The position numbers and the translations under genes were made by a program. 37,073 bases of DNA from a virus: IMG/VR virus record IMGVR_UViG_3300037246_001242, positions 1-37,073 of that record. One strand, given 5' to 3'. Below, piece by piece: positions 1-37,073 of the stretch (its first letter is position 1; every line of letters starts with the position of its first letter). The notes below the pieces were generated by a model. It was not told the DNA's origin. It searched no databases and saw only the letters and a program-made list of their open reading frames with translations.

Positions 1-42
1 TTCTGTATGTTCTGTACCGTTAGGCCGAAATTCTGGGTATGT

Positions 43-71
43 GGGGGTGGGTCCAAGAAAGGGGGTCAGGG
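43..71 (+). other. G-tract cluster, possible G-quadruplex
   Basis: Runs of three to five G occur at 43-47, 49-51, 61-65 and 69-71, with another at 35-37. Four tracts separated by 1, 9 and 3 bases fit a G-quadruplex pattern on the + strand. The stretch lies upstream of the first promoter and holds no convincing gene. Function is unknown; it may simply be G-rich sequence at the window edge. Confidence 0.3.
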
Positions 72-149
72 ACTCCCACTGGCCCGACCGAGGGTAGTAC
101 CCCTGGGCCTTAATGGGTATCGTCTCAAGGACATTCTTTAAGATTGTGC

Positions 150-177
150 TTGCATTATGGCCTGAGTATGGTATACT
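150..177 (+). promoter_or_regulatory. sigma70-type promoter P1
   Basis: A -35 box TTGCAT (150-155) and a -10 box TATACT (172-177) are separated by 16 bases. The transcript would start near 184 and lead into the small gene at 215. The 20 bases from the -10 box on (172-191) recur exactly at 924-943 in promoter P2, so the two promoters share an initiation region and probably a regulator. Confidence 0.75.
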
Positions 178-191
178 ATGTATAGTCAATA
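172..191 (+). repeat. repeated promoter/operator block, copy 1
   Basis: The 20-mer TATACTATGTATAGTCAATA is identical at 924-943. It contains the dyad ACTAT-GT-ATAGT (175-186), two 5-base arms about a 2-base centre, overlapping the -10 box. A protein bound here would block RNA polymerase, so an operator is a reasonable inference. Confidence 0.6.
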
Positions 192-214
192 ACAATTTAA
201 TAGGAGGATATGAT

Positions 215-391
215 ATGACATTAAAACAAGCAATTAGAAAAGCCAAAGAAATGAACCAAAAGTATGGCCGTACATACTTAGTGAGTAAAACCCTGACATT
301 GGGCTTTCGTGTAGATTCTGACCTGTATTGCTCCTGCTGGCCAAAAATAATTTGGGAAAACATAAAAGTATATAGGCTAATTTGTACATAA
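215..391 (+). CDS. small early phage protein, unknown
   Basis: A 58-residue protein beginning MTLKQAIRKAKEMNQKYGRT. The start at 215 is chosen because AGGAGG lies at 202-207, seven bases upstream, and promoter P1 lies just before it; the longer frame back to 113 would run through the promoter. The N-terminal half is a basic amphipathic helix; the C-terminal half has two close cysteines (CSC) and aromatic residues. This style of short protein (LKQAIRKAKE start) is common in phage early regions, but I recognise no family. It is the first gene of the left-end cluster and is probably transcribed alone, since a strong hairpin follows at 408-431. Confidence 0.6.
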   Translation: MTLKQAIRKAKEMNQKYGRTYLVSKTLTLGFRVDSDLYCSCWPKIIWENIKVYRLICT

Positions 392-407
392 CCACACCCC
401 ACCACCC

Positions 408-431
408 AGGCCGGGCAAGATTACCCGGCCT
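408..431 (+). terminator. GC-rich hairpin after the first gene
   Basis: Perfect 8-base stem AGGCCGGG (408-415) / CCCGGCCT (424-431) with an 8-base loop. It lacks a following T run, so it is a weak or Rho-assisted terminator candidate. The preceding C-rich stretch (ACCACACCCCACCACC) resembles the one before the hairpin at 2884. Confidence 0.45.
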
Positions 432-475
432 ACACTTCTATCCAATACCCTACTATTCCCATAGGGATTGTGGTG

Positions 476-494
476 GTGTAACGATTCGTTACAC
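476..494. promoter_or_regulatory. 19-base perfect palindrome, putative operator
   Basis: GTGTAACGATTCGTTACAC has two 9-base arms around one central base. This length and symmetry fit a dimeric helix-turn-helix repressor or initiator site. No cognate regulator can be named. Confidence 0.5.
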
Positions 495-526
495 TTATGG
501 GGTCTGAACGACCTATAACACGCGCA

Positions 527-553
527 CACTAATACGCACTAATCACATTAGTG
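527..553. repeat. CACTAAT boxes, two direct and one inverted
   Basis: CACTAAT occurs at 527-533 and 537-543, and its reverse complement ATTAGTG at 547-553; the last two form a 7-base dyad around CAC. Another ATTAGTG lies at 766-772. These spaced boxes look like protein-binding sites. Confidence 0.4.
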
Positions 554-588
554 TTTTCGCGAGTTTGAACTCACTGCTATATAAACCC

Positions 589-656
589 AAAGTATATATT
601 ATAACATTGATACTTTATATCATTGATACTTATCTATATGTTATAATATATACTTT
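589..656. repeat. 17-base inverted repeat enclosing 11-base direct repeats
   Basis: AAAGTATATATTATAAC (589-605) is the exact reverse complement of GTTATAATATATACTTT (640-656). The spacer holds CATTGATACTT twice (605-615 and 621-631, 16 bases apart). Fifteen bases of the right arm recur at 856-870. The arrangement is typical of iteron-type initiator sites in an AT-rich unwinding region; that role is inferred. Confidence 0.6.
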
Positions 657-855
657 CACTTTACTACCGTATAAGTATAGAATAGGGTACTAACTAATGT
701 TATATAATGAGCATTAGTATGGCATACGTTAAGTACTGGTTTTAGCGGTGGGTTAGCGTGTACCCATTAGTGTGATTTGGCCTCGGATCGGCCTCGGTTT
801 GGCCTGGATCATGGTCCCGGCTGGGTTTTTGGTTCTGTTCTGTCATGTATAAATA

Positions 856-870
856 TTATAATATATACTT
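856..870 (+). repeat. third copy of the AT-rich box
   Basis: TTATAATATATACTT matches 641-655 exactly. It is followed by a degenerate copy around 882-894 and then directly by promoter P2, which links the repeat family to this promoter. Confidence 0.5.
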
Positions 871-900
871 ACATAAATGTATAAATATATACTTTTATAC

Positions 901-929
901 TTGCAATGTATCGGTTTGTGTGTTATACT
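901..929 (+). promoter_or_regulatory. sigma70-type promoter P2
   Basis: TTGCAA (901-906), a 17-base spacer and TATACT (924-929). It drives the genes from 967 on. It shares the exact 20-base block 924-943 with P1, including the ACTAT-GT-ATAGT dyad at 927-938. Confidence 0.75.
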
Positions 930-943
930 ATGTATAGTCAATA
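924..943 (+). repeat. repeated promoter/operator block, copy 2
   Basis: Identical to 172-191. The flanking spacers and the downstream leaders differ, so the conservation is confined to the -10/initiation region. That argues for a regulatory site rather than a recent large duplication. Confidence 0.6.
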
Positions 944-966
944 GAGTTTAACTGAAAGGGTTTGAT

Positions 967-1227
967 ATGAAGTTCAAAGAATTAGTAATTAATGAGATGT
1001 TTGAATTCGACCGTTCAGGTTTGCCGCTCTGTCATGGACTAAAACATGGACCGTGGATAAAAATATCGGCACGCAAATACATTCATAATGAGTATACCCG
1101 TATTGAATACCGTATTGGGGCTATCAATGTAAAGGTAGAAAAACCCAAACCAGTATGCACTCCGATTGACTTCTTGAATCCAGCAGATCGGCAACGAATT
1201 GAGGTATATCAAGCTAATAGACAATAA
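967..1227 (+). CDS. small phage protein, unknown
   Basis: An 86-residue protein with no recognised domain. AAAGGG six bases before the ATG and the context TTTGATATG support this start; promoter P2 lies just upstream. It is rich in charged residues and tyrosine and contains the segment KFKELVINEMFEF near the N-terminus, a pattern I associate loosely with small phage proteins of unknown role. Its stop codon overlaps the start of the structured element 1226-1278, so the 3' end of its message would fold into that hairpin. Confidence 0.65.
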   Translation: MKFKELVINEMFEFDRSGLPLCHGLKHGPWIKISARKYIHNEYTRIEYRIGAINVKVEKPKPVCTPIDFLNPADRQRIEVYQANRQ

Positions 1228-1278
1228 ACTCCATAACCGACAGCCGTCAAGGATAGACGGCTCAAGGTTATGCAGTTT
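1226..1278 (+). ncRNA. structured intergenic element, copy 1
   Basis: Nested complementary segments: AAACT (1226-1230)/AGTTT (1274-1278), ATAACC (1233-1238)/GGTTAT (1266-1271) and AGCCGTC (1242-1248)/GACGGCT (1256-1262). A second element at 1500-1556 has the same order of stems with different bases in the apical stem. Each starts on the stop codon of one small gene and lies before the next. It has no T run, so it is probably a structured mRNA element, processing signal or attenuator. Confidence 0.55.
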
Positions 1279-1306
1279 AACAGAGTTTAACTAAAGGGGA
1301 TATGAT

Positions 1307-1501
1307 ATGTTATACCAAAAAGCAAAAGTCGAAAACGGTCAATTAGTAATTACTGAGATAAAGGTGATTGACCAAAGCAAGTTAACCAATGATTGCTGGC
1401 TAATACAATTTGATGGCTTATTAGCTTGTGAGACATGCGAAGTCAAAGATACACCGGAATGTGGCAGCCAGGCAATACGCAAACAGCTACTAAAGCAATA
1501 A
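1307..1501 (+). CDS. small phage protein, unknown, cysteine-containing
   Basis: A 64-residue protein. AAAGGGGA at 1293-1300 and the GATATG context support the start. A CETC pair followed by EVKDTPEC gives three closely spaced cysteines near the C-terminus, suggesting metal binding, but I recognise no family. It lies between the two structured elements and its leader repeats the GAGTTTAACT-AAAGG block found before the genes at 967 and 4049. Confidence 0.6.
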   Translation: MLYQKAKVENGQLVITEIKVIDQSKLTNDCWLIQFDGLLACETCEVKDTPECGSQAIRKQLLKQ

Positions 1502-1556
1502 ACTCCGCAACCGAGAGCCGATTTATGTCCCTTGTCGGCTCAAGGTTATGCAGTTT
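1500..1556 (+). ncRNA. structured intergenic element, copy 2
   Basis: AAACT (1500-1504)/AGTTT (1552-1556), AACC (1509-1512)/GGTT (1544-1547) and AGCCGA (1516-1521)/TCGGCT (1535-1540). The lower stems and flanks match copy 1, while the apical stem differs by paired changes (GTC/GAC against GA/TC) and the loop is longer. Conserved pairing with changed sequence is what a selected RNA structure would show. Confidence 0.55.
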
Positions 1557-1560
1557 ATCT

Positions 1561-1588
1561 TTAACAATATCTCAATGCGTGATATGCT
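1561..1588 (+). promoter_or_regulatory. possible weak promoter
   Basis: TTAACA (1561-1566), a 16-base spacer and TATGCT (1583-1588) precede the gene at 1660. Both boxes depart from consensus, unlike the other promoters here, so this is tentative. Confidence 0.3.
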
Positions 1589-1659
1589 ATTACTTGTAGT
1601 GTTGGCATATCTGGCCAAACAGCGATTTATGGCGTTCTACAATAAATGGGAGAAATAAC

Positions 1660-1893
1660 ATGGCAATCCAAAGAAGAAAACGAAACGAATTGTTAACCAA
1701 ACAACACGACTGTTGCAACCTATGCGGCCACCACTTCTCAAGAGGACTACAAAACTGTTATGACGAAGCAACCGACACGCTGTTATGCCGCAACTGCCTA
1801 ATGCTGCTCACGTTTTTGCGCGTAGCTGTTGTGAAGGGTATGGATTTAGTTAAGGCTGCTAATTATGACATGGATAACCGGATACCAGCTTAG
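1660..1893 (+). CDS. degenerate endonuclease VII-like zinc protein (paralogue 1)
   Basis: 77 residues. Two Cys-x2-Cys knuckles (C19/C22 and C43/C46) flank a short segment containing C33-Y-D35. The layout matches the recombination endonuclease VII/HNH fold (T4 gp49-like), whose members normally have an Asp-His-Asp-His cluster before the second knuckle. Here both histidines are missing and only one aspartate remains. The protein at 4753 shows the same replacement, so this looks like a conserved variant rather than decay. It probably keeps zinc and may bind DNA or RNA; cleavage is doubtful. The start has GGGAG at 1648-1652. Family assignment is moderate, activity unknown. Confidence 0.6.
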   Translation: MAIQRRKRNELLTKQHDCCNLCGHHFSRGLQNCYDEATDTLLCRNCLMLLTFLRVAVVKGMDLVKAANYDMDNRIPA

Positions 1894-1904
1894 CCGGGTA
1901 TCGG
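1878..1904 (+). terminator. hairpin over the stop codon of the 1660 gene
   Basis: CCG-ATACC (1878-1886, one bulged G) pairs with GGTATCGG (1897-1904) across the stop codon. A T-rich stretch follows only some 20-30 bases later, so it is a weak terminator candidate. Promoter P3 restarts transcription at 1942. Confidence 0.35.
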
Positions 1905-1941
1905 CGTTACTGCTTATTATCGCTGATATTTTATTTTGTAC

Positions 1942-1970
1942 TTGCATTGTATTGAGTTATATGATATAAT
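1942..1970 (+). promoter_or_regulatory. sigma70-type promoter P3
   Basis: TTGCAT (1942-1947), a 17-base spacer and TATAAT (1965-1970). It drives the genes at 1994, 2299 and 2488. The predicted start near 1977 leaves a leader of fewer than 20 bases containing the AAGTGAGG ribosome binding site. Confidence 0.8.
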
Positions 1971-1993
1971 TTAGGTAGAAAGTGAGGTGTGAT

Positions 1994-2284
1994 ATGGGCT
2001 TAGAAATAGAATATAGGAATAGAACAAACGGGAACGGTCATTTTTTCGATGTTGATACTATGAGATTTTTCAAGTCTCATATTGGAGCAGTAGGCAAAAA
2101 AGGAGATATTTGGTTCTTTATAACATCAGAAAAACCACCACATGGGGATCGGGCCTATTGTGTTCGGAGAATGGGACTTGACGGGAATATAATTACTGTA
2201 CCCATAGATGGTGTGGGATATGGTAGTTGTTGTTCCATGACTAAGTACCAAGCCAATAAACTATTCAAAGAACTAACAAAATAA
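1994..2284 (+). CDS. small phage protein, unknown
   Basis: A 96-residue protein with no recognised domain. The start at 1994 is preferred over 1982 because AGTGAGGT sits at 1981-1988 and the GATATG start context is shared with neighbouring genes. The protein mixes beta-type segments (DIWFFITS, NIITVPID) with a basic C-terminal helix and has one CC pair. It is the first gene after P3 and is probably co-transcribed with the next two genes. Confidence 0.6.
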   Translation: MGLEIEYRNRTNGNGHFFDVDTMRFFKSHIGAVGKKGDIWFFITSEKPPHGDRAYCVRRMGLDGNIITVPIDGVGYGSCCSMTKYQANKLFKELTK

Positions 2285-2298
2285 TAAGGAGATCGGTC

Positions 2299-2478
2299 AT
2301 GGATATAGGAATCGAATATCAAACGGCAAGCATTAAAGCAATGCGAAATATGAAGATAAATAGACTACGGCAATTAGTATTGTGGGGTTACATTACGCAG
2401 CAACAGGCAAACGGGCAATATCGACAATATCTGCGTGGTGTTTTCCCAATAGGCAAGATACCAGAAATAGGAAAGTGA
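2299..2478 (+). CDS. small phage protein, unknown
   Basis: A 59-residue protein that reads MDIGIEYQTASIKAM and ends IPEIGK. AAGGAG at 2286-2291 gives the start. The middle (NRLRQLVLWGYITQQQANGQ) looks helical, with the leucine spacing of a small helical or HTH-like domain and a glutamine-rich turn; no family is recognised. Its stop overlaps the ribosome binding site of the next gene, implying co-transcription and coupling. Confidence 0.55.
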   Translation: MDIGIEYQTASIKAMRNMKINRLRQLVLWGYITQQQANGQYRQYLRGVFPIGKIPEIGK

Positions 2479-2487
2479 GGTACTGAT

Positions 2488-2853
2488 ATGAAAACAAGAC
2501 AAATCAAGTTTACAGTAATAGCCAAAAAATGGTTTGATAAGATAAACGGCAATACTTATCACTCCGTCCGATGTGTCCGGCACAGAGACAATGCTGTTGT
2601 TGTTGGTTCATTCCGTTATGGTTATGGTGAACACTACAAGCAGACAGCCTTAGATGAGATGTTCGATGCGGGATGGTTCAAGAATTTTACCCGCCCTGTT
2701 TTGGCCAACGCTCAAAGTGAAAACAAATTTGAGGACGTGAGCTATACCCGTCCGACACTTTGTTTATTAGAACGTGAAAAAAACTATCCAATATTATGGA
2801 ATATGTCGGAAGGGTTAAAACGTGATTGTATAGCAAACGGCATACAAAACTAA
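2488..2853 (+). CDS. conserved-looking phage protein, unknown
   Basis: 121 residues, one of the longer unknowns on the left side. AAGTGAGGT at 2474-2481 supports the start. The first half (IKFTVIAKKWFDKINGNTYH, then VGSFRYGYGEHYKQTALDEM) has an alternating beta and aromatic pattern that I have seen in hypothetical phage proteins described only by length. No catalytic motif can be assigned. It closes the P3 unit and is followed by the terminator at 2884-2928. Confidence 0.6.
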   Translation: MKTRQIKFTVIAKKWFDKINGNTYHSVRCVRHRDNAVVVGSFRYGYGEHYKQTALDEMFDAGWFKNFTRPVLANAQSENKFEDVSYTRPTLCLLEREKNYPILWNMSEGLKRDCIANGIQN

Positions 2854-2883
2854 CCACACCACACCACACCACTTCAACCAGGG

Positions 2884-2928
2884 CCGCAACAGGTACGGAG
2901 AAAAAAACTTGTTGCGGTCTCATTTTTT
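2884..2928 (+). terminator. Rho-independent terminator
   Basis: CCGCAACA (2884-2891) pairs with TGTTGCGG (2910-2917) around an A-rich 18-base loop, followed by TCTCATTTTTT. It ends the P3 unit and immediately precedes promoter P4. The upstream tract is rich in CCACACC repeats. Confidence 0.65.
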
Positions 2929-2930
2929 AC

Positions 2931-2959
2931 TTGACTTGTTGGTGGGGATATGTTATACT
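2931..2959 (+). promoter_or_regulatory. sigma70-type promoter P4
   Basis: TTGACT (2931-2936), a 17-base spacer and TATACT (2954-2959). The expected transcription start falls on or next to the ATG at 2966, so the message would be leaderless or nearly so. Confidence 0.75.
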
Positions 2960-2965
2960 TTAGAT

Positions 2966-3181
2966 ATGATTAAACAAGTAAGCGAAAAACAATTTGATAG
3001 TTTTTATGAAAAACGCAATAAGTTAAGTTTACCACCAATAACTTTTGAGGATGTTTGGAATAAAAGTAACTCTGTTATAGTTAGGAAAATCATCCAACAA
3101 AAGGTTATTGGTTTTATTGTCAATTGGGCAAGATTTTATATCGTTTTGGAGGAAGTTGAGAATGAAGTTATCAAAAGTTGA
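2966..3181 (+). CDS. small phage protein from a probably leaderless message
   Basis: A 71-residue protein (MIKQVSEKQFDSFYEKRNKL at the N-terminus). The frame could extend back to 2909, but that would run through promoter P4, so the ATG at 2966 is taken. The -10 box ends at 2959, leaving no room for a ribosome binding site, and none is seen. It contains basic and hydrophobic segments (VIVRKIIQQKVIGFIV) and no recognisable family. It overlaps the next gene by 20 bases, and GGAGG at 3149-3153 inside it serves that gene. Confidence 0.5.
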   Translation: MIKQVSEKQFDSFYEKRNKLSLPPITFEDVWNKSNSVIVRKIIQQKVIGFIVNWARFYIVLEEVENEVIKS

Positions 3182-3335
3182 TATTGATAATATGGCCAAA
3201 GCCTTGTCGGATAAGCTGTTATGTTCGGTCGGGCTGAAGGATGCCAAAAGGATAGCCGCACAGGTTAAGCGGAATCTGAGGACAGAGGATAAAAGACGTG
3301 AAGCATTAAACACCCCCAGTCGGGGGTGGATATGA
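3162..3335 (+). CDS. small basic helical phage protein, unknown
   Basis: 57 residues, highly charged and mainly helical (KLSKVDIDNMAKALSDKLL, then KDAKRIAAQVKRNLR). The start at 3162 is supported by GGAGG at 3149-3153, eight bases upstream; the frame back to 3108 has no such site. The composition suggests nucleic acid or partner binding but no family is recognised. The last codons lie in the perfect hairpin 3311-3328. Confidence 0.55.
   Translation: MKLSKVDIDNMAKALSDKLLCSVGLKDAKRIAAQVKRNLRTEDKRREALNTPSRGWI
3311..3328 (+). other. perfect GC hairpin at a gene end
   Basis: CACCCCC (3311-3317) pairs with GGGGGTG (3322-3328) around the 4-base loop AGTC, inside the final codons of the 3162 gene. 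There is no T run, so it is more likely a ribosome or ribonuclease barrier than a terminator. Confidence 0.5.
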
Positions 3336-3343
3336 TAGCAATG

Positions 3344-3384
3344 AATTGAGTTCGTCCCTTGTGGTGGACGTGGTGACTTCAATT
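3344..3384 (+). other. second hairpin between genes
   Basis: The outer arms AATTGAGT (3344-3351) and ACTTCAATT (3376-3384, one bulge) enclose an inner stem CGTCC (3353-3357)/GGACG (3366-3370). The downstream sequence is TTTTC, so weak terminator activity is possible. The 69 bases between the genes at 3162 and 3405 are mostly this element. Confidence 0.4.
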
Positions 3385-3404
3385 TTCAAGAAAGTGAGGA
3401 TAAA

Positions 3405-3704
3405 ATGAAAGTTAAGAATATAACAGGTAAGACAGGACGTGCAATAGCTAACCAGTTTATAATAGAAGATGCTGGTCATGGGGCAAACGGAAATTTTCTA
3501 AGCAGACGAGTATTTCAAAGTTATGAAAGCGTTATCGCTGTAATAACTGTTTGGGAAGATGGAACACGTATTGAGCTTGATCAAAATAAATGGGACTACT
3601 CCAAAACTACTGGTAAGTATCGCAACCAGTTTTTAGGTGAAACCAAACGAGAAACCGAAAAGAAAATCAAGTCTGGTGAATATGTCTTGACAAACCTTAA
3701 TTAA
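3405..3704 (+). CDS. conserved small phage protein, DUF8033-like
   Basis: 99 residues. The C-terminal part, with WDYSKTTGKYRNQFLGE and then a KKIKSGEY segment ending in VLTNLN, matches my memory of a small conserved phage family annotated only as a domain of unknown function (DUF8033). The N-terminal half includes ANQFIIEDAG and a SYES-VIAVIT strand. AAGTGAGGA before the ATG supports the start. No biochemical role is known to me. It belongs to the run of genes that share the AAGTGAGG leader. Confidence 0.6.
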   Translation: MKVKNITGKTGRAIANQFIIEDAGHGANGNFLSRRVFQSYESVIAVITVWEDGTRIELDQNKWDYSKTTGKYRNQFLGETKRETEKKIKSGEYVLTNLN

Positions 3705-3743
3705 GATTTAACAGGCCAACAGGCCGGGAAGTGAGGTAATTGG

Positions 3744-3959
3744 ATGAAAGCAGAACGAGCAGAACAAAAACAGGAATTTGTACCAGTAATAGTAACACTG
3801 GAAAGTCAAGAAGAAGTGGATTCTCTTTATACAATAGGGAATCACGTGAAAATTGGTAGAGCTTTGCCCGCGTTAAGTCGTTGTTATCGTCAGTTCGCAC
3901 CTTTTGTTTCTGGTGGCGAGTATAAGCTATGGCACGACCTTGACAAAGCAATACGCTAA
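3744..3959 (+). CDS. small phage protein, unknown
   Basis: 71 residues with an acidic and glutamine-rich N-terminus and a helical C-terminal half (IGRALPALSRCYRQFAPFVS). AAGTGAGGT at 3729-3737 supports the start. No domain is recognised. Its stop codon is the first base of the outer stem of the element 3957-4036, the same stop-on-stem arrangement seen after the genes at 967 and 1307. Confidence 0.55.
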   Translation: MKAERAEQKQEFVPVIVTLESQEEVDSLYTIGNHVKIGRALPALSRCYRQFAPFVSGGEYKLWHDLDKAIR

Positions 3960-4036
3960 ACCCGCAAGCAACGGTCAACTGCAACGTCCGAGCGTTAGAG
4001 GTCGTGACTACCGGACGGTCAGAGTTTATGGGTTTA
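3957..4036 (+). ncRNA. structured intergenic element, possible third member
   Basis: TAAACCC (3957-3963) pairs with GGGTTTA (4030-4036), and an inner stem GTCCG (3986-3990) pairs with CGGAC (4012-4016). It begins on a stop codon and leads into a GTTTAACTGAAAGG leader as the elements at 1226 and 1500 do, but the stems differ and the loops are larger. Membership of the same family is tentative. Confidence 0.4.
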
Positions 4037-4048
4037 ACTGAAAGGAAT

Positions 4049-4210
4049 ATGGTGGAACATAACTATCTAATACTATCAGCACGTTTAACAGAACTGGAAA
4101 TGACTTGTTTGGCGTATTGTCAAATATGTAATGATTGCGCAGCCGATGGCGAATGTGAGCTACAAGAACGGGCGGCTAATATTATTGCAGAAAATACAAA
4201 TAAGACTTGA
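4049..4210 (+). CDS. small cysteine-containing phage protein, unknown
   Basis: 53 residues if the ATG at 4049 is used. The spacing to GAAAGGA (4040-4046) is short, and an alternative ATG at 4028 has no ribosome binding site, so the start is uncertain. The middle contains C-x2-C-x3-C and a later Cys (CQICNDCAADGEC), a compact zinc-binding pattern on an otherwise helical protein. No family is recognised. Promoter P5 overlaps its final codons. Confidence 0.5.
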   Translation: MVEHNYLILSARLTELEMTCLAYCQICNDCAADGECELQERAANIIAENTNKT

Positions 4211-4235
4211 CAAGGGGTTTCGGTTATGGTATAAT
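4207..4235 (+). promoter_or_regulatory. consensus sigma70 promoter P5
   Basis: TTGACA (4207-4212), a 17-base spacer and TATAAT (4230-4235): both hexamers and the spacing match consensus exactly. It begins within the end of the previous gene and precedes the run of overlapping genes from 4263 to at least 5037. It is the strongest promoter in the window by sequence. Confidence 0.85.
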
Positions 4236-4262
4236 ATGGGGAATGAATAGGAGAACTAAAAT

Positions 4263-4424
4263 ATGAAAGACTATCAACACGGTGTAATTTTTTGTAAATG
4301 TTCTACACGTATGCACTGTAAAGGACACCATTTTAAGATTTTTGAAGGAACACCAAAAAAGAAACGTTGTCCAAATTGTAATAAGAATCGCCCAGTAATG
4401 GTGCTAAGGAGAAAGAAAAAATGA
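4263..4424 (+). CDS. small zinc-ribbon-like protein
   Basis: 53 residues. Contains CKC, then C-K-G-H-H, then C-P-N-C (residues 36-39), enough for one zinc site, and a very basic tail ending RRKKK. GGAG at 4250-4253 gives the start, and consensus promoter P5 lies just upstream, so it should be strongly expressed. It overlaps the next gene by 4 bases (ATGA). Zinc-ribbon with a basic tail suggests nucleic acid binding; no family is recognised. Confidence 0.6.
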   Translation: MKDYQHGVIFCKCSTRMHCKGHHFKIFEGTPKKKRCPNCNKNRPVMVLRRKKK

Positions 4425-4756
4425 AAAAGAAAAGAACACTTAACCAAACATGGGTACTATGTCTCAGGATGTGGCGGTGGATTGCTAAGGTGTGGCAAAC
4501 TCCGCGTTATAGGCGATATGATGTTATTGTACTCAAGGATATGTGGCTTAGGAAAAACGGTTTTCGTTATATACGGGCGGATTGTTTTTTCTGTGATTAT
4601 AAAGGAAGTGACCTGTGCTGTGACCAGGCTTGCCTCGGATCACTTGTTAATCCTGAATTTAACTGTTGTAATGATGATTATAACTATGTACACAAACCAG
4701 TCGAGTTTTACAAAGAACTCCTGCGGTTAAACCGAATACGAAAGGCCAAGAAATGA
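4421..4756 (+). CDS. cysteine-rich phage protein, unknown
   Basis: 111 residues with a basic tryptophan-rich N-terminus, a middle cysteine cluster and a lysine-rich tail. The cluster contains CFFC, CC, a single C and CC in about 35 residues (DLCCDQACLGSL and ECNN-like NCCNDD), suitable for two metal sites. The pattern resembles anonymous cysteine-rich proteins of large environmental phages. It overlaps its neighbours by 4 bases on each side, so it is translationally coupled in the P5 operon. Function unknown. Confidence 0.6.
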   Translation: MKKKRTLNQTWVLCLRMWRWIAKVWQTPRYRRYDVIVLKDMWLRKNGFRYIRADCFFCDYKGSDLCCDQACLGSLVNPEFNCCNDDYNYVHKPVEFYKELLRLNRIRKAKK

Positions 4757-5037
4757 CAATAAACAAGTACAGGCTCAAAGCCACGCACGGGATCACCCCC
4801 GACCAACTTCGTAAGCAATTCTATACGAACCAGAACAGACGGTGTGCTGTCTGTGAAAACGAGCTTGAGTTTGGTCATGCAACTTGTTATGATGGGCCAA
4901 GTGGTAAGGTGGTGTGTCGGAGATGTAAGATGTTGTTGAACGCCATACGGTTGGCATTGGGTGATAGACTGGACCGGGCGATGGCGTTGGTGTCGGGTAG
5001 TAAGGATGGTGACGGGGATAACGGTCGTGCCGATTAA
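4753..5037 (+). CDS. degenerate endonuclease VII-like protein (paralogue 2)
   Basis: 94 residues. The N-terminus (YRLKATHGITPDQLRKQFYT) is the usual lead-in of endonuclease VII family proteins, followed by C31-x2-C34, then C45-Y-D47 and C55-x2-C58. Compared with the normal Asp-His-Asp-His-x2-Gly-Lys-Val segment, this protein reads C-Y-D-G-P-S-G-K-V: both histidines are gone and one Asp is kept. The 1660 gene shows the same C-Y-D. T4 endonuclease VII resolves branched DNA; here nuclease activity is doubtful and zinc/DNA binding more likely. An acidic-glycine tail ends the protein. It overlaps the previous gene by 4 bases. Confidence 0.65.
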   Translation: MTINKYRLKATHGITPDQLRKQFYTNQNRRCAVCENELEFGHATCYDGPSGKVVCRRCKMLLNAIRLALGDRLDRAMALVSGSKDGDGDNGRAD

Positions 5038-5122
5038 AATTTTCAAAAAGTTCCCAAAAATGTTCAAATATTCTGGATTTCTTCCAGAATTACCGAATAT
5101 GTTGGGGTTATATAGAGGGATG

Positions 5123-5491
5123 ATGAAAAAACGAGTGATAACACAATTTGAAGAAAAAGTTTTACGGTTGGTTCATCACGATTTTGATGGGCTTTCTACT
5201 GAAGAAGCTGCGAAGAAAACGGAGTGTTCCATTGAAATCATTGAGACAACATTAAAACAAATAGAGAAGTTGGCCCCCCAACTCTTTCCCATCCTTACCC
5301 CACAACACCGGGCGATATTATTGATGTATGATAAACACATGAGTCGGGCTTCCATTGCTGTGGCGTTGGGGGTTACAGAACAGGAGCTACATAAAGAAAT
5401 AGCTTTTTTGCGGAAACATAAGTTTTTGTGGAATCGCAAGGTGGACCAGTATGATCCACTGATGGATAGTCGGGTTAAGGAGAGGTTTTAA
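5123..5491 (+). CDS. two-HTH protein, sigma region 4-like
   Basis: About 122 residues from the ATG at 5123 (5120 is an equal alternative). AGAGGG at 5114-5119 is close upstream. The frame is open back to 4961 but lacks a binding site there. Two similar units are visible: FEEKVLRLVHHDFDGLSTEE and, about 60 residues on, LTPQHRAILLMYDKHMSRAS followed by IAVALGVTEQELHKEI. Each resembles the helix-turn-helix of sigma factor region 4 or LuxR-type regulators. It may be a phage transcription regulator; sigma activity is not shown because no region 2 is present. It ends in a TAATG overlap with the next gene. Confidence 0.55.
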   Translation: MKKRVITQFEEKVLRLVHHDFDGLSTEEAAKKTECSIEIIETTLKQIEKLAPQLFPILTPQHRAILLMYDKHMSRASIAVALGVTEQELHKEIAFLRKHKFLWNRKVDQYDPLMDSRVKERF

Positions 5492-5790
5492 TGATATTAC
5501 TTATTGATGATGTTCGTAATTTTCATGCAGATATTGTACTTAGAACAGCAAAAGCAGCTATAGAATTTTTTATCGTTGTGGGTGATAATATGTCTTTTGA
5601 AAAAGTTTATCTTGATTTTGATTTGGGTGATGGAATAGGATTAGATGTATTAAAACAAGCAATTTTTAGCAATGCAATTATCCCAAAAATAATTCTTGTA
5701 ACAATGAATCCTGTTGGAAGAAAACAAATGGGTGATTATTTGATAGACAATGGATACCATAGTTATGACGGGTTTGAATTTAATGTATAA
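5491..5790 (+). CDS. receiver-like protein, cyclic-phosphate processing receiver family
   Basis: 99 residues. It begins with LLIDDVRN (D6, D7, R9), has a LDFDLGDGIG segment (D42, D44) at the phosphoacceptor position, and an NPVGRKQM segment near residue 73. That combination is characteristic of small stand-alone receiver-fold proteins grouped as cyclic-phosphate processing receivers, linked by comparative genomics to processing of 2',3'-cyclic phosphates on nucleic acid ends. No partner kinase or output domain is present. It overlaps the preceding gene by 1 base and the helicase gene by 8, so co-expression with the helicase is likely. Enzymatic role is inferred from the family. Confidence 0.65.
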   Translation: MILLIDDVRNFHADIVLRTAKAAIEFFIVVGDNMSFEKVYLDFDLGDGIGLDVLKQAIFSNAIIPKIILVTMNPVGRKQMGDYLIDNGYHSYDGFEFNV

Positions 5791-7723
5791 CTGGCAAACT
5801 AAAATACAATACGTCCGGGGTGTCGGGCCGACAAAAGCCACCGAACTCAAAAGCATGGGCATCGAGACAGTAGGTGATTTACTCGAATACCAGCCCAACC
5901 ACCATATTTACCCCGGCATAACTGCAATCAAAGACCTCAAGGAAGGCCATGCCATAATCAAGGCTAAGATAGTTAGCATTGATAGACTCCCAGGTCGAAC
6001 ACCAATCGTTGAAGCGAAACTGAACGATGGGACAGGAACTTGCAAGGCAATGTGGTGGAATCAGATATTTATTCTCCAAAATCTACGGCCTGGAATGACA
6101 GTGACATTCTGGGGTAAGTATAAGGCTGGTGTTTTGCAACAGCCGAAATTCTCAACCTATGGGTTGATGAATTTGGAGAATATTACTGGTGGGGATTATG
6201 GTGTCCACAACAGGACGATGAAGATTGCGCTGAAGGAAGTATTGAGTAGCGCAGAGATACCTAATATATCTGGTGGGGTTCCAACGCTTGAGACTTTCCG
6301 TTCATTACATTCCCCAAAAAACAATGCTGAGTATAAAAAAGCGTTGGAACTCCTCAAGTTTAATGAACTGCTCCTACTGTCGTTGGCAATGTTGAAGCGG
6401 CGGCAACAGGCTCGGTCTGGGGGTGCTTCTGTTATTCCTTTTAATACCCCAACAGACCAAAAAATATCGGGTTATTTTCCGTATAAATTTACATTAGAAC
6501 AAAATAAGGCTATTGGAAGCATTGTTCTTGACCTTCATTGTACTGTCCCCATGAACCGGCTTCTACACGGCGAAGTGGGAAGCGGAAAAACAGCCGTTGC
6601 GTTTTACGCGGCTATGCTCGCGGCCCTGAATGGAAAACGGACACTGATACTCTGCCCGACTACTATCTTGGCTCAGCAACATTATGATACTCTACGGGAT
6701 ATGGGGTGGGATGATGTTGAATTAAGATTAAGTCATACAAATAAGATTAAAATAGATAAATATTGTAAATCAATTGTTATTGGAACACATAGTATATTAA
6801 ATTGTCCGATGTTGCTTAAATCCGCTTCCCTCGTAATCATAGATGAGTTTCAGAAATTCGGTGTAGAACAACGTGCCAAAATACAGAAACACAATCCCCA
6901 TACCCTCTTAATGTCGGCCACACCCATTCCCCGGACACTGGCTATGTCTGTGTTCGGGGATTTGGATGTGACCGTAATACGCGAACTCCCGATTAAGCGT
7001 GGCCCGGTTGTCACCCGATGGGTACTACCCTTGAAACGGGAACAGATGTATGAGATTATCGAAAAGGAACTGGTTAAAGGAAAACAGGTGTATGTAGTGT
7101 ATCCTCGTATTGACGGTGGGGAGGATGTGGAATCAGCAGAACGGGGTTTTCGTAAAATATGCAAACGATTTTGGGATGATTATGACGTTCAATTACTTAC
7201 GGGACGTGCCCCACAAGAATCTAAAACAGAAGTGCTTCGGTCATTTCGAGAAGGCCACACAGACATCCTCGTCTCAACTATAATAGCTGAGGTCGGACTT
7301 GACAACCCAAACGCATCAGTCATGGTAATAGAAGGTGCTGATAGGTTCGGACTGTCCCAACTCCATCAACTTAGGGGCCGAATATGTCGGTCAAAAGACA
7401 CCACGTTCTGTTTCATGGTATCAAACACGGCCAATGAAAAGTCTATCGCCCGGCTTGATGTCATGGAGAAGTGCAATGACGGATTTGAAGTGGCTGAGTA
7501 TGACTTACGGTTACGGGGGCCGGGTGAGATGTTCAGCACCCGGCAGCATGGACTCCCTGACTTGAAATTTGCCTCGTTGTTGTATGATTATGACTTGCTG
7601 GTGAAGGCCCGTGAGTTGGCCGGTGAGTATATTGGTAAGTTGGATGAACCCAGTAATGTTGGGATAAAACAGATGTTGGAAATAAAATATGGTGATACGA
7701 TTAAGTTAGGAGAAATTGCATGA
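5783..7723 (+). CDS. recG-like: RecG-like ATP-dependent DNA helicase
   Basis: 646 residues from the ATG at 5783; an upstream ATG at 5750 lies inside the previous gene and neither has a strong binding site. The N-terminus has the RecG wedge signature (VRGVGPTKATELKSMGI). The motor follows: Walker A GEVGSGKT at residue 263, a DExx box written DEFQ at 354 followed by KFGVEQRAKI, SATPIPRTLAM, and the second RecA fold with STIIAEVGLDNPNAS and FGLSQLHQLRGRICRS. RecG regresses stalled forks and processes branched DNA. Residues in the helicase motifs look intact; DEFQ differs from the common RecG DEQH. Bacterial RecG has a DEQHRFGVEQR box, so homology is clear. It ends in a 4-base overlap with the next gene. 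Confidence 0.9.
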   Translation: MYNWQTKIQYVRGVGPTKATELKSMGIETVGDLLEYQPNHHIYPGITAIKDLKEGHAIIKAKIVSIDRLPGRTPIVEAKLNDGTGTCKAMWWNQIFILQNLRPGMTVTFWGKYKAGVLQQPKFSTYGLMNLENITGGDYGVHNRTMKIALKEVLSSAEIPNISGGVPTLETFRSLHSPKNNAEYKKALELLKFNELLLLSLAMLKRRQQARSGGASVIPFNTPTDQKISGYFPYKFTLEQNKAIGSIVLDLHCTVPMNRLLHGEVGSGKTAVAFYAAMLAALNGKRTLILCPTTILAQQHYDTLRDMGWDDVELRLSHTNKIKIDKYCKSIVIGTHSILNCPMLLKSASLVIIDEFQKFGVEQRAKIQKHNPHTLLMSATPIPRTLAMSVFGDLDVTVIRELPIKRGPVVTRWVLPLKREQMYEIIEKELVKGKQVYVVYPRIDGGEDVESAERGFRKICKRFWDDYDVQLLTGRAPQESKTEVLRSFREGHTDILVSTIIAEVGLDNPNASVMVIEGADRFGLSQLHQLRGRICRSKDTTFCFMVSNTANEKSIARLDVMEKCNDGFEVAEYDLRLRGPGEMFSTRQHGLPDLKFASLLYDYDLLVKARELAGEYIGKLDEPSNVGIKQMLEIKYGDTIKLGEIA

Positions 7724-8061
7724 CAGAGCAAAAAGCTGACAAAGAACAACTCTTTGGCCACCCTCGATTCTATGAGATACTTAAAGATATGGCTGACCTA
7801 CATAGCAGAAAAAACCATGACTACGCCGGGACATCAGACCCACTTAAAAACCTACGGGCGTGTACCAGAATTGATTTGGAACCATTTATGGGGGTGTTGG
7901 TACGGCTTCAGGATAAGTGGTCTCGTCTGGAAGAATTTGTCAAGAGTGGCAAACTGATGGTTAAAAATGAATCAGTTATTGACACATTGATGGATAATGC
8001 TGTTTATAGTATCTTGGCAATAATCCTTTATGAAGAACAGTTGAAAGAGAAGAAAAGTTAA
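7720..8061 (+). CDS. nucleotide modification associated domain 1 (Nmad1/DUF1599-like) protein
   Basis: 113 residues. Conserved pattern: FYEILKDMADLHSRKNHDYA, then DPLKNL, a central VRLQDKWSRLEEF helix and a C-terminal VIDTLMDNAVYSILAI helix. This arrangement of KNxDY, DPLxN and DKxxR with a final DTLxDxAxY matches phage proteins of the Nmad1/DUF1599 group, proposed from gene neighbourhoods to act with modified-nucleotide pathways and resembling all-alpha NTP pyrophosphatases. The exact reaction is not established. Next to a 5'-nucleotidase and a phosphoesterase it fits nucleotide pool control. It overlaps the helicase gene by 4 bases and the next by 1. Confidence 0.65.
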   Translation: MTEQKADKEQLFGHPRFYEILKDMADLHSRKNHDYAGTSDPLKNLRACTRIDLEPFMGVLVRLQDKWSRLEEFVKSGKLMVKNESVIDTLMDNAVYSILAIILYEEQLKEKKS

Positions 8062-8204
8062 TGCGAACTTTATTTTTATTTTTGATGGTTACATCATTCT
8101 TTGGTTTGGGGGTGGTGGATTGCTGGAATAAGAATTGGCAAACTGGAACAGCATCTATTTTACTTGGGGTTGTTCAAATACTTGTATTTTGGAAGGGGAA
8201 ATAA
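8061..8204 (+). CDS. small membrane protein
   Basis: 47 residues. Two hydrophobic segments, LFLFLMVTSFFGLGVV near the start and ASILLGVVQILVFW near the end, separated by a short polar loop DCWNKNWQTGT. It should sit in the inner membrane as a hairpin. The stop of the previous gene overlaps its start by 1 base and its own stop directly abuts the next ATG. Small double-TM proteins in phages can be holins, superinfection-exclusion factors or membrane anchors; its position in a nucleotide metabolism run does not decide between these. Confidence 0.55.
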   Translation: MRTLFLFLMVTSFFGLGVVDCWNKNWQTGTASILLGVVQILVFWKGK

Positions 8205-8750
8205 ATGATAAAAACCGTATATCTTGATATGGACGGGGTAATAACTGATTTCAATAAGGCTGTTTGCACAGAATTTGGTTTACCATACCCACCACAAATA
8301 TATCATTTCTTTCCAGAAATTCGGAAAAAAGTCAATGAATTTTGTAACATATCGTTTTGGCAGAATCTCGAATGGATGGATGATGGGCGTGGGATATTGC
8401 GAGCAATTATGGGTACGCTTGGTCTTGAAAAAGTATATTTCCTTACTGGAATGATGCCTAATGTTGAGTCTGGGACGGGAAAATTGTTATGGATACACGA
8501 TAACTTGCCTATTTATTCTAACCGAGTGATTCTCCACACACTTGATGTTCCTAAGTCATCCTTGGCCAAACCAGATACACTACTCATTGACGATAAGGAT
8601 GAGAATGTTGAGAAGTTTGTCAAAGCTGGGGGTTATGGGATACTTATAAACCGCCCTTGGAACAAGGGTTATGAAAGGGCAGACCATACCGTTGAAGATT
8701 TAGAAATAGATTTACTTAGTATTGTCCATGATGTAGGAGTTGACAAATGA
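8205..8750 (+). CDS. 5'(3')-deoxyribonucleotidase, HAD family
   Basis: 181 residues. The N-terminal DMDGV (D8 nucleophile, D10 acid/base) and the C-terminal LLIDDKDENVEKF with GGYGILINRPWN are hallmarks of the HAD-fold NT5C group, which removes 5'- (or 3'-) phosphate from deoxynucleoside monophosphates. The FLTGMM segment fits the motif II threonine. Phages use such enzymes to shift the dNMP pool, sometimes to eliminate a normal base before using a modified one. GGGG upstream of the ATG is the likely binding site. It overlaps the phosphoesterase gene by 4 bases. Confidence 0.8.
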   Translation: MIKTVYLDMDGVITDFNKAVCTEFGLPYPPQIYHFFPEIRKKVNEFCNISFWQNLEWMDDGRGILRAIMGTLGLEKVYFLTGMMPNVESGTGKLLWIHDNLPIYSNRVILHTLDVPKSSLAKPDTLLIDDKDENVEKFVKAGGYGILINRPWNKGYERADHTVEDLEIDLLSIVHDVGVDK

Positions 8751-9439
8751 GCAGAGTCCTTGACATTGGTGATCCACATGAACCCGTAGCACATCCCGGA
8801 TACCGGGCGTTTTGCCGAGACTTAAGACGGAAATACAAGACAACCAAAACAGTTATAAAAGGTGACATCTGTGACCACCATGCAATTAGTTTTCACGCTG
8901 CAAATCCAATGTGTGCTGGTCCCAACGATGAGTACCAGTTGACCAAACAAAGGATGCGATTGTGGCATAAAGATTTCCCAAAAGCGATTATTACAATAGG
9001 AAATCACGACATGCGAGTTATCCGACTTGCAGAATCAGTCAATATTCCACCCCAGTATTTGCGTAACTTTAATACAATATGGAATACACCAACTTGGAAA
9101 TGGGTTGAAGATATTATCATTGATGGGGTGTACCATTTTCATGGCACTGGTAGAAGTGGTTTGTATCCGGCATATAATGCCATGAAAGACCACTTAATGT
9201 CTGTATCTATGGGGCATTGTCATACAGCTTCGGGTGTCAAGTGGTCGGCAAATCCAGACCAGCGGACATTTGGTATGGATGTGGGTTGCGGAATTGATGT
9301 TGATGCTTGGCAGTTTGCTTATGGCAAACACATGAGGAAACGACCTATCTTATCAGCAGCAGTTATTATTGACGGCGTGCCACAGCATTTTATCATGCCA
9401 TGTGGTTGCAAAGAACGTTACCATAAGTCGAGGTTCTAA
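8747..9439 (+). CDS. calcineurin-like metallophosphoesterase
   Basis: 230 residues. The metal-binding motifs occur in order: D-x-H near the start (IGDPHEP), GDICDHHAISFH, GNHD, then HFHGTG and GHCHT. These are the two-metal site of the calcineurin-like superfamily. The substrate cannot be told from sequence; phage members may be phosphodiesterases, DNA-end or nucleotide phosphatases. A C-terminal CGCKERYH segment could bind an extra metal. It overlaps the 5'-nucleotidase and the next small gene by 4 and 1 bases. Confidence 0.8.
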   Translation: MSRVLDIGDPHEPVAHPGYRAFCRDLRRKYKTTKTVIKGDICDHHAISFHAANPMCAGPNDEYQLTKQRMRLWHKDFPKAIITIGNHDMRVIRLAESVNIPPQYLRNFNTIWNTPTWKWVEDIIIDGVYHFHGTGRSGLYPAYNAMKDHLMSVSMGHCHTASGVKWSANPDQRTFGMDVGCGIDVDAWQFAYGKHMRKRPILSAAVIIDGVPQHFIMPCGCKERYHKSRF

Positions 9440-9591
9440 TGGGTAAAGGATCACAACGCAGGCCGACAGCTATTACTTCCCATGAGGAAAGGCTTAGGTG
9501 GTTGTTAGCTTACGGTAAAATCACCTTTAAGGAATATGAGAAGCGGTATAAGGAATTGAAACGGCAAGGTAAGATATATAGGAGATTCTAA
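9439..9591 (+). CDS. small basic phage protein, MGKGSxxRP type
   Basis: 50 residues. It starts MGKGSQRRPTAITSHEERLR and continues as a lysine- and arginine-rich helix ending KIYRRF. Short proteins with a Met-Gly-Lys-Gly-Ser/Asp-x-x-Arg-Pro start are widespread in phages and remain uncharacterised. The strong positive charge suggests contact with DNA or RNA. It begins on the stop of the phosphoesterase gene and ends on the start of the next gene, each overlapping by 1 base. Confidence 0.6.
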   Translation: MGKGSQRRPTAITSHEERLRWLLAYGKITFKEYEKRYKELKRQGKIYRRF

Positions 9592-9743
9592 TGGACGAAA
9601 GAAAATACCCATGTCCTAAATGTGAAACAGGGGAATTATATGATGATAATGCTGGTGGTATGTTTGCATCGATTATAATGTGTGATAATCCTGATTGTGA
9701 TTATGAAGATTTAAGTGATGTATGTGGGTGTGTTATAAGTTAG
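9591..9743 (+). CDS. small zinc-ribbon protein
   Basis: 50 residues. CPKC near the N-terminus (C8, C11) and C31DNPDC36 form a four-cysteine zinc ribbon, followed by an acidic stretch and a final CGC. The fold is that of small transcription-factor-like zinc ribbons. GGAGATTC before the ATG repeats before the next gene. Function unknown. Confidence 0.6.
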   Translation: MDERKYPCPKCETGELYDDNAGGMFASIIMCDNPDCDYEDLSDVCGCVIS

Positions 9744-9752
9744 GAGATTCTA

Positions 9753-9968
9753 ATGAGTCTTAAAATAGGGCAAATGGTGTATGGTTTTTGTGGTGGAATT
9801 TTTGGGCGAGATTTTGATGCCTACAAAGATAAACGAGTTGAAGCGATTGGTTTTGATTGGATTATATTGCGGGATGAAGATGGTAATGTACATTTTGCGG
9901 TAGCGGATGAATTACAACAACTTGAAAATTATACCACACCACCAGAGGAGAATGAGAATGGGTCTTAA
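9753..9968 (+). CDS. small phage protein, beta-barrel-like
   Basis: 71 residues. The core (KIGQMVYGFCGGIFGRD, then VEAIGFDWIILRDEDGNVHF) reads as a short beta barrel of the kind found in small binding domains with a G-x-x-V-x-G start. The C-terminal third is acidic (PPEENENGS). AGGAGATTCTAATG gives the start, identical to the leader of the 9591 gene. It overlaps the next gene by 11 bases. No family is recognised. Confidence 0.55.
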   Translation: MSLKIGQMVYGFCGGIFGRDFDAYKDKRVEAIGFDWIILRDEDGNVHFAVADELQQLENYTTPPEENENGS

Positions 9969-10203
9969 CCGATACAGAAACAAACCGTGCAACTGTGGGT
10001 CTGGGATGAAGTTTAAGCACTGTTGTTTACAAGATCATTATAAACAACAAGCCGGATTAGTGACCAAGTTGGCCAAGAAGGTACAGGAGAAAACGGCTAA
10101 GTATTTTCAGAAGCGGTATAAGAAGATTACAGTTGGTTGTGACATGGGGGTGGGGAAAGATAAAACTGTTAGAAGGATTATAGAGATAAATAATGACCAA
10201 TAA
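9958..10203 (+). CDS. SEC-C motif protein
   Basis: 81 residues from the ATG at 9958, with GAGGAG at 9945-9950; the frame back to 9907 has no such site. The N-terminus carries CNCGSGMKFKHCC, the SEC-C zinc motif found at the C-terminus of SecA and in many small stand-alone proteins. A lysine-rich coiled segment follows (LVTKLAKKVQEKTAKYFQKR). SEC-C binds zinc and in SecA contacts partner proteins; in phage proteins its role is unknown. It overlaps the polymerase gene by 11 bases. Confidence 0.65.
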   Translation: MGLNRYRNKPCNCGSGMKFKHCCLQDHYKQQAGLVTKLAKKVQEKTAKYFQKRYKKITVGCDMGVGKDKTVRRIIEINNDQ

Positions 10204-12157
10204 CTATCAAGACATTCTGAAACAGATAGGCTACCCAACGGACATCCTCTGTTTGGACTTTGAGACATATTTTGATACTGAATACTCATTGAAGAAAATG
10301 TCCACTATTGAATATATTATGGACGAGAGGTTCGAGTTGACTGGATTGGGGATGAGCTGTGAAGAACAGGCGTTCAAATTAGCTTGGGGTCATTATGAAA
10401 GGCCAGATTTTATAGAGCCATGTGACATCGACTGGTCTTTGCGGTTGGTAGATTGGGACAAGGTAACAGTCCTCGTCCAGCAAGCCCGATTTGACATCAC
10501 CATCTTACAAGAGAAGTTCGGCATTGTCCCCAAGTACATAATCGACCTCAAGGATTTAGCTTCCCACTACGATGCCCGAATGTCACACAGGCTCGCGGAC
10601 ATGGCCAAGATGTTCGATCTAAAACACAAAGGCGACACAATGCAGTTCAAGGGGTTGCATTGGAGCACCATGACCGAGGAACAGCGTAAAAACCTTGCTG
10701 AATATACCATAGGTGATGTTGAGATCGAAACTGACCTGTTCAAAATCCTCTTACCCAAACTGACCAACCCTATTGTCGAGTCACAATTGATGCGCCACAC
10801 CCTCGACCTCTGGCTGCACAAACGGTTCAGAGTTGACACTGATATGGCGACCAAACTCAAGGTCAAAATGCGAACACAAATGGCCAAGACCATCAAAGAT
10901 TCAGGACATACCCCCAAAGAACTTAGGAGTAAGAAATTCGTTGGTTATCTCAAAGATGCCCTCCCAGACAATGAGCAAGTACCAATGAAGCAAGGCAAAC
11001 GAGGCAACATACCGGCTCTGGCCAAGGACGATGAAGCCTGTCAGCAACTCGTAGTACACCCCAAGAAGGAAGTCCGTGATCTTGTACTCGCTCGGCTTGC
11101 GTGTAGGTCTTGGCCAACCCACATCAAACGAGTTCAAAGTCTCATATCTCAAACTATGGCCAATGGTGGGTTGTTACGAGTTCCATTAACCTATTACCCT
11201 GCCCACACAGGCCGGTGGGGTGGTTCGGAAAAGATTAACCTTCAGAATATGGGTGGCGCAGGTCGGCGCGGGACAGGCCACGACCCCCTTATAGGTCAGG
11301 TCAAAGAAGTACTTATGGCATTGCCAGGGTGTGTACTTGGTATAGCTGATTCATCCCAAATTGAAGCCCGGCTATTGGCCTGGCTCGCAGGACAGATGGA
11401 TTTGTTGAACGGGTTCGCACGGGGTGAGGATGTGTACTCAGAATTTGCTACTACCCTGTTCCGAACACCGATACGAAAACCCAAAAAAACCGATTTACCA
11501 CAACTTGCCCGGTATTTAGAAATCAAACGTGGATTTGGTAAAGACTCTATTCTTGGTTGTGGTTATGGTATGGGTGCTATCAGGTTTCACGGTGACTGTT
11601 TGAAAAATCCATCACTCCGTCCTCTATTCGATTCTGGCCAATATGATTTCAAATTCATTGAAAAACTTGTCAAAACATATCGTACCAAATATTCTAAAAT
11701 ACCTGAATATTGGGGTAAAGTAGAACGTGCGTTCAAGCAATGTATCAGGTTCCCCCACCTTGAACCGACTGTTGGGCCAGTAACATTCAGGTGTAGAGAT
11801 GCCGAGGTTCAAGTTGAACTTCCTTCCAGTAGGGTTTTGTATTATCGCCATTGCCGGATTGATAAGAAAAAGAGTATCAAATATCACGGCGGGGCGTTAT
11901 GGGGTGGGTCTATCACCGAGAATATAATCCAGTCTGTTGCCCGCGACCTGCTTGGGTTCTGGATATTGGAATGTGAACGGATTGGGTTGTCTGTTGTGTT
12001 ACATATCCACGACTCGATAATAACACTTATGCCAGAGGATAAGGTTGAAGAACAAAGTAAACTGTTAGATACTGTTATGTGCTCTCTCCCAGACTGGGCC
12101 GAGGGGTTCCCGGCTGCGATTGACCCGGTTGTATTGAATAGGAGGTTGGTGAAGTGA
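10193..12157 (+). CDS. family A DNA polymerase with 3'-5' exonuclease
   Basis: 654 residues. The exonuclease half has D22-x-E24 (LDFETY), ARFDITIL, and Y171-x3-D175 (YTIGD). The polymerase half has motif A IADSSQIEARLLAWL (D386, E391), motif B R446-x3-K450-x7-Y458-G459 and motif C HIHDS with D607. The residue corresponding to E. coli Pol I F762 is L454, and motif C reads HDS where most family A enzymes have HDE. All metal-binding aspartates are present, so an active replicative or repair polymerase is expected. No 5'-nuclease domain is present. The start overlaps the previous gene by 11 bases. Confidence 0.95.
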   Translation: MTNNYQDILKQIGYPTDILCLDFETYFDTEYSLKKMSTIEYIMDERFELTGLGMSCEEQAFKLAWGHYERPDFIEPCDIDWSLRLVDWDKVTVLVQQARFDITILQEKFGIVPKYIIDLKDLASHYDARMSHRLADMAKMFDLKHKGDTMQFKGLHWSTMTEEQRKNLAEYTIGDVEIETDLFKILLPKLTNPIVESQLMRHTLDLWLHKRFRVDTDMATKLKVKMRTQMAKTIKDSGHTPKELRSKKFVGYLKDALPDNEQVPMKQGKRGNIPALAKDDEACQQLVVHPKKEVRDLVLARLACRSWPTHIKRVQSLISQTMANGGLLRVPLTYYPAHTGRWGGSEKINLQNMGGAGRRGTGHDPLIGQVKEVLMALPGCVLGIADSSQIEARLLAWLAGQMDLLNGFARGEDVYSEFATTLFRTPIRKPKKTDLPQLARYLEIKRGFGKDSILGCGYGMGAIRFHGDCLKNPSLRPLFDSGQYDFKFIEKLVKTYRTKYSKIPEYWGKVERAFKQCIRFPHLEPTVGPVTFRCRDAEVQVELPSSRVLYYRHCRIDKKKSIKYHGGALWGGSITENIIQSVARDLLGFWILECERIGLSVVLHIHDSIITLMPEDKVEEQSKLLDTVMCSLPDWAEGFPAAIDPVVLNRRLVK

Positions 12158-12378
12158 AAGATTATATGTTATATCGTAGACGTAATCTTAAAAATTGTGC
12201 CCCTGATATGCTTTCAGCTTGTATTAAATATTGTTGGGGATATATTACAGCGAAAAGGAGACGTTGGGCAAAACAAAAATTATATAAGATTGCAAATATA
12301 TTAGCAAAGGAAGCATATAACAACATTGAAAAAGGAATAAAAGATGAAACCCCCCACCAAAAAACAAAAACTCAATAA
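12154..12378 (+). CDS. small basic phage protein, GTG start
   Basis: 74 residues beginning at a GTG (12154) that overlaps the polymerase stop; GGAGG at 12141-12145 with 8-base spacing makes this start convincing. The sequence is basic and helical with CAPDMLSACIKYCWGY in the middle (three cysteines) and a long RRRW-KLYKIAN helix. No family is recognised. It overlaps the nuclease gene by 35 bases, an unusually long overlap for this window. Confidence 0.5.
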   Translation: MKDYMLYRRRNLKNCAPDMLSACIKYCWGYITAKRRRWAKQKLYKIANILAKEAYNNIEKGIKDETPHQKTKTQ

Positions 12379-12790
12379 CTGTTACGAAGCCTACCACCAC
12401 ATGAAGCACGGTACACGACCGACACGGAAGGCCAGGGACGGGTCTATCCCAACTCATCCTGTTGTGCCAGTGCCGGAGTTGCCAGAGGCTAAGGTTCTAA
12501 AACAGTGCCTACAATGGTTGAAACGCCATAGAATTATGGCTGATAGGCATACACCAGGAAATATTGGGGTTGGTGTAGGTCATGTTACATTTGGAATAAT
12601 AAGTGCTGGTGACATAATGGGTATATTACCTGATGGGGTTCACTTCGAGATAGAAACCAAACGAGGTAAGGGTGGTCGGCAGAGTGCTGGCCAACAGAAA
12701 CGAATGGCCGATGTCCGTGCTACCAATGGGGTGTACTTGGTATGTCACGGTGTGGCTGAATTGGAGTTTTTAATGGGGGGGTTGATATAA
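12344..12790 (+). CDS. VRR-NUC domain nuclease
   Basis: 148 residues. After a basic N-terminus, the segment PEAKVLKQCLQWLKRHRIM leads into the VRR-NUC core: SAGDIMGILPDGVHFEIETK then GGRQSAGQQKRMADVRATNG. The D, E-x-K and Q residues are those of this PD-(D/E)XK type. Phage members are structure-specific nucleases, proposed to act on Holliday junctions and flaps. AAAGGA at 12331-12336 gives the start. It ends in TAATG with the methyltransferase gene, placing nuclease and methylase in one unit. Confidence 0.85.
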   Translation: MKPPTKKQKLNNCYEAYHHMKHGTRPTRKARDGSIPTHPVVPVPELPEAKVLKQCLQWLKRHRIMADRHTPGNIGVGVGHVTFGIISAGDIMGILPDGVHFEIETKRGKGGRQSAGQQKRMADVRATNGVYLVCHGVAELEFLMGGLI

Positions 12791-13644
12791 TGCAACGACC
12801 CAGATTACTAACCGAACAACTTATATGTGGGGACTATCTCGATGTCGCTGCGTTAATGGAACCCGACTCGGTTGACTTGGTATTCGGTTCCCCACCCTAT
12901 GAAGATGCCCGAACCTACGGAATTGACTTCAAACTCAAAGGCCAGGACTGGGTTGACTGGATGGTGGATGTTTACAGGGCGAGTCTGCGGGTGAGTAAGG
13001 GGCTGGTGGCCTTTGTCGTACAAGGCAAGACACGGAAGTTTCGCTGGTCCGCAACTCCGGCTCTGCTTATGGCAGACTTACATCGCGCCGATATTCATCT
13101 TCGAGATTGTATGTTCTACCATCGGGTTGGTATTCCCGGCAGTGGTGGCCCAGATTGGATGCGGCATGATGTTGAATATATTATATGCGCCACTAACGGC
13201 GGGAAACTACTGTGGAGCGACAATAAAGTAATGGGGCATCCTCCAAAATGGCCCACCGGGGGACCACTAAGCTACAGGACAAAAAATGGAGAAAGAGTTA
13301 ATTGTCTAAGCAGAACAATCACTCAGAGGAAAAAGAACGGCACGACAGAAAAAAGAATTGCTACTCTAAAAGGTAATGCTAACCCCGGAAACTTGTTTAG
13401 TGTTGGGTCTGTTGGCGGGGGGCAGATAGGTTCCAAACTCGCCCATGAAAACGAAGCCCCGTTCCCAGAGAAGTTAGCAGAGTTCTTTATCAAATCATTC
13501 TGTCCACCGGGGGGTATTGTCCTTGACCCCTTTGGGGGAAGTGGTACAACTGCCTCAGTAGCTAAACAGAACGGTAGGGGTTATATCAGTGTTGATATAA
13601 GACAATCACAAATTGAACTAACACAAAGGAGATTAAATGAATAA
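12790..13644 (+). CDS. DNA methyltransferase, beta-type, SPPY motif
   Basis: 284 residues. Motif IV is GSPPY (residues 33-37) and motif I is DPFGGSGTT (about 248-256) in a C-terminal AdoMet site, the order of beta-class amino-methyltransferases. SPPY is more typical of N4-cytosine methylation, but some N6-adenine enzymes share it, so the modified base is undecided. The middle (about residues 60-200) is the target recognition region and is not assignable. There is no adjacent restriction gene. It could protect phage DNA or act on the host genome. GGGGGG at 12776-12781 precedes the TAATG start. Confidence 0.85.
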   Translation: MQRPRLLTEQLICGDYLDVAALMEPDSVDLVFGSPPYEDARTYGIDFKLKGQDWVDWMVDVYRASLRVSKGLVAFVVQGKTRKFRWSATPALLMADLHRADIHLRDCMFYHRVGIPGSGGPDWMRHDVEYIICATNGGKLLWSDNKVMGHPPKWPTGGPLSYRTKNGERVNCLSRTITQRKKNGTTEKRIATLKGNANPGNLFSVGSVGGGQIGSKLAHENEAPFPEKLAEFFIKSFCPPGGIVLDPFGGSGTTASVAKQNGRGYISVDIRQSQIELTQRRLNE

Positions 13645-14806
13645 ACCAATGTCACTATCAGCAACATCTATTAGTTGTTTTAAGGCGTGTCCAATGCGAT
13701 ACTACCACAGATATGTCCTCGGCCTCGTACCCGATGAGGACACGGACAGTCAACGAGTGGGTACAAATTGGCATCGGATACATGAGATAGCCGATATGGA
13801 ACCGGGTGGGGTGTGTGAATGTGACGAGATAAACTTGGCTGCGGGTGATCCAAGTAGTCCCAACCCCAACTGCCCCCTCTGTTCCGGTACAGGGGTATTC
13901 CCAGACGACCCAATGGACGCTGTAATTGCCCACCTTAACCAAGCATACGCAACCCCGCCGATTTCCAAGACCATCGAGGAGTGGGAAACAGAACGGATTA
14001 CACTTCTCTATTCTCTGGTAGGTTATCAATGGTACTATAACGATGCCGAGTACAAGGTTGAACAACTTGAACAGAAGTTTGACCTTCCCCTACGCTCGCC
14101 CATCACCGGCAACAAACTCCGGGCCAGATTAAAGGGTAAGATAGACCGTGTGTTCTCAGCAAGCATCGCCAACAGGTTTGTTCACGAATACAAGAGTACC
14201 AGTAAGAGCATAGACCCGGACTCGACCTATTGGAACCACCTTACACTTGACACCCAGACCCGGCTCTACACCTACGCTGCTAAAGAACTTGGTTTGGGGA
14301 TGTGTGGGGTGTTGTACGATGTGTGGTCCAAACCCAAGACCCGGCCCAAGAAACTGACCCAAGGTGACAGTAAGAAGTTCGTGGCCGATGGGATGTACTG
14401 TGGGGAGAAGTTTGAAGTAGTATACGAACCTGGTGTTAGTGGATTTCATGTCAACGGTGGACCGGCTACAGTAGAAATTGGAGCCAAACCAGGAACATTC
14501 GCCGTCAGAGAAACCCCAGAGATGTACGGGGCACGACTTCTACAGGACATCACCCAGCGACCAGAGTTCTATTTTGCAAGGCGGGAGATAGCCCACACAG
14601 CCAATGACATTGAGAAGTTTGAACGGCAACTCTATAATATCTATAAAGGTATTGGGAACATGACTAAAACTGATGGATGGTGGGAAGATGAAAATGCGTG
14701 CGAGGCCACTTTCAAGTGTTCGTATCTTGGCTTTTGCTATAACCATATTGATGTTGGGTCGGACGAAGTGCCCGATGGGTTTAGAAAGATAGGGGGTAAG
14801 AGATGA
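13637..14806 (+). CDS. Cas4/RecB-like PD-(D/E)XK nuclease with Fe-S-type cysteines and zinc insert
   Basis: 389 residues. The nuclease core has SATSISCFKACPMRYYHRY at the N-terminus, GTNWHRIHE (H46, H49), GKIDRVF with D170, and HEYKST with E184-x-K186. One N-terminal Cys (C14 or C18) and three C-terminal cysteines (C355, C361, C367 in a YLGFC context) match the 4Fe-4S arrangement of Cas4, AddB and related exonucleases. An insert at about residues 59-88 has C60, C62 and C79PLC82SGTG, a DnaJ-like zinc finger not usual in this family. It probably resects ends for the Sak4/SSB genes just downstream. Confidence 0.8.
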   Translation: MNKPMSLSATSISCFKACPMRYYHRYVLGLVPDEDTDSQRVGTNWHRIHEIADMEPGGVCECDEINLAAGDPSSPNPNCPLCSGTGVFPDDPMDAVIAHLNQAYATPPISKTIEEWETERITLLYSLVGYQWYYNDAEYKVEQLEQKFDLPLRSPITGNKLRARLKGKIDRVFSASIANRFVHEYKSTSKSIDPDSTYWNHLTLDTQTRLYTYAAKELGLGMCGVLYDVWSKPKTRPKKLTQGDSKKFVADGMYCGEKFEVVYEPGVSGFHVNGGPATVEIGAKPGTFAVRETPEMYGARLLQDITQRPEFYFARREIAHTANDIEKFERQLYNIYKGIGNMTKTDGWWEDENACEATFKCSYLGFCYNHIDVGSDEVPDGFRKIGGKR

Positions 14807-15000
14807 AATTAAAACCGTGTCCATTTTGTGGTAGAAAAAGATTAAGATGTGAACCACTTGGTGATTTTGGTGCGGTTGACGATGACCCCATATTATCATT
14901 TTGGATTATACAATGTAAATGTGAAGCCCAGGTTGTTACAAAGGGTAAAGAAAAAGCTATCAAGATATGGAATAAAAGAGTTAAAGGAGATAAAAAATGA
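14803..15000 (+). CDS. Lar-like restriction alleviation family protein
   Basis: 65 residues. It begins MKLKPCPFCGRKRLRCEPLG, and ends with an IQCKC-AQVV segment and EKAIKIWNKRVKG. The CPFCG start, a later CxC and a final AIxxWNxR are the layout of the Lar family, small zinc proteins in phages and prophages, one of which alleviates host type I restriction by modulating methylase activity. Family membership does not prove that activity here. It sits between the Cas4-like nuclease and the Sak4-like ATPase with 4-base overlaps on both sides. Confidence 0.7.
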   Translation: MKLKPCPFCGRKRLRCEPLGDFGAVDDDPILSFWIIQCKCEAQVVTKGKEKAIKIWNKRVKGDKK

Positions 15001-15839
15001 GGCCAATGCCACCAAGACCAGGAACGGGAGCTAAAAAACCAAACACCAAATTCCAAATCGAACAATGGGACGGGGATAAAACAGGTGAGAAGATAATACT
15101 CTATGGAGAAACCGGGATGGGAAAAACTACCCTCGCGTCTATGGCCCCTAACCCCGTGTTCATTGGGTTGGACGATGGGGGACGCAAGCTGAGACACCCC
15201 AAGACCGGGGAACTACTACGGCATATTCCTGATGTCAATACTTTTGAGGATGTTCGTGCTGCTTTGAACGCCTGCCTAACTCTTGATTGTGAAACAGTTA
15301 ATATTGATACTGCGACTGTTCTTGAATCACCATACGCCGAAACCTATGTACTCAAAACCGTACCAGGCCCCCAAAGCTCGATATGTAAAAACTTAGAGGG
15401 GTATGGTTATAATAAGGGGACTAAACATCTATATGATGCTATGCGGTTGCCGTTACTTGATTTTGATAAACTTATCGCTGCTGGTAAGAATGTTATAGTC
15501 ATTTGTCAGTCGGTCAACAACAAGGTTGCTAATCCTGCTGGTGAAGATTTTCTACGCAACGAGCCACGTCTTGCACACGACCGCAAATACTCGAATTTAT
15601 TGATGTGGTGTGAATGGGCTGACCACATCTTCCGCATTGATTATCAAGGAACGTGGGTGAAGAAAAAGAACAAACAGGATAATTTTGGTAAGGTAACAGG
15701 GGACACTACCAGGGTAATCCAAACTGAAGCAGAGACACATTACAGAGCCAAGTCGCGGACATTGGATGAGCCGGTCATATCGTTTAGTACTAAGGATGAT
15801 GATAGTTTATGGTGTTTACTTTTTGATAAAGGGGAATGA
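14997..15839 (+). CDS. Sak4-like RecA-family ATPase, recombination mediator
   Basis: 280 residues. Walker A is GETGMGKTT at residues 37-45, followed by PVFIGLDDGGRKL. The segment CETVNIDTATVL is the likely Walker B region, and VIVICQSVNNKV a further core strand. This pattern matches the AAA/RecA-like phage ATPases called Sak4, reported as single-strand annealing or mediator proteins. They are commonly next to a Cas4/RecB-like nuclease and an ssDNA-binding protein, as here. AAAGGAG before the ATG gives the start. Without family comparison, a general phage ATPase cannot be excluded. Confidence 0.75.
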   Translation: MRPMPPRPGTGAKKPNTKFQIEQWDGDKTGEKIILYGETGMGKTTLASMAPNPVFIGLDDGGRKLRHPKTGELLRHIPDVNTFEDVRAALNACLTLDCETVNIDTATVLESPYAETYVLKTVPGPQSSICKNLEGYGYNKGTKHLYDAMRLPLLDFDKLIAAGKNVIVICQSVNNKVANPAGEDFLRNEPRLAHDRKYSNLLMWCEWADHIFRIDYQGTWVKKKNKQDNFGKVTGDTTRVIQTEAETHYRAKSRTLDEPVISFSTKDDDSLWCLLFDKGE

Positions 15840-16003
15840 AAGTGTTTGAAGAATTATTGAGAAAAACTGGTAAATTTAAGGAAGAAGATATAAAGGATTC
15901 GGCTGAGTTTGTAAAGAGTTTCTATGAAATGGGTAGAAAACACCTTGATGAAATGTGTAAATTACCACCTATTTCTGAATTATTGGGACTCAAAAATAAT
16001 TAA
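15836..16003 (+). CDS. small charged protein, unknown
   Basis: 55 residues (MKVFEELLRKTGKFKEEDIK at the start, ending LLGLKNN). Helical, with balanced Lys and Glu and one Cys. It starts inside the Sak4 stop codon (ATGA overlap) with GGGG four bases before, so translation is coupled. Could be an accessory subunit of the recombination genes; no family is recognised. Confidence 0.55.
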   Translation: MKVFEELLRKTGKFKEEDIKDSAEFVKSFYEMGRKHLDEMCKLPPISELLGLKNN

Positions 16004-16037
16004 AAAATAACAGAAACAAAAACAGAAAGGAAAACTA

Positions 16038-16853
16038 ATGGGACTAATCAATCAGAAAAATGTGTATCGTGGTGTAATAGCAGATGCAGGGTTTAGCCAG
16101 TCCACTGGTGGCTTCCCCCAGGAAGTCCTCAGTCTTATGGCAGCCGAGGTCTATGACCCAGAAACCGACACTTGGCTCCCAGCCGACCCGGAGGCCAATG
16201 AGATAACTTGGTACGGTGTTCTCATTGACAGTAAAGACAAGGAAACCAAAAACGCCCAACAACTCAAAAAGATAACCGGGTGGTCTGGTGCGAGCTTCGT
16301 TGACCTGAGCCAAATGAACCTCGTAGATGTACCGATTCAGTTCAGGGTCGAACCCAACACCTACAAAGAGAACACAACCCTTCAGGTTTCGTGGATTGAT
16401 ACCACTGATGCCCCTCCGTTCCGCACGGTTATGAAACTCGATGCGGCTGATGTTGCAGCACTTCAGTCACGCTACGCCTCGGTTCTCGCGAGTACCAAGT
16501 CTGCGGCCAAGCCCGTGAGTGCTGTATCAGCACCTAAGACTGTGACTAAGAAACCACATCCTGCACGTGTACCCGCTGATGACGGGGGAAAAACACCGGC
16601 TAAACCCAAGGCTACTAAACCGACTGCCCCCAAACCCAAACCAACCGCCCCCAAGACTATAGTTGGTAAGTGTAATGCTGATGAAGCATACACGGCCTGC
16701 TACAATCTGAAACGAGATGATGTCACTGATGATGCTCTGAATGGGATATGGTTGACAGAGGTTGCCAAGGTCAACGCAGATGAGTCCAAGATCACGGATG
16801 AACAGTGGTTTGTGATTAAAGAGGGTGTGTTGAGACAGGTTAGTAAGGTGTAA
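16038..16853 (+). CDS. putative ssDNA-binding protein with Pro/Lys/Ala linker
   Basis: 271 residues. The N-terminal about 150 residues are beta-rich (VYRGVIADAGFSQSTGGFPQ, ITWYGVLIDS, NTTLQVSWIDT) and read as an OB-like fold. A low-complexity linker rich in Pro, Lys and Ala (about 165-210) leads to a C-terminal helical domain of about 60 residues. Proteins of this build regularly follow Sak4-type ATPases in phages and are taken as ssDNA-binding partners. The C-terminus lacks the acidic tip of bacterial SSB. AAAGGAAA precedes the ATG and a strong terminator follows the stop. The assignment depends on context. Confidence 0.6.
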   Translation: MGLINQKNVYRGVIADAGFSQSTGGFPQEVLSLMAAEVYDPETDTWLPADPEANEITWYGVLIDSKDKETKNAQQLKKITGWSGASFVDLSQMNLVDVPIQFRVEPNTYKENTTLQVSWIDTTDAPPFRTVMKLDAADVAALQSRYASVLASTKSAAKPVSAVSAPKTVTKKPHPARVPADDGGKTPAKPKATKPTAPKPKPTAPKTIVGKCNADEAYTACYNLKRDDVTDDALNGIWLTEVAKVNADESKITDEQWFVIKEGVLRQVSKV

Positions 16854-16869
16854 CAATCCGAAGATGACT

Positions 16870-16900
16870 ACTACCCCGTCAGCTTGACGGGGTAGTTTTT
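16870..16900 (+). terminator. Rho-independent terminator
   Basis: Perfect 11-base stem ACTACCCCGTC (16870-16880) / GACGGGGTAGT (16886-16896) with a 5-base loop and a run of five T ending the hairpin (16896-16900). It lies between the ssDNA-binding gene and the radical SAM gene and overlaps the leader of the latter. This is the clearest terminator of the + strand block and may partly uncouple the primase from upstream genes. Confidence 0.85.
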
Positions 16901-16910
16901 GGAGAATAGA

Positions 16911-17612
16911 ATGGAATTTGAAAAACGTGGGATCACCAAATCTTATTCTACTGGGTCTTATAATAAAATGAACGACACAGAACAATGGATTCGTATTTCC
17001 CAAGGTTGTCCAAACCGTTGCCCATTTTGTTACGAACCACCTGAACAAAAATGGTTCTCTATTCCCACCATTGAACGAAACCATGTTAAGATAATGGATA
17101 TGAATCTTTTATCACAATCTAATGCTATAGATGTTATCGAAAACCTTGGAACAATAAAAGTTAATAATAAGGTTGTGTATTATGAATTGATTTGTGGAAT
17201 AGACCATCGTTTTCTTACTCTTGAAATTGCTGAAGCCCTTAAAAAATCTCGTTTTGCAAAGATACGCCTCGCATGGGATTTCCACTATCCTGACCAATTC
17301 AAAATACGACAGGCTATTAAACTTCTATTAAAGGTTGGATACTCTACAAGAAGTATTGTAGTTTTTATGGTTTGTAATTGGAAAATCCCCTATGAAGAAT
17401 GTCTTAAAAAACTTTATCTATGTGCAATTTGGTCTGTAAAAGTTGCCGACTGCTATTTTGATGGTCAAGTTTCTCCCAATATAGAACCTATTGGCTGGGC
17501 TGCTGAACAAATAAAAGATTTTCGTAAACGAGTTAGAAAACACAATCAACTTGTAAACTTTGGGATTGACCCAGAACTAAAACAACCACAACGACCAAGG
17601 TTGAACCAATGA
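16911..17612 (+). CDS. radical SAM domain protein
   Basis: 233 residues from the ATG at 16911 with GGAG at 16901-16904; the TTG at 16899 lies in the terminator and is unlikely. C33-x3-C37-x2-C40 in QGCPNRCPFCYEP is the radical SAM Fe-S signature; a strand VKIMDMNLLS follows at the usual place. Later segments (RLAWDFHY, FMVCNWKIP) fit the remaining barrel. There is no SPASM or other auxiliary cysteine cluster. Radical SAM enzymes cleave AdoMet to a 5'-deoxyadenosyl radical; the substrate is unknown. Stand-alone phage members occur in environmental genomes. It overlaps the primase gene by 4 bases. Confidence 0.8.
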   Translation: MEFEKRGITKSYSTGSYNKMNDTEQWIRISQGCPNRCPFCYEPPEQKWFSIPTIERNHVKIMDMNLLSQSNAIDVIENLGTIKVNNKVVYYELICGIDHRFLTLEIAEALKKSRFAKIRLAWDFHYPDQFKIRQAIKLLLKVGYSTRSIVVFMVCNWKIPYEECLKKLYLCAIWSVKVADCYFDGQVSPNIEPIGWAAEQIKDFRKRVRKHNQLVNFGIDPELKQPQRPRLNQ

Positions 17613-19867
17613 CAACCGACTTCCAAGAGCTTCATGACATATACATACGGAACATACAGATGTTCCCCTCCGTGCTCAAGGAGTTATCGAACCAATTGGG
17701 GGTGTCGATAACTTCCTTGAGCCGGATTGGGGTCGGCCTCGACCCCGTGAATGAGTACGGGATGTGGGCTTGGGTGTTCCCGGAACGGAACGAGAATGGG
17801 GACATAATAGGATTGTTGAATCGGTACGCAGATGGTTCTAAGTTAATGGTCAAGGGGTCTAAACGCGGTCTGATCTATGAGATTAATCATGGGCAAAGAG
17901 AATATGAAAAGAAAAACTGGGTTAGAGTTTCCATCGAGTTTCCGTGTTCATTATGCGGGAAAGCTGACGGGTGTATGTATCCTGAAGGAGAATACGAAAA
18001 CCCAAACGCCATCGTCTGTGTCCATATCTCAGAAGGTTCTGATAAACCCCTGTCACTTGGTTATTTACACATACTTGACAAAACCAGGGCAATTGCCAGA
18101 ACTGGTGGACACTCAATCCTACACGCTTCCCCCCACCCGGTCTTGGTTGTGGAGGGTGCATCGGATGTTTGCGCAGCTATGGACTTGGGCTTCACGGCTG
18201 TGGGACGGCCCTCGGCAGAAGGTGGGACCAAACTACTCCCCAAGCTATTACGAGGCAAACAGACAGTCATCATTGGGGAAAATGATTCAGGGCCGGGACG
18301 GGCCGGAATGGAAAAAGCCTTTATCGTACTCAAGGACGGCTGTTCATCCTGTGTCAAAATCCTCCCCCCGGCAGAGGTCAAAGACCTCAGACAATGGAAA
18401 ATAGCCGGGCTAACGCAACAGGAACTTCTCGATTATATTGAGAAAACAGGTGACTCATCAATGAGTCCTGATATATTCGAGGATGACATAGCATACACAG
18501 TGGCTAAGACTTGGCTGAAACAGGACAAGATTGTTGATGGTAAATTGTTGTTGAGAACATTTCGTAAAGGGTTCGTTCAATTCGATGGACATTGTTACCA
18601 TGACATAGCAGACGAACTAATACACGGCCAGCTATATGACTACCTTGCAAAGAAATCCTTTATCCACGCTGATAAAACAGTTCGGGCGTACAAACCAACC
18701 CGTGCTAAATTATATGATATTCTGGATGCTTGTAATGCGTTCTGCCCCATAGAGGCCCAACCCCCGACTTGGCTCGATGACTCTCCCCACCCCGACCCGC
18801 AACGGTTGATTACATTTGAGAATGGTATCCTCGATGTGAACGACTATATCAAAGGCAAGGTGACACTCCACAACCCAACTCCTGATTTCTTCACTTTTAC
18901 CGTTTTGCCATACAAGTTCGATGAAAACCTCAACTCAAAAATATGGGAGGAATTTACTAATGACATTTTTAACGAAGATAAAGATAAGGTTGCGCTTCTG
19001 GCGCAATGGTTCGGTTACAATTGTGTGCCCGACCTCTCTTACGAAAAACTTATGTTGTTCACTGGGCGACCTCGCAGTGGAAAATCCACCACACTTGAGG
19101 CCTTACAAGCGATGCTTGGAAATAACAATTGCTGTGAAACATCTTTCCAAGCTCTTGCCGGGGCATTTGGTTACCAGCCTCTCATCGGGAAACTCAGTGC
19201 TGTTATTGGGGACGCAAAATCGCCTAAGCGTGGTGAAGCGGAAGCTGTTCTTGAAAAGATTCTCCACATCACTGGCGGAGATGCAGTCAGTGTTAACATT
19301 AAAAACAAAGCCGCCCTCCCACTCATTCGACTCATGTGTCGGTTTACCATCGCTATGAACGACCTCCCGGCCTTCACCGACCACAGCCGAGCATTGGAAT
19401 ACCGTACCAACATTCTGACGTTCAACAACTCGTATGTAGGTCGAGAGGACAGAACACTCAAACAAAGACTAAGACAGGAAGCTGGGTCGGGCAAGCTAAT
19501 TAATTTCGCTCTACAAGGATTGGCCTCACTCTACAAAGGTAATGACTTTATTGTGCCAGCAGAATCAGCTATGACTATGAATACATTCCGGGAACTTGTA
19601 TCCCCCATCGTGGAGTTTACTGATAACTGTCTTGGTAGCGTTGAGAACAATGGTGTACCAGCAGATTACCTTTATGATCTATGGAAGTGGTGGGCCAAAC
19701 GGGAGGGTAGGAACGCTGGGTTTAAGAGTACGTTCATTCGTAACCTATTGTCAACTATGACCAATGCCCTACAGATTAGGGAGGGGGAAGTGGGCAATAT
19801 GGATAGGGTTATAATGGGTGTTAAGGTGACAGATTGGGCAGAGAAAGAATATTTGAAAGGGGAATGA
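17609..19867 (+). CDS. primase-helicase: zinc motif, TOPRIM and SF3 helicase
   Basis: 752 residues. The N-terminus has a zinc motif (CSLCGKADGC, later CVH, about residues 113-140). A TOPRIM core follows: VLVVEGASDVCAAMDLG near residue 180 and IIGENDSGPGRAGMEKA near 215, giving the E and DxD-like metal sites. The C-terminal half is a D5-type SF3 helicase with a Walker A GRPRSGKSTT near 486, a SAVIGDAK strand, and FTIAMNDLPAF as sensor motif with Asn. It primes and unwinds DNA at the fork. No separate replicative helicase is visible in the window. It starts with an ATGA overlap. Confidence 0.9.
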   Translation: MTTDFQELHDIYIRNIQMFPSVLKELSNQLGVSITSLSRIGVGLDPVNEYGMWAWVFPERNENGDIIGLLNRYADGSKLMVKGSKRGLIYEINHGQREYEKKNWVRVSIEFPCSLCGKADGCMYPEGEYENPNAIVCVHISEGSDKPLSLGYLHILDKTRAIARTGGHSILHASPHPVLVVEGASDVCAAMDLGFTAVGRPSAEGGTKLLPKLLRGKQTVIIGENDSGPGRAGMEKAFIVLKDGCSSCVKILPPAEVKDLRQWKIAGLTQQELLDYIEKTGDSSMSPDIFEDDIAYTVAKTWLKQDKIVDGKLLLRTFRKGFVQFDGHCYHDIADELIHGQLYDYLAKKSFIHADKTVRAYKPTRAKLYDILDACNAFCPIEAQPPTWLDDSPHPDPQRLITFENGILDVNDYIKGKVTLHNPTPDFFTFTVLPYKFDENLNSKIWEEFTNDIFNEDKDKVALLAQWFGYNCVPDLSYEKLMLFTGRPRSGKSTTLEALQAMLGNNNCCETSFQALAGAFGYQPLIGKLSAVIGDAKSPKRGEAEAVLEKILHITGGDAVSVNIKNKAALPLIRLMCRFTIAMNDLPAFTDHSRALEYRTNILTFNNSYVGREDRTLKQRLRQEAGSGKLINFALQGLASLYKGNDFIVPAESAMTMNTFRELVSPIVEFTDNCLGSVENNGVPADYLYDLWKWWAKREGRNAGFKSTFIRNLLSTMTNALQIREGEVGNMDRVIMGVKVTDWAEKEYLKGE

Positions 19868-19868
19868 A

Positions 19869-20303
19869 ATGTTTAATACCATAGTACATAGAACTGAAAA
19901 TCATGATTTAGAAATTGCTTCACGTAAAGGATATGAGAACAAAATCAATCAGCTTGAATCAGATTTGAGAAAGTCTTGCACACCAGACCAACTCATATTA
20001 GCCAACCACATAACAGAAGAATTTAGAAAATCATTGGTCTTTAAGTATATCTCTGCTGATAATTCACTTATCAATGCTGTGGTATGGAAGTCGTGTAGTT
20101 GTGTAGATACACTTGAAATTAGTTTTACACTGAACGGCAAAAACATAACTGTATCTGTACCTGATTTAAGAATGGTTATTCGGGCAGGGGGGAATAAACG
20201 GCATATATTAGATGAAATTAAAAATAAAATAAGTAGTGCTATTGCCAACGAATTGACACAATATGTTTTGATGGATGTTGTTGATTTTGCATTGGGGGAA
20301 TGA
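19869..20303 (+). CDS. phage protein, unknown
   Basis: 144 residues. The N-terminal helix (ENKINQLESDLRKSCTPDQ) is followed by a mixed region with SCSCVDTLEISFTLNGKNIT and VPDLRMVIRAGGNKRHI. AAAGGGG at 19856-19862 gives the start. No domain is recognised. It follows the primase with one intervening base and probably shares its transcript. Confidence 0.55.
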   Translation: MFNTIVHRTENHDLEIASRKGYENKINQLESDLRKSCTPDQLILANHITEEFRKSLVFKYISADNSLINAVVWKSCSCVDTLEISFTLNGKNITVSVPDLRMVIRAGGNKRHILDEIKNKISSAIANELTQYVLMDVVDFALGE

Positions 20304-20304
20304 G

Positions 20305-20424
20305 ATGATAGATGTTATATGCCCAGATTGTTGGTTTGAATTTAGTCATAAAGAAACAGACGATTTGATATTGTGTCCTGAATGTGATTATGAATTTTAT
20401 GCGGATGAAAGTGTAGCTGATTAA
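20305..20424 (+). CDS. tiny zinc-ribbon protein
   Basis: 39 residues. C6-x2-C9 (CPDC) and C24-x2-C27 (CPEC) separated by 14 residues form one zinc ribbon; the rest is acidic. It begins one base after the previous stop with GGGGG (20294-20298) upstream. It resembles a lone zinc ribbon like those at 4263, 9591 and 21746. Function unknown. Confidence 0.55.
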   Translation: MIDVICPDCWFEFSHKETDDLILCPECDYEFYADESVAD

Positions 20425-20425
20425 A

Positions 20426-20653
20426 ATGCCTAAACGATTCCTCATACACAAAACCACAGACCTCTTTACCGGCGAACCAAAGGAATACTACACCCAGAAC
20501 CCCATCCTGGAAGGGACAGAGTTCAGGGTACAGTACGAGGGCCAGACCTTACGGTTTCGGATGAGTATGCACTACCTAACTGATGAGGTTGTGTCTGTGG
20601 TGAAACTCGTTGGTGTTGATGAGCCATGTGCTGTTAAACGACCAAGGTTATAG
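20426..20653 (+). CDS. small basic phage protein with KRPRL end
   Basis: 75 residues. Beta-type protein (GTEFRVQYEGQTLRFRMSMH) with an acidic-to-basic end CAVKRPRL. The last five residues recur as KRPRL near the end of the methyltransferase at 20664 and as QRPRL in the radical SAM protein. It begins one base after the preceding stop, with no good binding site, so translation is probably coupled. No family is recognised. Confidence 0.55.
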   Translation: MPKRFLIHKTTDLFTGEPKEYYTQNPILEGTEFRVQYEGQTLRFRMSMHYLTDEVVSVVKLVGVDEPCAVKRPRL

Positions 20654-20663
20654 GAGAATAGAG

Positions 20664-21095
20664 ATGACCAAAAATAACAATGTTCATTTTATGTCATCCC
20701 GATCTGATTGGAAAACCCCAAGAGCTTTCTATCTTGGACTTAATCAGGAATTTCATTTTACTTTCGATCCTTGTCCAAGCAAGCCTACTTTTGATGGATT
20801 GAGACGAAATTGGGGTAAGAGAAACTTTGTTAATCCACCATACGGTCGTCAGATAGTAGCCTGGATTAAAAAGGGTTATGAGGAGAGTCTTAAAGGGAAT
20901 CTTGTTGTGTTTCTTATCCCATCAAGAACAGATACAAAATGGTGGCATGACTATATTATGAAAGCAAACGAAATTCGTTTTATTAAAGGGAGGTTAAAAT
21001 TTGATGGGGCTAAGAATTGTGCCCCGTTTCCAAGCTGTGTGGTTGTGTTTAGGGGTAAACAAAGTGTCACCAAACGACCGAGACTACCAAAGTAG
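20664..21095 (+). CDS. DNA N6-adenine methyltransferase, phage Dam-like
   Basis: 143 residues from the ATG at 20664 with AGGAG at 20652-20656. The segment SSRSDWKTPRAFYLGLNQEF, then FTFDPCPSK, NFVNPPYG and VFLIPSRTDTKWWHDYI, is the compact phage Dam-like family; NPPY is the catalytic motif IV. The normal length is about 150-170 residues. The enzyme methylates adenine N6; the target site is not determinable by eye (GATC is a common one). With the SPPY methylase and Lar-like protein it forms part of a restriction-evasion set. The C-terminus ends VTKRPRLPK. Confidence 0.85.
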   Translation: MTKNNNVHFMSSRSDWKTPRAFYLGLNQEFHFTFDPCPSKPTFDGLRRNWGKRNFVNPPYGRQIVAWIKKGYEESLKGNLVVFLIPSRTDTKWWHDYIMKANEIRFIKGRLKFDGAKNCAPFPSCVVVFRGKQSVTKRPRLPK

Positions 21096-21109
21096 AGGAG
21101 GAACCGAAA

Positions 21110-21280
21110 ATGAAACAAGTAAAAATAGCATTTTATGAATGTAAAAAGAAAATACCACATCGCCCCCCTGATGAGATTGACTTCGGATTAGGTTTTAGGG
21201 CGGCTTTGAAATGGTTTTTGTCAATGAGAGAACAAGAATTAGGGGATACTCTCTATGATGTTGAAGAAGAACTAAACTAA
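21110..21280 (+). CDS. small phage protein, unknown
   Basis: 56 residues with a basic first third (MKQVKIAFYECKKKIPHRPP) and an acidic end (VEEELN). GGAGGAA at 21097-21103 gives the start. Contains one cysteine and a hydrophobic aromatic stretch (GFRAALKWFLSM) that might be amphipathic. No family is recognised. Confidence 0.55.
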   Translation: MKQVKIAFYECKKKIPHRPPDEIDFGLGFRAALKWFLSMREQELGDTLYDVEEELN

Positions 21281-21305
21281 CTAAACTTTTTGAAAGGGAA
21301 AAGAA

Positions 21306-21746
21306 ATGAAAAAAAGAACACTACTGTTTGTTATAAGTTGGTTTTTATTATTCCTGTGTGTTACAGGATGCCAACTTGTAGAAGATGAAACCGGAACGCA
21401 CATCAGGCTATCACCCCAAAGCCACAAAACCATAAGTGACGCAGCCAAAGGTGGGGTCGATTTACTCAGTATATTGAGTATTTTTGTACCTGCATTGATT
21501 CCGATAGCGGCTGCTGCTACTACTGGTACTGCTGTTTGGAACCGTATGGGTAAGAAAGTCACCAAGTACAAAACTCCGTTGGAGCATACTGTTGATGTTG
21601 TGGAAGCTATCAAAGAAGATAAAAAGTTATGGGCACTGGTTAAACCTTATTTCAAAGGTAGTGCCGAGAATGTATTTTCTTTGCCTTCCGCTAAAACCGA
21701 GGCTACTATCAGAGAGATTGTTGATGATAATCAAGGGGCTACGTAA
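21306..21746 (+). CDS. phage lipoprotein with internal transmembrane segment
   Basis: 146 residues. A type II signal peptide is clear: MKKR, hydrophobic LLFVISWFLLFLC, and lipobox VTGC with C22. A second hydrophobic stretch (LLSILSIFVPALIPIAAAAT) follows at about residues 54-75. The C-terminal half is charged. A lipidated N-terminus plus an embedded segment is a possible spanin or superinfection-exclusion arrangement; no spanin partner or endolysin is seen nearby. GAAAGGGAAA precedes the ATG. Context in the end of the + block, with small membrane proteins at 22476 and 22724, makes a lysis or exclusion role possible. Confidence 0.65.
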   Translation: MKKRTLLFVISWFLLFLCVTGCQLVEDETGTHIRLSPQSHKTISDAAKGGVDLLSILSIFVPALIPIAAAATTGTAVWNRMGKKVTKYKTPLEHTVDVVEAIKEDKKLWALVKPYFKGSAENVFSLPSAKTEATIREIVDDNQGAT

Positions 21747-21946
21747 TGAAAATGACAGAGTTAAGGGTAGCCCAAGAATTAGGAGAACAAGTGTATAATA
21801 ATAAACCACTAACCTGTCCCAATTGTACCCAATGGTGTGGACCACTTGACGAGAAACAACCTATGAGTAGTGTTGGTGACATGCGTGAAGTGCTATTCTG
21901 CCCCCATTGTGATTTAACTGTGGAATTAAAGGTTACTTTTAGATAA
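21746..21946 (+). CDS. small zinc-ribbon protein
   Basis: 66 residues. CPNC (about residue 24) and CPHC (about 52) separated by 24 residues with an extra Cys in between form a zinc ribbon; the C-terminus is a beta strand. It starts on the stop of the lipoprotein gene (TAATG) and its stop overlaps the next start in the same way. Function unknown. Confidence 0.6.
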   Translation: MKMTELRVAQELGEQVYNNKPLTCPNCTQWCGPLDEKQPMSSVGDMREVLFCPHCDLTVELKVTFR

Positions 21947-22230
21947 TGCACATTATCTCTCGAACACAACTGCTCACCTGGCTCGCTGACCACCCACCAA
22001 ACAGGGTGGTTCAGCGAGCCTTGGACCGGGGTCGTGTCACAGTACACGGTCTCTATAAAGGCGGTTGGGTGGTCGAGGCCGAGTACCTTGGGCAGAGTTA
22101 TGTTGTTGGTATCAAGCCTGTTGGGATTGATGGTCGGTTGATATGTGGGTTACTGAAACGAGTACCTGTTGATGACTATGTTGGTGGGGATAGTCCATTG
22201 TCGAAAGGGGATAAAGATGAAAGAGTTTAA
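21946..22230 (+). CDS. small phage protein containing a strong RNA hairpin
   Basis: 94 residues: RTQLLTWLADHPPNRVVQRA at the N-terminus, then a beta-rich middle (VVEAEYLGQSYVVGIKPVGI). No domain is recognised. The codons for LADHPPNRVVQRALD lie in the inverted repeat 21980-22020, so the sequence is constrained by the RNA structure. TAATG overlaps the previous gene and its last codons overlap the next gene by 14 bases. Confidence 0.5.
   Translation: MHIISRTQLLTWLADHPPNRVVQRALDRGRVTVHGLYKGGWVVEAEYLGQSYVVGIKPVGIDGRLICGLLKRVPVDDYVGGDSPLSKGDKDERV
21980..22020 (+). promoter_or_regulatory. strong intragenic hairpin
   Basis: GGCTCGCTGA (21980-21989) pairs with TCAGCGAGCC (22011-22020) and CCACCC (21990-21995) pairs with GGGTGG (22004-22009), one bulged T and an 8-base loop: 16 pairs in 41 bases. 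No T run follows. It begins 34 bases after the ATG, so it could pause ribosomes or protect the message. Confidence 0.6.
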
Positions 22231-22483
22231 GAAGTGGTTTAATAAAAATCACCCATTACCTGCTACAATTGAACGTGGTCCTGTTGGCAGGGATTTTAAG
22301 AAGGGTTGTAAACAATCATGGAAAGCATCAAGAGAAGAATTACTAAAAGAAATAGATAAACGATTTGTAAATATTATTAAACTTTGCGACCACCCTATGT
22401 ATGATAAAAATAATATTAAACAAGTAGCTAATAACGCTTGTTCATTTATATATCTATTACAAAAGGAACTAAAAAATGAATGA
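22217..22483 (+). CDS. small phage protein, EFKKW family (paralogue 1)
   Basis: 88 residues from the ATG at 22217 with AAAGGGG at 22204-22210; longer frames lack a site. Begins MKEFKKWFNKNHPLP and has SWKASREELLKEIDKRFVNI. The gene at 22565 has the same MxEFKKWxN start and a WKA motif, so the two are paralogues. Helical small proteins of this kind are common in phages and have no known function. Confidence 0.6.
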   Translation: MKEFKKWFNKNHPLPATIERGPVGRDFKKGCKQSWKASREELLKEIDKRFVNIIKLCDHPMYDKNNIKQVANNACSFIYLLQKELKNE

Positions 22484-22568
22484 GGTATTAGAAAACGCTC
22501 TTGTAGCCGTGTGTATAACCTATATAATCTGGTGGGTTTTGAAAACCTGTAGGAGGTTGATGAGATGA
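22476..22568 (+). CDS. 30-residue single-span membrane protein
   Basis: 30 residues: an acidic start (MNEVLENA), a hydrophobic segment LVAVCITYIIWWVL and a basic end (KTCRRLMR). AAAGGAAC before the ATG supports translation, and it is tucked between the two EFKKW genes with overlaps of 8 and 4 bases. Probable inner-membrane protein with its basic end inside. Function unknown. Confidence 0.5.
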   Translation: MNEVLENALVAVCITYIIWWVLKTCRRLMR

Positions 22569-22738
22569 GAGAATTTAAGAAATGGTATAACCAATTTAAT
22601 ACTGCTACAATGTCACAAACAGAAAAAATGCTACAGCAACGAGCTTGGAAAGCAGCATTGATGTGGGTGTTAAAAGCTGATTGGAATACTCCAGATGAGC
22701 TAACTGAATTACTTGCACAAGAACTACTTAACAACTAA
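22565..22738 (+). CDS. small phage protein, EFKKW family (paralogue 2)
   Basis: 57 residues: MREFKKWYNQFN, then AWKAALMWVLKADW and a helical end TELLAQELL. AGGAGG at 22551-22556 gives the start. Its start and the AWKA motif match the gene at 22217, but it is shorter and lacks the middle region. Its last 15 bases overlap, in the opposite direction, the 3' end of the - strand holin-like gene, so the two transcription blocks meet here. Confidence 0.6.
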   Translation: MREFKKWYNQFNTATMSQTEKMLQQRAWKAALMWVLKADWNTPDELTELLAQELLNN

Positions 22739-22870
22739 ACTGATAACAACCCCGATTAACGCAGCCCAAACCATATAACGATACTTGTTCTGGTCTTTAA
22801 TCCAATCCTTTATCCAGCGAATATCGGTGTGCATCTCGATTAACATAGCATCTCGTTCTTCATCATCCAT
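22724..22870 (-). CDS. XhlA-like/holin-type membrane protein
   Basis: 48 residues. An acidic helical N-terminus (MDDEERDAMLIEMHTDIRWI) with heptad-like spacing is followed by a single hydrophobic segment MVWAALIGVVISLVV. This is the layout of the XhlA/hemolysin and small-holin group, which act with an amidase or on their own to open the membrane for lysis. GGAGG at 22881-22885 and the TAATG junction with the giant gene support the start. No endolysin is recognised in the window, so lysis is likely completed by a gene elsewhere. Confidence 0.6.
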   Translation of the reverse strand: MDDEERDAMLIEMHTDIRWIKDWIKDQNKYRYMVWAALIGVVISLVVK

Positions 22871-25800
22871 TATATGTAACCTCCAATGCTTTTGGGAACA
22901 TCCTCTGTCTCTATGGCCTTGCCAATCTTCTCAATCTGCCGAACCGGGACACCCTTCATAGTTCCTATACTCAATATGAGGTTCCGAGTAGCGGCCTTAA
23001 TTTGCACTTCGGCCTTATCTTCTTCACCGGCCAGGTAAAACGCTGCGGCCTTGGTTGTCTGACCAATACCCAAAAAGAACTTTTCCAACGTACTGGTAGC
23101 CAAATTGGAAATAGGTTCCCCCTCGAACTTCTGTTTCTCTCCTGCCAATATCCTAAAGACATTGCCCACGACCCGGTTCATATAACCACCGACCACACTA
23201 ACCATCACAAGGGGCGCGGCCACCATAGCCCCAATATAATCCCAAACCGATTTGCGTTTTCGCCACAAGGCATGGCCAACGAAAGTCCGTATCAAGGCTG
23301 TCATCATTTGGCTACCAATTACTGCACCATAAACCTGTGACCACTTTGCTTTATCTGCTGTTGTTTTCTTACCTATCTTATACGTTTCGTTGGCCGTACT
23401 CAACATCATAAGTGACTTTTCAAAATACGACCGAAACAAAAATGGTAATCGTTTGATACCACGTTGGGATGTGTTAATTGACTTGTTCCACTTGTCCCAA
23501 CTTGGTTGGGTGTCCCATAACTCCTCGGCCTTGTCACTGACCGCATCCCAGTATTCAGGGGAACCCTTTTTCAACTGAGTTGTATCCTCCACAAAAGCCT
23601 TGGCCACCTTCCAACCCTGACCAAATGCAGCGAGGTCAGTCATTTGGGCCGCGATACCAGTCTTGTTAAGGTCAGCACGTTTACCAGTAAGCAATCGTAA
23701 TGAAGCATCGAGTTGTCCAGTCTCGGCCAGTTCCGCACTCTGTCCACCAGCACGGTTTCGCATCCAAACTACAGGATTGTGTTCCAGCATTTCCTTGATT
23801 AACTTGGGTGTTGGTGGAACACTGAGCAATGGAACATACTTGGGGTCAACCACACCAGCATAATGTCCTGTTGACATATACTGAGAAAGGATAACTTCTG
23901 GAGAGAAGTGTAAAACAGCCCGGTATGAACCATGTAAAATCTTAGATACTAATTTATCAGCACGTACTGTAGAACTTTTGGGGTCTTGCACCCATTCGAT
24001 AAGCTGTTTGAGGTTGTTCCTAACATCCCCATAACCTTTGGATTCTAACTCCGTTATAATGGGTTCATAATTAAGAACCATATTCAACAAACGCAACTCC
24101 TCAGCCATACCAACATACTCGGCCACAGCATACTGAACCGAGAAGAACTTACTAAAAGCATCCCCAACAATCAATGCACCTTTCGGGCCTTTGCGGGGCT
24201 TGAGAATACTTTTGTTTTCAAGCAAAGAAATACTGTACGTCCCCTTACCTTTAATACGCAACGGCCTATCGACATTCAAATGCCAGTAGTTTTCTTTATC
24301 AGCCAATTTCTCAGGGACTTCTGGATTAACACGACTGTGAGTATAATTCAATTGGGGTGCATTATATTCATCTGATATTTTAACAACAGCATCCGCAAAT
24401 GCTTTTGCTTTGGGGTCATTAGTTACCAAATCTAACAATGGTTGGAGTTGTTCTTTGGTAAGGGGGCCAGTTTTCTCACCGAAAATTTTCAGACCTGCCT
24501 TTTCAATGTGGCCCATCCCCTCCTCTTGCTGGGCACTCAAATAAATATCAAGCAACTCTGCCATAGACAAACTGAATTGTTTGTCATTTAATTTCACAGT
24601 GTGTTGTTTGGTCTTTGGTTTACCAACCAACTCACGACCACGCTGAATCAGGGTCAATCGTGGGTCTAACTGTTGACTCATCTCGGCCAAGTCATTCGGC
24701 GTAACCTTGGCCTTGTCCAGTGCTGCATTGAGTTGGTCAACCCCACCCCGGAACACAGACGAAATCCTATGGATACTCCTGCGGTAATTAGTGACACCAA
24801 CTTCTTTCAACAACCCGTCTACTGCCCCACCTATTTTACGAATCAAGTGTGGGATACTTAGGTTGTCTATTCCAACACCAATTGCCTTGGCAGTTTTTAA
24901 CAACCCACGTTTTCGCCTTTGGCCTTTACGGGTTATTATCTTTGGTTTCTTTTTGGCCTTGCCCTTTAGGTTCTCAACCTCGGCTAACACCCCTTCAAAA
25001 AACTCCTCGGTTTTGACTTCCCTTGTTCCTATGAACAATGTCTTTTGGTAATCCTCTGGGGGCAACACCCCGGCTTCCCTTGCTTCCCCCTGTAGCGCCA
25101 CGACCAGTGCTTTCATCTCCTTGGGAGTCATCCCCTTCATCGAGGTCTTACCAATCGTTTGCTGCATAAAGTCCCGGCGTTGGGCCTCGCCCCACCCCAG
25201 TTTCTTGGGGAGTTGGTGGCCAAGTTTCAGGAGTTTCCTACGGGACATCCGGGGGGGTTTGGGTTGTATGGGTTCTGGTTTGGTTGGGATGAGGTCAACT
25301 ATTTCTGAGGTTTCACCACGTTGACCTATTGTGATAATACCGTCATAGCCCGCATATGTAATAGCTTTGGACAACTCTGTTCCGGTTTTGTTACCAAACG
25401 CTTTTGACAACCGTGCTTTCCAATTATTCTCATCGTATGCAGTTTTTTGTTCCCCTGTATTAAATTCAACTACCAATGGATTCTTGAAAGTAATCTCCCC
25501 GGAAATCATATTTTTCATTGGCTCGAAAGTCAATGGTTTAGTTTGCATAAATTTACCAGTGGGTTCTAAATGTTGTTGAAATCTCTCACCCATATCTGGA
25601 GCTTTTTGGGTATTGCGTATATATTCAAAAGTGACTGATTTACCTGTTTCAAATTCTTTTCCCCTCTCTGTTGTTTTTGCCTCCCCTACCCCCTCTACGA
25701 CCTCCGCGACCGGAGGTTGGCCAGCCACCGCCTCAGACGGAGCTGGAACGGCCTCTGGCGTGGGTGTTACCTGTCTTAGTTCGGGATAAAAATACTCATG

Positions 25801-27324
25801 CTTTGCTGCTTCTATAGTGCCTTGGAAATGCTCCTTAGCAGATTGTTCAGATACATCCATATAAACCATTTTACGGTCGGCGGTTGTTTTTCCATACGCC
25901 CCCTCATAAAAATTTAGAGCATACCCAAAATCAGTAGTAAACCACCCACCAGTGCCTTTGTCATCTTGCCCAAAATCTTCAATATCGCCTTGTATTGTTT
26001 TGGTTCGGACCCCGGTTTCTGCTCGATACAAACGCACCATACCTTCTTTTACGGGGGGTAATCTATAAAGTGTACGCCCATAAGAAAAACCACCCATAGG
26101 TTCTTTTACAGGCTTAAATTCTACTACTTCCCCCACCGCTTCAGGTGGGGCTGGAATGGCCTCTGGCACGGCTGCTACCCCTGCCCTTAATGCTTCAACT
26201 TCTGTGGGAGTCTGCCCTTCTTCTAATAACCTAAGTGAAAATTCTGCAATCTTCCGTTGCCCAGGATTTTCAAAATCATCTGCTTCTAATTCTTCTCTCA
26301 ATTCCTGTATTTGTTGGTCTACACTCTTTTCCTCTGGCTCAGTTATGGCCTCTGGTGCAGCTACACCCGGTTCCTGAACCTGACCTCTACCCTTAACAGC
26401 CCCGGCCACTCCACCGGCTACACCGGGTATCAGACCTATCATAAACCCAAGGTACGCCTCCTGAGCACGCCTGTCGATGAACCCAGCGACCCCATCAGGA
26501 ACACTCTTATCATACACCAACTTGGCCGTTATCTCCCCCCACGCACCCTGTGATAGCTCCTCCAACCCTTCCTGGGCCGCGACCTTGATAATATCCCATG
26601 TGGCATGTCGTAACCCCCGACCGGCTACCTTCTGCACTGTACGATTCAACAGGGCGTTATACGAACCCTTACCGATTTTGAGTAGCCCTTCCAACTGCAT
26701 CTTCTCAAGGGCAGCAGACACAGAACCATATATGGCATACGCTATGGCTGCATCGCCCTCGGATGCCCCATCCTGAATGGCCTGGTCAGCAGCCTGTTGG
26801 CCCTCAGTCACATACATCATCCCCATTGCGAGATTGGGGTGACCGGCTAAGGTGAGGATACCAGCATTGACCAGAATAGGCATAGATTCAGCAACAGCTA
26901 TACCCAATTTATCAGGGTTGGTGAGAAGGTCAACAAAGTTTTTAGGTGGATCAGATTCCCATTCCGGGTGATTCTGCTCGATTATCTTGCGCCCAACCTT
27001 GTGTAGTTCTGCTGGTTTGCTTAACCATTTGGCTACCTTATCAAAGGTTTGTTCTGTATCAGCCATCCGTTGTCGAAGTGCGGCTTGGCGTTCAGGGTCG
27101 ATTTCTCTAAGAACCTCACCAGCTATGACAGCTTGGCTGGCAATACTATACTGTTTAACAACCATCGCAGGGGCACGTAGGATGGCCTGTCCAACAGCCA
27201 TCTCACCCTTGGCAACTGCACCCACAGCCCGCTCTGGGAACGAGGCACGAATTATTTCATCCCCTTGTTCCCAATCAGTACCACCAGAAACAAGTTGGTC
27301 ATTTTGTTCCCACTCTGTTGACAT
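22870..27324 (-). CDS. giant internal/ejection-type virion protein with two ADP-ribosyltransferase-like segments
   Basis: 1484 residues. The N-terminal third is helical with small-residue hydrophobic segments (FMIGLIPGVAGGVAGAV). Two repeated Pro/Ala/Glu linkers (about 385-400 and 525-550) surround the first segment: EGMVRLYRAETG near 425 and GGWFTTDFGYALNFYEG, an ADP-ribosyltransferase-like R and F-T-T-D arrangement. A second segment at about 560-680 (FKNPLVVEF, KTGTELSKAI, AGYDGIIT) is like those in phage polyvalent proteins. The C-terminus is helical with a membrane-like segment (YIGAMVAAPLVMVSVVGGYM). Such long proteins are ejected with the DNA; ribosylation is inference. It overlaps neighbours by 1 base each side. 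Confidence 0.7.
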   Translation of the reverse strand: MSTEWEQNDQLVSGGTDWEQGDEIIRASFPERAVGAVAKGEMAVGQAILRAPAMVVKQYSIASQAVIAGEVLREIDPERQAALRQRMADTEQTFDKVAKWLSKPAELHKVGRKIIEQNHPEWESDPPKNFVDLLTNPDKLGIAVAESMPILVNAGILTLAGHPNLAMGMMYVTEGQQAADQAIQDGASEGDAAIAYAIYGSVSAALEKMQLEGLLKIGKGSYNALLNRTVQKVAGRGLRHATWDIIKVAAQEGLEELSQGAWGEITAKLVYDKSVPDGVAGFIDRRAQEAYLGFMIGLIPGVAGGVAGAVKGRGQVQEPGVAAPEAITEPEEKSVDQQIQELREELEADDFENPGQRKIAEFSLRLLEEGQTPTEVEALRAGVAAVPEAIPAPPEAVGEVVEFKPVKEPMGGFSYGRTLYRLPPVKEGMVRLYRAETGVRTKTIQGDIEDFGQDDKGTGGWFTTDFGYALNFYEGAYGKTTADRKMVYMDVSEQSAKEHFQGTIEAAKHEYFYPELRQVTPTPEAVPAPSEAVAGQPPVAEVVEGVGEAKTTERGKEFETGKSVTFEYIRNTQKAPDMGERFQQHLEPTGKFMQTKPLTFEPMKNMISGEITFKNPLVVEFNTGEQKTAYDENNWKARLSKAFGNKTGTELSKAITYAGYDGIITIGQRGETSEIVDLIPTKPEPIQPKPPRMSRRKLLKLGHQLPKKLGWGEAQRRDFMQQTIGKTSMKGMTPKEMKALVVALQGEAREAGVLPPEDYQKTLFIGTREVKTEEFFEGVLAEVENLKGKAKKKPKIITRKGQRRKRGLLKTAKAIGVGIDNLSIPHLIRKIGGAVDGLLKEVGVTNYRRSIHRISSVFRGGVDQLNAALDKAKVTPNDLAEMSQQLDPRLTLIQRGRELVGKPKTKQHTVKLNDKQFSLSMAELLDIYLSAQQEEGMGHIEKAGLKIFGEKTGPLTKEQLQPLLDLVTNDPKAKAFADAVVKISDEYNAPQLNYTHSRVNPEVPEKLADKENYWHLNVDRPLRIKGKGTYSISLLENKSILKPRKGPKGALIVGDAFSKFFSVQYAVAEYVGMAEELRLLNMVLNYEPIITELESKGYGDVRNNLKQLIEWVQDPKSSTVRADKLVSKILHGSYRAVLHFSPEVILSQYMSTGHYAGVVDPKYVPLLSVPPTPKLIKEMLEHNPVVWMRNRAGGQSAELAETGQLDASLRLLTGKRADLNKTGIAAQMTDLAAFGQGWKVAKAFVEDTTQLKKGSPEYWDAVSDKAEELWDTQPSWDKWNKSINTSQRGIKRLPFLFRSYFEKSLMMLSTANETYKIGKKTTADKAKWSQVYGAVIGSQMMTALIRTFVGHALWRKRKSVWDYIGAMVAAPLVMVSVVGGYMNRVVGNVFRILAGEKQKFEGEPISNLATSTLEKFFLGIGQTTKAAAFYLAGEEDKAEVQIKAATRNLILSIGTMKGVPVRQIEKIGKAIETEDVPKSIGGYI

Positions 27325-28349
27325 TATTTTTTAACCCTCGTTTGACCGTCAGTTCCAATATATTGTGTACCGGAAGGTAATGAATCATATTCAGTTTTAG
27401 TTTTTGGGGTTGGTAATTTCCGGGCGGCAGCTTTTCGTTTAGCAGCAAATTCTTTGATTAACAAAGCACCACCTATTGGAGAAAGCATTTGGATTTTTTG
27501 CCTTACCGAAAATTTAGGTTTCAAAGCCTTGGCCATAGGTGATATAGGTTGACCTTGTGCCTTACGGGCCGCAATATCAAGTAGTTTGGCATCATAGGTT
27601 CGGGACATAAAAACGTCTGGGTCGTTTGCTTTGAGTTGTTTCCATGTTTTAATAGTATGTTTACTACCTGACAAAGCCTGGTCCCATGCCAAATCAAAAG
27701 CCTTTTTCTCAGTAGTATTCATATCGGTATCATAACCATACTTAGCTCTTACGCCGAAATATTGTTCCTTCAGTTGTTCTGGGTCAGAATATTTACGACT
27801 TCCTTTACCCCATCCCCAAGGGTTGACTATCGTTGATTCAGCAGCTTCTCCAAACTCTTTAACATATGATTTGAACTCGCTGGGCGTAAACCGTCCACGT
27901 TGTTCAGTTGGTTGCTTGGGGAACATAGCCTCGACTGTCCCTTGGGGAGCTACCAACTGCATCATAGCCTTTACTCCATTATCGGGGTCAATCTGACCGG
28001 ATGCCATACCCTGTTTTATATCATCGAGTTGTAGTCTGGTCGATGTGAATTTGAGTTTGCCTTCATCATATTCCTGTTGCATTTGGGCTATGGCATTGTT
28101 ATGGGCTTCCTGTGAGAGACCATAACCCTTGAGTGTTTTTTCTCTACGTTTATAATATTCTTTGAGTTCGTTTTGGTTCCTATCAAGAACAGTAAGGGGG
28201 TCAATACCAGCCCCTTGTGAAACAACAGGCGCACCTGGTGTACCTTGCCACTGACCTGTCTCTGTGATAGGTTGGCCCCAATTGGGTTTGTATTCGATTG
28301 TGCCTTGTTTCCCGTAATTGAAAGTTTGTTTTATTGGTTGTATAGGCAT
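27324..28349 (-). CDS. probable virion-associated protein, unknown
   Basis: 341 residues. The N-terminus is polar, with Gln/Gly/Pro (QQ and NWGQPITETGQWQGTPG), and the middle is helical (LKEYYKRREKTLKGYGLSQE). The C-terminus has a run of Lys/Ala and a PxxKxKT segment. AGGAG before the ATG supports the start; the stop overlaps the giant gene by 1 base. Position between the tail-fibre-like gene and the internal protein gene suggests a particle component. No family is recognised. Confidence 0.55.
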   Translation of the reverse strand: MPIQPIKQTFNYGKQGTIEYKPNWGQPITETGQWQGTPGAPVVSQGAGIDPLTVLDRNQNELKEYYKRREKTLKGYGLSQEAHNNAIAQMQQEYDEGKLKFTSTRLQLDDIKQGMASGQIDPDNGVKAMMQLVAPQGTVEAMFPKQPTEQRGRFTPSEFKSYVKEFGEAAESTIVNPWGWGKGSRKYSDPEQLKEQYFGVRAKYGYDTDMNTTEKKAFDLAWDQALSGSKHTIKTWKQLKANDPDVFMSRTYDAKLLDIAARKAQGQPISPMAKALKPKFSVRQKIQMLSPIGGALLIKEFAAKRKAAARKLPTPKTKTEYDSLPSGTQYIGTDGQTRVKK

Positions 28350-28357
28350 TATATCTC

Positions 28358-30169
28358 CTAAACTGTTCCGTCATGTAAAACTTTATAAGTTGTCCCACCT
28401 ATATTTAATTCAATATATTGATTCCCCGCCCCCGCAGAACCAGAACCTCCAGTAGTTCCATCACTAACACCCACATCAAAATCTGCACCACCTTCATCAG
28501 TAAATGCTAATGTACAAGGTACACCAGTTTTAACCCATACCTGCCCAAACCCAGATATATCCGTATTTGCAGCAGCTTTTTCAGTTATAAACAGTGTAGT
28601 ACCTGTTTCAAGTCGTATTGCATATTGTACCGAGGCTAATCTGGTTATAGTTAATTGTGTGCTACCGAAACACCCAAGAGCTATTTGTGCTGAATTATTG
28701 TTACCACCAATAATATTTATTCCACCATTTGAACCATGTTCATTGCCATATAAATTAATGTAAGCTCCCCTGGTGTTGCTCGCGGCCCCGCCACCACACA
28801 TGGTAATACTTGAATCATCACTTGCATCTGATGTATTGGTACGAATAAGTTTTTCAGCAGAAAAAACTAAATCATCACTTAAAACCACACCAGAAAATAT
28901 TGGGTTATCTCCTGTTCCAACTCCTATCGAAGTTCTGAGGGTTGCCCCTGTTTCTTCTGCAAACGTCCCCGCACCAGTTCCTACCAGTATCCCAGAATCC
29001 TGAGTGAACTCAACGTCTTTAATATATTGAGTGTGGTCGTCATCCAGCAAGCCAGTTAATCCACCATGTTCTGTAACACCTACGCTTGTACCAGTTTTCC
29101 ATAGAGCACAATAATCAATAAAGAAATCATGTGTTGCGTTACCTGCCGATGAATGATAAAAACGTAGCCGTACTTCACCTGAGTTAATATACTGTGCTGC
29201 ACTTGCTACAGTTATTGCTTTGAATACAAAATCTCCTGAACTATCATCTATGTCAGCAAGGATAGTGGTAAAACTCGACCAGTTAAAAGGAGTTTTGTCC
29301 AAGTCTATCCGAACTACATGGGCAGGATTACCATCATATGCTGTGTGTATTTGAACTTGGTTAAAGTCTGTAACTCCGGTAAAAACCGCTTGTATATCAA
29401 ACCCAGGAGTTGCTGATATTTCATCAGTATCATAACTATCAGCATCGTCAATAGTAGCAACCGAGGCATCATTTCCACCAGCGTCACCACCTGCTGTTCG
29501 TGACATTACTGGATTATACTCAACAGGTGTTACCAAAACTATCAATTCTGACAAAGCAGCCTCAACATCCGTTGCATCAAATTGTGTGGCTGAATCTTCA
29601 ACCCCAACTAATGAAGCTCCTTTGGCGTTAGAGGTAGAAGCAAGGTCTGACCTCAACGTATCAGTGTATAACTTAGTGGCCTTCTCTGTTGGAACCGCAC
29701 TATCTGAATCTCCACCCATAGTCCCATCAGTAGAAAACTCAGTAATTTTATTAACCACTTTAAGACCAGCTACTTCAAAATCTGTAGCACCAGTGTGAAT
29801 ATTCTGTGGAAGTGATAATGTAATTGTACCAGCACCAGGAGTAGAAATGATTTGATTAGTTGTCCCCGTTATCTCAGCAAGTACTGGGTCTGCTCCGACT
29901 GATCCTATAGGTATTTTTCCATTTGCTGCAACACCGAGCGGAGTAATAGCACCAGTTCCAGACCCCAATAAGATACCATGATCTGTTATAGTGGCTAATC
30001 CAGTACCACCATTAGCAACTATGAGTGGTATAGCAAGTGACTCCAAATCCTTACTGGCATCTAAACCCAGTATGGTTGAAGCAGTATGAGACGCTATGTT
30101 TATAATAGTACCAGTAGTACCAAGTATTATCTTATTAGCTACCCTTTGTACATCAAAGATTCTTGCCAT
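28358..30169 (-). CDS. tail fibre-like/host-binding appendage protein
   Basis: 603 residues from the ATG at 30169; a TTG 18 bases upstream lies inside the preceding gene. The N-terminal region has short tail-fibre repeats (NGGTGLATITDHGILLGSGT, TPGAGTITLSL). The middle (about residues 235-360) is a beta-rich jelly-roll segment (TDFNQVQIHTAYDGNPAHVV, GEVRLRFYHSSAGNATHDFF). A TEHGGLTGLLDDDHTQYIKD linker and a C-terminal Gly-rich domain follow. These are features of trimeric fibres or binding proteins. It overlaps the beta-helix gene by 1 base (TAATG). Receptor unknown. Confidence 0.75.
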   Translation of the reverse strand: MARIFDVQRVANKIILGTTGTIINIASHTASTILGLDASKDLESLAIPLIVANGGTGLATITDHGILLGSGTGAITPLGVAANGKIPIGSVGADPVLAEITGTTNQIISTPGAGTITLSLPQNIHTGATDFEVAGLKVVNKITEFSTDGTMGGDSDSAVPTEKATKLYTDTLRSDLASTSNAKGASLVGVEDSATQFDATDVEAALSELIVLVTPVEYNPVMSRTAGGDAGGNDASVATIDDADSYDTDEISATPGFDIQAVFTGVTDFNQVQIHTAYDGNPAHVVRIDLDKTPFNWSSFTTILADIDDSSGDFVFKAITVASAAQYINSGEVRLRFYHSSAGNATHDFFIDYCALWKTGTSVGVTEHGGLTGLLDDDHTQYIKDVEFTQDSGILVGTGAGTFAEETGATLRTSIGVGTGDNPIFSGVVLSDDLVFSAEKLIRTNTSDASDDSSITMCGGGAASNTRGAYINLYGNEHGSNGGINIIGGNNNSAQIALGCFGSTQLTITRLASVQYAIRLETGTTLFITEKAAANTDISGFGQVWVKTGVPCTLAFTDEGGADFDVGVSDGTTGGSGSAGAGNQYIELNIGGTTYKVLHDGTV

Positions 30170-31227
30170 TAGAACGTTGGCCCCCAAAAGCCAGTATTGG
30201 TTGTCATTATTCCTACATTGCCTGCTGGTGCAGCTACTAACTCAAACGCACCAATATCCCAAGTGCTTGTTCGAGAAGTTCCTGCTATGTCGGGGTCGCC
30301 TAATCCATCACCAAACGGGTCATCCACCCCATTGCCAACAGAATTAGCACTCGCTTGCAATGTGAAGTCTGCAAGAGTCCTGTCACCATTGTCTGGGTCG
30401 GTTAGTTCCTGAGTCCAATCACTATTAAGAGGGTCTTGATTGCCGGATGTACTATCATCGTCATCATCACAGCAGTTTACAATCGAGTTGAATGTACCAA
30501 AGAAATCGTTATCATTATTGCCTACTATACAACTACTTACATCAACTGTACCATTGGCTCGATGTATGCCGACCGTGCAGTTATAAACAGTACAATGGCT
30601 TATCTTGACGGCAGTAGAATTGCCGATGGATATACCTCTGAAATCATTATCAGCGGAGATGAAAAAATCATAAACAACAGTATTGTATATTCGAGCGGTT
30701 ATGTTATTAGAGTTAAACTCTATACCATATCCACCCCCTGTTCCACTAACTACGCCTCTGAAAATACAGTTACTTATAAATACAAGAGTGTTTGCCGGAG
30801 ATGAGCTATAATGTAAACCTCTTCTTGAATTGGTCGATGTTTCTGTGACTTTGAATTGAATCTTATCAAAATAGACATTGCCACCTCTACATTCTATCAT
30901 CCAAGTAGCACTGTCGTCATTGTGAAGTAGATATTTGGCCTCGTCCCATTTACCATCAGTTGGAAAATCTCCACCATTACCCGAATCACCAGTAACAAGT
31001 ATATAACGAGTGGCATCAGTAACGTGCCCGTTCCAACGAAAAGTCGTAGTATCATCACCACCAGAAGAAGCACGGCAATTAACAACAAATATTTCGTCTG
31101 AACCTGTAAGGTCTTTACCTTCGGCAGCCTCAAAAGCACTTAGTGAATTATAGGCGTTTGTCCAATCTACACCCGTACCACCACCACTTGCATTGGGGTC
31201 AACATACCATTGTACTGTTGCAGCCAC
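30169..31227 (-). CDS. right-handed beta-helix protein, spike-like
   Basis: 352 residues starting at a GTG (31227) that overlaps the stop of the upstream gene (TAGTG); AGGTG lies upstream. The start MAATVQWYVDPNASGGGTG then DWTNAYNSLSAFEAAEG is the usual entry of pectate-lyase-like beta-helix proteins. Repeats of short strands with Asn/Thr ladders follow (ITARIYNTVVYDF, AVKISHCTVYNC). Such proteins bind or cut surface polysaccharide in tailspikes. No catalytic acid pair can be assigned, so binding only is equally likely. Confidence 0.75.
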   Translation of the reverse strand: MAATVQWYVDPNASGGGTGVDWTNAYNSLSAFEAAEGKDLTGSDEIFVVNCRASSGGDDTTTFRWNGHVTDATRYILVTGDSGNGGDFPTDGKWDEAKYLLHNDDSATWMIECRGGNVYFDKIQFKVTETSTNSRRGLHYSSSPANTLVFISNCIFRGVVSGTGGGYGIEFNSNNITARIYNTVVYDFFISADNDFRGISIGNSTAVKISHCTVYNCTVGIHRANGTVDVSSCIVGNNDNDFFGTFNSIVNCCDDDDDSTSGNQDPLNSDWTQELTDPDNGDRTLADFTLQASANSVGNGVDDPFGDGLGDPDIAGTSRTSTWDIGAFELVAAPAGNVGIMTTNTGFWGPTF

Positions 31228-31856
31228 TATGCACCTTTATCCGTTATTGTTAAATCGTTAATGCTATTCACAGTCGTTATATCACCAGAATTAGTAGAAA
31301 TCTTGAATCGACTCTTGTAAAATGACGTTGTTTGTTTATACCTATTATCTGCTTTGGAACCAGGTACAGCAATTACTCTAAATACTTTTTTATTAAATCC
31401 TCTTGCCTTTGGCCCTGTCCAAAAACCAAGAGGTCTGGTTTCAATAACATCGCCACGCTGATATTGTCCTGCAACTTTTTCAGGGAAATATTCATCTTTT
31501 TTAGTATACTTAGTTATTTCTCCAGATGTTAATTTATTCATCCAATGGTCTGTATCATAAATTAAAAATTCAACTCCAGCACTTAACTTATATTCCGAAT
31601 AAGGAAACGGAGCGGGGCTTTTGATAACAAACTGATACATATACATTGTCCGTTCCCATTGTTCCTGTTCCTGTGTATATTCCCAAGGTAAATGTTTCTT
31701 ACATACTTGAAATATCTGTTGGCGTTTTTGCATAGTATAGTTATGAAAAACATCATAAGTATTTGGACCAACATCAATATGACCATTTATACTAATATAC
31801 GTCAACTGATATGCAGGTGCAAATAATTCATCAAATGGTTTGAAAGTTATTGCCAT
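31227..31856 (-). CDS. virion-region protein, unknown
   Basis: 209 residues. Aromatic and charged (KPFDELFAPAYQLTYISING, QKRQQIFQVCKKHLPWEYTQ), with a beta-rich C-terminus (TKYTKKDEYFPEKVAGQYQR). No signature is recognised. The ATG is 4 bases after the stop of the upstream gene. Because it is flanked by appendage proteins on both sides it is likely part of the tail or adsorption apparatus. Confidence 0.5.
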   Translation of the reverse strand: MAITFKPFDELFAPAYQLTYISINGHIDVGPNTYDVFHNYTMQKRQQIFQVCKKHLPWEYTQEQEQWERTMYMYQFVIKSPAPFPYSEYKLSAGVEFLIYDTDHWMNKLTSGEITKYTKKDEYFPEKVAGQYQRGDVIETRPLGFWTGPKARGFNKKVFRVIAVPGSKADNRYKQTTSFYKSRFKISTNSGDITTVNSINDLTITDKGA

Positions 31857-31860
31857 TATA

Positions 31861-33402
31861 TTATCCAGGTATTGTATAACCGGTTACTGATACACTAACA
31901 TCTCCTGCACCTTCTGTAATTACTTCTAAATCACTATCAACCCCTAACACTATTGGGGCGTTTTTAGGTAGAGTAATAGCTACACCACCACCTGCCTTTA
32001 ACCAAAATTTACCAGTTAAAGCAGTGCTATCTTCCTCTTGTAATTTAACCCATAGTTCTGCGTCAGAAGATATAATATAAGATTGAACTACTATTATTGT
32101 GCTCGCTGCACTTGCATGAACAGCATTACCTTCCCCTGAAGCATCGGCACTATCAAAAACAGTTTGAAAATGTTGAGGTTCTACACCCACCAAGAGACGA
32201 CCATATTGATCGGCTAACATTCTGACAGCATCACCATCTTCAACTACTGCTGGTTTGGTACTATCATAAGCAGCCATTACCTGTGGCCCATCAGACGATG
32301 CAGCAGAATCATGTACTGCATCCCAATCGTCTATAATACCTAATGATAATACCCCATCATCATCAGTTGCGATAGTGACTCTTTGCACACCAGTACCGTG
32401 TACTCCTTCGTCCATCGTTATAGCAGTACCGCCCATTTGGGCAAGATTGGTAACAGTGGAAACTGTAGTAACCGTACCAGCAACTATGTCACATTGCATG
32501 TGGGTTGCCGATACTGCTCCTGCGATAGTAGCTAAGTGTGCAACACTATCATCATCAGTTGCGATAGTCACTCTTAGTTCTGTACCATCTAAAGCACTTT
32601 CTCCTACTCCCGCGTCTGTACCAGCAAGATTAAGATTGACATTACAAAAATTACTATCATCCCAATCATCAAGTATTGATAGCGATGCCGCCATAGCATC
32701 ACTATTAAAGTCTTGTGTCCATAAAGCACCCTCAGCAGTTCCCCGCAAACCTATCCAATCACCTTCCACAGGAGTTACTGTAGTAAGTGCATCATCACGT
32801 TCTATCATTATAGCACTACCCACTTGTGGGTTTGCAGTAGTAACATCTTCCGTATATTCTGTTCCACCACCCCCGCCAGTAACGTGCAACGCCCCTGTAC
32901 TACCCACACGTAAAGGAACAAAATCACCATCGGCAGGGGTTAGGGTAGTTAATGAATCATCACGAACTACCAAAGCCATAACACCAACATCATTAGCACC
33001 GATAGCTACGTCTCTGGCTTTACCAAGATTGGTTGCACCTGTTAACGGTACTATACTGGTAACATCTACATCACCAATATCAATACCAGAGTTAGCAGTA
33101 AGTTTACCTATACCGGCTGTTCCCGCAGCTAATTTACCAATCTCATTAGTCCCTGCTGGTAGAGCCTCTCCAAACTTAATGTCACCGATATACGTTGCAT
33201 CGGATATATCACTGGCCGGTGCGACCGTTAGAGCATTGGCTTTAGCTGCCTGGTTTACTCTTATAGAACCAGTACCGTTAAGCGTACCATCTATCAATTT
33301 AACAAATTGAACTTGACCTTGTGAATGTGACCCGTCCACTTGAATATCATCAGAGGCTACTGTTTTACCAGAACCTTCGGTTATGTCAACATTATCAGCC
33401 AT
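31861..33402 (-). CDS. repetitive virion appendage protein
   Basis: 513 residues. Internal duplications are visible: DDSLTTLTPADGDFVPLRVG against DDALTTVTPVEGDWIGLRGT; LSILDDWDDSN against LGIIDDWDAVHD; and RVTIATDDDSVAHLA against RVTIATDDDGVLSLG. The segment 32356-32376 recurs in frame at 32548-32568 (21 identical bases, 192 apart). The composition (Ala, Thr, Asp, Gly) and units of this kind are widespread in virion genes of environmental phages. AAGGAG precedes the ATG. Function is probably structural. Confidence 0.7.
   Translation of the reverse strand: MADNVDITEGSGKTVASDDIQVDGSHSQGQVQFVKLIDGTLNGTGSIRVNQAAKANALTVAPASDISDATYIGDIKFGEALPAGTNEIGKLAAGTAGIGKLTANSGIDIGDVDVTSIVPLTGATNLGKARDVAIGANDVGVMALVVRDDSLTTLTPADGDFVPLRVGSTGALHVTGGGGGTEYTEDVTTANPQVGSAIMIERDDALTTVTPVEGDWIGLRGTAEGALWTQDFNSDAMAASLSILDDWDDSNFCNVNLNLAGTDAGVGESALDGTELRVTIATDDDSVAHLATIAGAVSATHMQCDIVAGTVTTVSTVTNLAQMGGTAITMDEGVHGTGVQRVTIATDDDGVLSLGIIDDWDAVHDSAASSDGPQVMAAYDSTKPAVVEDGDAVRMLADQYGRLLVGVEPQHFQTVFDSADASGEGNAVHASAASTIIVVQSYIISSDAELWVKLQEEDSTALTGKFWLKAGGGVAITLPKNAPIVLGVDSDLEVITEGAGDVSVSVTGYTIPG
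32356..32568 (-). repeat. in-frame internal repeats in the appendage gene
   Basis: A 21-base segment at 32356-32376 is identical at 32548-32568, and the match extends through one mismatch for six more bases. The offset of 192 bases is 64 codons, so it encodes the repeated VTIATDDD unit. This shows recent duplication or strong constraint. Confidence 0.6.
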
Positions 33403-33411
33403 GTTTTCTCC

Positions 33412-33801
33412 TTATGGTGAAGCATAAGTTAATGCCAGTAAAAGACCCATAGGCATACCTGCTTCTATTGGTATTACTACCAAAGCAGTAATATAAAATT
33501 GTGTGTCATCAGAAAATAAAACAACATCCCCATCCGAGTTCTTAATCCGAATAGTATCTGTTATGTCTAAACGACTATTAGCATCATCCCAATTGAGGTT
33601 GGTGTTATTCTCACTCAGTACACCATTATTGTCAACAAATATTATTGAATTATCAGTTAGGCCAGTCAGTGTCAACCCTACAAAAGTAGGGCTACTCCCC
33701 GGAGCAAGCCCCTGGCCTATCACCCGACTGGCAAGGTCATTTATGATAAACTCAAGGTTGAGCCAATCATGTGCAACTAAACTATATTGTTCTACGCTCA
33801 T
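33412..33801 (-). CDS. small fibre-like virion protein
   Basis: 129 residues. The APGSSPTFVGLTLTGLTDN segment is a typical tail-fibre/appendage linker repeat, similar to one in the 28358 gene. The rest is beta-rich (IRIKNSDGDVVLFSDDTQFY). There is no clear ribosome binding site, and the ATG lies three bases after the preceding stop, so translational coupling is likely. Probably part of the same tail apparatus. Confidence 0.6.
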   Translation of the reverse strand: MSVEQYSLVAHDWLNLEFIINDLASRVIGQGLAPGSSPTFVGLTLTGLTDNSIIFVDNNGVLSENNTNLNWDDANSRLDITDTIRIKNSDGDVVLFSDDTQFYITALVVIPIEAGMPMGLLLALTYASP

Positions 33802-33803
33802 TG

Positions 33804-34400
33804 TTAAAATTGCATAGTGCTGTATGCACCACCAGAACCACCACCACCCCTGTTTCTTACATCAAATTCACTCATAAATTGAGATAATGACTTACGTTGC
33901 TTGCGTTGCCCCTGAATGGATACGTTTTGTGCAGCCACTTGTCCTTGTCGTTGACCAACATAACCCATATAAGGGGCATATGTTGGGTCTTGGGTCGTAG
34001 CTAATGTCTGTGCTCGTTGGCCACGCAAACCAGATAAACTCTGCAATGCCTGAGTTAAAAACTGAGTACGAACATCTTCCACACCAGCAAGACCTTGGGC
34101 CAAATCTCTTTTAACCCGCAACCCTGTCCCCGTTGCCAACGACCCACTACTCATCCCGGTTGACACTTGGGTGGACAACGCCTCGGCCTGGGCTTGCCTG
34201 GCTTGTTCCTGTAACAACATGGCTTGACCCTTGCCATATCCGCCACCCGGTTGGAACATCTGTACTGATTCCTGTAAAGGTTGTTCAGCAGAACCAAACA
34301 TTCCCTTTGCTTCTCTCTGAGTACCCAACCATCTTTGTAAAGCTGATTGGGCAACATCTCGACCATAACTTTGTTGTGGGTTATATGATACTTGTACCAT
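33804..34400 (-). CDS. Gln/Ala-rich virion-region protein
   Basis: 198 residues. Very rich in Gln, Ala and Gly (QPLQESVQMFQPGGGYGKGQ, QARQAQAEALSTQVSTGMSS), helical with few aromatic residues, and ends in GGGGSGGAYSTMQF. The composition is like internal or scaffold-like virion proteins of podoviruses, which is compatible with its place beside the hub-like gene, but no family is recognised. GGAG and a 1-base TAATG overlap define the start. Confidence 0.5.
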   Translation of the reverse strand: MVQVSYNPQQSYGRDVAQSALQRWLGTQREAKGMFGSAEQPLQESVQMFQPGGGYGKGQAMLLQEQARQAQAEALSTQVSTGMSSGSLATGTGLRVKRDLAQGLAGVEDVRTQFLTQALQSLSGLRGQRAQTLATTQDPTYAPYMGYVGQRQGQVAAQNVSIQGQRKQRKSLSQFMSEFDVRNRGGGGSGGAYSTMQF

Positions 34401-35923
34401 TATTTACTCCTTCCAGACTCTTGCATGTCTGTATCTATTTTTTCCATACTCCAACTTGATGCAACTGAGTCGTTGGATAATTTTATCCCAATCGCCGCAG
34501 CCTCTACATGCTGCCTAATTGACGGGAGTAATTTATCAACTGCAAATGTTTTTGATACTTTAGGTGATTCGTCATCAATAACATTCTTTATTAAGTGTTG
34601 GGCTGTAAGACCAGAATATACAGAAGCCGTAATAGAATCGGTGTCTATGCCTGTACTAATGGACAACTCATCCAAACTCACTTTGGCTCTTATGTTTTGG
34701 CCGACTATTGGCCCTAACAAAACTTCACTCTCTATGGCCACAGTACCATCATCAGATTTTTCAGTTTCATCCCATTTACGAATATAGCCATCGTTACACC
34801 CAGCCAATAAAGTTCGCTGGGATTTGACTCTTGAATCAAAATAAGCCAGAATAGTGGGGGTATGTGCTTCCTGATATTCTTCAGGAAATACACCACCTGT
34901 TCTCAAATCCAACCAAAATATGGCACTCCATACTCCATCATTTTGACTAACTGAAATTTCTATACCATAGTTGTCCTTATCGTATTCCATTACCACTCTG
35001 TCGGTTCTTCTGTTAAGCCCTAAATTAGAAATCAATTTGGGCAGATGTTCTTTAGTAAGGTTGGTAGGTGGCTGACCTTCAATTATAGCAGTCGCCGTGA
35101 GTCCATATATTCCATCACTACCCATAAAGTATAGGTTATTTTTGTCATCCCAACAGTATGACTCATCACTAAAGATACCAGTTGTATCAGATAAGGTAGT
35201 GAAAAACCCACCCTTGGCGGGGTCTGCTCGCATCACAAACATATTATTTTGGCAACCAAACACCATAGTGTTACCCTTATAAGGTATCATAGCTATAAGT
35301 TGGTCGCCAACCAATCCTGCCTTCTTGGTTGCCTGACTATTCTGGGCCGAGGCCACATCATCAACCACCAAAAGAAGGTCAAGAGGGTCATTAATTCGTG
35401 TGGCAAACCACTGATGGGGGTTCTGGATACTGTTCATAAAAACCCTGCCCCAACACAGGGCCATAACATTAGACCCTCCATCGGGGAATGTACCAGTAGA
35501 TAACGTCCAGTTTAACCAATGCGGTGGAGCAACTATTTTGGCTGCATCGGCAGGTGTTACTGTAGCCCCTGAATCGGCCCCGGTTATGATTTGAGATGCT
35601 ACGAACTCGGTTGTAGTGGTTCGGTATATCAAACTCCAAACTGTTGCCCCACTTCCAACGTTCTCATCGAAGATTCCAATAGCCCCACTCACAGCCTGTT
35701 CCACCACTTCGCCTTGGGTGAATGTCCCGGTGACTGTGCCGACTATGCGCGTATTGATGAAATCTAACTTGTGAAATCCGCTATCAGCCTTAGTTGCAGA
35801 ATACGCTCGCCCGTCCGCGAAGTAGAGCTTCTGGTATGCAGGCTGTACGGCCACCTGTCCCGATGTATCTAAATCACCGGCTGTGAATCCGTGACCTGCT
35901 GCTAACACTGTTAAACTTGGCAT
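34400..35923 (-). CDS. probable tail stopper/hub protein, beta-propeller-like
   Basis: 507 residues from the ATG at 35923, preceded by TTGGAGATGCTTG. Repeated blade-like strands are visible (VWSLIYRTTTTEFVASQI, MALCWGRVFMNSIQNPHQWF, NTMVFGCQNNMFVMRADPAK, NLYFMGSDGIYGLTATA). The QWFATRINDPLDLL segment resembles the conserved part of P22-type packaged-DNA stabilisation proteins. That would place it at the head-tail junction of a podovirus. The resemblance is by eye and not proven. It overlaps its neighbours by 1 base on both sides. Confidence 0.55.
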   Translation of the reverse strand: MPSLTVLAAGHGFTAGDLDTSGQVAVQPAYQKLYFADGRAYSATKADSGFHKLDFINTRIVGTVTGTFTQGEVVEQAVSGAIGIFDENVGSGATVWSLIYRTTTTEFVASQIITGADSGATVTPADAAKIVAPPHWLNWTLSTGTFPDGGSNVMALCWGRVFMNSIQNPHQWFATRINDPLDLLLVVDDVASAQNSQATKKAGLVGDQLIAMIPYKGNTMVFGCQNNMFVMRADPAKGGFFTTLSDTTGIFSDESYCWDDKNNLYFMGSDGIYGLTATAIIEGQPPTNLTKEHLPKLISNLGLNRRTDRVVMEYDKDNYGIEISVSQNDGVWSAIFWLDLRTGGVFPEEYQEAHTPTILAYFDSRVKSQRTLLAGCNDGYIRKWDETEKSDDGTVAIESEVLLGPIVGQNIRAKVSLDELSISTGIDTDSITASVYSGLTAQHLIKNVIDDESPKVSKTFAVDKLLPSIRQHVEAAAIGIKLSNDSVASSWSMEKIDTDMQESGRSK

Positions 35924-36114
35924 CAAGCATCTCCAAAATATTCATCAATCACTTCTTTTACACCACATAAAACATTATGCCTTTCTTCACATCCAGCACC
36001 TTGATTTCTTATTGTTTGTTTCTGTGCTGCTATTACAGCTTCAAGATGTTTGATTCGTTCCTGTTGAACTTTGTTTTGTTTATATAACCGTTGTAAGGTA
36101 AAATCTTCTTCCAT
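35923..36114 (-). CDS. small coiled-coil protein
   Basis: 63 residues from the ATG at 36114; the TTG three bases before belongs to the shared leader. It is a helix with heptad-type spacing (YKQNKVQQERIKHLEAVIAA) and two cysteines further on. It ends EYFGDA. The last bases and the leader TTTGGAGATGCTTGATG are identical to those at the junction of the next gene. Function unknown. Confidence 0.5.
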   Translation of the reverse strand: MEEDFTLQRLYKQNKVQQERIKHLEAVIAAQKQTIRNQGAGCEERHNVLCGVKEVIDEYFGDA

Positions 36115-36488
36115 CAAGCATCTCCAAAGTAAATCACTTTATGGCCTAAAACCACTACACGGTTTTTCAACCTTCCACCACCTGTGTACTCGAAGTCATC
36201 TATATCCACCCAACCCACTGTCGGTTGCCACACCAAGTCCGGGTCATAATCAGACCTACGAGTAGCTATGGTAAATGATGATTCCTGTGAAATAAAAGTC
36301 CAAGTGTCACCTGTTGTTGTCAATTCACTTACATCATCGTAAGTATCAACACGCCATTCATAAATAGAAAAATAAGCCAATAAATCCTGTATAGCACCTG
36401 GTATAGCAAACTCTAAATCATAAGTGTCGTCTATGTGTACCCAACTGTCACCAGATAATCTAAAATATATTTGATACTGAATAGCCAT
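36114..36488 (-). CDS. small virion-region protein
   Basis: 124 residues from the ATG at 36488, which overlaps the stop of the upstream gene (TAATG). Beta-rich, with many Asp, Tyr and Trp (YFRLSGDSWVHIDDTYDLEF, TGDTWTFISQESS). It ends VIYFGDA, the same last residues as the 35923 gene, because both share the TTTGGAGATGCTTGATG junction. Could be a fibre or tail-tip component; no family is recognised. Confidence 0.5.
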   Translation of the reverse strand: MAIQYQIYFRLSGDSWVHIDDTYDLEFAIPGAIQDLLAYFSIYEWRVDTYDDVSELTTTGDTWTFISQESSFTIATRRSDYDPDLVWQPTVGWVDIDDFEYTGGGRLKNRVVVLGHKVIYFGDA

Positions 36489-37073
36489 TAATCTGGTGCT
36501 TCCCACTGTAACTTTTTAAGTTGGTCTTTTCCTGTTATTTTTATATCTTCCTGGTCATCTGTTGGTGTTGGGTTCTGGGCCTTGCCTGGTGCATCACTAC
36601 CATAAACTCTAAAATTCATATCATTATTAGTATTTACAGCACCCCATGTTGAACCACTGTTACCACTACCTACGCTACCACCAGCCGCGTAACCAGCACT
36701 CCCATACCCAAATGGAGCATAATAATTACCACCATCTGCCCCTGCTGCACGACTAACTATAGCATACTGTGTAGCGTCACTTGACGCATAAGGTGAAACA
36801 AAATTATATATATACCATGCCAGCGTAGGCAGTACAGAAATTACTGAATCTGATACAGTAACGCTGGCTTTATCATCCCCTGATGGTTTTCCATCAGTAG
36901 TCTCACGAATACTTATAGTTATATTTCCGGGTGAGCCGAATCTCCACCCATATAAAGCAACACCTGTGATGGCATAAGCCGAAGTCGTAGTAAAAGTTTG
37001 TGCCCTCCAAAATACGGTACTGTTAATGACAAACCCTGTCCCATCAAAAGTTTCAAATAATTCTTTTAGTGCC
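36488..37073 (-). CDS. virion appendage protein, C-terminal part, runs off the window
   Basis: The frame is open from the window edge to the TAA at 36488-36490, giving 195 residues without the start. The visible part has the pattern WRAQTFTTTSAYAITGVALY, then RFGSPGNITISIRETTDGKP and a later YAIVSRAAG, which is the anchor/binding jelly-roll seen in many virion and surface proteins (choice-of-anchor type). A Gly/Ser-rich tail and an acidic QNPTPTDDQEDIK segment follow. It begins upstream beyond 37073. Head and packaging genes would be expected further in that direction. Confidence 0.7.
   Translation of the reverse strand, partial: ALKELFETFDGTGFVINSTVFWRAQTFTTTSAYAITGVALYGWRFGSPGNITISIRETTDGKPSGDDKASVTVSDSVISVLPTLAWYIYNFVSPYASSDATQYAIVSRAAGADGGNYYAPFGYGSAGYAAGGSVGSGNSGSTWGAVNTNNDMNFRVYGSDAPGKAQNPTPTDDQEDIKITGKDQLKKLQWEAPD

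Follow-up and report, generated by a model that had tools for sequence, protein, structure and literature searches.

Covarying hairpins anchored on stop codons between successive small genes of an uncultivated phage

Two neighbouring gaps between tiny genes of a phage hold similar inverted repeats, each beginning on the stop codon of the gene before it, which raises the question of whether these repeats are selected and at what level they act. We analysed the whole 37,073-base virus record, hereafter the window, with all coordinates given on its + strand. The window encodes a Pol I-like DNA polymerase, a RecG-like helicase and a DNA primase, and its left 5 kb (+ strand) is a run of tiny genes, among them genes A and B with the elements E1 and E2 behind them (Table 1). 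A first-pass annotation had placed both elements on the stop codons of tiny genes, which here encode 86 and 64 aa, and had proposed a selected RNA class that tunes expression of successive small genes. We find that the elements exist as described, and that the original observation is real and stronger than first claimed.

Table 1. Positions of the elements, neighbouring genes and leaders in the window and in related virus records
Feature	Record	Positions	Strand	Description
Gene A, 86-aa ORF	window	967..1227	+	its TAA forms the first paired triplet of E1
E1	window	1225..1279	+	starts exactly on TAA of gene A
Leader GTTTAACTAAAGGG	window	1285..1298	+	Shine-Dalgarno of gene B; near copy of the 946-959 and 4032-4045 leaders
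Gene B, 64-aa ORF	window	1307..1501	+	anchor gene used to find relatives
E2	window	1499..1557	+	starts exactly on TAA of gene B; same plan as E1
Small membrane-protein gene, MQFIFNNISMRDMLLLVVLAYLA...	window	1548-1658		behind E2; homologous to L127 4527-4598
71-aa ORF	window	3744..3959	+	TAA starts E3; PHROG 32527 (unknown function), E 4.5e-6
E3, diverged member	window	3957..4038	+	covariance model R2 match, and folds; starts on TAA of the 71-aa ORF
Leader GTTTAACTGAAAGG	window	4032..4045	+	carries the Shine-Dalgarno for the gene behind E3; same sequence as 946-959
Family copy	L127	4193-4247	sense	directly after gene B orthologue; positional orthologue of E2
Family copy	L127	6822-6886	sense	starts on TAA of a 73-aa gene
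Family II copy	L005	6905-6966		
Family II copy	L005	7350-7395		
Family II copy	L123	1719-1765	-	
Family II copy	L125	12318-12364	-	

In the predicted folds, E1 consists of a lower helix P1 (UAAACU/AGUUUA), a 1x1 C.C mismatch, a middle helix P2 (CAUAACC/GGUUAUG), a 3x3 internal loop (GAC/CAA) and an apical helix P3 (AGCCGUC/GACGGCU) with a 7-nt loop, and E2 repeats this plan with the same P1, a mismatch, a shorter P2, a 3x3 loop GAG/CAA and a P3 of AGCCGA/UCGGCU below a loop of 11-13 nt. The lower and apical stems proposed earlier (AAACT/AGTTT, AACC/GGTT, AGCCGTC/GACGGCT and AGCCGA/TCGGCT) are thus all present in the folds. Folding energies are -27 kcal/mol for E1 and about -24.5 kcal/mol for E2, with z-scores of the minimum free energy against dinucleotide shuffles of about -8.1 to -8.5 and of -5.7 to -6.5, respectively; none of 200 shuffles was as stable as either element, and when the entire + strand of the window was scanned by z-score, E1 ranked first and E2 fourth. 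The two elements share an identical 21-nt 3' arm, flanking gene B on both sides, which occurs twice in the window against an expectation of 0.00 by chance. Very stable hairpins (z about -7) also lie within coding regions at 17665-17728 and 21969-22032, for example GCTCAAGGAGTTATCGA...TCGATAACTTCCTTGAGC in the primase gene.

The earlier claim that paired changes between E1 and E2 preserve pairing stood for one pair (U-A to A-U, the sixth of the apical stem) and failed for the middle stem, where CAU/AUG of E1 becomes CGC/AUG and E2 is left with six pairs, including one G-U, plus one C.A mismatch, against seven pairs in E1. With a single compensatory pair within the window, the claim depended on homologues.

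Relatives were sought through gene B, whose homologues occur in five virus records, L123 (72% identical), L127, L129, L130 and L131, with no match in named phages or plasmids. Its neighbours differ in each relative, so that flanking gene content is modular, and in L129, L130 and L131 no element follows it. The gene A product matched nothing in Pfam or PHROG and its relatives were absent among the viral contigs searched; gene B as a partial duplicate of gene A was rejected, the single match being weak and 16 residues long (E 0.029). A further relative, L005 (73%), is without genes A and B, E1 and E2 upstream of a shared endonuclease VII-like gene. Two short CxxC-type proteins of the window (1660-1893 and 4753-5037) are conserved in L005 and apparently also in L003, the second of them weakly resembling recombination endonuclease VII (Pfam E 0.0057, below cutoff). 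AT-rich stretches with many short direct and inverted repeats (window 580-900, L005:4440-4760, L127:3480-3870) adjoin the small-gene region on its left in three related phages and are candidates for a replication origin or regulatory region.

A covariance model built from E1 and E2 (R1) found the L127 copy at 6822-6886, a site that had not been pre-selected, with 37.7 bits (E 3.7e-8), and this copy was used to rebuild the model as R2. Directly after the gene B orthologue of the same record (G005), the sequence TAATAAACTCCGCAGCATTGCCCAGTTGTTACCCTGGGCAAGGCTATTGAGTTTATTC follows the plan of E2 with a different apical stem, GCCCAG/CUGGGC, and its E-value falls from 0.011 with R1 to 6e-5 with R2, which matches positions 4193-4246. 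The family comprises five copies in two phage records (E1, E2, E3 and two in L127), every one of them sense-oriented and beginning on a TAA stop codon or, in one case, 3 nt after it. The best R2 background match in 1.4 Mb of other DNA, a sample biased because part of the element had served to retrieve it, reached 21.3 bits, and three background matches (L055, L111 and L056), the two highest-scoring among them, were rejected as either coding or a terminator. Scanning viral contigs for the exact 21-mer gave no match, a 14-mer scan of genome contigs gave chance matches only, and of 66 loci from a relaxed pattern scan L127 alone was genuine (the same site appearing again as L138). At blastn sensitivity E1 had no match in named phages, the rest of the window showed no dispersed copies, and no Rfam 15 family exceeded its gathering threshold, the best sub-threshold match being RefA5, antisense, with 17.7 bits against a cutoff of 91.

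E3 had been noted as a possible third element of the same placement with other stems. The placement holds and its upper part does differ from E1 and E2, with a tentative predicted fold; its lower helix UAAACCCGCAAGC/GUUUAUGGGUUUA, 13 nt per arm, is instead homologous to the family according to R2 (21.8 bits, E 0.0037). Since this score barely exceeds the background maximum, the match convinces only when combined with position and with the arm UAAACC-CGCAAGC, which E3 shares with an L127 copy. Its stability is no better than that of shuffled sequences (z -1.0). E3 thus turns out, as judged from its sequence, to be a probable diverged family member and not an unrelated structure.

To score covariation, the five copies were aligned by hand according to structure, over 20 pairs. 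Pairing is present in 83 of 92 cells, a level reached by none of 5000 column shuffles, and seven of the 20 pairs carry compensatory changes (P1 pair 6; P2 pairs 9 and 13; P3 pairs 15, 16, 19 and 20), which 0.3% of 5000 column shuffles attained. Conservation extends to primary sequence, with P1 pairs 1-5 invariant and the non-Watson-Crick CCGC/AU.. retained at the P1/P2 junction, and the conserved unpaired CCGC and AAGG suggest that the element may be more than a generic double-stranded site. The first-pass annotation would have fallen had a search seeded with its two copies yielded no further homologues with covariation; such homologues were found, and they bear out that a structured element between the small genes is under selection. 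Action as RNA rather than as a DNA palindrome, and tuning of expression, are the hypothetical part of that annotation.

Upon examining the surroundings of the elements, we observed a constant order of stop codon, hairpin and Shine-Dalgarno in E1, E3, both L127 copies and the hairpins of L130 and L131 described below, with the Shine-Dalgarno about 4-16 nt beyond the 3' end of the hairpin. The leader GTTTAACTRAARGG, which contains the Shine-Dalgarno, follows E1 and E3 and precedes gene A (at 946) without a hairpin; in the form GTTTAACTGAAAGG it has two exact occurrences and one with 2 mismatches. The 3' arm of E3 extends into the leader of the next gene. Behind E2, the start codon of the membrane-protein gene lies inside the 3' arm, with AAGG merely 2 nt upstream, whereas the homologue in L127 (MLFNNIKMQDMLLLVV) stands after another, 82-aa gene and comes with a Shine-Dalgarno of its own; compared with L127, the window lacks one whole gene exactly after E2.

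The same layout was also observed with unrelated sequences in other phages. A second family, with the core CAAUAU-CCRG-CAUAGYGAU-CYGG-CAUUAC, lies directly after stop codons in L005, L123 and L125, and its model R3 identifies four copies in three records, of which the L123 copy holds the position of E1 upstream of gene B. Between copies of this family the 9-bp P1 has changed at most of its pairs and still pairs (AGCCTATCA/TGATAGGCT versus GGCTGGCTG/CGGCCAGCC). An initial suspicion that family II (CCRGCATAGYGATCYGG...) and the family of E1 and E2 were one was dropped; because R3 finds no copy in the window, family II is kept separate. BLAST with one family II copy gave no match in named phages or plasmids. 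The gene upstream of the L123 element (L123:1779-2186, - strand) encodes HRNGDPALRD with GTGATCCTGCATTACGGG, which resembles the element core GTGATCCGGCATTACCGG, and the element may derive from such coding repeats or the resemblance may be due to chance. L005 carries two related genes resembling HNH homing endonucleases (6996-7349 and 14193-14687), and family II elements flank the first on both sides.

Unrelated to E1 and E2, three sister hairpins in L130 (G007) with four compensatory pairs stand shortly before GGAGG, and further unrelated hairpins of the same layout lie between stop codon and Shine-Dalgarno in L131 (G008). In L130, a 91-kb phage record, covarying hairpins (at 2111, 2548, 3404, 3905 and 4466; also in L210) occupy several operon gaps between stop codon and GGAGG, often with a second short hairpin immediately before the Shine-Dalgarno. 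Across nine phage records, with simple ORF calls taken as genes and a threshold of z < -4, hairpins anchored on the stop codon were found at 11 of 611 gene ends and 13 of 3058 control anchors (odds ratio 4.3, p = 0.0008). That one geometry recurs with sequences that are unrelated suggests a widespread device that has been overlooked.

We consider the elements to be, with a probability of roughly 0.45, intercistronic mRNA hairpins that would process or stabilise transcripts of the early small-gene region. The element fills the gap from the stop codon of a tiny gene to the Shine-Dalgarno of the next, and in a polycistronic early mRNA it would form an irregular stem of about 24 bp (a lower helix of 13-14 pairs, the 3x3 internal loop and 6-7 apical pairs). 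This stem, whose homology, sense orientation, compensatory pairing, position and missing terminator tail are observed, could be bound or cut by a host RNase specific for double strands, such as RNase III, cleavage being the step that we infer. As in T7, a cut would separate the messages, so that the upstream one would end in a protective structure and the downstream one would begin with a 5' end ready for ribosomes. With the stop codon built into the basal helix, a ribosome terminating there would briefly open the lower stem, and what happens at the junction might then depend on whether the upstream gene is translated. That the sense-strand RNA acts rests on the constant orientation and on the G-U pairs of the G007 hairpins, and not on thermodynamics: in the four family copies that fold well, the antisense fold is in each case as good or slightly better, and G-U pairs and A.C mismatches are near-equal in frequency in the E1/E2 family, so that similar folding of both strands does not prove which one acts.

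Hairpins directly after stop codons are typically terminators, and the sequence behind E2, ATCTTTAAC, is moderately rich in T. We nevertheless regard ordinary or degenerate intrinsic terminators as very improbable, because a U-tract is absent: no run of at least four T follows any of the five copies (tails AACAGAG, TCTTTAA, ACTGAAA, TTCTGAG and ATTTGAA), and a terminator scan calls none of the elements, whereas the window does have normal T-tract terminators at 2881-2929 and 16867-16900. The earlier statement that this is not a standard terminator therefore holds. Lying between genes and immediately before the repeated start-associated leader GTTTAACTGAAAGG, an imperfect inverted repeat could instead be an operator bound as DNA or RNA by a phage regulator, or could contain a promoter, like the ESAS of cluster K mycobacteriophages; in Adephagia the cited passages place SigA-like promoters within the 46-47 bp ESAS motif (PMC11373665). 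The promoter-like pairs from a search for SigA-type promoters were confined to the surroundings of E1, whose end TTAACA-18-TATGAT overlaps, and of E2, behind which TTAACA-16-TATGCT lies. The putative -10 after E1, however, abuts the start codon of gene B, so a promoter there cannot drive this Shine-Dalgarno-bearing gene; the L127 copies show no obvious promoter of that kind, the 13-bp SAS consensus GGGATAGGAGCCC has 0 matches in the window at up to 2 mismatches, and an apical stem that varies in sequence yet remains paired is expected of an RNA structure and not of a DNA operator. We judge such an operator or promoter rather unlikely.

The constant geometry, with the stop codon in the stem and the Shine-Dalgarno beyond it, would also suit an RNA element that governs translation between neighbours, insulating them or coupling reinitiation, and the start of the homologous membrane-protein gene within the 3' arm of E2 agrees with this. 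To this we likewise assign a low probability, given that the stems do not sequester the downstream Shine-Dalgarno and that numerous adjacent gene pairs in the same phages are without a hairpin. The modular flanks of gene B, the identical 3' arms on its two sides and the whole gene missing exactly after E2 are what a mobile or recombination-promoting palindrome acting as DNA at cassette boundaries (compare integron attC and REP-like sequences) might leave. This is improbable in view of the lack of dispersal in the rest of the window, the invariably sense orientation and the family II stems, in which nearly all sequence has changed and pairing is kept; UAAAC/GUUUA does not follow the attC R-box rules (RYYYAAC...GTTRRRY), and an integron attC-like site was rejected, as the arms AATAAAC... 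and GTTTAAC/GTTTATC fail the R boxes.

The reading as an intercistronic processing or stabilising hairpin bears on the early regions of phages, where long strings of tiny unknown genes are expressed from shared transcripts at levels poorly understood beyond T7 and a few models; a covarying element anchored on stop codons is a sequence-defined, directly testable handle for uncultivated phages. It is an unlikely, more far-reaching prospect that the elements represent a new class of gene-boundary RNA, with the stop codon in the basal pairs and the junction cut or kept according to upstream translation, built repeatedly from unrelated sequence.

Among known systems, the lambda sib retroregulator, which acts on a single gene, and the L17 downstream element are alike in being structured RNA directly downstream of a possibly regulated gene, whereas in the window phage several copies stand in series. 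Regulation through 3'-UTRs is mentioned for bacteria and a phage (PMC2864571). The irregular stems between T7 early genes (R1.1 and relatives), which RNase III is reported to cut in mRNA maturation and protection (PMC8708148), share with our elements the intercistronic position in the early region (co-transcription being presumed here), the internal loop and the absence of a terminator tail, and the 20 consensus pairs with a 3x3 loop compare with a T7-type stem of at least about 12 bp. They differ in that in the phage elements, where cleavage is putative, the stop codon forms the stem base and the copies have primary sequence in common. Architecturally, the ESAS of cluster K mycobacteriophages come closest (PMC3203893, PMC11373665, PMC12699233). 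According to the passages cited, ESAS are likewise imperfect inverted repeats with a variable spacer, lying between non-structural genes and upstream of a subset of genes with a start-associated leader, and an inverted repeat precedes the leader GTTTAACTGAAAGG or its near copy after E1 and E3. ESAS differ in sequence and in the putative SigA promoter inside them, and anchoring on a stop codon is not described for ESAS in the same passages. The sequence family is new to Rfam and its kind is known in outline from the T7 sites and ESAS; the unusual part is the stop-codon anchoring and its recurrence with unrelated sequences.
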